Origin: Bolinopsis microptera
Lineage: Eukaryota > Ctenophora > Tentaculata > Lobata > Bolinopsidae
Length of the DNA: 64,000 nucleotides
Direction of reading: 5' to 3'
NCBI RefSeq assembly: GCF_026151205.1
Contig: NC_087073.1
Span: forward strand, 3,362,001 to 3,426,000
The stretch's first letter is position 1. Each line of letters starts with the position of its first letter. A program made the position numbers and the translations under genes. The notes under the pieces are model-generated. The model was not told the origin of the DNA and did not search any database. It saw nothing but the letters and a program-made list of their open reading frames with translations. Of the stretch, positions 1 through 64,000 are shown in pieces.

Positions 1-1541
1 TGTCACGTGGTAGCTGCTTGAACATTGGAAAGCGCCACGCGTGCAAATCATGCTTGTTGTTGCGCGCGAGGTCAAGCCGTCTGTTTAAATTAAACCAACT
101 CTAGTACCACCACCAGCCGGTAACTTTTCCTGGGTAAGAAGTAACCAATTAGGGCTACTAAGTGCCGAACACAAGGATATTTCGTATTCGGATCATATGC
201 CTGCAGGCTGTCTGTCGCTTAAGACCATGGTCGCTCTTAACTGAGCGGTAAGTGACGTTAAGTGAGACCGTGAGCACCACTTCTTGCCAATTTGCTTTTG
301 AATTACGGCCCAATCATGAAGTTAAACAGTACAAGTTGTGTTTTAACGGCAAAATACAGCGAATTCTAGCCCTTGAAAATTGTAGGTTTGGAAGATCAAT
401 ACGGCTGCTTTAATTCTTAAAAGTCTTAAGTTAGAACGGCCAAAACACCCTACTCGGCGTCAACCAGCTGCACCCAGGAACCCTGACCGGATGGGGCTTA
501 ACTTTGAAAGTAAAAGAGTTGGAGACTTCCGGTTTTTTGTAACATGTTCCTCTTTTAAAAGTAACGTTACCTCTCCAGGAGGAAAATTCAAGACAACGTA
601 ATTGTTGAGTTATCTCAAAATCTCCAGAAAAGTCCCCTTTCGGGCCGATCAAAAGTTTGCAACTTTAACTTTGCGGATTCCTGTACTCTGGTTGGCTGAA
701 TTGTGTCACGTGGTAGCTGCTTGAACATTGGAAAGCGCCACGCGTGCAAATCATGCTTGTTGTTGCGCGCGAGGTCAAGCCGTCTGTTTAAATTAAACCA
801 ACTCTAGTACCACCACCAGCCGGTAACTTTTCCTGGGTAAGAAGTAACCAATTAGGGCTACTAAGTGCCGAACACAAGGATATTTCGTATTCGGATCATA
901 TGCCTGCAGGCTGTCTGTCGCTTAAGACCATGGTCGCTCTTAACTGAGCGGTAAGTGACGTTAAGTGAGACCGTGAGCACCACTTCTTGCCAATTTGCTT
1001 TTGAATTACGGCCCAATCATGAAGTTAAACAGTACAAGTTGTGTTTTAACGGCAAAATACAGCGAATTCTAGCCCTTGAAAATTGTAGGTTTGGAAGATC
1101 AATACGGCTGCTTTAATTCTTAAAAGTCTTAAGTTAGAACGGCCAAAACACCCTACTCGGCGTCAACCAGCTGCACCCAGGAACCCTGACCGGATGGGGC
1201 TTAACTTTGAAAGTAAAAGAGTTGGAGACTTATCCGGTTTTTTGTAACATGTTCCTCTTTTAAAAGTAACGTTACCTCTCCAGGAGGAAAATTCAAGACA
1301 ACGTAATTGTTGAGTTATCTCAAAATCTCCAGAAAAGTCCCCTTTCGGGCCGATCAAAAGTTTGCAACTTTAACTTTGCGGATTCCTGTACTCTGGTTGG
1401 CTGAATTGTGTCACGTGGTAGCTGCTTGAACATTGGAAAGCGCCACGCGTGCAAATCATGCTTGTTGTTGCGCGCGAGGTCAAGCCGTCTGTTTAAATTA
1501 AACCAACTCTAGTACCACCACCAGCCGGTAACTTTTCCTGG
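1..1541. repeat. Tandem array of a ~704-bp unit, about 2.2 copies
   Basis: The sequence starting TGTCACGTGGTAGCTGCTTG at position 1 returns at 704 and at 1409, so the spacing is 703 and then 705 bases. The copies look identical except for a 2-base insertion in the second (GAGACTTCC versus GAGACTTATCC near 526 and 1230). The third copy stops at about 1541, after CCTGGGT, and is followed by unrelated sequence. Short antisense reading frames at 431-652 and 1163-1357 are copies of one another created by the repeat. I see no reason to call them genes. A diverged inverted relative lies at 39990-40360, so this is a dispersed family, not just a local duplication. The near identity suggests recent duplication or homogenisation. 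Confidence 0.95.
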
Positions 1542-4500
1542 GTTTATAAAACAAAACGACGGAGACACAGCACACAGATAAGAAAGGAGAGGAACAACAC
1601 ATCACACGGACGGAAACTGCTGCTGAGTTGACGAGTATCTGATTATATTAATTATGGGTCTCTTGTTCATTAAAATAAGTGTGATCATACTTCTAGAGTA
1701 TATTGGGCTGACACAGTTGCTGCAAGGTTCAACATAAAAACTTAATATAAGTTTTACTAAACCATTTGCATTTATAAAAATTATAAAACTGCACTGACGC
1801 ACTGTACTGTGTACGCAACATTGAACATACAATGTAGCTTAGATGTTAGACTAGCAGGTTTTTTTAACGTAATAACATATATAAAAAAATATAATAAAAA
1901 TTATTCAAACAATATACACATAATATAGCTTGATACATGTTTCGTATCCAAATATCAGAGATCTTCGGCGGCGCGCGCTTCGCGCGCGAAAAGTGGCATG
2001 CAACGTATGTCAAAATATAGCAATGACCCTATATAAAATCTACCCTTTAAGAATTAAAAAAGTTTCCTAAACAATCAAAAATTACCCTTGGCCTTGTGGC
2101 TCCAAGTTAAGATCTAGACTGTTTATATCAACAATGTTTTTTCTCGCACCTCTGTCTCCACGGAGAGAAATCACTGTTGTTCTTAGGATTTCAAAGCGAA
2201 GGCGCTTTCTAATGTATCCTACAGCATCCGAGTACCTCTGGCCAGTGTGGTACTCCATTTTATATTACTGGCCAGCTTCTTAACCAGTTTTTCAGTTTCA
2301 GTAATTACATATATTATATTATTTTATTCTTTTGCTTTGGCTAATTTTTAAATATGAAATGCGCTGCATATATATCAAATAGCATGTCGAATACTGATTA
2401 ATCTAAATATCAATACTGAATACAATATAGCACTATTGACTACTGAGCTGCACAGGTCATCAAATAATGCTTATCATCACCGCAGCCGCACCATTTTTTT
2501 GCATATGCAATGAGACCTCTAGGATCTCAAAAATGTGACACGCGAAGGTTCCTTCATTAGTTGCGGCATCGTGGTCTTCCAAATGCCATACGGCATACTT
2601 GCTACTTCAACTTACTATTATTTGGCTTTTATTGACAACTGAGTTTAATCTTGTCATACGTTGCATGACCCGCCACGCACGAGTGCGCGGCTCCCCCTGT
2701 ATCGTCTGGACGACCTAGTGAAACGACCGTGGGTGTCACAACGTGATACAAGTTTAATCAAGTTCGTGATATAAGTAGCTGGTAACAAGTTCACGGAATT
2801 TGAAAGAAATTGTTGTTCCCAGCATAATGGTAATTTTGGCAAAGCACTTGGTATGCTGCTTACTGAACCTAGTGGATAGTAACCATTCAAGACAATACTG
2901 CAGAACAAAGTTCCTCATATAATATAGACATAGTTTATAAAATCTGTCATTGTATGGACGTCTGAATTGACAGAATCATGGGATAGTTTTTTCCTTACTA
3001 CAGTTTCATGCAGGTAGCAACTGGAATCATAATTTTAATCCTGGACCCGTCCAATTTTTAATGCTTACCATCGATTTGGTCCTTAAATTTGTTTTTACTG
3101 ATATTATTAGATCATTAGATCATTTAACTTGATATCAGTTATTTTGATATCATTTTACTTGATATTATTGTTTTACTCGATTAAATGTTTCCAGAAATAC
3201 TTGAAATCCCGGCAAAATATACCGGCCCTGGCCAACAACCATTCCTGGCCAAAAAAAGGTCATCCCGGCTATTGTAGGTTTATAACCTATGAAGACGCAC
3301 GCCGAGTTAGACTATTTTACAAGTATCACCCGTTAACCCGGCTATGGCCCGGCTAAATCTTGATTGTCGTTCACTGGTTTCATACCTGTCATTAACTATC
3401 TTAGACGCAATTCACACCCACCAATAGTTTTACTCATAAACATAGTCGACCATGAGTATCTTTTACAAACAAGTCATGTGTCTTATTTTATCTGTACACC
3501 TTCATACCTAAGTTCACTCCTGCTGATATAATTTGTCATCGTCCCTACAAATACACTTATCACTTCATGACCTTATCGTGGAAGTTTTCATTCATTCATC
3601 AAAGGGATTTCGTCATATAACAGTTCTGATTATTCTAAAATAATATCATTTATTCTAAAACAGTGCCGTTGATTCTGAAAGAATTATGGGAATTACATCT
3701 TGATTTTTTTAACCTTTTATCAATATTACCTCTACCCTTCTGTTCCACATAACTAAATTTACGTCTATTATTTTGTAACTCATCGCACATGTGATATATT
3801 CCTCTGATTCCTGTTCTCTGATTCTATAATCGCCAATTTTCCTCACGGGGAGGAAATGCTATTTTTATGAGACGGACATTTTGAAATAGGATGTTCCTAT
3901 CTCTTTTACTTCCGGAGATTGACCCGAGCAGGTAAGCTTTCCTGGGTATGGCAGGGTGGCACCTGAAAATGTTTACTCTTGTATTTATATTGTATTATAC
4001 TTAAGATAAACAATTCATAAGATCCAAATAAAAGCTCTTTCTTTGTATGCCATACAACCTACTTTTAAGAAGGAGTTATTCCAATACTCCGTTTTTATGG
4101 TGTCCACATGAGTTACTGTGACCAACATTGTTGTTAGTTTCCTGTATTCAAACTATGATATTTGTCTTGAGAATGTGATTCCGGCCAAATATGAATATCC
4201 ATAGTGCCTTTGGCTGGTAGTTGACGCACCTTTCACAAACAAGAGCATTATGATCACATAGCAATCACATAGGAATTTTTAAAAGGGACCATTCTGAACT
4301 TGAAATATCAAGAGAGCGTTCTCCTTCTTGTTGACTGGTCTGTTAAAGAAGGATGAGATGTTTGACTTCTGAGCACAACCACGTATTGTGCAATTATTAT
4401 TTTCTTGTCATGATTAGACCCTGTTTGTCACCAGCTGTTTGTCACCATCACCATAGCTTTCATCTTGTGTGTGTGTTTCACAGAAAACAGCAAAAGTTTC

Positions 4501-4734
4501 ATATGTAAATGAGATGAATAAACTTCTTGAAGAGCTCGAGTACTTTTTGAAAGACATGATAGCTCTGTTCGATGAGTTATATGAATAATTGAAGATATGA
4601 ATGATAAAATTGTATAGAATTTGTGATAATTTGAGATGCATTCACCTATGAGATGTTACTTTATTCATTGATAATTTATGTCATCCGGATTGTTTGTACC
4701 TAGAATTGAATTGATAAACAATTACATCTCAGAT
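1542..4734. other. Gene-free 5' flank of the semaphorin gene
   Basis: No convincing coding segment on either strand. Contents are AT-rich runs around 1860-1930 and a CGCGCG-CTTCG-CGCGCG stem-loop at about 1968-1986 that stands out in AT-rich surroundings. A short patch at 3200-3360 is rich in CCGGC and GGCC words. The frames at 2654-2908 and 3129-3356 lack plausible splice contexts and recognisable composition. The semaphorin promoter should lie just upstream of 4735, but I see no clear TATA box. Confidence 0.5.
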
Positions 4735-7700
4735 ATGTTAATATTATGGCTACAGATGATAACTGTTGTTGTCGGAGATCATTGGGTCTCCAAATTTAAA
4801 GAAAAAGGTATGTTACTTTTACAAATTGTCTTTGTGTAACTAAAATTTCTCATTTTCAATGTTAGTTCAGATTTACCTTTCATCTGATTTGTAAGTAGTA
4901 TTCCTTCTTTATGTCCTATGAGATAATAAAAAAGATGTAAGAAAACTATCGTCACTGTGTTGGCGAAATTTAGCGCTGATTGAAATCGTTCTCACTAAGA
5001 CTGTTCTGCAAGTCAACACGTCTACATAGCCTTTTATACAAATGTCTAGACAGCCAAGATGCTAGCCCTTCACTGGCGTACTTTCTTTTACATCCTTTTG
5101 TTTTACCTGTCATCCTTTCATCTTATTGTCTACTGAATACATACGTTGATGACTAGGCCTTTTGTTGTTTTTATGGTGGACACATCAAAGTGCTAAAAGA
5201 ATTGAAATATAACGTTCCCACACTCATTAGGGGGTTTCTCCTGACTCATGAGTACATTAAACTATACATTTACGTTTCATTAGATTTAATCTGGAAATGT
5301 CATTCTGTTGCCGGAACAGGTTCTGGAGAAGTAGAGCACCATTTTATTAAATCAATTTGGGTTCTGTGGAGTAATGTGCTGAGGAATGTAAAGGTAGTTT
5401 CACGTTAATTTGCACTGTCTAGAACCTCAATCTATTCGTGCATATTATAGACTATGACACTAATTGATTGATACGGCTCATCTCATTACGTAGAATCTAT
5501 TGAGCTCTTCTGATGTTTATATCTAGAAATATTGGTGGGACTAGTTTGTTGGCACCAACTTCGTATAGTGACTAAAAATCAGTCAGAGGGGGAATCAGCC
5601 ATACTGGAGTGTGTTTCGTTTATTTTGGATCTTTTTCCATATAAAAATGATCTAAAGTCTTCATAGTGAGTGTGCCAGTTTGCCAGCGAGTGTGCCAGTA
5701 TTTTAGTGCCATGTAAAGCAAGTTCCGCTGTTACACGTTAAGACGAGGTGATATCCTGTCGCTGTGAAGAGTGTGGCTACTACAGTTGCTAATGCACACT
5801 CAACTAACATGTAGCATCCAGTGTTGCGCTCACCGCACACAAAGACAAAGTGTGTATGTGTGTGTGTGTGTGTGTGTGTGGTGTGTATCAAGCTTATTTT
5901 TATATTCTTTCCAGGCCACTACGTGGGAAAACTGGCACCAGCTTGACGGTCACATTTTCTCTCATTTTCTTTAAATTTTAAAACTGATTTTCGGTGAAAT
6001 ATTAAATATTTTAGGAGTATAAAGTATAGCGTGAGTAGTTGAAGGTTCACCGAACTTTATTTTATTTAACCGCCTTGAGTCACAAGATTTCCGAGCCGAA
6101 CGAAATCATCGTTTATGAAGTTGGGAATTAAAAATACGGTTGACGTAAGCGGAATGATATTCAGATCGTCGTCTCTGCTTGTCAGACCAACGAAACTTGT
6201 TCGAAAGTGGAATATTCTGAGGCAAAGCTCCTTTTGGAAATTCCCTTCCTCCCTCTCTCATAATAATCATTACACTATCGAAAATAACGATTACAATATT
6301 CCTGTATCTGTCATATCCCATAGAACTACTCAATTACATAATTGCACGTATTGCCATGGGAAATTATCCTTATTGTCACTTATTCAATTAAACCTTGAAT
6401 GAAAATCCTTCATAGTATTGTATTTAGTGGAATGTAATCTAGTGAGTCTACCACTCTATCCTCATTTCTTGGTATTTGTAAAGCTGGAAGGACTTACTAA
6501 AGTCCCGCATTGTGGGGCAATATACCCTCTAGCTGAGAAAGTGACAATATTACACTCCTTTGCGAAATCCCTCCAATCAGGATCTCAGATGGAATCCTGG
6601 CTAGCCAATGAAAACACTGTCCCGGGTCACGAGCCAATAACTGTACTGGGCTGTCAACCATCGGGAGAGTGTTTAATTATGTGCAATGAATAATGAGCAT
6701 GTTGAAGTTGTGGCGTATAACAGTCATTCTGGGGGCGTCTGGAGAATTAAAGAATTATGAGGTCTTTGGAGTGGTACTGGGTCTCAATGACTATTCTACT
6801 GATCATAGCTAGAAACTGTTCCCTCTTATTACCTTCTTAAATATTGTTTTTGGGTTTAAAAGGACCAGTATTTTAGCTATTAGCTGACTCCTGTATTTCA
6901 GATTGCTACAGTATTTTAGCTATTAGCTGACTCCTGTATTTCAGATTGCTACAGTATTTTAGCTATTAGCTGACTCCTGTATGTCAGATTGCTACAGTAT
7001 TTTAGCTATTAGCTGACTCCTGTATTTCAGATTGCTGCAGTATTTTAGCTATTAGCTGACTCCTGTATTTCAGATTGCTACAGATGTTCTAGATACGATT
7101 ACGATAACGCTAATTTCTCCTCCCTTGTCTCCGTCTCACAAGATGAAATCGTCATCGGAGCCAAGTTAGTAATAATATTAATTATACTAGAACAATTTGA
7201 TAATCATTTATTAATGAATCATCTTAAACTGATTTTACGGCGTATTTATCTGCATGACAACATCTGCAGTTTCACTAGAATGAGTTAATGATTGTTTGTT
7301 TACATGTTCTGCATTCTTGCATTTTTCCAGCAGGGATTCCACCGTTCCTACATACGACTTTGCTAATTCTGACGTTTTGTTCACGCTCATACGCTAACTA
7401 AACACTAAGCTCTCACAACATTGTTGAACTGAACTGAAGCATATAATTTACCATTTCGTCACTAAAAGTTATTAAAACGCCAGACGATCATGTGGTGGAC
7501 TGCAATTCCGTCATTCACCATTAATTATTTTTCAGAAACACAGTTTACAAGATAGAGTTCGAGTATCAGAAAGTCACTCCTTTTGTCGACGAGGTAAGAC
7601 CAACGCCACAATTACATTATCTTCTACAATACATTCTGACAGACTATTGTTTTACTTAAAATTTTGTTTTACTGTTATTACTTGGTGAGGATAACCATTT

Positions 7701-10700
7701 AACCAACGTGATTCGAGAGATTTCATCTTTGCTGGTGTCGAAATCTGGGCTCAAATTCTGAAGAATGCGTCTTTAAATTGTATACTAAACCACTCAACCC
7801 AACAAACCAGTTGTAATAGTCATGCTGTATTAAAATAGCACTACTGTGACCGTCCTGTCGTCAGTTGGTCTGCAAATTACGATGCCCTAGGGCTCATAGG
7901 AACTGGTCGTTCGTTCCGCTTTAAAAGACTTCCTCTTGGAATATGGGAAGTGAACACACCGAAGAACAATATACCGGTCAATTTATTTCATGGTCCAATG
8001 AGTTTAACACTTGATTTAACGTTCGTCTTGTTATTTAAATGGTTTGATAGATGAACGTTCAGGTATTAAGTAATTAGCACATTGCAGAGTCGTTCTAAAC
8101 CACAGAACCTCATCAGAATTATAGTTCCTTTAATTCCACTTCGATACAGCTGGAAATGTAAGCGGGCCTCTTCAGCTCTTGTCGCAATAGTAAAGATTGC
8201 AGGCTGATCCTGAAGGTGTTGAAACAGGTTAGATAACCCTGTTTCAGGGCGAGTATCAGAGTCAGGACTATTAGAGGTGGGATCAGAGTACAGGAGCCCT
8301 GTTTCAGGGCGAGTATCAGAGTCAGGACTATTAGAGGTGGGATCAGAGTACAGGAGCCCTGTTTCAGGGCGAGTATCAGAGTCAGGACTATTAGAGGTGG
8401 GATCAGAGTACTGGAGCCCTGTTTCAGGGGTATCAGAGTCAGGACTATTAGAGGTGGGATCAGAGTACAGGAGCCCTGTTTCAGGGCGAGTATCAGAGTC
8501 AGGACTATTAGAGGTGGGATCAGAGTACAGGAGCCCTGTTTCAGGGCGAGTATCAGAGTCAGGACTATTAGAGGTGGGATCAGAGTACAGGAGCCCTGTT
8601 TCAGGGCGAGTATCAGAGTCAGGACTATTAGAGGTGGGATCAGAGTACAGGAGCCCTGTTTCAGGGCGAGTATCAGAGTCAGGACTATTAGAGGTGGGAT
8701 CAGAGTACAGGAGCCCTGTTTCAGGGCGAGTATCAGAGTCAGGACTATTAGAGGTGGGATCAGAGTACAGGAGCCCTGTTTCAGGGGTATTAGAGTCAGG
8801 ACTTTTAGAGGTGGGATCAGAGTACAGGAGCCCTGTTTCAGGGCGAGTATCAGAGTCAGGACTATTAGAGGTGGGATCAGAGTACAGGAGCCCTGTTTCA
8901 GGGGTATTAGAGTCAGGACTATTAGAGGTGGGATCAGAGTACAGGAGCATGGCAGCAGGTGTTCTAACAATTGTTCACTTATCCGATAATGTCCAACTTA
9001 GTATCGTTAGTAGTGCCATTAGAGTGAACAATGACATTGTTCTACTTGAGAGAGTGTGCGAGACACAGTTCATCAATCTTCAGACCTGTGCTAACTCTCG
9101 TCTGTTCGAATACTGTCAAAATAAAAACTAAGTAGGTTCACTAGACATGAGTATAATATAATGTATAATGGCCAGACTTTGATATTTTTCTTGAAAAAAG
9201 CAATTTTCCTCTTTGAGAGCATCAAAGATACCGCAATTCAAGAGGGTGATGTAGAGTCTTTCCTCTACCGCGCGGCAGTTTTTAAAGTCCATTTATTGGC
9301 AATTTACATGGAACCAAGCCAAACTATACCCTCTGGGCTAATTAGAGAGACATATTCTTAATTCAGTTAATTAAGTAAAGTGTCTACAATAAAATACATG
9401 ATTATATATGATTATATTTAACGTACTTTAATTCGAAATTTCCACATTTCCTGATGCTACATGATTGAAATGCTCCATATCTCACCGGAAAATTCTTTAC
9501 ACACACTCACGAGCTATACAACATTTAGCAAGAACATATATTTTGAATACACTCCATCTGTGTTACAAGTTAAACAGTCTCTCCTCCGCTCAGTAAACCT
9601 TCTCTTTCTTAACTTCTCGTACACATGGCGTGCAGGATGTCACGTGTAACTCCTAAACCTCGGCCAGGTTCACCCGTACTTTCCGGGTTCTTCTTCTCAT
9701 TCCTCGCATTCTTTAATTTGTCGCCAAGAAGTGCCATTTCCCGCCAAACAAACGCATGTTTACATTCTTCAGCGAGTTTCAGACACTGCGTATACGAGAG
9801 CGAGTGAGCATTGCTTGTTTTAGTTGTCCTGCACGTGACTTTACGTAGTGAGTTCTGGAACTTTCTGCCTTTCTCTGCAAAACCTGCTTAGTGAAATGTG
9901 TGGTGAACGGAGAGCACAGTTACCAGAAAACTACCAATCTTTAAATTCTAATTTCTGTTCGGTAGGAACTAGGGAGGGATAATGATATGTTTGGCAGTCA
10001 GCTCTCTTTCTCCCACAATTCCCGGCGTTCACAGCTGATCCGTTACCTGGGCTACTGGTTAATTCTCACCTCAAACCACGTGATATCCTGACTGAACATG
10101 TGCAGAGAATACTCTGCTCTGATTGGTCAGTTCTCTTGTTGTGTTAACGAGCGGCACTTGCTCCTTCAAAGAGCAGGATCTGTAAAAGCCGCGCATATCT
10201 GTAGTACCAAACATCTGTAGTACCCTCCATTTTGTATGTACATATTTTCTCTACACTGCCAACTACCACAAAACACACTGTACTTTTAGCGGGAATTTCC
10301 GCAGAATATCCAAGAAGCCTGATGGAATTCCACCATAACAATTATTAGTATCCGGATCTTCAATCCCCTCGTACAGGGAAAATAGGGATAATATCTACAT
10401 CTCATAACCAATATCTCTATACAGGTACCAGTGAACAGTAACAGTGCGTACCAGAACTGCATAGACAGTGGCAGGACGGAACAGGACTGCCAGAACTATT
10501 ACAAAGTCCTGGTTAAAATAACAGAAAATGATCTGATGTTGTGTGGAACTAGCTCATTCCAACCCATGTGCGATATCAGACACGTAAGTCCTCCACATTT
10601 TTTATCCCTGAATAACTCACCACATTTTATCACTCAAACTTAAATCTAGAGAGAACTCTTTCTTTTGTTTGACAGTTCAGCTAATATGGTGAAATCACCC

Positions 10701-13700
10701 TTGCTGGCGAAATAATTCTTCCTCATTTTAGAGAGTATTTTCTTGTCGAATTCTTTAAAATAATTCAGCCGAACATTATGCTGTTCCTTGTAGGTAATGT
10801 ACCGTTAGTTTACCTTGTCCCGGGTCCCCTCCTCCCTCAATATCTAACCCCCCCCCCCTCAATCTCCCCCCCCCTCAATATCTACTCTCCCTAAAGAGTC
10901 TACATCGGTATTCAGTACTGTTTACCCTGTCTATCAAAACATTACACCACGCACCTCCTCAACTGTTTGTTTAGTAGCATTACTGTAGGAGCAACTACCA
11001 TGACACCTTGAGCCAATCAGCGTTCTTTTCAAAATACAAGTTATCACTCCACCACAACTCTCAAATATTTACTACAAAAACCGCTAAGATTTCTCTCAAT
11101 ATCACTGAGTCCTACACATGGTGATTTCTACCACGAATTTCAGGTCCCCTAATAATAACATTATTAATATGATGTAATTAATATGATGTGAGAGTAAACA
11201 GAACCACCACCTCTCGTTCTACTTTGTTATAATACTTTGTAATTTTCAATTCTATTGTGTACAACTCATGTGAAATTACTAAATGTAATTGTTAAAATAC
11301 ATGCAAGCCTCCCCTCCCTCATTCCCTCATTCCCTCTCAAATGTGGTGTGGGAGATGACCACAACAGCTCTTTGTTTCTGCTTACTATCCGGCCAATGTC
11401 ACACTGTCTCGCTCATTTCACAGCTACTTCTCAAATCTCAAGAAAATGAGGCGCGGTTCTGGGCCTCCATTATCTCCGACCACTGACATACCACGCGTGG
11501 TTTGACCTCCCGTTTGTCCCAAGCACCGCTTAACAAGTAAACACACTGTCCCACATTAGTTCCCCTGATGTGTGCCACTTCCCCTGATATTGGTTATCAG
11601 AATGTATTGGACTCTGATCTGATCCTAATGACAAATAATGGTTGAGTTGGTGGACTTGGTGGTGGTTAGCTTGGTCAGGATGACAGCTCTAAGCTGGCGT
11701 CTTAACACTGGTTGGTTAGATGGTGGTAGCAGTGTAATTGCTATTAGTGGTGTTTCACTGTGTGTGTCAAGGTTTAACCACACTCGTGAGAGGGAGCCTA
11801 CCTTCAATAATGATCTCACATATCAGAGTTTAATGAAACTTATAACCATCTTATCCCAGTATTTCAATTTTGCAATGTGGGATTACATAATGCATTTAAG
11901 TACGCACCACAGATTTGGCTTCTGGTTAAATGGTAACTTAAACGTTCGCGCAAAATATCAAAGCAACGACCGTCAGAGTTTTATGATTAAACTATAAAGA
12001 TTCCAATAACCTGGTAACTATTTATATTTTCAGCTGTCCGATCTGAACTACAAGTCACGCGATCACGTGTTGTCAGGAGACACGATCTGCCCATCTGATC
12101 CAAACACCGCTACCTCTGTCATCGTCCTCCAATCTGGTGTGTTTCAAGTTCACGTGGTTTTATTTTATTACGAAATTGCTCTTCTATTTTGAGCAAAAAT
12201 AGATACCGTCAAGCCTTACTATTTTAATGGTGTGATTTTGAAGCGACTGATAGCCCTTCAGTATCTGTTATTATAATATTGTAAGGTGGTTTAAGGGACG
12301 TGATTTGTTGCTGATCTTGCAATAATCCATCCATCTCCGACTATATTTAAGTAAACATATTTAAATTTAAAACTCCTCAGGCTATTTCGTAATAACCCAT
12401 AAATTATGTACCACCTTGATCTCTTTAAGTTCCTAATTAAAACTGCGTTTAATGAAATTTATAGAAACAACAGAGTGGTTTTCCATTAAAATCCAATCAC
12501 TGTGCCTTTAGTGGCAATGGAATTTTAGTCAGGTCTGACAGCGTCCAAATGAGATATTTGGAATACCATCATGCGTTTCATGGTTTCAGTGTTTTATAAT
12601 ATTTTATATTACAACACATAGTTTTATACGCACAGTGTAAACTAGATGCTCAGAGCTCCTGCCCAGGATCGTAGCAAATTAGCCGAAACAAAACCACAAA
12701 TCACCTCCACTTTCAGCCCAATTTCAGCAGACAATGTCACTAATAACTGTGTCTCTCACAGATCGGACTGTGGGCTTTAGCGCCACGTGTATTGACGAGT
12801 GTAACGATTACCAAATCTCCAGAATTAACCTTCTTGCTGGCTCCTTATCTTTCAACGGCAGGACTATGAGAACTACTGGTTAGTTTCACTTTCGTTATTC
12901 TTTACTTCCACTTTCACTATCAATTTACTTTTTTTACTGATAAATAAGATGTGGCGTGACTTTGGAAAGCTACAATTTTTAAAATATCTTTAGAAAGCCA
13001 AGAACTTCTGTTGTCGAACAAGATTCTTTAAATACGTGGTTTTTCTGCACTACTACCGGGCACAGTATTAAAAAGAATGTGGTAAAAATTGATCACTGTA
13101 CTAATTCACACTGAATCATGTAGACCACCAGTCATTGGACACATTGCATCATTGTTAATCACTAACCTTGTTAACTGTGTTAACTGATGCAATCTCTGAT
13201 TGGTAGGATTTGCTCGTGCTGTCCTCTGATTGGTTGAGAGTGTATCACGTGGTTTCGAGTATTTACTCACTGCGAACACTGACAGTATTTTAGCTTACTA
13301 CTAAGCAGCTGACAACTTCTCTATATCTAATACAGTCAAGAACACTGATCAGTTAAATTCAGGCCAAAGTTTGAAAAACCTCCTAAATTTGTTCTCAGAT
13401 CAAATTCTTAAAAATATTAAAATCGAAGTTAAACTTAACTTCCAAAATCCCGCTCTATGATACTACAATAAGCTATAAATATTAGATACGTCTCATTTTC
13501 CTAACTTTAACCCCACTTGAAGAGCGCATAACCTCACTACTGTACGTGTTCCTCATATTTCACACCGGCCAGTGACATGCTCACCAAAACCTGGTCTCAC
13601 TGGTTTTCATGAGGTTTAAAACTCTCACCTCTTTTATAGCCCTCTCCTCCTTATCACCACTCTATCTGATCTGTGGTTGGTCGGTAGTTAGTCACGTGAT

Positions 13701-16700
13701 TTCACCTAATCCTCCTCCAGACTGGTTGAACAGACCCACTTTCGTTTACTCGTTTGAAGAGGGTGAATATGTCTACTTCTTGTTCTACGAGACTGCTATA
13801 GAAGTGAGGACGGAACAGGTCTACAGCCGAGTGGCCAGGATTTGTAAAAATGATATTGGGAGTGGCCAGGAATACTTCAGCAACTACTTCTTATCTTACA
13901 GGTTAGTTGCTTTAAGCCAGGGACTTAGCGACGATTTTTATTCGCCAGTTTCTTTCTGTAGTATGAATTACTTAACCTGAATTTCGCTCCAACTTTAAGT
14001 ATGCTATATGTTCAAAATCCAAATATATCTGAATTGTAAAGAGACAGTGTCTACTCTTATGTCTAGTAATGATGTAATGATGTAATATACTTTGTTCCGT
14101 ACTCTATTTAAACGGACACTACAACGTTAGACAAAGCTCATTACTGCGTCATTCGTCACGTTTGAACGCATTTAAAACAGTGTGAAAATGGATAGTTCGA
14201 CCTCTTAAATAATATGTTCCAGTACATTCGGTCTTTGAAGTTACACCATCAAGAACAATAGTAGTAGATATATGTATTAGTAAAGTATGGAGCAGCACTA
14301 AATGATGATATGTCTGATGAGGGAATGGTTTATTAGATGGGAGAGTGTGATACTGCTTTACAGAGGGTTACACTTTAGTAAAACTATGAAACAAGCGTTT
14401 ATCCCCGTCTTTAAAGACTTTTGTCAGAACAGGGTTGGTATATTTGTAAATAAACAACATTTATACTTTTAGGGGGTGTTAGTTTCCTGTTAACATCCTT
14501 ACTAAGCTTGTTGTGGGCTGATATGCTACAAAGGGTGAAAGGGCAGCTAGGGCGGGAGTACCGGGTAGCAATAGAAAGTTCTTTTGTTTGGGAGGAACAA
14601 ACAAACGGTTAATTGTTGAAAAGAGCAGCTTTTTTGGGGAATTTGGTAATGTTTCAAGGATAAAAGTGAAGTTTAGATGATAGGTCAAGTAACGTGACTA
14701 TCAATGGGCTTGTAGTTGTATATAACTGGTATTCAATGAGTAAGATTAAAAGCATATTTCCTTCAAGTGTAGTAAATGGTACCCAATTTTATTGATAAAA
14801 TTGCAGTTATTATTATATAATAACCGTATCCTTTGAAGCGTTTTCAGTCAAACGAATACTTGAGCAATTTCCTACATACTAGAGAGTGTTTATTTTCCAC
14901 ATGACGTGTTAACAAGTAGTCGTTACCTTTGATCTCAGCCATGTCACGGGCTAGTTGTCATGGGCATGTTTAGATAGATCCCCGCTCCAATGGTTGCAAT
15001 GATTTCTTTGAGCTTCAAGCGATGTGCCCAGCAGTATATTGTATAAGCTATCAGGAAATATTCTGAAATAACTGGTTCGCCATCAACAATCACCTTCAAT
15101 CGTTCTTAATAGAATTAATACTGAGGACTGACTTCGTTTCTTGTAATATTATAAAAACATAATTCTTTATCACCCACACATCATTAAACTGTTCTGTTTC
15201 AGTAAAGCCCGGATATACTGCACCAGCAACAAGCCAGGAGAACCTCCGTTTGACCACAATGAAGTGGGGGGAGCGTTCTACAAAGATAGGATCCTCTACG
15301 CCGTATTTAGTGGTCAGAGGTACGTACCATAATATCTCCTTTTATTACAGTGGTCAGAGTGTTCCAGTGGGTGTCAAGGTTGTTAATCAAATCTGCAACT
15401 TTTAAAAGTGGACAGCAGTCAGTCTGACTGTGTTTTTTGTGGCGGTGTAACAGAAATCTCGTGCACTTTTTGCCAACCAGTTCAAATGATCAATGAGACA
15501 ATGACTCATTGCGAATCATGTGTGATAGTGTTAAAATGCAGTTGGGAACGGGGAACAGCTGGCCATCAGTAATGTGAAGTGTTTTCTTCATAATAAACTT
15601 TGTTCTGTTCAAAAGATGACCACCAACGTTAAATAGTCTGTTTTCACTGCCGACATCACATCAAAATTAACCAGGAAATATTGTCTGGAAAATACCGGAT
15701 GTGAATAAGTGTCTACATTTTTGAGAATTAAATAAACCTCTTGATGAAGGAGTTCCTATAAATCATCTCCAGATATACACCATTACACTGTACACTACTA
15801 CACTAATTGGTATTAATGTTAATTAACCAATGATTGGTACACTACAATTAGACTAGGATCTGACCCCTCAGGACTGTTAGGTCTACAGAGACCGGTACTT
15901 GATAGCACTTCTACAGTTCTACTGTCAATTCATTGTTCAGTCCATCCTAATTAGATGATATCAGGTGTAATCAGGTTTTTGTTAAGATTCATCATGAATT
16001 CAACTAACACCATGTTCATCAGATCACACTTGCTAAGTGTTTTTATCACCAGAAATTAAGTTTTTCATTATTGGTAAGTATTGAAATAACTGTCTGCGAA
16101 TTAAGATCACTGCTTTTATTATACTTACAGCAAGCCCTTATTTATGATTATAAGGGATTTAAGATCTGAACTCTCCTCCAGAGTTACAGTCCAACACTAG
16201 TGGGTATATTCCAGAGTTACAGTCTGTTAGATCTCTGTTCGCTCAGTGCATCCCATCCTAACAGAGGTACTCCAATAACAGTTCACGATAATGACCACCT
16301 CTAACTACCGTATCAGTTTCACTCTCAGTATCTCCACCTCAGAGGTGAGGAGCATTTTAATATATCATCAGTTCAGCTCCTGTCACCACAAATTAAATGT
16401 GCTCCGCACCAAACGGTCAGATTCACCGTAGTGGAAAATGATGTGGGTATTCATTATAACATTATCTGGCTGGCGGCAAAAGTCCCCTTAACTCGATCAG
16501 GGCAAAGAGATCAGGTCAGGTAGTAAAACTGATTTGTGACCTTGAAAATCACTGAACACCAGTAGTGGGTAGGTCACTAGTCGGCCAAAAACAGAGGGTG
16601 TGCACTGTGCAGGCCCTTTGTGTGGTTTTACTGGAATTAATATCGAATTATCATCAATAATGTGATTAGTGGGCGGAACTGTTAAAGTCAAATTATGAGT

Positions 16701-19700
16701 CAACTTGTCTCATGTTTCACACAGATTGTAAGTGTAGTTTAATCCTCATGATACTGATTACCAGGATATCAAGTTTTAATTTATTGACAGCATGTCTCTG
16801 TAGTTTCAGGGCGTGGAAGTGATTATCACAATTGACCGCAACACTTCGGCCCAGTCGAGGGTCACTGGTGTAATTGTAGTAATTCTCTTGTCAGAACTTA
16901 GAGATCACCATTCTTATCGCATTTCTCCAACTGATTTGTCTGCTGAGAAAAGCTGAGAGTAACTGGTTGTTGGGCTGAACCCTGAGGCTTGTTTGCCAAG
17001 GGCCTGATATGTAGCACAGGGATGATAAACTGAGCACAGAGTTCATATCAATAACGTGCTACCTAGCAAGGAGCAACAAATGAGTTGTCTGTAAAGCACA
17101 CAGGTAGTATCACCGTGTAGTAGCACACAGGTGATACTACGTCATCTGGTTTATCTATACTGGTAGTTGAAGTGCGGAATGAAATGAAGGTGCTAATTTG
17201 TCTATTATCAATAGGTACTAGGTAGTATTATAGGTGTAGTATATCTGCCTATTATTCAGACAAAAGGCTCGAGATCTCTACTTTTGCACTTCAATATGAA
17301 TGTAGCTATAACTCTAGAGTTCGTTAGTTCGGTTACACTTTACACTTTTACCACATCCAACCTCGACCGAGAGGGGAGCGTGGGACCTAGAGGGACCTAG
17401 TGCTCTCCACCTTTTCAAATGTTTACAGTTGAGCTGGCATATTATGTGGAATATGTAAATGTGACAATTTGGCACTAATTGTTCATAGCTAATGATTTTA
17501 TTGTTCTGCGTCTAAAGAAGACCCTTAACTCAAATTGTAAACAAGCACATGTGTGTGGCTTTGTTGTCAAAACGATTGAAATCATCCGACAAGAGGCTCC
17601 CAAACAAACTCTCATAAATTATGGGTTCTGTACATTTTCAAACAATTCAACCAATTCCTAATTACCTAATTACTTAACCAGAATGTTTCAGGAACGTACG
17701 GACGGGGAGTATTCTCTGTTCTTATCAGATAAAAGATATAGACGCAGTCTTCAGTGGTCCTTATCTCTCTTACGATAATACTGACAGAGAGTGGGTCACT
17801 GCTGATAACCAGCCATTCTCGGTTAGTTTACCACATTTTTACAAACTTGAAACCTTTTTGTAGCCCTAGAATTATATAACCGTATAACACTTTATTTCAT
17901 TTAAATGATGAAGTTTTACCATTACATAGATAAACTTCAAAGCCATATTCCAATATTCATAGCAAGATGAAAGATGCTTACCTCGTAAAAACTATCCTCC
18001 TAATAAGTTATCCTGAGAAGGACTCTCTCTAGTGTTGAATATCATTTAACGGTTAGAGCTTCCGTATAAACGCCGGACCCTTTGAACCCCTTTGATTTGT
18101 TACTAGCCGATGTTTTACGGCTAATTGGATATGAAAATATGGGTTAATATGATTTATGTGAACCTAACATCCCTTCATTTCATAAGAAAACATGCGCATT
18201 AACCTTCAATGAATACATCATTTTTGGAGAAGTAATACGGTCTGGTTTTATAGTCCGATGATGTAGTTTAAAGTAGTGTAGGAGCAGAAACATCACCACA
18301 AGATTAGCAGTGAGCTATAAATAGAGATATCCGCACTTAGCTAGAGGAAATGAGTAATGACCAATGTGAATGACAAATGGTTTAGGTGATTGTGCTAGCT
18401 TCTATTATCAGTGTTAACATCAGGGACATTCACCTACAATTATAAGTTATGTGTTCCTTTTATTTTTTATTTGTTAATAATAATATATGTTGATAACTCT
18501 GGTTTTATAGAGGGTCAACCGGTTGAATCTTTATTTTCAGCTATTTCATCATTTTCATTTATCTCCACTATAAAAACCTCACAAAAATCATCCCTCATCA
18601 TTAAAATATTGCTGTGCAATAATTATTTCTTTCATTATTCGTGTAAACATAGTTACGTAGTGGTACTAGAGGTTGTAACAATATGAACAGTGGTAAATGT
18701 GCTATTCTATTTACTCCCAACAACAACATTTAAACTTAAATGTAACACACGACATCCACACTAGGGTCGTTAGTGAGCTAATTAGGGTAATTATTAGTGG
18801 TAAGATGTGAATTTGGTGCAATTTAACCCCCACTCCCGGATCTATCCGACCCCCCATCTTATGGAGCTTATCCTGCAAAAAAGTAAACTTTACCCTGGCC
18901 GAGTTTTCAGGAAACATTATGGGCTTGATAGCTGGGTCACGTGATCTGCATCCTGTGTTCTGATTGGTTGATTTCAATATTCTTAAAATGCTATTGGCTG
19001 TAAGAACTCTCAGTAAGGCAAATAATATTTAACTGTTGTAACGAGGATTATTTGCAAGGGGCCCCCATTGGGTCTGGATGATAATCTGCGGACTAAAATG
19101 TGCAGCTTGAACACTGGTTACCGCTACCTTAGAGGATGCTCTTACGTAACATTAATACAAATTAAATCTCGATTAGTTGTCCTCCTGGGATCTGCAGTAG
19201 ATATTGGGATTACGTCTGGACTACAGTTGAGTCGGACTGATTTTATATGACTGAGACTAAGGTCCCTCCGGATATTATGATTTGGTGGAAGCCATCTTAG
19301 GCCCATCAATCTTACGAATTAAGTACTATTTATCATACCAGTATAAGCTGATCAGTAATGCAGAGATACAGTTTAGCTTCGAAACTACCAAGGTTCTTCG
19401 TGTTTGTTCTGGCATATAACACAAGGCAAACATGTAAATTATGCTCAGTAATCCTTGTTAAACTATGAGGGGTAATTTCCATTGTACTGTCACAAAATTA
19501 AACATGGATCTGTTTCTTAAGATTTAATACATATAGTAATTCAAGATCTAAATGTCTGCACGTTTAGGCTCTCCTGCGTTAAAGTCAGTTAGTGAACACT
19601 GAACATAGATCCGGAGGAATTTACTCAACGTAGGAATTGAGAAATAAAACGTCTGGGATCCATGGATTGTACGATATCTGTGAGAGAGGGTACAAGTGAG

Positions 19701-22700
19701 ATAGTGGTTTTATTTCACTAGTCTAACAGTTCTGGGATAATTAAGTAAATGGCAATTTGAGTAATCTCGTGTACTATGAGCTAATTAAACTGGACTAGTT
19801 GCCAGCTACACAGAATGACAGCTAAGTGCTGGGCTCAGCTCTTGTATCATGGCTCCAACCAATTTCAAATGAATTCCAGAGTCCAGCGAGATGCCATTAA
19901 AATTTCTGTTGCCCTATTTTTCAGGACATTAAGAGCTCAACAGCCATTCCCTGCTTGCCGGCCATTACTCAAGGCTGGGCAGTTAGAAGCCTGAAGGGGT
20001 TAAAAGGTTCCCACCTCTCTTGCTAATGAGATATCTCTGGTTAATAGGGACCTAGCCCTATTGTTCAGGATATTCTCTACTAGATAGTATCTTTAATTGG
20101 ATGTTTGACAGGTAAACAGAGACAATTAGGCTAATAGGCAACAGTCTCTTTTATTGGGCTCATTGGTTTTGCTGATTGGTTACATTACAATTTACACTGT
20201 GGTTTGTTTGTTACCACTTGTAAAAGTAGTGACTTATCAATTGGACAACCAATCAACAACGTCTAAAGTGTAAAAAAAGTGTGTAAATTTGTAAAATCGG
20301 TTCTATAATTACCAAAATGACTTGAGGTGATTTTACTTCTAGACTCTAGAAGAAAAAGACTCGAGCACATTTGTCGAATTGAGTTTCATACATATTTTAA
20401 CGACAAATGGAGTGTGAAATTAAATTGTTATCTGTACGCCGTAATGCTGAGTTCGACCATTTATCTGACACCGACTTTCGTAATATTGTTTTATTATAAG
20501 TTAATAAAGATCCTGATGTCACATGACGTTGCTATTCAAATAGTAGCTACTTAGGCCCTAGTGCTTGTCCAGAAACATGACCTGGCCACAAGAATCCTTT
20601 CAGCTGTGAAAGAATCTGCGTTGGATTGAAATTCGGTGCTGAAGAAAGCCCGGAGGTAGGACACGAATCTTGGTCACGTGCCAGATCTTGGTCACGTGCC
20701 CTTCAGATAAACGGTTTTTGCTTTTATTGAGTGCAGCAACCTATGGATCAGCCTGGATGTATCATCGTGCTTCATATTTAGCAGATTTGAAACGTGTTAT
20801 TCAGTTCAGGAGCGTGTATAAAGAGATTTTAGAACTTAAATCTCGGAGGAGAGAAATTTACCGACCTTCAATCTTCACTGAGAGCAGTAAAAGTTTAAAT
20901 GCTTTTTTAGCTAGCTGAGATCTTTAGATGGCGATAATTGAAGTTCGAAATGGTCAGGCACTCTAACTCGAATTTAAAATGTGTTATTACTTCACAAATG
21001 TACATTAACATTCCACGGACCATTTATCTTCTCTTGGACTCTTGGCTGTTCTATTAATAAAATAAGTACGAATCAGTGTGCTTCGGTGCGTATCAGAATC
21101 GAGAAGGAAGATACGTTGGCTTTAATAATCAGCTAATGTCAAATCATAAGTGGGCATAGTTACTGCGATTATAGAATATAATCGTCCATCGGTCACGATC
21201 GTGTACTACTACAGCTAGATATTAACCTGTACAATTCTAGCCTTACTGTATACTGCAAAAGTGCAAAACGCCTGAGACTCTCAGACTTTAACTGCAGTAG
21301 TTTTCTCTCCAGTGAAAATAGACAAAGAATTTATTCAACTATTCAAGTGGTTGAAGTAGTATTGGTTGAATACTTTAATTCCAACTTCTAGGTGGCGGAC
21401 AATTAAATGCTTCCAAAACTCTCTGCGCTTTACTGGTCAGTTTAGACTCCTCTCTAGAGCTGCTCTCTGCACACATTATGTCACTGTTTGTGGAGAAGAT
21501 GATTTGAGGGGAGGATACAGGTGGTATCAGTCTGGAATATGTCTACAGTTGCCGGATGTGAAGAGCACAGTATGAAGCAGATTGACCCTTGTTAAATCAA
21601 GATAAGGAGATAACCTGACCAAACCTGTCATCGGTTCCACCAAACTCTAACTGCAAGCACTTAATAGTGACGGGAGATATCGGGAGGATCACAGTAACCA
21701 CACTCAGACTCTCCTGTGGTTTTCTCAACATATTTGACAGGTTCAATCACGTGGGAGGCCGCGGCTTTTTGATTGGTTGCCTAGCGACGAGCTGTGTTGC
21801 CACTGGCTGAGGACGTAGCACGTGTGAGAAACATGGCACGTGGCCCCGGAAATGCAGCGACCATTAAATACTCTTGTTCAAAATGGTCTTGTTCGCTCTT
21901 AACCCTAGGAAGCTTGTCAAGAGGTCAGGTAGGGCGCTGCGTGTACCGAGTGTTATAGTTTACACACTACACAGCAATGGGTTTATAATCCAGACTCTCT
22001 TCATATTCTGAATATCGTATATGAAATAAATTTTTCGTGCACATACAGAATATATATTATATATATAATATATATATAGTATAAGAATATCGTGTATAAA
22101 ACTCTCACCTTCAGTAAATAACCCCTGAACAAAACCATCTAAAGCTCCACCACAGGTCTTTCGCGCTACCGAGCGAGCCATCAATGCGCCCTTGATCGAG
22201 AAATATTCACATAAATGCGAAAATTTTCAATGTCGAAAACAGGGCTCGGGTCAGGCAGTCTGTGACTTTACTGGTGGCCGAGTCTTGACAAAACCATCTC
22301 TCTTTTTCCACTTGCCCCGAACACAGACCTGCGTCTCCAAGCATTCACAATATTTACATATCACGATATATGTTCCTTCTGGTCATCCTTGCAACTTGGC
22401 ACTGGTCCACACATCGACTAGCCAATCTTAACTCATGCATCTAAGGGAACACAACATGTACAGCGACATGTAAGACGTTTTCGTGGCACTAAATCAGCCA
22501 ATCAAAGTTCGGGAACGCGCACACGTGATCTGTTTTGTTATCAACTCCTTTGTTAAATACACCCGCGACACAGACGATACGAGATATCGCTAGTTATGCG
22601 GTTTTAAATGGCGAGATTATATCTCCAAACTTTAAATGAGGAAGCATTGTGCGAATTTTTGACAAGGGAAGGGCTGCATTCTTAGTGTTTGTAGTACTTA

Positions 22701-25700
22701 ACAACCACCGCTCTTACATTGTCCGCTGCTTTAAATCTTGCACGGCGTTAGAGACTGAAATATTGTCTAGGTACGGCTGTTTAAAATAACGGGCAAATAG
22801 ATGAAAATGAAACTTCTCATGCAAATTCGGTTGAGGTTAATTATTATGCGAGGTAGAAAGGTCTAGAAGTGGTTTACAGTAGCAACATTATTTCAACATT
22901 ATAACATTTCAGTGTTCGAACAAGAAGTCTATAAACGTAGCAGCAACCCAGACCATGATGGAACGGGCAATCTCTCAGAGCGAACCTCTCTACTATACTC
23001 AAACTGAAACTAGGTACACTTTTTCATATTTTCTTCGAATGTTTTAAGTAAATAACTTTAAATACTTCCGGAGTTTTATGGTTATTTTTAGAGGTCTACA
23101 AGGTCAGTTGCTAGATTTCTCAGTTTTAATTTACAGCAGATGCTCTTAACGCCAGATGGTCAGAGCCGTGATCTTGTCAACAGGTTATTTCTCACTTCAA
23201 GTTAGAAAGATTACCGTTGTTTGATCAAGAGTTGGCTCCCATATAATTCTCACACCACATACTTGTGGTCTTTGAGGAGACACATTCTCAACTCTGTTGC
23301 GGCTGAGGGTACATTTTACCAACTATCTGGTTTCTGAGGGCACATTTTACCAACTATCTGGTTTCTGGGGGTACATTTTACCAACTATCTGGTTTCTGAG
23401 GGCACATTTTACCAACTATCTGGTTTCTGGGGGTACATTTTACCAACTATCTGGTTTCTGGGGGTACATTTTACCAACTATCTGGTTTCTGAGGGCACAT
23501 TTTACCAACTTTCTGGTTTCTGGGGGTACATTTTACCAACTATCTGGTTTCTGGGGGTACATTTTACCAACTATCTGGTTTCTGGGGGTACATTTTACCA
23601 ACTATCTGGTTTCTGGGGGTACATTTGACCAACTATCTGGTTTCTGGGGGTACATTTTACCAACTATCTGGTTTCTGGGGGTACATTTGACCAACTATCT
23701 GGTTTCTGGGGGTACATTTTACCAACTATCTGGTTTCTGAGGGCACATTTTACCAACTATCTGGTTTCTGGGGGCACATTTTACCAACTATCTGGTTTCT
23801 GGGGGTACATTTTACCAACTATCTGGTTTCTGGGGGTACATTTTACCAACTATCTGGTTTCTGGGGGTACATTTTACCAACTATCTGGTTTCTGGGGGTA
23901 CATTTTCCCAACTATCTGGTTTCTGAGGGCACACTGCCGCATTTTGCAATATTACAAACAGCTTAATGGGATTTGTGCAATGAATTGCCGAGCTTGGTAT
24001 CAAATAACGCGCACCAGCTGTTCTTTTGTGTGAAAACCAACCAACTGTGTCCCAAGACTATGGAGACTAGAACTCATGTTAATCATCTGTCGAAAAACGG
24101 TTCACTGAACCTGATCTGTGATGTTATTAGAGCGATGACAGGATCTGAAGTTATCACATTAATTTTAATGAATTTGATTGTGGACCCAGGTAAAGTCATC
24201 TCTGATTCTACTGGATGGAAAATCTTTATTTTATCATGCCATGCTGCAGTCATCCAAATTTTGACCAGCAATTTAGAAAAATATGTGATATGACGGATCA
24301 TGAAATTTATGTTTGTCTTTCGGCTAGCCGAGTTCCAGCGTCTAGGCGAATACATGGAAGTCGGATATTTGAGTGGTCCCATTTAACCCGACTGAGCTGA
24401 TACAATTCCCGATCATCGTTCCCAATTACAAGACTATTACTATAATCGGTAGGCACACTTCAAAAGATCAGTCCCCTGCCCTTCTGATTTAAGTTCTGTT
24501 ATTTTAACTTGATTGAAAGCTGTCTGCCGGTTCCCTCCTCGCTATTGGTCAAGATCGTGTCACGTGGTCTCACACGTTATTATCTATTGGCTGAGCTGTG
24601 ATGTACAATTAAAACTCCAGTCTGATATTACTATCCAGCATGCACTTTGTCGAATAGTGCTGAAGAGCACACGCTCCTCAGGCAGCTCTGGACAAACTGC
24701 TGGAATTTAGCTTGATAACCGCAACTCCAGTCAGCATGAACAGTTTGAGAGTGCAAGGTTAGCTCTCTACACTGCACATTACAAGACAGCTTCATCCTGT
24801 AATATCACGTGACCTGAACATCCCTGTTGTCTGATCAGTTTCAGAGATCAAGATGGGAATTTCAGGGAGGTTAATATAAGAGATGGTTGATAACATTCTG
24901 ATAAAGCTAACTCAGACGTACTGAATTAACATTTGCACAGGTTGACAAGTGTAGCAGTGATCACTAAGAGAGTTGGAGACAGAGACTACACTATCATCTA
25001 CGCTGGATCAGGTAACTAGAGTTAACTTTTTAACTACTTTATTAACCTCTCTCTAGACTGACTAATCAAACTGAATATTTCCTTGTTCGCCCAGCACCAC
25101 CTGATTCTTAAGTATTAATAAAACGGCTCGTTTAAAACGACACTTGTTATTATCAGGGGTGTAGGGGCACCACTGGTTATTGTATGACTGGTCTCGGTAT
25201 AGCCGTTCATTTTGAAATAATTTTCGGGCAAATTAACCTGTTAAAATGTTTCCACTCTACAACGCCCCGGGCTAATCTTTTATTGTCCGTATCGAAATTA
25301 ACCATTATTAGGGCTTCTCATTCAGAGCGTGACCAAATTAACTTAAATTAAATTGAACGATATTCCAGTCTGAATATCGTCTAAAAGTAGAAACTTTGGA
25401 GCCAAGGCCAGTTACTCGTGGTTTACCATGGTTTCTTCTCAGTCATGTGCGATTTAAACCTGCTCAAACTTGAGGCTAATAACGCGAAATAGCGAAACCT
25501 CATAATTCAAGCCTAACAGACATTTATAAAATTCTCGCTTGTGTCAAACCGCAAAATCATATTAAAGGTGCGATTAAATTTGTGGTATTGCTATTGGTAG
25601 GAATGTAATTTGAGGCATTGTTATGAAGATGAGCCAAGCAGCTCTTGCTAATTATACAAAGCTGCGAGCCCTGCGGTGGTAGACCTTAATTTTCACAGAA

Positions 25701-28700
25701 GCACGTTGTATTATGAACACGTTCACACCACAGTAGAGGGATCACGTGGGGCTCACGTGCTTGATTATTTGCATTGATTCGCAGCTAATTGTAATTCCCT
25801 TGATTAATTCTAAACCTCTCTGTCGGGCTACAGTTGGACTGGGTCGCTGTGTACAGAGTATCGTTTCTAATACTCCACATAGATAATAGAATTGAGGGTC
25901 GGGGTTAAAATGTGACAGATGAATCGGCTTCAGATGGCGACTTAAATGTTTCTGCGGTTTACAAGATGATGGATTAACGACTAGGCTTGTCTGAAAAGAG
26001 ATCAGTTAGCTCAATCACGACAATATAATCGATCTACATATAATTCTGAGTCCAGGGTTCGACCAGTGTAACTGACAAAATGGAGGATCATGTATCTGTC
26101 TGATGTGTACCCTCCTTGTTACAGAGCATCTCAACCCTTATTATATCTGATTTAAACCCCTATATCTGCTCACAGCATATCACGAGTATCATTAAATGTT
26201 GGAATCTAGATCTCTACATTCCAGATAACCAATATCTTGAGTAAATTGTAGTCTGCCTAAAAAGAGCGGGAAGTGGAGGGGAAGAGGGGAGTATCAGTAA
26301 TCAGGCATGTTGCACTCAGGTTAATAGAGTGTAAATACGGGACCCTTTAGCCATCCTTGATAGGTCGGCCCGGATTAACAAAGTCAGACCCTGCTAATAC
26401 GGAGGTGTGTATCAGCAAGCTTAGCAAACGTTGGGAACTCTGGAGGTGCTAGATTTGGAGGAGTAATGAGGGGGAGGCCAAACACACAGCTACCCTGTTC
26501 ACTGGTTTGTGGGTTGCTGTGTGTTTTGTGGTGAGAGTGTCAGGGCCCCTCACTGTATCCAGATCCTTAGCGTATCATAGTAATAATATGTTTACTCAAT
26601 AAACTCCGTCTAATAAATCCCCCCTTAATGGAGTGCTTCTCAATTTGTGGACTTGTGAACTAGAGTTTATATGAAATTTGAATGTGACGTATTGAAGCAT
26701 TAGCAAGATGAAAGAATTTCGTCTGATCGCCGTGAACTGGTCTGATTACACTTTTGATAAGCAAAGAGTTTAACATAATATGCCATATTATGCCATCGTG
26801 GTTATCTGGACTTGTGAATTTCACTTTTTTACATGTTCAGGGATGAGATGGGCACTAATTTTGTTTATATGCAAGACTTTACATGCACCCTCTCCATAAA
26901 ACTTACCGCTACGGGCATCACTGCATCTATTTTTCAAGGCTCGGATTCATTCGCCAGAATTATTCGGCCACCATTTTACTATACTCCTATTACAGTGTAC
27001 ACTACCCAAATACTGACCAATAAAAAGCATATAATTGGTGTTCGCGGAATCATCCGATGATGCCATTGTAGTCTCTATTATAATTAGTGGGGCTCTAGTC
27101 TCCACAACACAATGCCAAGTATGCTAGGAATCTAGTGGTCATTGCTTGCCCTATCTACTACAAACAAGTAATCCAGGATATTGCTTCTCCCGATTCCGGC
27201 CTTTCCATCCTGTCCGGCCATTGGGTCTCAATTTGTCACTCTTACAATACTGTCATTGTCACAACCCAATAACAATAATGGTTATTTCCCAGCCACACCC
27301 CTGAATGTCACTGTATACAAACACACACTGGGAGATACTTGTGTTGCACGTTCATAACAAATACACACTAAACACACAGGGGGGTAAAGTACACTGGTGT
27401 TTTATTAAACGAGGAGACTTTATATTCCCCAACAAGCAAGCTAGCCACCCGGCCACCTCCGTCCTCTATTTGTCCTCTCAGCAATCCCAGCACCTCATTG
27501 GATAACACCGGGTCACGTGGGCAGAATACTGAGCTGGGATTGGCGGGTTGCCAGCCCCCCTCGGAGAGTGGGAGGTTTTGTAAACAAGTTTGCGTGAATG
27601 TTCCCCCTGGTCCTGCAGGCTCATTAATTAGGAACCACAACACTGTAGGGGGTGTTAAACAGTTTAGTCTTAATTTCATGTGAATATCGTACATTTGTTG
27701 ACGTCTTCCGTACACCCCTTATTTTATCTTGCACCATACTGTCCCCTGGGTATCCCTGTGAATTGAATATTGATAAGGAGCTAATCAGACAAATTTTTAA
27801 TATAAGTCTACATTTTTCGCGACAAGAATGAAATGGCAGGAATTCTTGAAATTGCCCAAATCTCTGATAAGATATAATGTGGAGCGGGACAGCATGCGTC
27901 TACATTTGGTATAAAATGTGTACAACATGGTTAACGAACGGAAATCATAATTACATTTCATTAAAGAGCTAATCTGCTGAGTCTAGTTCCCGCCTCGCTT
28001 TATACAAATTGGAGGGAGACTTTAAAATATGTGGGAATATTCCTGCGATATTCTGGCGATTGGCTCGAGGTCTTGAAAAAAATGGACATCAGACTGGTTT
28101 TGATTATTTCCCAGACAGAATTTCTAATGATTTGTATTTCACAGAAGAAGGATACGTGGTCCGTGTGGGATTGGAAGCAGGATTGACGGGAATAACTCAC
28201 TACAGCATTGTCAAGACCTCTCCCACCGGTGTGGTTAAATCCCTGTCTATATCAGAGGACACAAACATGCTCTACGCGCTGTCTGATTCGTGGGTGATCA
28301 AGATTCCGACTTGGCTCGAGGACGCCTGTCAACATGCTTCAACTTGCAGGTGAGAATTAAATATTGACTTCAAAAACCGTGGTGTCACAGGACCTCTGAA
28401 CTCGACATTTGTTAACGATTAATAACTATTGACTGAGTGGTAATTCGTGTGTTAATTTGCCATTAAGATTAAACCTAATTAAAGGCCAGAGAATTGCAGA
28501 GGTTTCGTTGACCTTGGTCGGTAGTTTCCGTGTCTCGGGGCCTTCACTTTCGATGTGTTGTGGAGCCGACTTGTCTTGAAAGGAAATGTCTTGCACATAA
28601 ACGGCAGACGCGAACGACGAACAATGGATTTGTGATACATTTTCATTGCTAACGTACTACAAGCGCGCGTTTATTCCGCGCGCCATGTCTTAAACCATGC

Positions 28701-31097
28701 TTCCCTAAAATTTAAATGTCAAATGCAAGCTCCTTTTCTCCGAACCTTCCTCGATTAGATGTTACCTTCCTTGAACTTACACCGTTGCTTTCAGCGAATG
28801 TCTGGATCTATACTACCCGTACTGCAGCTGGTGTAAAACAACTAACGAGATGAGATGTGTCTCCAGACAGTCAGAATGCCTTGTCTCCGATCTGGTCCAA
28901 CCAACAGAGACTTGCCTTCCTCTACCAACGTAAGTTAAAATTAACAAGAAGATCACTTTTACTAATCGCTTGATTTGAACTATTGGACGTTGCCCGTTTC
29001 CATAATTGAGCGGGATAAAAGCACAAAGTGAAATGTTAATTTCTAAATTTAATAACCTCGCTGTTTTGACAGGTTCCGAGATAAGCCTAATGAGCAGACT
29101 GTAGCCAGAGGAACTCCGGTGACCCTGATGTGCAGTGGGAGGGATGGTGAGGTCGGGGTCTGGAGACGGGAGGACGGGGCTCCAATCACCAGGAAGGCTG
29201 TGGAAACTAAGAGCTATCTCATGATCCCAGCTGTACGTTACTTAACATTCTTCTCTTTTTAAACATTGCGATATAGATTTACTCTGATCATTCATTTTGG
29301 TGATTTGATATGATTTTAAACTTTCACACGTTTCTTTCTTAACTTCAACTCTGTTTAATCTAACCAGCCCCTGCTTCCCCCAGGTTGAATTAAGTGATAT
29401 GGGAACGTACGTGTGTACGCTGAACAACACCAGTGGCCGAGTTTCTGAACAGGGCGCAATAACCGTAACAGAGAAACCGTACTTCACAATGCAACCTGAG
29501 AACATCTCAGCGTTTGAGGAGGACATTAATATCGAGCTGCAGTGTCAAGCTGAAGGAAGCCCCCGTCCTACGGTTTGTTATACTTTGTCACCTCATCAGT
29601 AAATATCGCTTGTTTAAACATTATAATCTGAATCAAATATTTTCGTTGAACGTAATAAAATAGTAATAACGCGCAAGCAGCTTGTTGTTTGTATATTCTC
29701 GCGTATGTACTCGTGAGTCATCCTTAAACGGATCATTTAAACAGATCCAGTGGTTTAAAGAGGGCGCGAACATTCCTGACGGATCGGAGATAACAGAATT
29801 AGGTTTTCTAAAAATATATCGCGTTTTGGAGGAGGATGAGGGGAAGTATTGGTGCACAGCTACCAATAGCGAGGGACGGATCACTAGCAAGATCGCACAG
29901 CTTCTTATTTCTGGTGAGCAAATAGTTGAAACTACTCCAATTCGCGAATGACGTGATTTAGATAAACTTGGTTAGCCGTTTGAATTCCGTGGAATTAAAG
30001 TAAAAAACTGTGATACACTATCCATACTACTTCAGCATTCTTGTTAACATCAAATTAACCGTTACTTTATTCCAGTAGGAGAGATGGTAATCGATGATAG
30101 GGAGAAGGCCCCCGCTCAGATCCCTAATATAACCATGGTCGGGATGGTGGTAGCGATTGTTGTCAGTGCTATCATTTGCTTTGTCATTGGTCTTATAGTT
30201 CACAATCTTTATCGGAAACATCGCAAGAAGAGGGTAAGTCAGTCTTGAATCTTAAAACTCAGAATTAATATTCAGGTACATATTTTGTCTGTTTGTAAGT
30301 TTCTCCTTGAATGAATTTTCCATCAAGACGTTCAAAATTTTTCTCTTCAGGAGTCAGATGTCTCTCAGACACCAGGTGGACACATGTTTGATGGCCGAGT
30401 TCAGACCCGCGGGCCCTGGACCCCGGTCAATACTATTCCTTACCAGATGTGTAGACCGGAGGAGTGGAGGGAGAGCGGTATGTTCAGTTGCCCCTACCCC
30501 TCTACTCTAATACCTCCTCCACTACCTATGAGATCAGGTCAGCTTGCTCACTCTTACCTCCTTTAAACTGCTCATATCTTCTATGATGTTGACTCTTTTC
30601 ATGTATTTATCACGATATGTTTTATCATCCTGAAGCTGAAATGTAATGTTATCTATCCCACAGAGCTGCTGACCCAAATGCCGAACATGAACATGGACAG
30701 TGCACTGTTAGAAGAAGAAGAAGCTCCTCCAGCTTACGATGACAGAGACAGTCCACCTCTCCTTCCTCCAACCCCCGCCTCTCTACAGGCGCCCATGTGC
30801 TTCCCTCCAACTCGCTACACCCCCACCCACTTCAATACTTGCCCAAATCACACGGGGGTGACGTACTGTGGGGTAGCACCCCCTTGTACCACCTCGCACT
30901 ACACAGCCCTCAACAGCGACTACGCTGTCATTACGCAGTCAGCGCCACAACCCGCTACCTCCTCAAATAGACAATACAGCATGGACCTACGGGCAGACCG
31001 GTCCGCGCAGAACCCGAACACTGGACTGCGGGACCAGCCCCCTAGTAGTCGGGGGCACGGCCCCCTTAGCCCGGGATTTGCCAACCATGTCATTTAG
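4735..31097 (+). CDS. SEMA: Transmembrane semaphorin with PSI and two Ig domains
   Basis: Nineteen exons: 4735-4807, 7074-7164, 7536-7593, 10425-10583, 12034-12136, 12762-12878, 13721-13901, 15203-15319, 17692-17821, 22913-23013, 24941-25011, 28145-28349, 28795-28929, 29073-29232, 29384-29572, 29745-29913, 30076-30233, 30351-30537, 30664-31097. All borders are GT-AG and the frame stays open for about 945 residues. Exon 1 gives a short hydrophobic start (MLILWLQMITVVVG), read as a signal peptide. The sema domain (about 35-465) shows VIGAKNTVYKIEF, LCGTSSFQPMC, YSRVARICKND and FSGPYLSY. A PSI module follows (about 470-514, YPYCSWC), then two Ig folds (about 515-685, paired LMC/YVC and LQC/YWC). 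One TM segment lies at about 707-728. The roughly 215-residue tail is proline-rich and carries a PPAY motif, the type bound by WW domains. Semaphorins are guidance and adhesion ligands for plexins. The two-Ig TM layout is closest to vertebrate class 4 but not identical. Exon 1 is the least certain exon. Confidence 0.92.
5851..5887. repeat. (GT)n microsatellite
   Basis: An almost pure GT run in the first semaphorin intron. The reading frames through it on both strands are artefacts of the dinucleotide repeat. Confidence 0.9.
6866..7083 (+). repeat. 43-bp tandem repeat carrying a duplicated 3' splice site
   Basis: Five units with an exact 43-base period start at 6866, 6909, 6952, 6995 and 7038. 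Each contains TTAGCTGAC (a branch-point-like word), then TCCTGTATTTCAG followed by ATTGCT. One unit has ATGTCAG in place of ATTTCAG. The candidate acceptor AGs end at 6901, 6944, 6987, 7030 and 7073. The last one is the acceptor I assign to semaphorin exon 2, because exon 1 ends in phase 1 and 7074 restores the sema frame. Using any of the earlier acceptors runs into TGA within the repeat (GCT-ATT-AGC-TGA), so only the last is productive. Confidence 0.9.
8226..8947. repeat. 60-bp minisatellite, about 12 units
   Basis: A 60-base unit containing GGATCAGAGTACAGGAGCCC and ending near TTAGAGGTGG is repeated in tandem. Some units are 54 bases because CGAGTA is lost (for example at about 8430, 8785 and 8905). 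Both lengths are multiples of three, so long frames stay open on both strands, including 8277-9131 (+) and 8066-8950 (-). The array lies in the semaphorin intron 7594-10424. I regard the frames as by-products of the period, not genes. Confidence 0.9.
10848..10879. repeat. Poly-C tracts
   Basis: Two C-runs separated by TCAATCT in a semaphorin intron. Low complexity; no other feature is associated. Confidence 0.9.
17104..17140. repeat. 11-bp-arm inverted repeat
   Basis: GTAGTATCACC at 17104-17114 is followed by its exact reverse complement GGTGATACTAC at 17130-17140, leaving a 15-base loop. It lies in a semaphorin intron. Function unknown. Confidence 0.75.
17822..22912 (+). other. Longest semaphorin intron (about 5.1 kb)
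   Basis: This intron separates two sema-domain exons whose phases join directly (0 to 0), so no missing exon is required. Open frames inside (for example 18411-18686, 20670-20918, 21366-21575) lack recognisable protein features. An AT-rich TATATA patch lies at 22045-22080. Several CACGTG and ATTGG words lie at 18938-18997, 20674-20700, 21748-21776 and 22498-22527. Confidence 0.6.
23305..23932. repeat. 31-bp minisatellite, about 20 units
   Basis: The unit combines TTTCTGGGGGTACATTTTAC with CAACTATCTGG and recurs with a strict 31-base period (TTTCTG at 23331, 23362 and so on). Units alternate between GGGGGTACA and GAGGGCACA types, with occasional TTTGACC variants. It lies in the semaphorin intron 23014-24940. 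The frame at 23297-23740 is a product of the repeat. Confidence 0.92.
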
Positions 31098-32395
31098 TTG
31101 AGTTTTTTCTCTGTTTTAGTGCACCATATTGTTCACTTGAGATGCGTTGATTTTGATTTTAAATTGTGGACGATATGTTTTATGAAATGAGATTGACTCG
31201 ATGAAATTGAGTTTTTTATTTTAAAATAGCATCAGAAAATGTTAATTTTCATTTTTCAGTTCCCATTTTTACATACGTTATTCTTGTGAAGATGAAAGAA
31301 TCAATTATTTTTGTGCTAGCACTATCTTAAACAATTTAAAGTGCGTACCATTTTTATCTAGCAGTGATCAACACAGCTAACTCTTACAGCCGGGGTCATG
31401 TTGGTTTTGCAAACAAATAATTTTTCAGTTTATTGATTTTCAGAGGCAGAAGATAAGTTGAGTTATTTTTTGGATTCATGTTCTTATAACTACGAAAAGG
31501 ACATTTTGCGGGCATTTTTCCCAACAAATAATTTGAAGTGTACTTAAAGCGAGAAAACTCGGCCACTTCACAACTTTAATTTATTTATAAGTTGACCATC
31601 ACTTTCGAATAAACCATACATTTTATCAGCAAAACTATATATCGGTTACATTTTTTAATTCATAATGCAATTACAACTTACAAGTTCACTGAATAATGTG
31701 TATTTCTACTTTCGCTTTTTGAGTGGTTTCACTGACAATTAAATTGCGATTTTGAGTTTACGGTCTACTATTTTTGCGTTTCCCTTATCACGTAAACGAT
31801 CAAGTTTTAATCATTTTCTAGATATACCTCGATATTTGAGGGATTTCTATTTATCAGATGTTGTTTTGAAAACTATATATATAAATACAGTATCTTTATA
31901 CTAGTTCAAACCATTCCGATGAGTGGTATTAAGAACTTACATAGTTTTAAACCTAGGTCACCAAGTGGTACTAGAGCGTATATTATAGGTTTAATTTTAA
32001 TCTCACAGTGATCGATAGTGGAGATTGCAGTGATCAAATTTCCAAAAGTGCAGCCATGCAATTATTAGAAAATAACCTAGTGGAAATGTTGATCAATGTA
32101 GGTATAGTTCCACTGTCTACACATGTGAAAACCACTCTGGGGATTGATTATCTGTCAACAGAGATGTTTGAGAAAAAACGTTGGAATTAAAGTGTTCCAT
32201 TATTAAGCCTCTTTTTTAACCGGGAGGATATGCTAAGATCTCTACTTTTTCTCTTTACGTTGTATATAACGTTTTGTAAATAATTTGAATTAAATTTTTG
32301 TTTTATTTTTAATTCCCACCATGAAGATAAATTGATGATCGCACAATGTGATATCCTGTCATATCTTCATAAATCTGGACAAAAGTTATGAACCT
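31098..32395. other. Semaphorin 3' UTR and gene-free flank
   Basis: AT-rich sequence with no recognisable gene. One frame at 32008-32190 follows a good acceptor-like TAATCTCACAG and encodes about 60 polar residues, but it has no partner exon that I could place, so it is not called. Confidence 0.5.
31608..31613 (+). terminator. Candidate semaphorin polyadenylation hexamer
   Basis: AATAAA about 510 bases after the semaphorin stop codon, in AT-rich sequence free of coding potential. Plausible end of the 3' UTR; not verified. Confidence 0.45.
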
Positions 32396-32526
32396 AAGTT
32401 GTAAATTCAAATTTTAGAAGTTATCGGCTGTGATGATTTTTGATATCGTATTTGATAGGTTACCTATCAAATACGATATCAAGAATCATCACAGCCGATA
32501 ACTTCTAAAATTTGAATTTACAACTT
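32396..32526. repeat. Long palindrome with 65-bp arms
   Basis: The left arm (from AAGTTGTAAATTC to TTTGATAGGT) is followed, with virtually no spacer, by its reverse complement (from TACCTATCAAATACG to GAATTTACAACTT). I count one mismatch (GATTTTTG versus GATTCTTG). A transcript through it would fold into a single long hairpin. Confidence 0.92.
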
Positions 32527-32533
32527 TATATTC

Positions 32534-33460
32534 AACTAGAAAACCCGTGGTCACAGGGAGGAAGCTAATAGTATTTTTTGTTAGTAAGTTTAAATCGCGT
32601 AAGTTTAAATCTTTGTATCTTTGGTTGTGACGTATCCGTCACAACCAAAGATACAGCCGATTAAAATGTTGCTCGTACTAAACACAGCGTAATATCAACA
32701 AAACCGATCAAAATGACGTTAAAACAATCATTGCACATGCACGTGCGTGTAACAATGGTAACCATGGTAATTACGCAAATTCCTATTTCTCGTCTAATTT
32801 GCACGTGGGCGGTCGTACATACAGACATAAAGAATTCTCTGAATAATAATATAGAAGACTAGAAAACCCGTGGTCACAGGGAGGAAGCTAATAGTAATAG
32901 TATTCTTTGGTAGTCATTTTTTATCGCATCAAAAAACTATGCGAGTATACAGCCCATTAAAATGTAGCTCTCACTCATCACTGAACACAACGTAATTACC
33001 ACAAACCGATCAAAATGTCGTAACAACAATTATTGCACGTGCACGTGCGTGTAATAATCCTCGTCACCATGGTTACTATGCAGCTTCCTACTTCTCATCA
33101 AATTTGCACGTGGGCGGTCGTACATACATACAGAAATAATTGTTTTATAATTATAACTAGAAAGCCCGTGGTCACCCGTCACAGGGAGGAAGGTAATAGT
33201 ATTCTTTGGTAGTCAGTTTTTATAGCATCAACAAATATCCGTCACAACCGAAGATTCAGCCGATTAAAATGTATCTCGCACTGAACACAACGTACTTACT
33301 ACAATTACAAAACCGATCAAAATGCCCCTCTCAAATCCTTGCACGTGCAAGTGCACTTTTGAATATCGTTACCATGGTTACTACGCAACTTCCTATTTCT
33401 CGTCTGATTTGCACGTGGGCAGACGTACAGCATGTACAGAAATAATTCTTTGAATTATAG
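32534..33460. repeat. Three tandem diverged copies of a ~300-bp interspersed element
   Basis: Copies begin at about 32536, 32861 and 33155 with CTAGAAAACCCGTGGTCACA or close variants. In each, GCCGATTAAAATGT, AAACCGATCAAAATG, CACGTGCGTGTAA-like and ATTTGCACGTGGGC blocks follow in the same order, ending with GTACATACA and AATAAT-rich sequence. No coding capacity. This looks like a non-autonomous transposable element (SINE- or Helitron-derived type), but the superfamily cannot be fixed from three copies. Confidence 0.75.
32615..32654. repeat. Second short palindrome
   Basis: GTATCTTTGGTTGTGACG is followed after TATC by CGTCACAACCAAAGATAC, giving perfect 18-base arms. It lies in the first copy of the tandem element that follows. 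Confidence 0.9.
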
Positions 33461-33745
33461 TAGCTAGAGATAGAGATAATTAAACAAATTACAACACCAA
33501 AAATCTATTACATTTATGGAGGATGCTATTGCTACAGAAGGAATATAGTAGATAGATATAGTTTCATTGCGTCTTAATATATCACGTAGTCCAAGGAATC
33601 CTAATCCTTCTTTCGTCCCAAAGTGTCGTTTCTCTCGTATCCAATATCCAAATCCTGACTGCTTCAAATTATCCACATTTCCTTCTCAGTTCTCCTCTCC
33701 TGTCTTATCTGGTAATTTGGATCATGTTGTAGTTTGAATGTCGGA

Positions 33746-35557
33746 TCATATCTCGTCATAAACTGGATCAGGTTCCGGACTGCGTAGAGCCAGTTTAACA
33801 GCACTATCGTCCACCTCAGGGTCGTTAGCCACCTCAATCAGGGCAGTGAGCTTGCTGTTATCTAGCGCTGTCATCCTATCCACCTGGCCCTGGCTCTGTG
33901 AAGTGGGAAGGGGAGTTATTTACCTCGGCATTTCCTAGCCACTTCTTGGTTCCACTCTGTGAGATAGAGGACCACTTTTTAAGTCAGAAAATATCAATTT
34001 ATCTTTAGGATAGATTAGCAATCGTTTATGGGACGGGTGGATGATTTGATAGTGATTCAACTTTATTTAATTGTGATTTAATAATTATATCGTGTTACAT
34101 ATTAATGTTATTCTTAAAAAGCAGGGATAGTTTGTAAATATTAAAACTTTTAAGAAAGTTAGCATGTTACTTACCGGTTTTTGAATTTTAGCTTGCTTCT
34201 TTTGTACTCTCTTCCTCAAAGCTAAGAATACCACCAAGAGGAATAACAAAGTAAATATCACTATAAACGCTATGATTCCGCCAGATAGCCCACCACTGCA
34301 ATCTGAAAGTGAAACAACAATGTTTGAGATTATAGGGCTACGCTAACCTTAGTCTCTTACTCTAAGTCTACGCGTAAGTCAAAGTGGTAAGGTCAAGACA
34401 ACAATTCGCGAATGACTCTCAAGATACATGACATAACTTCAAAGTTGAATAACAATCTGTAACAACTTACGTTCCTCATTTCTGATAGTCATCGTCTCCG
34501 TAAAAACAGGGGTTTGACAAATCTCGCCCTTACTGGTAGCCTCTCTGTAAGTGAATGTCGTCGTACAGTCACATGTATCGAGAGGGGTCTGTACGATAAA
34601 TACACTTTTCGTGGAGTTGTCAGCTTTGTTGCCCCCTTCGCAGGTAGTGGTTCCCCAGAACTGACCGTTTCCCTAGTGGCTCTGAATTGTGGTTAAATGT
34701 TTTATTGCGAATACAAAATCGTCACCAATTAAATGCCAATCGTTGAACAGAATATCAAATATATCCTCTTCGCTATCATAGCATTTGAATTATAGGGATG
34801 GAAACAGAAAAGAGCAATCGTGCTACATGAAGCTCTTAAAGTTAAACTTACTGTTTCTAGTTACAGAGTGCACAAAATCTATTTTGTCGGTACAATCATC
34901 AAGCAAGGATTTGGAGCAATTGGCATCTGTCCTCTCAATATTGACAACTTTGTTAACCTCATAAACTTGAACTCCCGTTTTATCACAATCAGTTGAGGCT
35001 GAGCACTTCAAACTACAACTAGAAACAAACCAACAATGGTCGTTACTCTGCCACTTGGCTGTCACCATCCCCGTCCCCGCTGAAGACTTGATCTTCTGGG
35101 TGGAGGACCCGGTGCAGGAAACTTCCAGAATACTTTCTACTTCCACTTCCGGCTCGGCGTTTCCCGAACACGAGAAAGTCGCGTACTCGTTGGATTTTAT
35201 CTGAGATTCGGTAGATTTTGATTTAACACATCACCTCTTAAATGTTTAACTTTAAGTAAAACTAGTTTTTGTTACTATGTTGCTGTTAGATACTTTACAT
35301 CCCAGCATTTGTCGATGTTATATTAATTATGCGTTTTCTATGCAATATGAATAAACCTAAAACATACCGTACCAGTAGATGATGAATACACTTAAAACTT
35401 AAATAGATATTCATAAATCACTCACAATAAAATTAGTTCCGTTAACTTTAGTAAAGGCTCCTGTGACCTCTAAGTTTGAAGTAACCTCCCCAGTACACTT
35501 TGCGCTCAGTGAAACATTATACTGACTCAACCAGCAAACCAACCAAAACAAAATCAT
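33746..35557 (-). CDS. Single-pass membrane protein, sushi-like ectodomain
   Basis: Not a family I can name. Exons on the minus strand: 35426-35557 (signal peptide, MILFWLVCWLSQYNVSLS), about 34852-35200, 34471-34672, 34175-34302 (TM) and 33746-33895 (tail and stop), roughly 320 residues. The ectodomain is cysteine-rich and glycosylatable. Its first part has the order CTGE, FSCSGN, VSCTG, then W before NDHC, which resembles one CCP/sushi module (four cysteines, W before the last). The TM is IIAFIVIFTLLFLLVVFLAL, followed by a basic stop-transfer RKRVQKKQ. The C-terminus ends VYDEI, a YxxI signalling or sorting motif. The phases of exons 3-5 fit exactly. The donor of exon 2 is unresolved: the strong GTAAGT at 34846-34851 gives the wrong phase for exon 3, so a weaker donor or a tiny exon is needed. 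It is convergent with the semaphorin. Confidence 0.7.
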
Positions 35558-35811
35558 TTCCCCACGAGAGCTTTAACTCTTCACATCAGTTATTAGCTAT
35601 AGTGGATAAGGTTTCAAGTTGTGGTCCTCTTGTAGGTGTCCTGTGCAAATTATACTTTTTGATAAACGCAAACTAAGCGGTAAAGACATATGTATAATAC
35701 AATTGTAAGTGTAAGTTAAACGTAATGTAGTTCAACGCATCCTGATAGGTTTACATTCATTGCATTTACAAAACATACAACCTGTCAAATCTCTAAAATA
35801 CTCTAACTGCT

Positions 35812-36499
35812 ACTGGACTGGACTGGACTGGACTGGACTGGACTGGACTGGACTGGACTGGACTGGACTGGACTGGACTGGACTGGACTGGACTGGACTG
35901 GACTGGACTGGACTGGACTGGACTGGACTGGACTGGACTGGACTGGACTGGACTGGACTGGACTGGACTGGACTGGACTGGACTGGACTGGACTGGACTG
36001 GACTGGACTGGACTGGACTGGACTGGACTGGACTGGACTGGACTGGACTGGACTGGACTGGACTGGACTGGACTGGACTGGACTGGACTGGACTGGACTG
36101 GACTGGACTGGACTGGACTGGACTGGACTGGACTGGACTGGACTGGACTGGACTGGACTGGACTGGACTGGACTGGACTGGACTGGACTGGACTGGACTG
36201 GACTGGACTGGACTGGACTGGACTGGACTGGACTGGACTGGACTGGACTGGACTGGACTGGACTGGACTGGACTGGACTGGACTGGACTGGACTGGACTG
36301 GACTGGACTGGACTGGACTGGACTGGACTGGACTGGACTGGACTGGACTGGACTGGACTGGACTGGACTGGACTGGACTGGACTGGACTGGACTGGACTG
36401 GACTGGACTGGACTGGACTGGACTGGACTGGACTGGACTGGACTGGACTGGACTGGACTGGACTGGACTGGACTGGACTGGACTGGACTGGACTGGACT
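35812..36499. repeat. (GGACT)n pentanucleotide satellite, about 137 copies
   Basis: About 688 bases of uninterrupted GGACT with no visible substitutions. Because five is coprime to three, each frame gives a 5-residue periodic peptide (WTGLD or SSPVQ types), so the long frames here are artefacts. The length may be underestimated or collapsed in assembly. Confidence 0.97.
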
Positions 36500-36607
36500 T
36501 TTGGGAAAGCACTTCAATTATCAAACCAAATGTGTCTGGAAATTGTGGAGTTCCTAGTTCAAAACGTTCTCACTTAGGGAATGGCGTGCTACACTCTATA
36601 TGATCGA

Positions 36608-36657
36608 TAAAATTTTCAGGAAATTTTCAGGAAATTTTCAGGAAATTTTCAGGAAAT
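36608..36657. repeat. 11-bp tandem repeat
   Basis: AGGAAATTTTC repeats about 4.5 times between the two long satellites. No coding potential. Confidence 0.9.
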
Positions 36658-36788
36658 CTAATTTTGACCCAAATAATGTATATTCTATGAAATTGTAAAG
36701 CAATTCTGGTATGAATTACGTGAGGTCGTGAGTTATTAGAGTTGCGTGTGGGTAGTCATTTCTATGTATTCTTACAATATAGTCATAC

Positions 36789-37604
36789 TAATTGACCCCC
36801 GACAATTGACCCCCCGACAATTGACCCCCTATGTAATTACTCTGGGGTCGACTGTCGCGAAATCTAGGGTTTAGTACGACAATTGACCCCCCCCCCCCCC
36901 CCCGTCAGGGTCAGGGTCAGGGTCAGGGTCAGGGTCAGGGTCAGGGTCAGGGTCAGGGTCAGGGTCAGGGTCAGGGTCAGGGTCAGGGTCAGGGTCAGGG
37001 TCAGGGTCAGGGTCAGGGTCAGGGTCAGGGTCAGGGTCAGGGTCAGGGTCAGGGTCAGGGTCAGGGTCAGGGTCAGGGTCAGGGTCAGGGTCAGGGTCAG
37101 GGTCAGGGTCAGGGTCAGGGTCAGGGTCAGGGTCAGGGTCAGGGTCAGGGTCAGGGTCAGGGTCAGGGTCAGGGTCAGGGTCAGGGTCAGGGTCAGGGTC
37201 AGGGTCAGGGTCAGGGTCAGGGTCAGGGTCAGGGTCAGGGTCAGGGTCAGGGTCAGGGTCAGGGTCAGGGTCAGGGTCAGGGTCAGGGTCAGGGTCAGGG
37301 TCAGGGTCAGGGTCAGGGTCAGGGTCAGGGTCAGGGTCAGGGTCAGGGTCAGGGTCAGGGTCAGGGTCAGGGTCAGGGTCAGGGTCAGGGTCAGGGTCAG
37401 GGTCAGGGTCAGGGTCAGGGTCAGGGTCAGGGTCAGGGTCAGGGTCAGGGTCAGGGTCAGGGTCAGGGTCAGGGTCAGGGTCAGGGTCAGGGTCAGGGTC
37501 AGGGTCAGGGTCAGGGTCAGGGTCAGGGTCAGGGTCAGGGTCAGGGTTAATTGTATTAAATTATATTGTCGGGGGGTCAATTGTCGGGTGGTCAATTGTC
37601 GCCC
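36789..37604. repeat. (TCAGGG)n array framed by inverted repeats
   Basis: The core at 36904-37546 is about 107 perfect copies of the hexamer AGGGTC (equal to TCAGGG). To its left lie three copies of the CGACAATTGACCCCC type, ending in a C-run at 36886-36903. To its right lie the reverse-complement forms GGGGGGTCAATTGTC and GGTGGTCAATTGTCG at 37570-37602. The whole is therefore an inverted-repeat unit with a G-rich hexamer satellite inside. TCAGGG is a known degenerate variant of the telomeric TTAGGG hexamer. The frames of VR or TL dipeptides are artefacts. Confidence 0.92.
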
Positions 37605-37690
37605 ACCCCTAAAAGTGTAACACACGTTCATGGTAATTTAAATGAACTCAGGAAGAAAAATGTATACTTTTTGAATGCAGAATTATTAGG

Positions 37691-37696
37691 TTTATT
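37691..37696 (-). terminator. Candidate polyadenylation hexamer (minus strand)
   Basis: TTTATT on the plus strand (AATAAA on the minus strand), about 92 bases past the stop codon of the small secreted protein gene. Confidence 0.45.
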
Positions 37697-37787
37697 CAAT
37701 TGAATGACACCGCGAAAAGTTCAAAACCTAAAATATAAGATTACGTCCCAATTACGATTTTCACAAAAATTCCCAAAGAATAGTCCT

Positions 37788-38123
37788 CTAATACATTTTG
37801 AAAATGTTGACATAAATTCCCCAAAGATAGTGTGAGATTAGGTGGTAGTAGTGTTCGATGGTTTCGTCAGGAAAGAAGGTAGGGTACTCCGTACTGTTCC
37901 ACTTCCAGGTAGTATATATATACATACTAGTAGAGTAGTCGGTGGATTCAGTTTCACTTGTGGGGCCAGTGGTAGGCTTAGTGGTCTCGTCTTTCCATGA
38001 ACCAGGGCTGGTTGTCCCAACATCACCTTGGCTTGTTGACCACTGAGTCGTATCTGTTCTATAAGGCGAGGTGTGCCCAAGTCCAACCAAGAGGAGAGTT
38101 AGGTAGAGAGTGGTGATCGTCAT
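37788..38123 (-). CDS. Small secreted Thr/Ser-rich protein
   Basis: A single-exon frame of 111 residues that I do not recognise. It opens with a textbook signal peptide (MTITTLYLTLLLVGLGHTS) and continues with a Thr/Ser/Pro-rich stretch likely to be O-glycosylated. The C-terminal half is rich in aromatics (YIYTTWKWNSTEYP, HYYHLISHYLWG). No cysteines follow the signal peptide, so it is not a disulphide-rich peptide. A TATTTATA box lies about 45 bases upstream of the ATG and an AATAAA about 90 bases past the stop, which together support a compact transcription unit. It could instead be one exon of a larger gene or a chance frame. A second overlapping minus frame (37838-38086) is a shadow. Confidence 0.5.
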   Translation of the reverse strand: MTITTLYLTLLLVGLGHTSPYRTDTTQWSTSQGDVGTTSPGSWKDETTKPTTGPTSETESTDYSTSMYIYTTWKWNSTEYPTFFPDETIEHYYHLISHYLWGIYVNIFKMY

Positions 38124-38164
38124 TACGTCGAAAGAATGAAGTGAGAGGGTTACAAGTTAGAGCT

Positions 38165-38172
38165 GTATAAAT
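38165..38172 (-). promoter_or_regulatory. Candidate TATA box
   Basis: TATTTATA on the minus strand, about 42-49 bases upstream of the ATG of the small secreted protein. This distance would give a short 5' UTR. Confidence 0.4.
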
Positions 38173-38190
38173 ACTACGATTAAAAAAATA

Positions 38191-38830
38191 GTTTACTACA
38201 GGGATCACGTGCATGAGGGAGCTCGTGCAGGGAACATTGAACAATGATCAGTTTTTGGAAAACACGGAGCTTGAGTAATACAACAAAGGAAAACAAAGCG
38301 TCCTGGCGAGTACAAAGTGAGATGAAGAAACTTAATACTCATTCTTCGGAGCAGAGAAAATATTGTAAAAACGAGAAGAAAAGAAAAAAGAGGAGCTAAT
38401 GATTAATTTGGAGTAAACAAAAGGGCACTTTAATTGAAAGCCTGGTTGAAATGTCCGTATGAAGTATGAAGTATGGTCTATAAAAACAATATAAGTAACT
38501 CCGGTTATTAATGAAGGAAGGTGTGGCTTCGAAACCATGCAGTTTAGAGCTCTTATCTAAGAATAAGCGAGTCACTTAATTTCTTGATAAAGTGTACATA
38601 TTTTACTTTGCATAAAAGGCAACAAATATTGTTTGACTTTTGGAGTTTGGACAACGATGGGATTAAAAAATGGTGCAAAAACGATATGATAAAACCTTTT
38701 TGGGACTTCTTACTATATACTTAGGTACTATATATATTATATATATATATACTACCTTATCAAACTTTATTTGAACGGAAATTGGAGCATGAAGGCCCTG
38801 GCGTTTATTTTAATGTCCGTTCAAATAAAA
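38191..38830. repeat. Direct repeat, copy 1 (~0.6 kb)
   Basis: This stretch runs from GGGATCACGTGCATG through GCGTCCTGG, CATTCTTCGGAGCAGAGAAA and TGAAATGTCCGTATGAAGTA to GGAAATTGGAGCATGAA. It is matched in the same order at 39351-39960. Differences are scattered substitutions and small indels, plus a TA-rich insertion near 38720-38755. No intact gene is seen. Confidence 0.85.
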
Positions 38831-39350
38831 TCCGACAAGGTAGTTAAATTAAAGTCATTAAACGAATGCCTTCGAGAGTTTCTTTTTATGTCCGTTCAAA
38901 ATTATGTCCGTTCAACTTCATGCAATATGCAATATGTCCACCGTCCGGTAAAATAACGTCCAATAAGGTAAACAAAAATATAACGTGTCTGCATCACTGC
39001 ACACCGCTTCAAATGGCAACATCCTTAAAATATTCATAATTCACATCGTGCGGAATGTGTGCGGATGCATATTAGCCATCAGCTTGTAGTATAGGTTTAT
39101 AATTCTCTCCGGGAATTATATCCCCGAAAAATCGTGAACCATGCAGCTCATGCGGAGCAGGGTTCTTTGATCCAAACTTACGACTTTCACTTTATGTTTG
39201 ATCCGATTTCACGACTTTGGGAAACTAAATTTAAAAGGAGCCATAATTCTCCGTTTAACTAAAGGTTATAGTGTTTAGTTCAAGTTTGAGTCGTAAAATT
39301 TTAAAGCTAATTTGACGGTAAGTGGGGCTGATCGCGTCACTTAACAAATA

Positions 39351-39960
39351 GTTCACTACAGAGTACAGGGATCACGTGCAGGGAGCTCGTGCAGGGAACA
39401 ATGATCAGTAATTGGAAAACACGGAGATTGAGTAACACGATACGACAAACGAAAACAAAGCGTCCTGGGCGAGTACAAAGCAAGTTGAAGAAACTTAAGA
39501 CGCATTCTTCGGAGCAGAGAAAATATTGTAAAAACGAGAAGAAAAGAAAAAAAGATGAGCTAATGATTAATTTGGAGTAAAGAAAAAGGCACTTTAATTG
39601 AAAGCCTGGTTGAAATGTCCGTATGAAGTATGAAGTATGGTTTATTAAAAACAATATAAGTAACTCCGGTTATTAATGAAGAAAAGTGTGGCTTCGAAAC
39701 CATGCAGTTTAGAGCTCTTATCTAATATCTAATAACAAGCAAGTAACTTAATTTCTTGATAAAGTGTACATATTTTACTATTGTGTAAAATTCAACAAAT
39801 ATTGTTTGACTTTTGAAGTTTGAACATATAATTGATGGGATTTTTAAATGGTGCAAAAACAATATGAAAATTTTTTTTGACAAACACTTTTTATCGAACT
39901 TTATTCGAAAGGAAATTGGAGCATGAAAGTCCTAGGCCTAACGTTCAACGTTTATTTCAA
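39351..39960. repeat. Direct repeat, copy 2 (~0.6 kb)
   Basis: Second copy of the 38191-38830 segment, about 1160 bases downstream in the same orientation. A shared GGGGCTGATCGCGTCACT word occurs before it (about 39327) and after it (about 39993), which may mark the ends of a larger duplicated unit. Confidence 0.85.
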
Positions 39961-39989
39961 TCATTAAATTTAATGTGGCAAGAAGTGGT

Positions 39990-40360
39990 TAGTGGGGGCT
40001 GATCGCGTCACTAAACGTCACGTCGTCACTTAAAGCTCAGTTTAGCGACCCTGTCGGCCTGTCTGCTCGACTGGGGGAGCGACCCTGCAACTACGACTGG
40101 GGAGCTAAAAGGCATATGATCCATTGATCCTTACAATACGCCATGCGTTAAAAATTAAGATATCCAGAAATCCTTAAAGTTAACGGCTGGGCGCTGGCGG
40201 GCTTGTTAGAAATGTTCTTTTTTCACATGCACAGCAAGTTGGAGCTGATCGCGCGCGACATTAATATAAATACAGTGATTGGTGATTGCACGCGTGACGC
40301 ATTCCAATGGCAATAGTTAAGTTCAAGCAGCACGTGACACAATTCAGCCAATCAGTACAG
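39990..40360. repeat. Inverted, diverged copy of the window-start repeat
   Basis: Read in reverse complement, the blocks CACTAAACGTCAC, AAGCTCAGTTTAGCGACC, GGCATATGATCC, GCACGCGTGACGC, CAATGGCAATAGTTAAGTTC and AGCACGTGACACAATTCAGCC match the ~704-bp unit at about 270-240, 230-195 and 60 back to the unit start, in collinear order. Divergence is substantial, so this is an older insertion of the same family. Confidence 0.75.
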
Positions 40361-42918
40361 CCTATTTACCTTAGGCTTATCTAATTCGTATCCAGTATCA
40401 GTACAGTCATTTACCTCATGCGCCTCATCTAATTCGTATCATTACAGCAATTTACCTTATTTAATTCGTATCACTATCAGTACAGCCATTTATTGTACGC
40501 GATGCACTACTGGGTCGCGCCGCGCATTTTCTGATCTCGCAACCTCGTGATCGTATGCAGATCGGCGAGATGCAAAGGATTGACATCGTGAATCAAAGCC
40601 ATTTACCTTTACCTAATTCGTATCAGTACAGCAATTTATCTTTTTTACCTCTAATTCGTATCGATTTTTCATGCTGGTCCGCGTCTAGTTAGCTCGCTTT
40701 CTTTGTTATATCGCTGATCAGATTATAAATTCCTCGGAGGACACAGTGCATGACTAGTGGAGTAGTGGGGACTGGGGATGGCAAATGGCCATGGGGTCGC
40801 CGTTAATTCCACCTCGCGTCGCAACGTGATAGTTTTGTTTTAGTTGATTCAAACATTATAACTAGCAATCTTCCCGATTTTGAGGGTGCGTCATCCGACA
40901 TGTTTGTAGCGCTGTCGTATACCTGCCAACTTTGGAATTACGACACCCTCCAGCCTCCGGCCTCCTCCGTCCTCACTGCCTCAAGGAGAGGTAGCACCAA
41001 TGGCAATTTCGATCTAACGAAATTGTAAAAAGCATTATTTATAATTATTGCATTGGATGCGCGGGCGCGCGGCCCGGCGCGCCCTGTCTGTCCGGCCCAG
41101 TTAACATGAACACTTAGCATGCACTAGTTAATATAAATAGTGTAACTGTAACTGTATTGCGCGCTACAACAGTATTATTATTATTATAAAACAGGATCTT
41201 ACCGACAAAAATGATTCTTAAAAATACCTTAATGTGGTAAACTGTACCCTTGAAAAAGATTTTCCCAACATCTGTTGTATGCAGCTATATTATGTACTAC
41301 ATATATATTAAATTATTTACTGGTCACGTATATGTGGTTTTAAAAATTGTTTGACGGATGTTACTCGTCTAAATTTCTTCGAAGTAGCGCGCGCCGCAAT
41401 TTCTTCTCGAAATGGCCCGATGTGTAGCAAGTGCTACGAAATATTAAGTAGCGCGCGCCACGCCAAATCATTAACAATGGTCAAAAAATTGTATGACATT
41501 GAATGAATTTATTTATTGCAAATTTCAAGGATTGCTAGTATTTTATGTATTTGTTTTCACTTCTGCACGTGCCGGCCCAGTAAATATATATATAACATAT
41601 AATATTACTTTGTCACTTTTTTTGATTGTAGGTTAACAACCTACCACATACTAGGACGGGCGCCGAGTTGGACTCGTCGACGGAACAAATATTGTTAACT
41701 TTTTGACAATTGTTGGAATTATAGGTCTGCAGCTTATAAACCTACAATTTTAATTAAATATTAAACCAAAATTATTTACACACGAACAATTATGTTCGGT
41801 GTTAAGTTTAAATGTAAAACGTTTCAAACTATTAAATTGAAAGACGCGCCGCGCATATTTCCACGATAAATTGAAAGTCGCGCCGCGCATATTTCCACGA
41901 TCACTCAACATAATATATTTCTTAAATCGAGCGCTACCGTCCGGAGACCGACGACTCCTTGACATGTCCTTTAATATCATATTACGAAAGGTACGAATGT
42001 CGAATACCTTAGCTTAACGAGCAGACCTTACTATGTACTGACCTGATTTATATTTAATACTCGTTATGTTTACACGCCAACTTCTATTATTTCACAAATA
42101 TGTAGTCAGTTCTGTTGCCAACAATCAACAAATAACCTTGTAGTGGTTGCTTAATACCAATTAACCGAATTTGCATGTTTATCATTAATTTCTCGAACTG
42201 TCACGTTTTCATTTCCATCATTCTTTTTCTTATGGTGCTAAAACTATGATTATTAGCTAATTTACTGTACTACTATACATAATTGAGGGAAATTTTTTTT
42301 CAAGATTCTTTTTTTTTCAAAATTCTTCTTCAATTCTTCAGCTTCAGAAATACGAATTTCTGAACAATTGAAAATCGTGGCTGTGTGCGCGGCGTACTGT
42401 ATATGTGTTTGAAATTGAAATTTGAATTTATTTATGAATATAACATTATGTATTGATTGTTTTGTGGTAAATAAAAATTTTTTCTTTCCTAAAAAGAAAA
42501 ATTTTTTCTTTCCTCTTTTTTTTCTTCATTTTAATGAAGAAATTGACAGGCTAGGAGCCAACGGCTGTAACTAACCCCTGCATTGGTTATTCTCTGATAA
42601 TTGTATAATTTGCATGATTGAATTTTGTATTGTGCAAGTGCTCGACGTAATCTTAGACAAAATTCTTCAACAAACTTCCTGTTAACAATTCCATTTTGTG
42701 TGGCTTTGAACGTGAAAAAAGATACAATAGGACTTATAGCATTAAATCATTAAATTGACATCAGATATGTATAATCTAATCTTCGTCGCTTAATTTATTC
42801 TGCACATCAAACAGCTGTTACTATTTGGCTGCAACATTCACAATTGCCCTTTACATGCCAGCACAAACTCAGATCCCGCTAGGGGCTGACATCTTAACCT
42901 TAACACTGTTTAGATGGT
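40361..42918. other. Gene-free repeat-rich stretch
   Basis: No convincing gene. It contains repeated CTAATTCGTATCA words with AGTACAGC (40383-40660) and GC-rich CGCGCG/GGCGCGC islands at 41060-41090 and 41390-41460. A 34-bp perfect-but-one tandem duplication (CGCCGCGCATATTTCC core) lies at 41834-41901. Poly-T and poly-A runs with a near-palindromic AAAAATTTTTTCTTT lie at 42290-42530. The ALDH9 promoter must lie at its right end. Confidence 0.5.
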
Positions 42919-49164
<6,246 letters not shown>

Positions 49165-49503
49165 TTTAAGTTAAACACTTTTCAGAGCTCTTTGTTTATA
49201 TGATTTTTACAAATGTCTATGTTAGTTAGTCTTAGATCGTTTTATGTAAATTAGGAGGTAGTTTAATTTTAAAGATTATATTAATGTGACAAATCTAATT
49301 TATTTTCCATATCTTAATAAGTTTTTAGTTTCTAACCTGATTCAGAGTTCTTGAACCTAAAATTAAAGGTATCGAATATTCGTTTGTTGACTGATGATAA
49401 AACTGTTGATTATTGTTCTTGTCGTATTACTATTAATCAGATTGCTAAACATTCCCGTTTTATCATGAATCAAGTACAGTCTAACTAATCTGACCACAGT
49501 AGG
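49165..49503 (+). other. ALDH9 3' UTR and intergenic spacer
   Basis: About 340 bases, AT-rich, with no coding potential. No canonical AATAAA was found close to the ALDH9 stop. The short spacing before the next start suggests a compact head-to-tail gene arrangement. Confidence 0.5.
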
Positions 49504-49917
49504 ATGGGTTATACCTTCAGAGAATTGTACCTAACAGGTCGTCCCCCGGTCATCAGATGGCGAGGCGAAGTTGCAGAGACCTACTACAAAGAAGGAAAGA
49601 AGTTCTACCATATTTGGGACAGGAAACAGATGAGGAAAGCCTTTTTTGCAAAGAAGATAGCTCTACCGGCCACCATCACCTTTGTCTGTGTTTTCACTGG
49701 TTATATGATGTTGAAGGGACAGGGCATGTTGCACGTGCTACAGAACCCCCGGGACGGTGTTAAAGAGTATTATAACCATACGATTGGCAGACATCTGGGT
49801 TCCCATTTTAAGGACGAGAGAGCGATGAGACAGAGGGAGGCGTACAGGAAGGCTCTGGAGAAAAAGGAGGCGCTGATCATGGAACAGTTCAAGAAATACG
49901 AAGAGAAGGAGTCATGA
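49504..49917 (+). CDS. Small single-pass membrane protein, unrecognised
   Basis: An intronless frame of 137 residues. The N-terminal 50 residues are basic and aromatic (FRELYLTGRPPVIRWRG, KKFYHIWDRKQMRK). One hydrophobic segment lies at about 52-71 (IALPATITFVCVFTGYMML). The C-terminal 60 residues are highly charged and helical (KDERAMRQREAYRKALEKK). There is no cleavable signal peptide. This layout, basic N-terminus, one TM and a charged helical tail, is common in small mitochondrial inner-membrane proteins such as respiratory-complex accessory subunits, but that is inference only. The composition is clearly protein-like, and the position between two real genes on the same strand supports it. 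An overlapping +1 frame (49557-49763) is a shadow. Confidence 0.75.
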   Translation: MGYTFRELYLTGRPPVIRWRGEVAETYYKEGKKFYHIWDRKQMRKAFFAKKIALPATITFVCVFTGYMMLKGQGMLHVLQNPRDGVKEYYNHTIGRHLGSHFKDERAMRQREAYRKALEKKEALIMEQFKKYEEKES

Positions 49918-50584
49918 GGAGCTCTATAATTTGTAGTTATATAGATTACTGAATCTGGGTAACTGATACTGTTTAGTGTTAGGCGTGGTAGCAGAGTTAA
50001 AGAAGAGAGAAATAATTTATTGAGTATGTATCATGTATGTACAAGTTGAGACAATGTTTATATTATCTTGGGAGATTTGTATGCTTTATTACGAGAACAA
50101 GGTATTTAAGATGATAATAGACACGAAGATTATGAGAATCCGCCTTTTAGTTCTAGAAGTTTTCACAATTAAATGTATGTTTTTTATTTTAAGTTATTGT
50201 GAATATTTTCAAAAACAAATAGTTTTAAAAACTAAAAGTACGGTAACAGACTTGTTATTTTCATGAGCAAAATTCAATTGTCAATGTATTGACAAGCTCC
50301 AATCACGATGTATGTTAAACCTAGGCGTTTAATGAATCAAGTATATCATATGGTGTACATTTGTACAAGTGTCATATAATATCTCCCTATTTCCATGCTA
50401 AGAGAGGTTTAATTAATTATCTGCTCACCGTGTTATCAGTCTACTTTCCAGGTGTTAATATCCTGAGAACTGAACTTACCCAGTATCTTCTGATGATTTA
50501 ACTACACAACGCGTTTGTAAGTTAAAAGTGCCAATCATTGCATTACGTGGAACGTTGCTGACGCTGAGAAAATCGTTACATAAT

Positions 50585-51917
50585 ATGAGAAATTATACAT
50601 GTCAAGAGCTACAGAGTCACTTTTCTGTTGAATCAAGCGAAATCAATTTGGACAAAATTCTGGCAACAGGCCAAGTTTTCAGATGGCGGAAGTTTGAGGA
50701 CACTTGGTTTGGTGTTATCAGAAACAAAGTATGGGTTCTACGACAGGACATGTCTGGAATTCATTACACATTCCATCTTGTGTATGAAGAAAATGAAAAG
50801 GAAAATGTAAATGTGAAGCCAGTTGACGAGTTGTTTGAATACTTCAACCTCAACCACAAACTATCAGAGATAACCAAACCATGGATATCATCAGACAAAC
50901 ACCTCAGCTCGCTCCTCACATCACACCAGGGCCTCAGACTTATCAGGCAGGACCCTTACGAGTGTTTACTGGCCTTTATAACGTCCTCCTGCAACAACAT
51001 TCCCAGAATATCTTCCCTCATGCTTAAACTCTCTCAGCTTTCCCAGCATAGTGTCACAATTAATGACACTCAGTTTCATAGCCTCCCCGATATCACTATT
51101 TTCCAGAAACCAAACACTGAGCAGAAATTGCGGGCGCTAGGGTTCGGCTATCGTGCAAAATACCTGGTTTCAGCAATGTGCGATGTTTCAGGACGAGGAG
51201 GATTGGAATGGCTGGAATCTCTGAGGCATGTGGAGTTGAGTGAAGCTCGGAAAGAGTTGAGCGAACTTGCTGGAGTGGGCCCTAAAGTTGCTTCTTGTGT
51301 GTGTTTGATGTCCCTTGATAAACACGATGCCGTCCCCATTGATACCCACATTTATCAAGTACGGACATTTTCTCAATTTGAAGTTATACGATCTGCTGAT
51401 TATTCTGTCACCTTTTGATTGTAATATTGTTTATTTATTGACCTACACAATGTGATATCTCAAAAGCTTAGTTGTTTGAGCCTGATCATAGTTTTTACTT
51501 CAGGTCGCTGTTAAGTACTATGGAAGACCAAATAAATCTCTAACACCAGCACTACATAACTCTATCGAGAAGTTCTTCCAAACAAAACACGGACTGTTTG
51601 CTGGCTGGGCTCAAGGATATCTCTTTTACTCCAACTCTAAAAAAGATGTCAAACCTAAAAAAGTTGTCCTAGAGAACGACTCCAAAACAGATGTTAAATC
51701 TAAAGAAGTTACTCTCAAGAATAGCTCCAAAAAAGATGTCAAGCCTAACAAAATGACTGTCAACAACAAAAACAAGAATAAAAACGTAAACCAGAAAAAT
51801 AAACCAGAAAAACGACCTGTTGATACAAATGGTACGAATTGTGAGGTAATCATTGATCTCGATGGCAATCTTACTAAGGTTTTACCGAGAACAAGGTCAA
51901 AGAGAACAAAATCTTAA
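50585..51917 (+). CDS. OGG1: 8-oxoguanine DNA glycosylase
   Basis: Two exons, 50585-51358 and 51504-51917, giving 395 residues. I take the ATG at 50585; no in-frame ATG lies further upstream in the open frame. The N-terminal domain shows ILATGQVFRWRK, then LRLIRQDPYECLLAFITSSCNNIPR. The helix-hairpin-helix GVGPKVASCVCLMSLDK holds the catalytic lysine (about Lys234), and AVPIDTHIYQ holds the activating aspartate (about Asp253). Their 19-residue spacing equals that of human Lys249/Asp268. FAGWAQGYLF closes the catalytic domain. OGG1 excises 8-oxoguanine opposite C and nicks the backbone. The last roughly 90 residues are an added Lys/Asn-rich tail with three 15-residue repeats, probably nuclear-targeting or nucleic-acid binding. 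Confidence 0.95.
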
Positions 51918-52606
51918 GGTTAATTTAGGTATCTATTTTTACATTGATAGGCAATGCAGTTGGCTTTTATATATTTGAATTTTGAAATTGAAGTTTTGAT
52001 GTTTTTACCAAGCTTTATCTCGTTTCATTCAAGTTTTTCTCATCTCGTATTGGGAAGAATTATATTATGTGAACTAACCGAATTCAACTGGATTATTATT
52101 TCGATTTGTTGTATTTCTGTAGCTTACATCACATTAACCATCAAGTTTTTATTAAGATGAAGATTAGTATACAATGTTATATGACCTAGACGAATAAATT
52201 CTGTGCTTTTCACCATACAAAATACATTAATATATATATTATATATAATATAATATAATATATTTATCATATTATATACTATATTATATGCATTATGCAC
52301 TCATTTAACTCATTCAACTTTTAAACATTGCTTCTCCTGACCATTTACAAATGTTTCCTACTTCATCTGCATACATCTACATTAATAATATTAATGATAT
52401 ATAATAAAAGAGTAGATTTCAATTGATCTCATTAACCATTGCGTTGGAACTTCAGCAAACTTGAATTCAACAACTGGGCAAATGTTTATCAAATCAACAG
52501 AATCGATTCAATTACATACCTATGCATTCTGCTGAATTTCAACATGTAACACCCTTACTCTCTCAATGAAATGTAACCCTCTAATCTCTATACCACGGAG
52601 TAGGTA
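51918..52606. other. Intergenic spacer with AT-rich tract
   Basis: No coding features. A nearly pure A/T run of ATATA and TATAA words lies at 52228-52292. AATAAA at about 52193-52198 may end the OGG1 transcript. The frame 51954-52160 is a chance hydrophobic frame. Confidence 0.5.
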
Positions 52607-55600
52607 ATGCCGGATCAGGTCTCACGGCTCTTGCCGGATCGTACACCAGCTGGTGAGCGACAATGGTGCAGCATCAGATGTCCGGAAGGGGAAATGTTCA
52701 ACAGTAAACCGGACAGATGTAAAACTTTGTACCAGATATTCCAGCGCGGACTGAGCATCAGCATGGACCAGCCCTGCATGGGCTACAGACCTACCCCAGA
52801 TGGACCTTACTTCTGGTTGACTTACAGTGAAGTATCACAGAATGCTGACAACATTGGTTCTGGTCTGGCACACAGAGGGGTGAAGAAGGCTGAGTTTATT
52901 GGGATCAGTTCACATAATAGTCATGAGTGGAGCACCCTCTCTATCGCCTGTGATGCTCAGGTTTTTCCATTAAATGCTTCTTTCCAACGAGTTGAATGTT
53001 TGCTAAAAATTCAATTTTCTATTAGGTTCTTTGCAAGATTTAAATATTTTCCCGAATGAAACTGTTATCCTGGATCCCTACAACAAATAAATCTCAGAGT
53101 TTCATCCTGTGTCCGCTCTACGACACTTTAGGAGAGGAAGCTGTTAAGTTCTGCTTGAATCAGACTGAACTAACAATATTGTTCGTGTCTGAGAAGACTA
53201 TCAGTACTTATATCGGATATCTGCCCACGGTAAGAGCTTTACCCAACATTTTCATTGTGTACTGGAGTGTACTGTACAACCTTCCTTAGATCGGAGTTAT
53301 TTATTTAAATTCTTAATAATCATATAGACCGGTACGGTCGTGGTAGTTCTTAAAATGTATTTCATTGTGTAATCACAAGGTTCCTTCAGTCACCCCACAT
53401 AAAAACGATCGTGAAAATCGGCAGCGACGTAACGGACGAGGAAAAGGAAAAAGCGGGTAAACACGGCGTAACAGTGATGACTTACAAGGACTTGTACGCA
53501 GAGGGGGAAGCGAACCCTGTCCCACACAATCCACCTCAACCAGAGGACATAGCCACCATCTGTTACACCAGCGGCACAACTGGTCAGTTTTCGTACTCAG
53601 CTCTGTGTCAAGGCCTGTGTTCTATGATTTTACCGAGTGATTGCATTCCATCATGATTTGTAAATGTGCGCATGTTCTTGGTGGTGGTTGAAATGTTTAT
53701 CTAGAATACCCCGGGCTTGAGCGGACCACTATAAGTCTATTAAATGTTGTGCAGTATGTAACAGGGCCTGCTGCATGAAGTTGCTCGTAGGATTAGGAAC
53801 ATCCATGGCATCTCTGATCGTCGCATGACAGCACACATATTCGTTGGGATGATTTTGAAATTAACGATACAATTGCCATGTCTGAATAAATAAAAATTAG
53901 AAAGACTGGTTGACGATGCCCCTAGGTCTACCAAAAGGTGCCATGCTGTCCAATGGTGCTATGGCCAGCACAACCTATGCTGTTTCCATAATGTTGAACG
54001 AGACTAGCTTTGTACCCGAGGATGTCAACATCTCTTACCTGCCCGCTAGTCATGTCTTCGAACGAGAACTTCAGGTAACAATTAAATAAAACTCCAGCAT
54101 TTGTTTTTACTCCTATACGATCGTCTACCTTTTCTGTGCAGGAAACCCAAAAGGGGTGATGATCTCTACGTATGCAATGACAACGACGGTTGAAGCCGTT
54201 GGGGATATCTTGGGTCCAAGTGAGACCTTTGAGCCGGCAGATTGCGCCATTTCTTATTTGCCGCTGGCGCACGCTTTTGAGCGTGGATGTCAGGTACTAC
54301 TTTTTTGTTCTTATTTTTATTTTGTGTGTGGTGTAGCAGGTAGCTGTATTGGCATGGCACACTTTTAATCCACTTCGCATCTTTCCCTACCCTGTTATTT
54401 GGTATTGTTAGTGACAGCGTAAGTATAAAGTTTTATGTTTTTTTAACGTTGGTATCTAATATAATCAGTCAAGTGAATAATTGTGGCTTTTTTGACAGTC
54501 GCATGCAAAACTGTGATTTATATGAAGCATTTTAGTGCACTTTGAATGATTTCTGAAAGGTAGCAACTAGCATTAATGTACCGGAATCTTGAAGTTTCAT
54601 TGTCAGTCTGGAGGATTTATCCTGTCAAGATTATTAAATAAATATTATATCAATAACGAATTTTATACATGAGGCGAGTTTTCGGAATCAATTAAACAAG
54701 ATTGGAAACTTACGACAGTAAATCCAGTATCAGCTGTCTGAATTCTCAAGAATCTAGTCATGAAATCCGAGTCTAATTGGCAAAAATTACCAAATGATAC
54801 ATAAAACCCCACGAAACGCCCAATATTTCCCTGTTGTTCACGCTCATATCAACTTTCCTTTCGTGTCTCAATTCACAATTCACGTCATATTCAAAAGTCT
54901 AGAATCCCTAGAAAGCTAGAATGGCGTGCACGCACAACGGTAAATTATCAGCAGTCGTCTTTAAGTATAAAGCAGATAAAATGGAGTCACACCTAAGATA
55001 AGAAGTAGAGGTTCGAATTTGAAGTTGAAGGTGAACGTGTGAACATGACCTGATAACTGGGAAGTGTGTCATGACCGTGCTAGAATATGACACATCACCA
55101 CTACCAAGTGGATCACTTCCAAACAATTCCGGCGAGAGTGAAGATTTTATGGAGAACATGTTCGACCGTTCGAATTGCACTAATACTATGATAATATGAT
55201 GGCGATTACGTTGAATGTAGATTGTGTGACCGTTATAAAAAGTTGGCTGAAATTACATCCGACGATAATTCAACGCCGTGTAAGAAAAGGATTTGTCAGC
55301 ATTTGCGGCATTTAAACACATTATCTTGTGGCCTGAGTCACGACTGTGATCAGAACATGTAGCAGAAAATTGAAACTTCCAAAAATAGCTCAGAACGTAA
55401 GTTCATTAAAAGTTTAATAGAAGTGAAGGATAACTATTTTAGTTCCTCAAAAGTAGGCATAGCAGCAAGACTCTTATTCAGTATGTCAGCTATTTTTGTC
55501 ATGAAGTTACAATATGTAATTATAGTAGTACTGGTATTTGACTTGTAGTTTGTACCAAAAAGCACGGTATTGCAAAATTATAATTTGTCCAGGAAAGTAA

Positions 55601-58600
55601 AACAATGAAATTCCTGAGCAATTTCATTGTTCTATAACGGTAAAAAAGTTCCTTCGGCTCTCGGCACGTGTGAAATCGTAGAAATGACTGGAAGTTCAGA
55701 AATTGGCCAGTGCAGGTACGGTTTATCATGCTTCACTAACTTAGGGGGAGGGGGGAGGTCATTCTAACGAATTACAGATTCAGATTTCCTGGGAAGTACG
55801 CAAGAATCACAGGAGAACTAGGTTCCAATCTACATTATATTACTGTGCCGCAACATTGGCTGCAGCAGTGCCGCATTATATTCAGATTATACTGAATTAT
55901 AAATAATTATTTACATATTTCATAACTTACACACAATTTGGATCGTTATTATATTTTTTTCGAAGACGTAAATGGACAATGAAATATAAATCCTGACCCC
56001 CTTATTTACCCCAGTATTGCATCCTGAAAGCAGGAGCGCGGATAGGGTTCTGGCAGGGGGACGTCAGGAAACTGAGCGGAGACATGATGGAACTGAAACC
56101 TACAATATTTGCAGCTGTTCCCAGGATCATTAACCGGATATATGACAAGATCATGTCGGAGGTTTGTGCGTTGACTATAAAAATATAAAACTTTATAGTT
56201 CGTGGGTACCACACCAGTTCAAAATTTCCCCGAAATTTCAGGACCTGGAAATCAAATCTTGTTAATGTTATTAAGTCGTCCAGAAACTAACCTGTTCATT
56301 TTTCCTTAGCACTCTGGATCGTAGGTATTAAGCTACTTTGTAGACACCTTTAATTAAATGTTCATATTGTTTGATTTGGGAAAAATCTACCACTAGTTAT
56401 ATCATTGCAAATACTTTCATACAATGAACGTACAATTCAAATTAGGGGCCATCTACTTAGGACGTCCGGCAAATATGGAGGGGGGTGGTTTTGGAATTTC
56501 GGACAAATCCGGACAGGGGGAGGGGGGGGTTTCTGAAAATCCGGACGTCCGGAAATTTTGGCAGAATTTACGAAAAAGTCCCATATATTTCAACTCTTTC
56601 AATTTTATTTCAACTCTTTGAATTCTATTAACAATGAATTTGAGTTGGTTTTATTTGTACTCTTAAAAGTAGCTGGAAATCCGGACGTCCAGGGGAGGGG
56701 GGGGGGGGGTGGTTTTGAAAATTCAGACACACCCGGACAGGGGGAGGGGGGATGGTCTGAAAATCTGCGATTTTGGCGGACGTCCTAAGTAGATGGCCCC
56801 TTACCAGAATTTAGTTGGTGCCGTTCTATTATTCCTTCCTTGCAAAGTAGTGCCATCAAAACCTTGCTCAGCTGTAAAGGATTCATATATGTTTCTCAGG
56901 TGAAAGCAAGTGCAGTGAAAAGTTACCTGTTCAACTGGGCTCTCGGAACGAAGACTGCTGAGGTTGAAACTGGAGTTATCAGAAACAACAGTTTCTGGGA
57001 TTATGTCATCTTTGGAAAGGTAAATATTGAGGTTCTTTGCATGACGTATATTTCATGCTTAGCATTAATGGTGATTTAAAATAGTTAATGTTTTCTCTTC
57101 AAACCAAAACATGAACATTTACCTCCTCAGGTACAGAAGATGCTTGGAGGGCGTGTTAGACTGATGCCTTGTGGAGCAGCTCCCTTCAAATACGAAGTTC
57201 TGCAATTCTTCAGGGCAGCTCTAGGTGCTGTCGTTCTCGAGGTAAAAGTTTAAAATTTGCCGTTTTATAAAAAATAGTACGGCTTACTCTCAATCCACAC
57301 CTGCTCTACACTCAGAAAGGAATTTCATTGTCTACAAAAATAAATTTCAAGTTGTTCGCGAACATATAATAACCATGACACTGGTAACCATGACAATGGT
57401 AACGATGACACTGGTAACCATGACACCGGGATCCCCAGGGTTACGGACAGACAGAGAGTTGTGGGTGTGCTGTTGTATCGATACCAGGAGATTACAGTGG
57501 CAGTTGTATCGGAGGAGTTGTATCCAACACCATCTTGAAACTTGAGTCTGTACCTGACATGGGATACAATACAGAGAACAATAAAGGTTTGGGCGGCATG
57601 TTACTGTTAATTAAGGAATTGTTTTGTACGGTACATACTACATAACCGTAATAACCGTGTATAACTGTGGTCAAGTACCTCTAGACTCAAACTGTCAGGT
57701 AAAATTAGTTTTATAACAAGCTGAGCCGTGATACTAACGACACCTGTATAATAGTGTAAATTATTACAGTGTTTTCAACTTGTGTTTTATCTTACTTTAA
57801 ATAAAGAAAAGTCATTAAATTAATCTGAAAACTTCAAAATTGAAATGCCGTAGTAGATTGTCAAGAGAACTTCATAATGGGTGTAGTTCACCTCCCCAAC
57901 GGTATATTAATTGTAATGTTATTTTAGAAATTGGCAGCAAAGTTTATTGCAATTATTAAGAACGATAGTTCTCGTTTATTTTGGGGCTCTCAATAATTAA
58001 AATTCTCCCGTGCAAACAATTGCAATTATACTTTCTCATTTCTTCAGCGTCAGTCGTGTAATGATGTATCTGAGCTCTTGTAATGATCAAAAGATTCTAT
58101 CAATGATCTGTATAATCTCTAGTACATTGTATAAATATTGGAAGTCACGCTGCACGTACATACTACATTTTAGATAAACAGGTGTTTGTTGTGACTATTT
58201 TTATGAAAAGCTGTGTACAAAGTTTTTTACCTCCAGCTTATGAAGTGGTAAAGAAGAGGTAAAGGTTTGAGGTATTAGGTTCTAGTTTGTCAGACAACTC
58301 AGATCTACATACTCTCTAAATTTCACTTAATGGAATTTAACCCATCTGGCTGACGACACAACATACAATAAACAATCTGACTCGAGTAATTTGTCCTGGA
58401 CACGAGCCATAATATTTGTATGCATGCCATCCCAGCGACTAGTATCCGTTCATGTTGATATATTTTAATCTAGACTTAGATATCTGTTAAAACTAAGCTT
58501 ATAAGATAACGAATAATATTTCTTATCAGGTGAGGTGTGCCTTAAAGGATCGGGCTTGTTCTCCCACTATTTCAAAAACCCTGAGAAAACAGCAGAGACT

Positions 58601-61600
58601 CTGGACGAAGATGGCTGGCTGCACACGGGCGATATCGGACTCATGACCGAGATGGGGGACTCCGGATAATCGACCGGAAGAAGAACATTTTCAAGTTATC
58701 TCAGGGGGAGTATGTTGCACCGGAGAAGATAGAGCTTCTGTACGAGAGGTGTCCTCTAGTTTCACAGGTACTGTTACTGTTACTGTTACTGTTACTGTTA
58801 CTGTTACTGTTACTGTTGTCAATATTAGGCTTGCCTTATTGACTTGGTCACTTGCACGATCAGTAAAAAAACAAGGATATCTGTTGAATGTGTTGATGAT
58901 GCGTAAGTGTGGGAGATTATAACCAAGCTAAATACTGATGACGTAATACTGATGACGTAATACAAAGTTAGGTATGAAGGTGTAAGAGGTAAGGGAGAAG
59001 TCTATATTTATACTGCTTACAAAACAATCATCATGTTTCCAGTCTGCCACAGCTGTCACCCAGGCAACAGCTGAATACTCCTCCAGGTATATTTAGAGAG
59101 CGGGGACACGGGGTAGCCATAGGGTGAGAAAAACATTCACAAGGACTTTGTAACGGTATTATATAACACCGATTAAATTAAACAGTTTTAAACTGATAAC
59201 GTTTGAAGAGCCACATAACGCCATGATGTACGATCTCATATCAAGAGTCCGTCACCAACGTTTAACTGTCGGTGCCTTCAATATGATGAAAAATGTGATA
59301 GAATTAGATGAACTAGGATGTGAAATAAAGGACAGTGGGAGTCCGGGGCCTGTTTACTTTCTGTCGTGTGGACTTTCTTAGATATCTCTCTTTGTAATTT
59401 TCGTTGAAAAATGAGATGCAGTCCGGGTTGAAATATTTCCAACCCGTTACATAGATTTGTAGTGTTGTTAGTGTAACGTTTCCGGCGCTTTAAATCGAAA
59501 TTTCTTGCTGTGATTCATCCATGGAGACGAATACAGCAGATCTCGACCAACTCACCAATGATACGAGTAGTTTTATCACCGATGAAGACGACCGCCTCAC
59601 TATGGACGATCTGGTAGAGAAACTGATCCGAGGGCGGACATGGAAGTACACAATTCTCCTCCTATCTCTAAACTTCATGTGGCTGGCAAAACCCTCTCAC
59701 CTCTACATTTCTGTATTTGCAGGGATGGATCCGAGCCCTGGTCACTCCTGGACCTGTGCATCTCAGAGGTGCGAGGACTTGGTAAAGGAGAACTCCTCGC
59801 TCAGCGAGATGTTACCTTGCTTCACATCTGAGGAGAAGGACGGGACTCAGAAACTTCTGCTCCAAAACGCGGACATTGAGTGGGATTTGAACAGAACTTC
59901 GTTTTCGGTAGAGTTTGATTTGTACTGTAATGTCGGGAACACACGGACTAAGAAAACTCTGGTATCCTCAATATTTTTTGCCGGTGCTTTAACCGGTCTC
60001 TTTTTGGGAGGATTCATGTTCGATCATATCGGGAGAAAAAAAACAGCCACCTTTGGTTATATAGTCTTAGCTTCAGCTGTCTTCTGCGGGACCTTGTGCC
60101 ACAATTACGGATTTCTCTTGGCTATAAGATATTTTCAAGGCATTGGCGACATTCTCTTATCTACGGGCATGATTATACTGTCCCTAGAACTAACCCCCGC
60201 CACATTTAGGAACTACATCCTGGGATTTTTCGGCGTATGTCTTGCTTTCGGATTTCCTATAGCTACTGGTTTGCATTATTTTATACCGGACTGGAATTTC
60301 AATTTCCTAGGAGCTTCTGTTCTTGTGGCAATATTTAGTGCTCCCGTTTTCACCTGCATCGAGTCACCAAGGTTCTATCTTATAAACAAAGATTTCAAGT
60401 CAGCCAGGCGGTCCCTCAAAGCTCTGGCATCGCTCACTACTTCGGATTTTGAGTTTGATAAGGTGGGATTGGAGGACCTCCTAAGCGTTACGGACAAAAT
60501 GAGGGAGCAGACGCTGAAACAACAGTTGATGGACCTGAGGGACAATCCCACCCTGCTCTGCGAGACCCTGGTTATGATGTTTCTCTGGTTCTGTGGAGGG
60601 TTGTTCTTCTTCAGTTTTAACTTTGGTTGGGCGGCAATACTCCCAAACCTGTACCAGGGTTACTTACTGGCGGGAGTTGGGGAGCTGCTGAGTGCGGTTG
60701 TCTCAGTTCCCCTTATCGCCCATCTGGGGAGGCGACGTGCTATGATGACTGGGTTCCTGGGGGCTGGATTCTTTTATTTGTTAGCGATACCTGAGGTGGG
60801 CTTAGGAGGACAGTGGACTCTAGAGATGGTATCCTGTTTGATCGGGTATATCTTTGTATCAGGCTGTTTCAGTGGAGTTTGTCTTTGGACAGGTGAACTA
60901 GCGCCAACCTCTCATCGGGGCTTTGTCGTCTGTGCCTGCTCCAGCGCCTCCAGAATCGGCTCATTTCTCGGACCCTACATTTTCAATAACCTGGCTCCAG
61001 TCACTTACAAATCTGTTCCTCTTGGAGGTCTAGCTTTCCTCTCAGTTCTGTGTGCGGCAGGGTCGTTTCTCCTGGTGGAGACAGGGGACAAGAAGATCTG
61101 CTTAACTGGAAAGGACGTGGTCATTAGAAGGAAAAAGTACTTCAGATATATGATTTAGAGTAAAACGGAAGGACAGTCATTTTGTGTTACTTATAATTTA
61201 TATCATTTATCAATTTCAGTGGCATTAATTAAGGGGTTAAACAATAGCCAAAAAGTGATAGCGTTATATGTGAACAACCCCGGCCCTTATGTAAGTTATA
61301 AATCATTTAATCAATAATTATAGTTGATATAATATAGATGGTGGCTGGTTGGTCTTGTAAATTTGCTTTTACGTGTGACTTTAAATTAAAAATTGTAAAT
61401 TACGCCCACATTCCAAATCAGTAGTAGTATAGCATTAAGTATATAATTGTGATATATGTTTCAATTTTGTGTGAAAATAAATTATAGTTATTAATGCAGA
61501 AAATTTACGCAATTTGAACATTCCAAAGGAAGTCTCATGATGACAACTCAGTATTAAAGAAATTCTTGAATAATTTGAGTTTGGACAAATTTGTAAGCAA

Positions 61601-62808
61601 TGCAAACTGCAAAGAATAAAGTATTGTTGACGTCAAATACTGCAAATTAAGATTTACTCAGAACTTATGCTTAAATCCTCGCATGCGTTTTAATAGCTCA
61701 ACCTTTTAAGATTTAAATGATCGAAATATGTTTCTTTGTCACATTAATGACTTTAAATAATCAAAGAAATGTTTCCTTTGATAGAGCAGCCTGGCATTGA
61801 ATACTGATAATCTGATTTATTTTCTCGGAGAAGTATTTGATAGCAGAAATGTGTTTTGTTATGTTTAGTTATCTGTATCAACACTTTAACTGCTCTTCTG
61901 GCTATGTTAACATAGTTCCGATCCGTTACAGAGTTACAGGCTACTTATGTTTGTTTTTAATTCTTAAATAAAACAATTATTTTAAATAAAACAAATCTAG
62001 ATACAAATGGACAATTAAAGAAACGTTAGTACCCAAAGGGCAGGAAAGTAACAGGCCGCTAAGGAACAACAGCCTGATTTTACATCAATTTTATCGCCAG
62101 CTGGACAATCCCCGCAAACAACACAAATTTGGATAAACTTCCAACGTCACCAGGTAGATGTGACGTCACCAGGTAGATGTGACGTCACCAGGTAGATGTG
62201 ACGTCACCAGGTAGATGTGACGTCACCAGGTAGATGTGACGTCATCAGGTAGATGTGACGTCACCAGGTAGATGTGCAATTTTACACGTTTACTAAACAA
62301 TGGTCTTCTGTGGGCAGGTGTGCGTGTACGGTCAGTCCACTAAGAACAACCTGATAGCACTTGTCATTCCTGATGAGGTGGCTGGCAAGAAGTGGGCCAG
62401 GGAGAACGGGGTCGAAGATACGGCCATGGAGAATCTCGTCAAAAATAAAGAGTTCAGGAAAGATATCCTCACAGAGGTATTATGTGGTTTATTTAACAAT
62501 TTCGAAACTCTGAATGCCTCTGAACTTTTTATGACATCATTAAAAGTTTAATCAAGGCCTTTCCAGATAACACGTGATTTTTGAATTCTAAAATTGTATT
62601 AATTGACATGATTTTGTGTTTACAGGTAACGAAGCTTGGAAGAGACGGGGGTCTGCGGTCCTTTGAACTTGCTAAGAAACTCTACCTGGACTACATCCCC
62701 TTCTCCGTGGATAACGACCTCATGACCCCAACCTTCAAGCTAAAGAGACACAACATCGCCAAGCATTACGCGGAGAGCATCGAAAAAATGTACGAAACAT
62801 TGGACTAA
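52607..62808 (+). CDS. ACSL: Long-chain acyl-CoA synthetase with alternative gate exons
   Basis: Exons: 52607-52960, 53098-53229, 53390-53582, then either 53926-54074 or 54142-54293, then 56015-56161, 56900-57019, 57131-57241, 57439-57586, 58530-58767, 62318-62476, 62626-62808; about 644-645 residues. Landmarks are YTSGTTG plus PKG (ATP/AMP P-loop), SYLPxxHxFER (gate), [16 protein letters not shown] (adenylate), [30 protein letters not shown] and a C-terminal TPTFKLKR. It activates fatty acids to acyl-CoA with ATP, normally on the ER or mitochondrial outer membrane. No N-terminal TM is visible, so an upstream exon or a shorter form is possible. The exon 58530-58767 is one base short: the frame breaks after GLMTEMGD near 58654 and resumes at RIIDRKKN, probably an assembly deletion. 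Intron 10 contains an SLC22 gene. Confidence 0.93.
53926..54074 (+). CDS. ACSL: ACSL alternative exon A (gate variant 1)
   Basis: Encodes about 50 residues beginning GLPKGAM and ending [14 protein letters not shown]. It starts in phase 1 and ends in phase 0, exactly like exon B. It has its own acceptor (CCCCTAG) and donor (GTAACA). It aligns with exon B over its whole length with roughly half the positions identical. Confidence 0.88.
54142..54293 (+). CDS. ACSL: ACSL alternative exon B (gate variant 2)
   Basis: Encodes about 51 residues beginning GNPKGVM and ending [14 protein letters not shown], closer to the common ACSL consensus. It has a good acceptor (TTTTCTGTGCAG) and donor (GTACTA). 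Only 67 bases separate it from exon A. Joining A to B would shift the frame, so a functional mRNA can carry only one of them. Confidence 0.9.
56445..56800. mobile_element. Harbinger-like MITE with TIRs and TTA target duplication
   Basis: A 356-bp element in ACSL intron 5. The left end GGGGCCATCTACTTAGGACG and onward TCCG is repeated in perfect inverse at the right end (CGGACGTCCTAAGTAGATGGCCCC), about 24 bases each. TTA flanks both sides (56442-56444 and 56801-56803). GG-rich termini and a 3-base TTA/TWA duplication are typical of PIF/Harbinger. The interior is two related halves containing GGACGTCC words, G-runs and CCGGACAGGGGGAGG, with no transposase. Frames at 56424-56621 and 56558-56788 are artefacts of the element. 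Confidence 0.85.
57373..57427. repeat. 15-bp tandem repeat next to an ACSL acceptor
   Basis: CCATGACACTGGTAA repeats about 3.7 times and ends 11 bases before the exon starting at 57439, so it occupies the polypyrimidine/branch-point zone of that intron. Confidence 0.85.
58768..58816. repeat. (TACTGT)n starting at an ACSL splice donor
   Basis: About eight copies of the hexamer begin immediately at the donor GTACTG after the exon ending TTCACAG at 58767. The first intron bases are therefore themselves part of the microsatellite. Confidence 0.88.
59521..61158 (+). CDS. SLC22: SLC22-type organic ion transporter, intronless, nested
   Basis: One uninterrupted frame of 545 residues in the major facilitator superfamily. 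It has a 40-residue acidic cytosolic N-terminus, TM1 (about 43-68), and a large cysteine-containing extracellular loop (69-145) closing with the SLC22-like SVEFDLYC. The MFS signature [12 protein letters not shown] (163-174) after TM2 follows, then ESPRFYL before the central loop, a second LGRRRAMM motif, and later TM helices with [13 protein letters not shown]22 carriers move organic cations, anions, carnitine and zwitterions across the plasma membrane; the substrate cannot be read from sequence. It sits on the same strand inside ACSL intron 10 and has no introns, suggesting a retroposed copy or independent loss of introns. AATAAA at 61476-61481 may end its transcript. An antisense frame at 59490-59678 is a shadow. 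Confidence 0.92.
   Translation: METNTADLDQLTNDTSSFITDEDDRLTMDDLVEKLIRGRTWKYTILLLSLNFMWLAKPSHLYISVFAGMDPSPGHSWTCASQRCEDLVKENSSLSEMLPCFTSEEKDGTQKLLLQNADIEWDLNRTSFSVEFDLYCNVGNTRTKKTLVSSIFFAGALTGLFLGGFMFDHIGRKKTATFGYIVLASAVFCGTLCHNYGFLLAIRYFQGIGDILLSTGMIILSLELTPATFRNYILGFFGVCLAFGFPIATGLHYFIPDWNFNFLGASVLVAIFSAPVFTCIESPRFYLINKDFKSARRSLKALASLTTSDFEFDKVGLEDLLSVTDKMREQTLKQQLMDLRDNPTLLCETLVMMFLWFCGGLFFFSFNFGWAAILPNLYQGYLLAGVGELLSAVVSVPLIAHLGRRRAMMTGFLGAGFFYLLAIPEVGLGGQWTLEMVSCLIGYIFVSGCFSGVCLWTGELAPTSHRGFVVCACSSASRIGSFLGPYIFNNLAPVTYKSVPLGGLAFLSVLCAAGSFLLVETGDKKICLTGKDVVIRRKKYFRYMI
61476..61481 (+). terminator. Candidate polyadenylation hexamer for the nested transporter
   Basis: AATAAA about 317 bases past the SLC22 stop, inside the host ACSL intron. 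If used on the host pre-mRNA it would truncate ACSL. Confidence 0.4.
62145..62275. repeat. 19-bp tandem repeat with six perfect CRE palindromes
   Basis: CGTCACCAGGTAGATGTGA repeats seven times (one copy has ATCAGG). Each junction creates the full palindrome TGACGTCA, at 62161, 62180, 62199, 62218, 62237 and 62256. The array ends about 40 bases before ACSL exon 11. Confidence 0.93.
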
Positions 62809-64000
62809 ACTGTCATACTTTAGAAGAGACCTGTCTCACTCTACTGTGCCTACCAGTTTGAAAATTTTATATTTTGTAGAGTTTTACATAATTGCTATCA
62901 CCAAAGATATTGTCCGAAAAATTAATATACAGTGTTATTTGTGTGGTTTTGTGGTTCTTTGGCCAGTATGTTGGAGTTATAAATTATTGTAGTAGTCGTG
63001 AGATGTGTGGTAGATTGATGAAATAGAGTTCCAATAAATCAATTATTAATAAAATGTGTAGTGCGGACTATTTAATAAATTGACTTTTTGGAGATAGTGC
63101 TTCATTAGAAATATCTTTACTTGTTGGCAAGGAATGACTGATGGTTGTACTAGCGTGTTTCTGCAATTATTTGATTGAGAGCACAAGATATAACAGTATC
63201 TATAGCTTGAAATGCAAACTTTGAATAACAGGAGATTCTTATAGTCAAGTTGTTAATTTCATTCTGACCCTTGGCCTTGGAGCACTAGAAGATTGTTTGT
63301 TGATCGCAGATTGTTAGAAAAATTTAACATATCGTAATATCATTTTGTTGAAATCTGATTTTTCTATTTAATTTGATGGATGTTTGCGACTCAGTAAATT
63401 TTATAGTTTATCAAAAAATTTGTGACCGGTTAAAATATAGAAACAGTAATCAGAGTGAAGTGTCCTTTTTGCAAAGATTCGAATCATAATAACAGTACTT
63501 GTGGTTATGACCTTGTTAGGACATCACGTGGTTATTTCACCAACACTAACTACCTTAATCTACTGGTCACAAATTTAAAGTTTTGCTTGCTGATTTCTCG
63601 TTTGGAACATGATTTTTGATTGTCGAATAATTTTATTAATAATAATTTACTCAAAATCTATTTACCGACTGTTATTTATTTATCAAAATCCCTAAAATAT
63701 TAACAAAGTTTCAAGTTGTTCAATCTAAATATAACTCTTATAGATACAGGATCACGTACAATGGTCAGTTTAACAGGGTAAACTACTTGAAGGGAGTGAG
63801 CTGCAAATAGTTTATGCCTATCAGACTATTCTAAAAAGTCCGGCTAAGATTGATTTTAGGCAATTTGTAATAACATGGTAAATGTACCTTAGTTTTTAGG
63901 GTGTGTAATGCTCCTACTTATCCTATACCAACTCAATCAGTAACTTGCTGAGTAGTGTCACTATCAATGTTATGATGTGATAATGATTATGAAGGAGCAA
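62809..64000. other. ACSL 3' UTR and gene-free flank
   Basis: No coding features. AATAAA hexamers at 63033-63038 and 63048-63053, about 225-240 bases past the ACSL stop, are the likely polyadenylation signals. A CACGTG lies at about 63526. The rest is AT-rich. Confidence 0.5.

Follow-up and report, generated by a model that had tools for sequence, protein, structure and literature searches.

Tandem, probably alternative exons at the fatty-acid gate of an ACSL gene of the ctenophore Bolinopsis microptera, and a second such pair in a paralogous gene

Human ACSL1 and ACSL6 each possess mutually exclusive exons for the fatty-acid gate, 26 residues in length (PMC1543647). A gene of the ctenophore Bolinopsis microptera for a long-chain acyl-CoA synthetase (ACSL), an enzyme that activates fatty acids, carries two consecutive exons that encode this same part of the enzyme, and the locus raises the question of whether one or the other of them is used in the transcript, and whether such a switch was inherited from an ancestor shared with vertebrates or was acquired separately. 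The first-pass annotation had proposed that the two exons are mutually exclusive, had pointed to a vertebrate ACSL1/ACSL6 precedent, correctly so according to PMC1543647, and had considered the switch to be either ancient or convergent. Here we analysed the stretch of 64,000 nucleotides that contains the gene (the window, G000:C2:3362001-3426000), and searched the genome (264.65 Mb, 232 contigs) for related genes.

The ACSL gene lies on the + strand at positions 52607-62808 of the window, and its exons, all on this strand, were modelled from open frames and GT/AG sites. The first coding exon (52607-52960) is an open frame with a GT donor, and the first in-frame ATG (52607-52609) was taken, by choice, as the start codon. 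In the spliced model it is followed by exon 2 with the PLYDTLG motif (53098-53229) and by exon 3 (53390-53582), which ends at phase 1 within the P-loop (ICYTSGTTG). Next come the alternative exons A (53926-54074) and B (54142-54293), each encoding the PKG end of the P-loop and the gate, and then the first shared exon downstream of the pair (56015-56161), two further exons (56900-57019 and 57131-57241), an exon with the GYGQTE motif (57439-57586), an exon in which the frame apparently shifts by one base, at a run of G near 58655 (58530-58767), and two C-terminal exons (62318-62476 and 62626-62808), the last of which has the stop codon at its end. These C-terminal exons are located beyond a nested, same-strand, single-exon MFS transporter gene (59521-61158; Pfam MFS_1, 8e-30, and Sugar_tr; SLC22-like by eye), which is housed in an ACSL intron of 3550 nt. 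The ctenophore Hormiphora is reported to have many nested genes (PMC8527503). A short repeat of the GTTACT type (58768-58815) starts exactly at the donor of the exon ending at 58767.

The spliced model contains the AMP-binding domain, P-loop, PLYDTLG, gate, GYGQTE, HTGDIG and C-terminal part of a long-chain ACSL, the C-terminal part being read in the neighbouring frame relative to the upstream exons. These motifs are the ones commonly associated with ACSLs, and the gene is probably of the ACSL1/5/6 type, judged against human sequences that were entered by hand and are not database records. When the sequence up to HTGDIG was used, Pfam AMP-binding matched both isoforms over the same range, with 256.1 bits (6.1e-76) for B and 252.8 bits (6.3e-75) for A. 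Among the best 60 of 144 solved-structure sequences, the best matches were carboxylic acid reductases and an entry named oxidoreductase, and no member of the ACSL1/3/4/5/6 family was present by name. The matches did include CG6178 (7kyd), a fatty acyl-CoA synthetase resembling luciferase, and 1ult, a long-chain fatty acid CoA ligase that we take to be the structure on which the gate was originally described.

Exons A (149 nt) and B (152 nt) are both open, are preceded by AG and followed by GT, and have entry phase 1 and exit phase 0. Exon 3 stops one base into a Gly codon of TSGTTG, to which A adds GT and B adds GA; therefore the Gly codon is restored with either exon, and the protein continues with LPKG or NPKG. 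At the other end both exons finish after FERxxQ at phase 0 and run into the first shared exon. The two have the same residue in 24 of 49 aligned codons (49% identity), and their alignment score is 101, where 1000 shuffles averaged -23 and never exceeded 8. The first-pass annotation had described a segment of 50-51 residues at roughly half identity with the same phases; the identity and the phases held, while the length is more exactly 49 and 50 full codons plus the split Gly codon. A comparison of the 12 exons with the gene region at E 0.01 gave A and B as the single matching pair, and no other repeated exon was found.

A and B are thus adjacent homologous exons of the same phases, and their double inclusion disrupts the product. 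In the spliced model a transcript with both exons stops after 281 residues, in agreement with the earlier statement that joining them shifts the frame, and a transcript without either stops after 265 residues. The intron between them (54075-54141) is 67 nt long, the shortest of the 11 modelled introns, and is a candidate steric block to A+B splicing. The next shortest has 111 nt, as expected from the annotation, which had put all the others at about 100 bases or more. In five other ACSL stretches of the genome (L036-L039, and the second paired gene described below apart from its gate spacer) the introns were about 107 nt or more where adjacent matches allowed estimates, and one in-frame intron of L039 was about 99 nt by eye. 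A steric limit of ~50 nt between donor and branch point is given in PMC7969005, although this is a vertebrate threshold and may not be that of the host. With the branch point at least 18 nt before its end, a 67-nt intron falls under this limit, and an intron of 49 nt, the spacing of the gate exons in the second paired gene, necessarily does so.

We propose that the 67-nt spacer would be too short for efficient removal, so that exon 3 would be joined to either A or B, and the chosen exon would then be joined to the shared exon at 56015. Transcripts with A+B, or with both skipped, would hit an early stop and be lost, and steric exclusion combined with the frame-shift penalty would result in strict A-or-B splicing. 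Differences between the two predicted proteins would be confined to the end of the P-loop region and to the strand and turn that surround the gate. The frame arithmetic, the intact splice sites, the very short spacer and the constraint on both copies (see below) all point the same way as the first-pass proposal. From the DNA sequence we therefore consider it likely that A and B are tandem-duplicated, mutually exclusive exons of an ACSL1/5/6-type gene, which were duplicated in this lineage independently of the vertebrate pair and of the pair in the second gene.

Such a switch would require both exons to be in use. The synonymous sites between A and B are saturated (pS 0.78), dN is 0.50, and identical bases were found at 33, 28 and 18 of 49 codons for codon positions 1, 2 and 3, respectively. 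Because the synonymous sites are saturated while the protein sites are constrained, both copies look selected and not decaying; together with the open frames and AG/GT sites, this is consistent with both being functional, as had been annotated. An alternative is that one of the exons is a disused relic, or cryptic duplicate. Some features do lean that way. The pyrimidine tract of A is poor and weaker than that of B, by eye, although both exons have intact splice sites; B fits the published motif D-x4-(F,Y)-LPLAH-x2-E, the strict LPLAH of which is present in B alone among the four gate exons of the two paired genes; and the 3' copies evolve faster, with end branches in the exon tree of 1.49 for B against 0 for A, and of 0.98 for the 3' copy B' against 0.1 for the 5' copy A' of the second gene. 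However, even at saturated synonymous divergence all four exons retain open frames, AG/GT, the gating tyrosine and the LPxxH histidine, codon positions 1 and 2 are more alike than position 3, and the LPASH of exon A is also the gate of the single-gate paralogue L039. We consider it unlikely that either exon is a relic, and prefer two working alternatives.

Neither A nor B contains a stop or a frame shift, either of which would have counted against the annotated pair. The apparent one-base shift of this gene is located elsewhere, at the G run (58650-58665) within the shared exon 58530-58767, and as assembled it would end the A isoform after 497 residues and the B isoform after 498. Downstream of the shift the neighbouring frame stays open through the last two exons to 62808, as would be expected of an assembly error or of a recent allele. 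The broken frame in the assembled sequence could also be read to mean that the gene as a whole has recently become a pseudogene. Against this, there is the open neighbouring frame downstream of the shift, the shift lies in a G run, where assembly errors are common, and the second gene has the same kind of exon pairing. A pseudogene is thus improbable in our judgement, and the shift may be an assembly error.

What the two exons would change was judged against human ACSL6, in which the gating aromatic is residue 319, just before LPLAH, and residue 316 interacts with it (PMC2868784). The human alternatives have H or L at 316, their F- and Y-gate isoforms show about a tenfold difference with oleate, and the form without the gate had no reliably detectable activity over background (PMC2868784). 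The equivalent of Y319 is retained in all four gate exons of the two Bolinopsis genes, and position 316 differs inside each pair (N/A in the window gene, F/M in the second gene, H/L in human). Further differences within the window pair lie at 322, 323 and 325 (LPASHV versus LPLAHA), bearing out the contrast of SYLPASH and SYLPLAH pointed out by the annotation, and at nine more positions within the 26-residue frame. Whereas the human switch is Y/F at 319, the switch proposed here would keep the gating tyrosine and exchange its neighbours at 316, 322, 323 and 325, with N or A at the ACSL6 316 equivalent and LPASH or LPLAH at the gate. By analogy with the human gate isoforms, this swap may tune activity or acyl-chain preference, and we infer a shift in acyl preference or rate between the A and B isoforms. 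Two gate types that are found one per gene elsewhere in this genome, LPASH in L039 and LPLAH in another paralogue, L023, can thus probably both be produced from the window locus.

A genome search with ACSL segments, together with the reading of six stretches, gave 8 recognised ACSL-like loci, namely the window gene, L022/L003, L023/L002, L039, L036, L037, L038 and L034/L035; this number is a lower bound because the genome search scores only the best candidates. Tandem gate exons were found in 2 of the 8. The second pair belongs to the paralogous ACSL gene L034/L035 (G000:C2:15957000-15972000), on the same contig as the window gene and about 12.5 Mb from it. Its gate exons, at 6926-7086 and 7136-7296 of L034 (G000:C2:15963925-15964295), are 161 nt each and 49 nt apart, run from phase 1 to phase 0, and have 23 identities over 53 codons with pS 0.78 and dN 0.51. 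The resemblance to the window pair thus extends to the tandem arrangement, the phases, the very short spacer and the loss of frame if both are used, the remainder of a both-exon transcript being out of frame. The two pairs differ in both boundaries, as the second gene's exons start after PKGAMITH and end at GFYQ, and in that LPAAH is present in both of its copies. No other repeated exon was found in the second gene when 8 segments of its model, which is incomplete, were compared with its own gene region at E 0.01. A tandem repeat array with a unit of ~60 nt, by eye, adjoins the first gate acceptor of L034.

As for the other loci, the gate lies in a long uninterrupted frame in L022/L003 and L023/L002, and as a single gate within a long exon in L039. 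When 11 gate peptides were searched against nine stretches that span the 8 ACSL-like loci (window 50000-64000, L002, L003 and L034-L039), no match with an E of 0.01 or better resembled an additional gate copy, and weaker, chance-like matches occurred. The long uninterrupted frames of L022 (~12.90 Mb) and L023 (~15.95 Mb) on G000:C2 contrast with the intron-rich ACSL paralogues. L023 may have arisen as a retrocopy of the second paired gene, from which ~15 kb separate it. L036, L037 and L038 are all on contig C9. The possibility that these are of the ACSL3/4 type was rejected, as the body tree puts them with the other ACSLs, away from a human ACSL4 outgroup that was not a database record. L037 (G000:C9:14203000-14212900) and L038 (14309500-14319400) are very similar ACSL copies ~100 kb apart, and the P-loop exon is present in L038 and was not found within the L037 stretch.

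We then compared the gate exons with one another in an alignment of A, B and 12 other rows, of which 7 were from this genome and 5 were human rows entered by hand and not drawn from a database. The exact human exon start and the apparently shared 3' boundary rest on these hand-entered letters. The human 26-mers agree with the literature in their length, in the number of differences between them (11) and in the alternatives at 316 (H/L) and 319 (Y/F) (PMC2868784).

The window pair is like that of human ACSL1 and ACSL6 in enzyme family, in gate segment, in its tandem arrangement and in the choice of one exon, which for the window gene is a prediction. One explanation is that an ancestral-animal ACSL already had the gate pair, and that the window gene and vertebrate ACSL1/ACSL6 both inherited it. 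The same enzyme group and functional segment would suit such a history, as would the apparently common 3' boundary after FERxxQ at phase 0. The 5' boundaries do not agree with it, because the window exons, of 149 and 152 nt, start at phase 1 about 23 codons further 5' than the 26-residue human exons, and both copies include the upstream half. Human forms that skip both exons exist (PMC1543647, PMC2868784), whereas skipping both here breaks the frame. A and B also share two odd sites that are absent from the human and paralogous rows: they have no H in column 10 and A for N in column 12, where 12 of 12 other rows have H and N, although these correspond to about 10 independent sequences at those sites because the second-gene rows share the upstream exon and the ACSL6 rows share upstream letters. 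Nor do A and B divide as the human exons do. Both have Y at 319 where the human alternatives have Y and F, and neither shows a clear affinity to one of them, with 19 and 20 of 50 residues of A, and 18 and 20 of 51 residues of B, matching the hand-entered ACSL6 F and Y rows, respectively. Shared ancestry with the vertebrate pair is disfavoured by these boundaries and shared residues, and we hold it to be improbable. Between the ancient and the convergent switch that the annotation had left side by side, the convergent one is favoured because the human exons have 26 residues against ~50 here, and because A and B share the two odd sites.

A convergent origin with respect to vertebrates would still allow a single duplication in an ancestor that the window gene shared with the second paired paralogue, if intron positions shifted later. 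These are two ACSLs of one genome with equally diverged gate pairs (dN 0.50 and 0.51), as such a duplication would predict. Both exon ends differ between the genes, however, and identity is higher within the genes (25/50 in the window gene and 25/55 in the second gene) than between them (13/41, 8/41, 10/41 and 10/41). In the exon tree, a check named by the first-pass annotation, A and B pair up (93/85, not starred; bootstrap unsettled) against the 7 genome and 5 hand-entered human rows, and the two pairs stand apart, though no branch was starred. An alternative tree joining A to L039 was not rejected (p-AU 0.11). The exons of the second gene were ungrouped in the best tree, which puts the 3' copy beside L023 (82/85), and a tree forcing the two together was not rejected either (p-AU 0.11). 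The exon tree weakly accords with an independent origin of the window pair, and leaves the second pair ungrouped. A single duplication preceding the split of the two paired genes is disfavoured by the exon ends and the identities, and there is little reason to expect it.

Three separate duplications are favoured, mainly because of the exon boundaries. On balance we incline to the reading that the ACSL gate is a hot spot at which exon switching was invented repeatedly and independently. There would then be three origins or more, with the vertebrate ACSL1/ACSL6 lineage accounting for one and different genes of a single ctenophore genome for two. Each origin, on this same reading, bounded the exon differently and yet swapped the same structural element and the same gate-adjacent residue.

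In the course of the genome search, 111 homeodomain matches were obtained, on contigs C1-C13 plus one on C27 near 6 kb, along with 18 innexin matches. Two pairs of innexin matches were equal in score (G000:C1:4254005 and 4378223; G000:C7:6754013 and 6935049), suggesting recent duplicates or uncollapsed haplotypes. The nuclear-receptor zinc finger had no match in the genome, an absence that is suggestive only, since the search matched no control genome either. Ctenophores are not known to possess the nuclear-receptor zinc finger.

Mammals are already known to switch tandem exons at the ACSL gate. Mutually exclusive exons have also been predicted in a ctenophore, in the muscle myosin Mhc2 of Mnemiopsis (PMC3912159), where the tandem exon pair likewise lies beside a nucleotide-binding P-loop, though in a protein unrelated to ACSL. 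Convergent tandem-exon switches in orthologous genes are described for vertebrates, arthropods and nematodes in PMC9741552, which does not contain the string ACSL in its main text. In the open-access literature, judged by titles and the starts of abstracts, we found no paper on ACSL exon switching outside vertebrates. As far as these searches show, the new elements are the occurrence in a second lineage, with what are probably two independent events in one genome, exons of another extent, and a proposed switch in which the gating tyrosine is retained.

The window pair offers natural paired variants, at position 316 and in LPASH/LPLAH, from which gate selectivity could be learned. The lineage is probably as distant from vertebrates as any animal, and pairing is found twice in its genome with different boundaries, which suggests that animals invented ACSL gate-exon switching more than once. 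With a second lineage, two cases in one genome and different exon boundaries, the repeated use of the same solution in fatty-acid activation becomes a testable claim. If it is true, splicing would be a general animal means of retuning the fatty acids that enter membranes.
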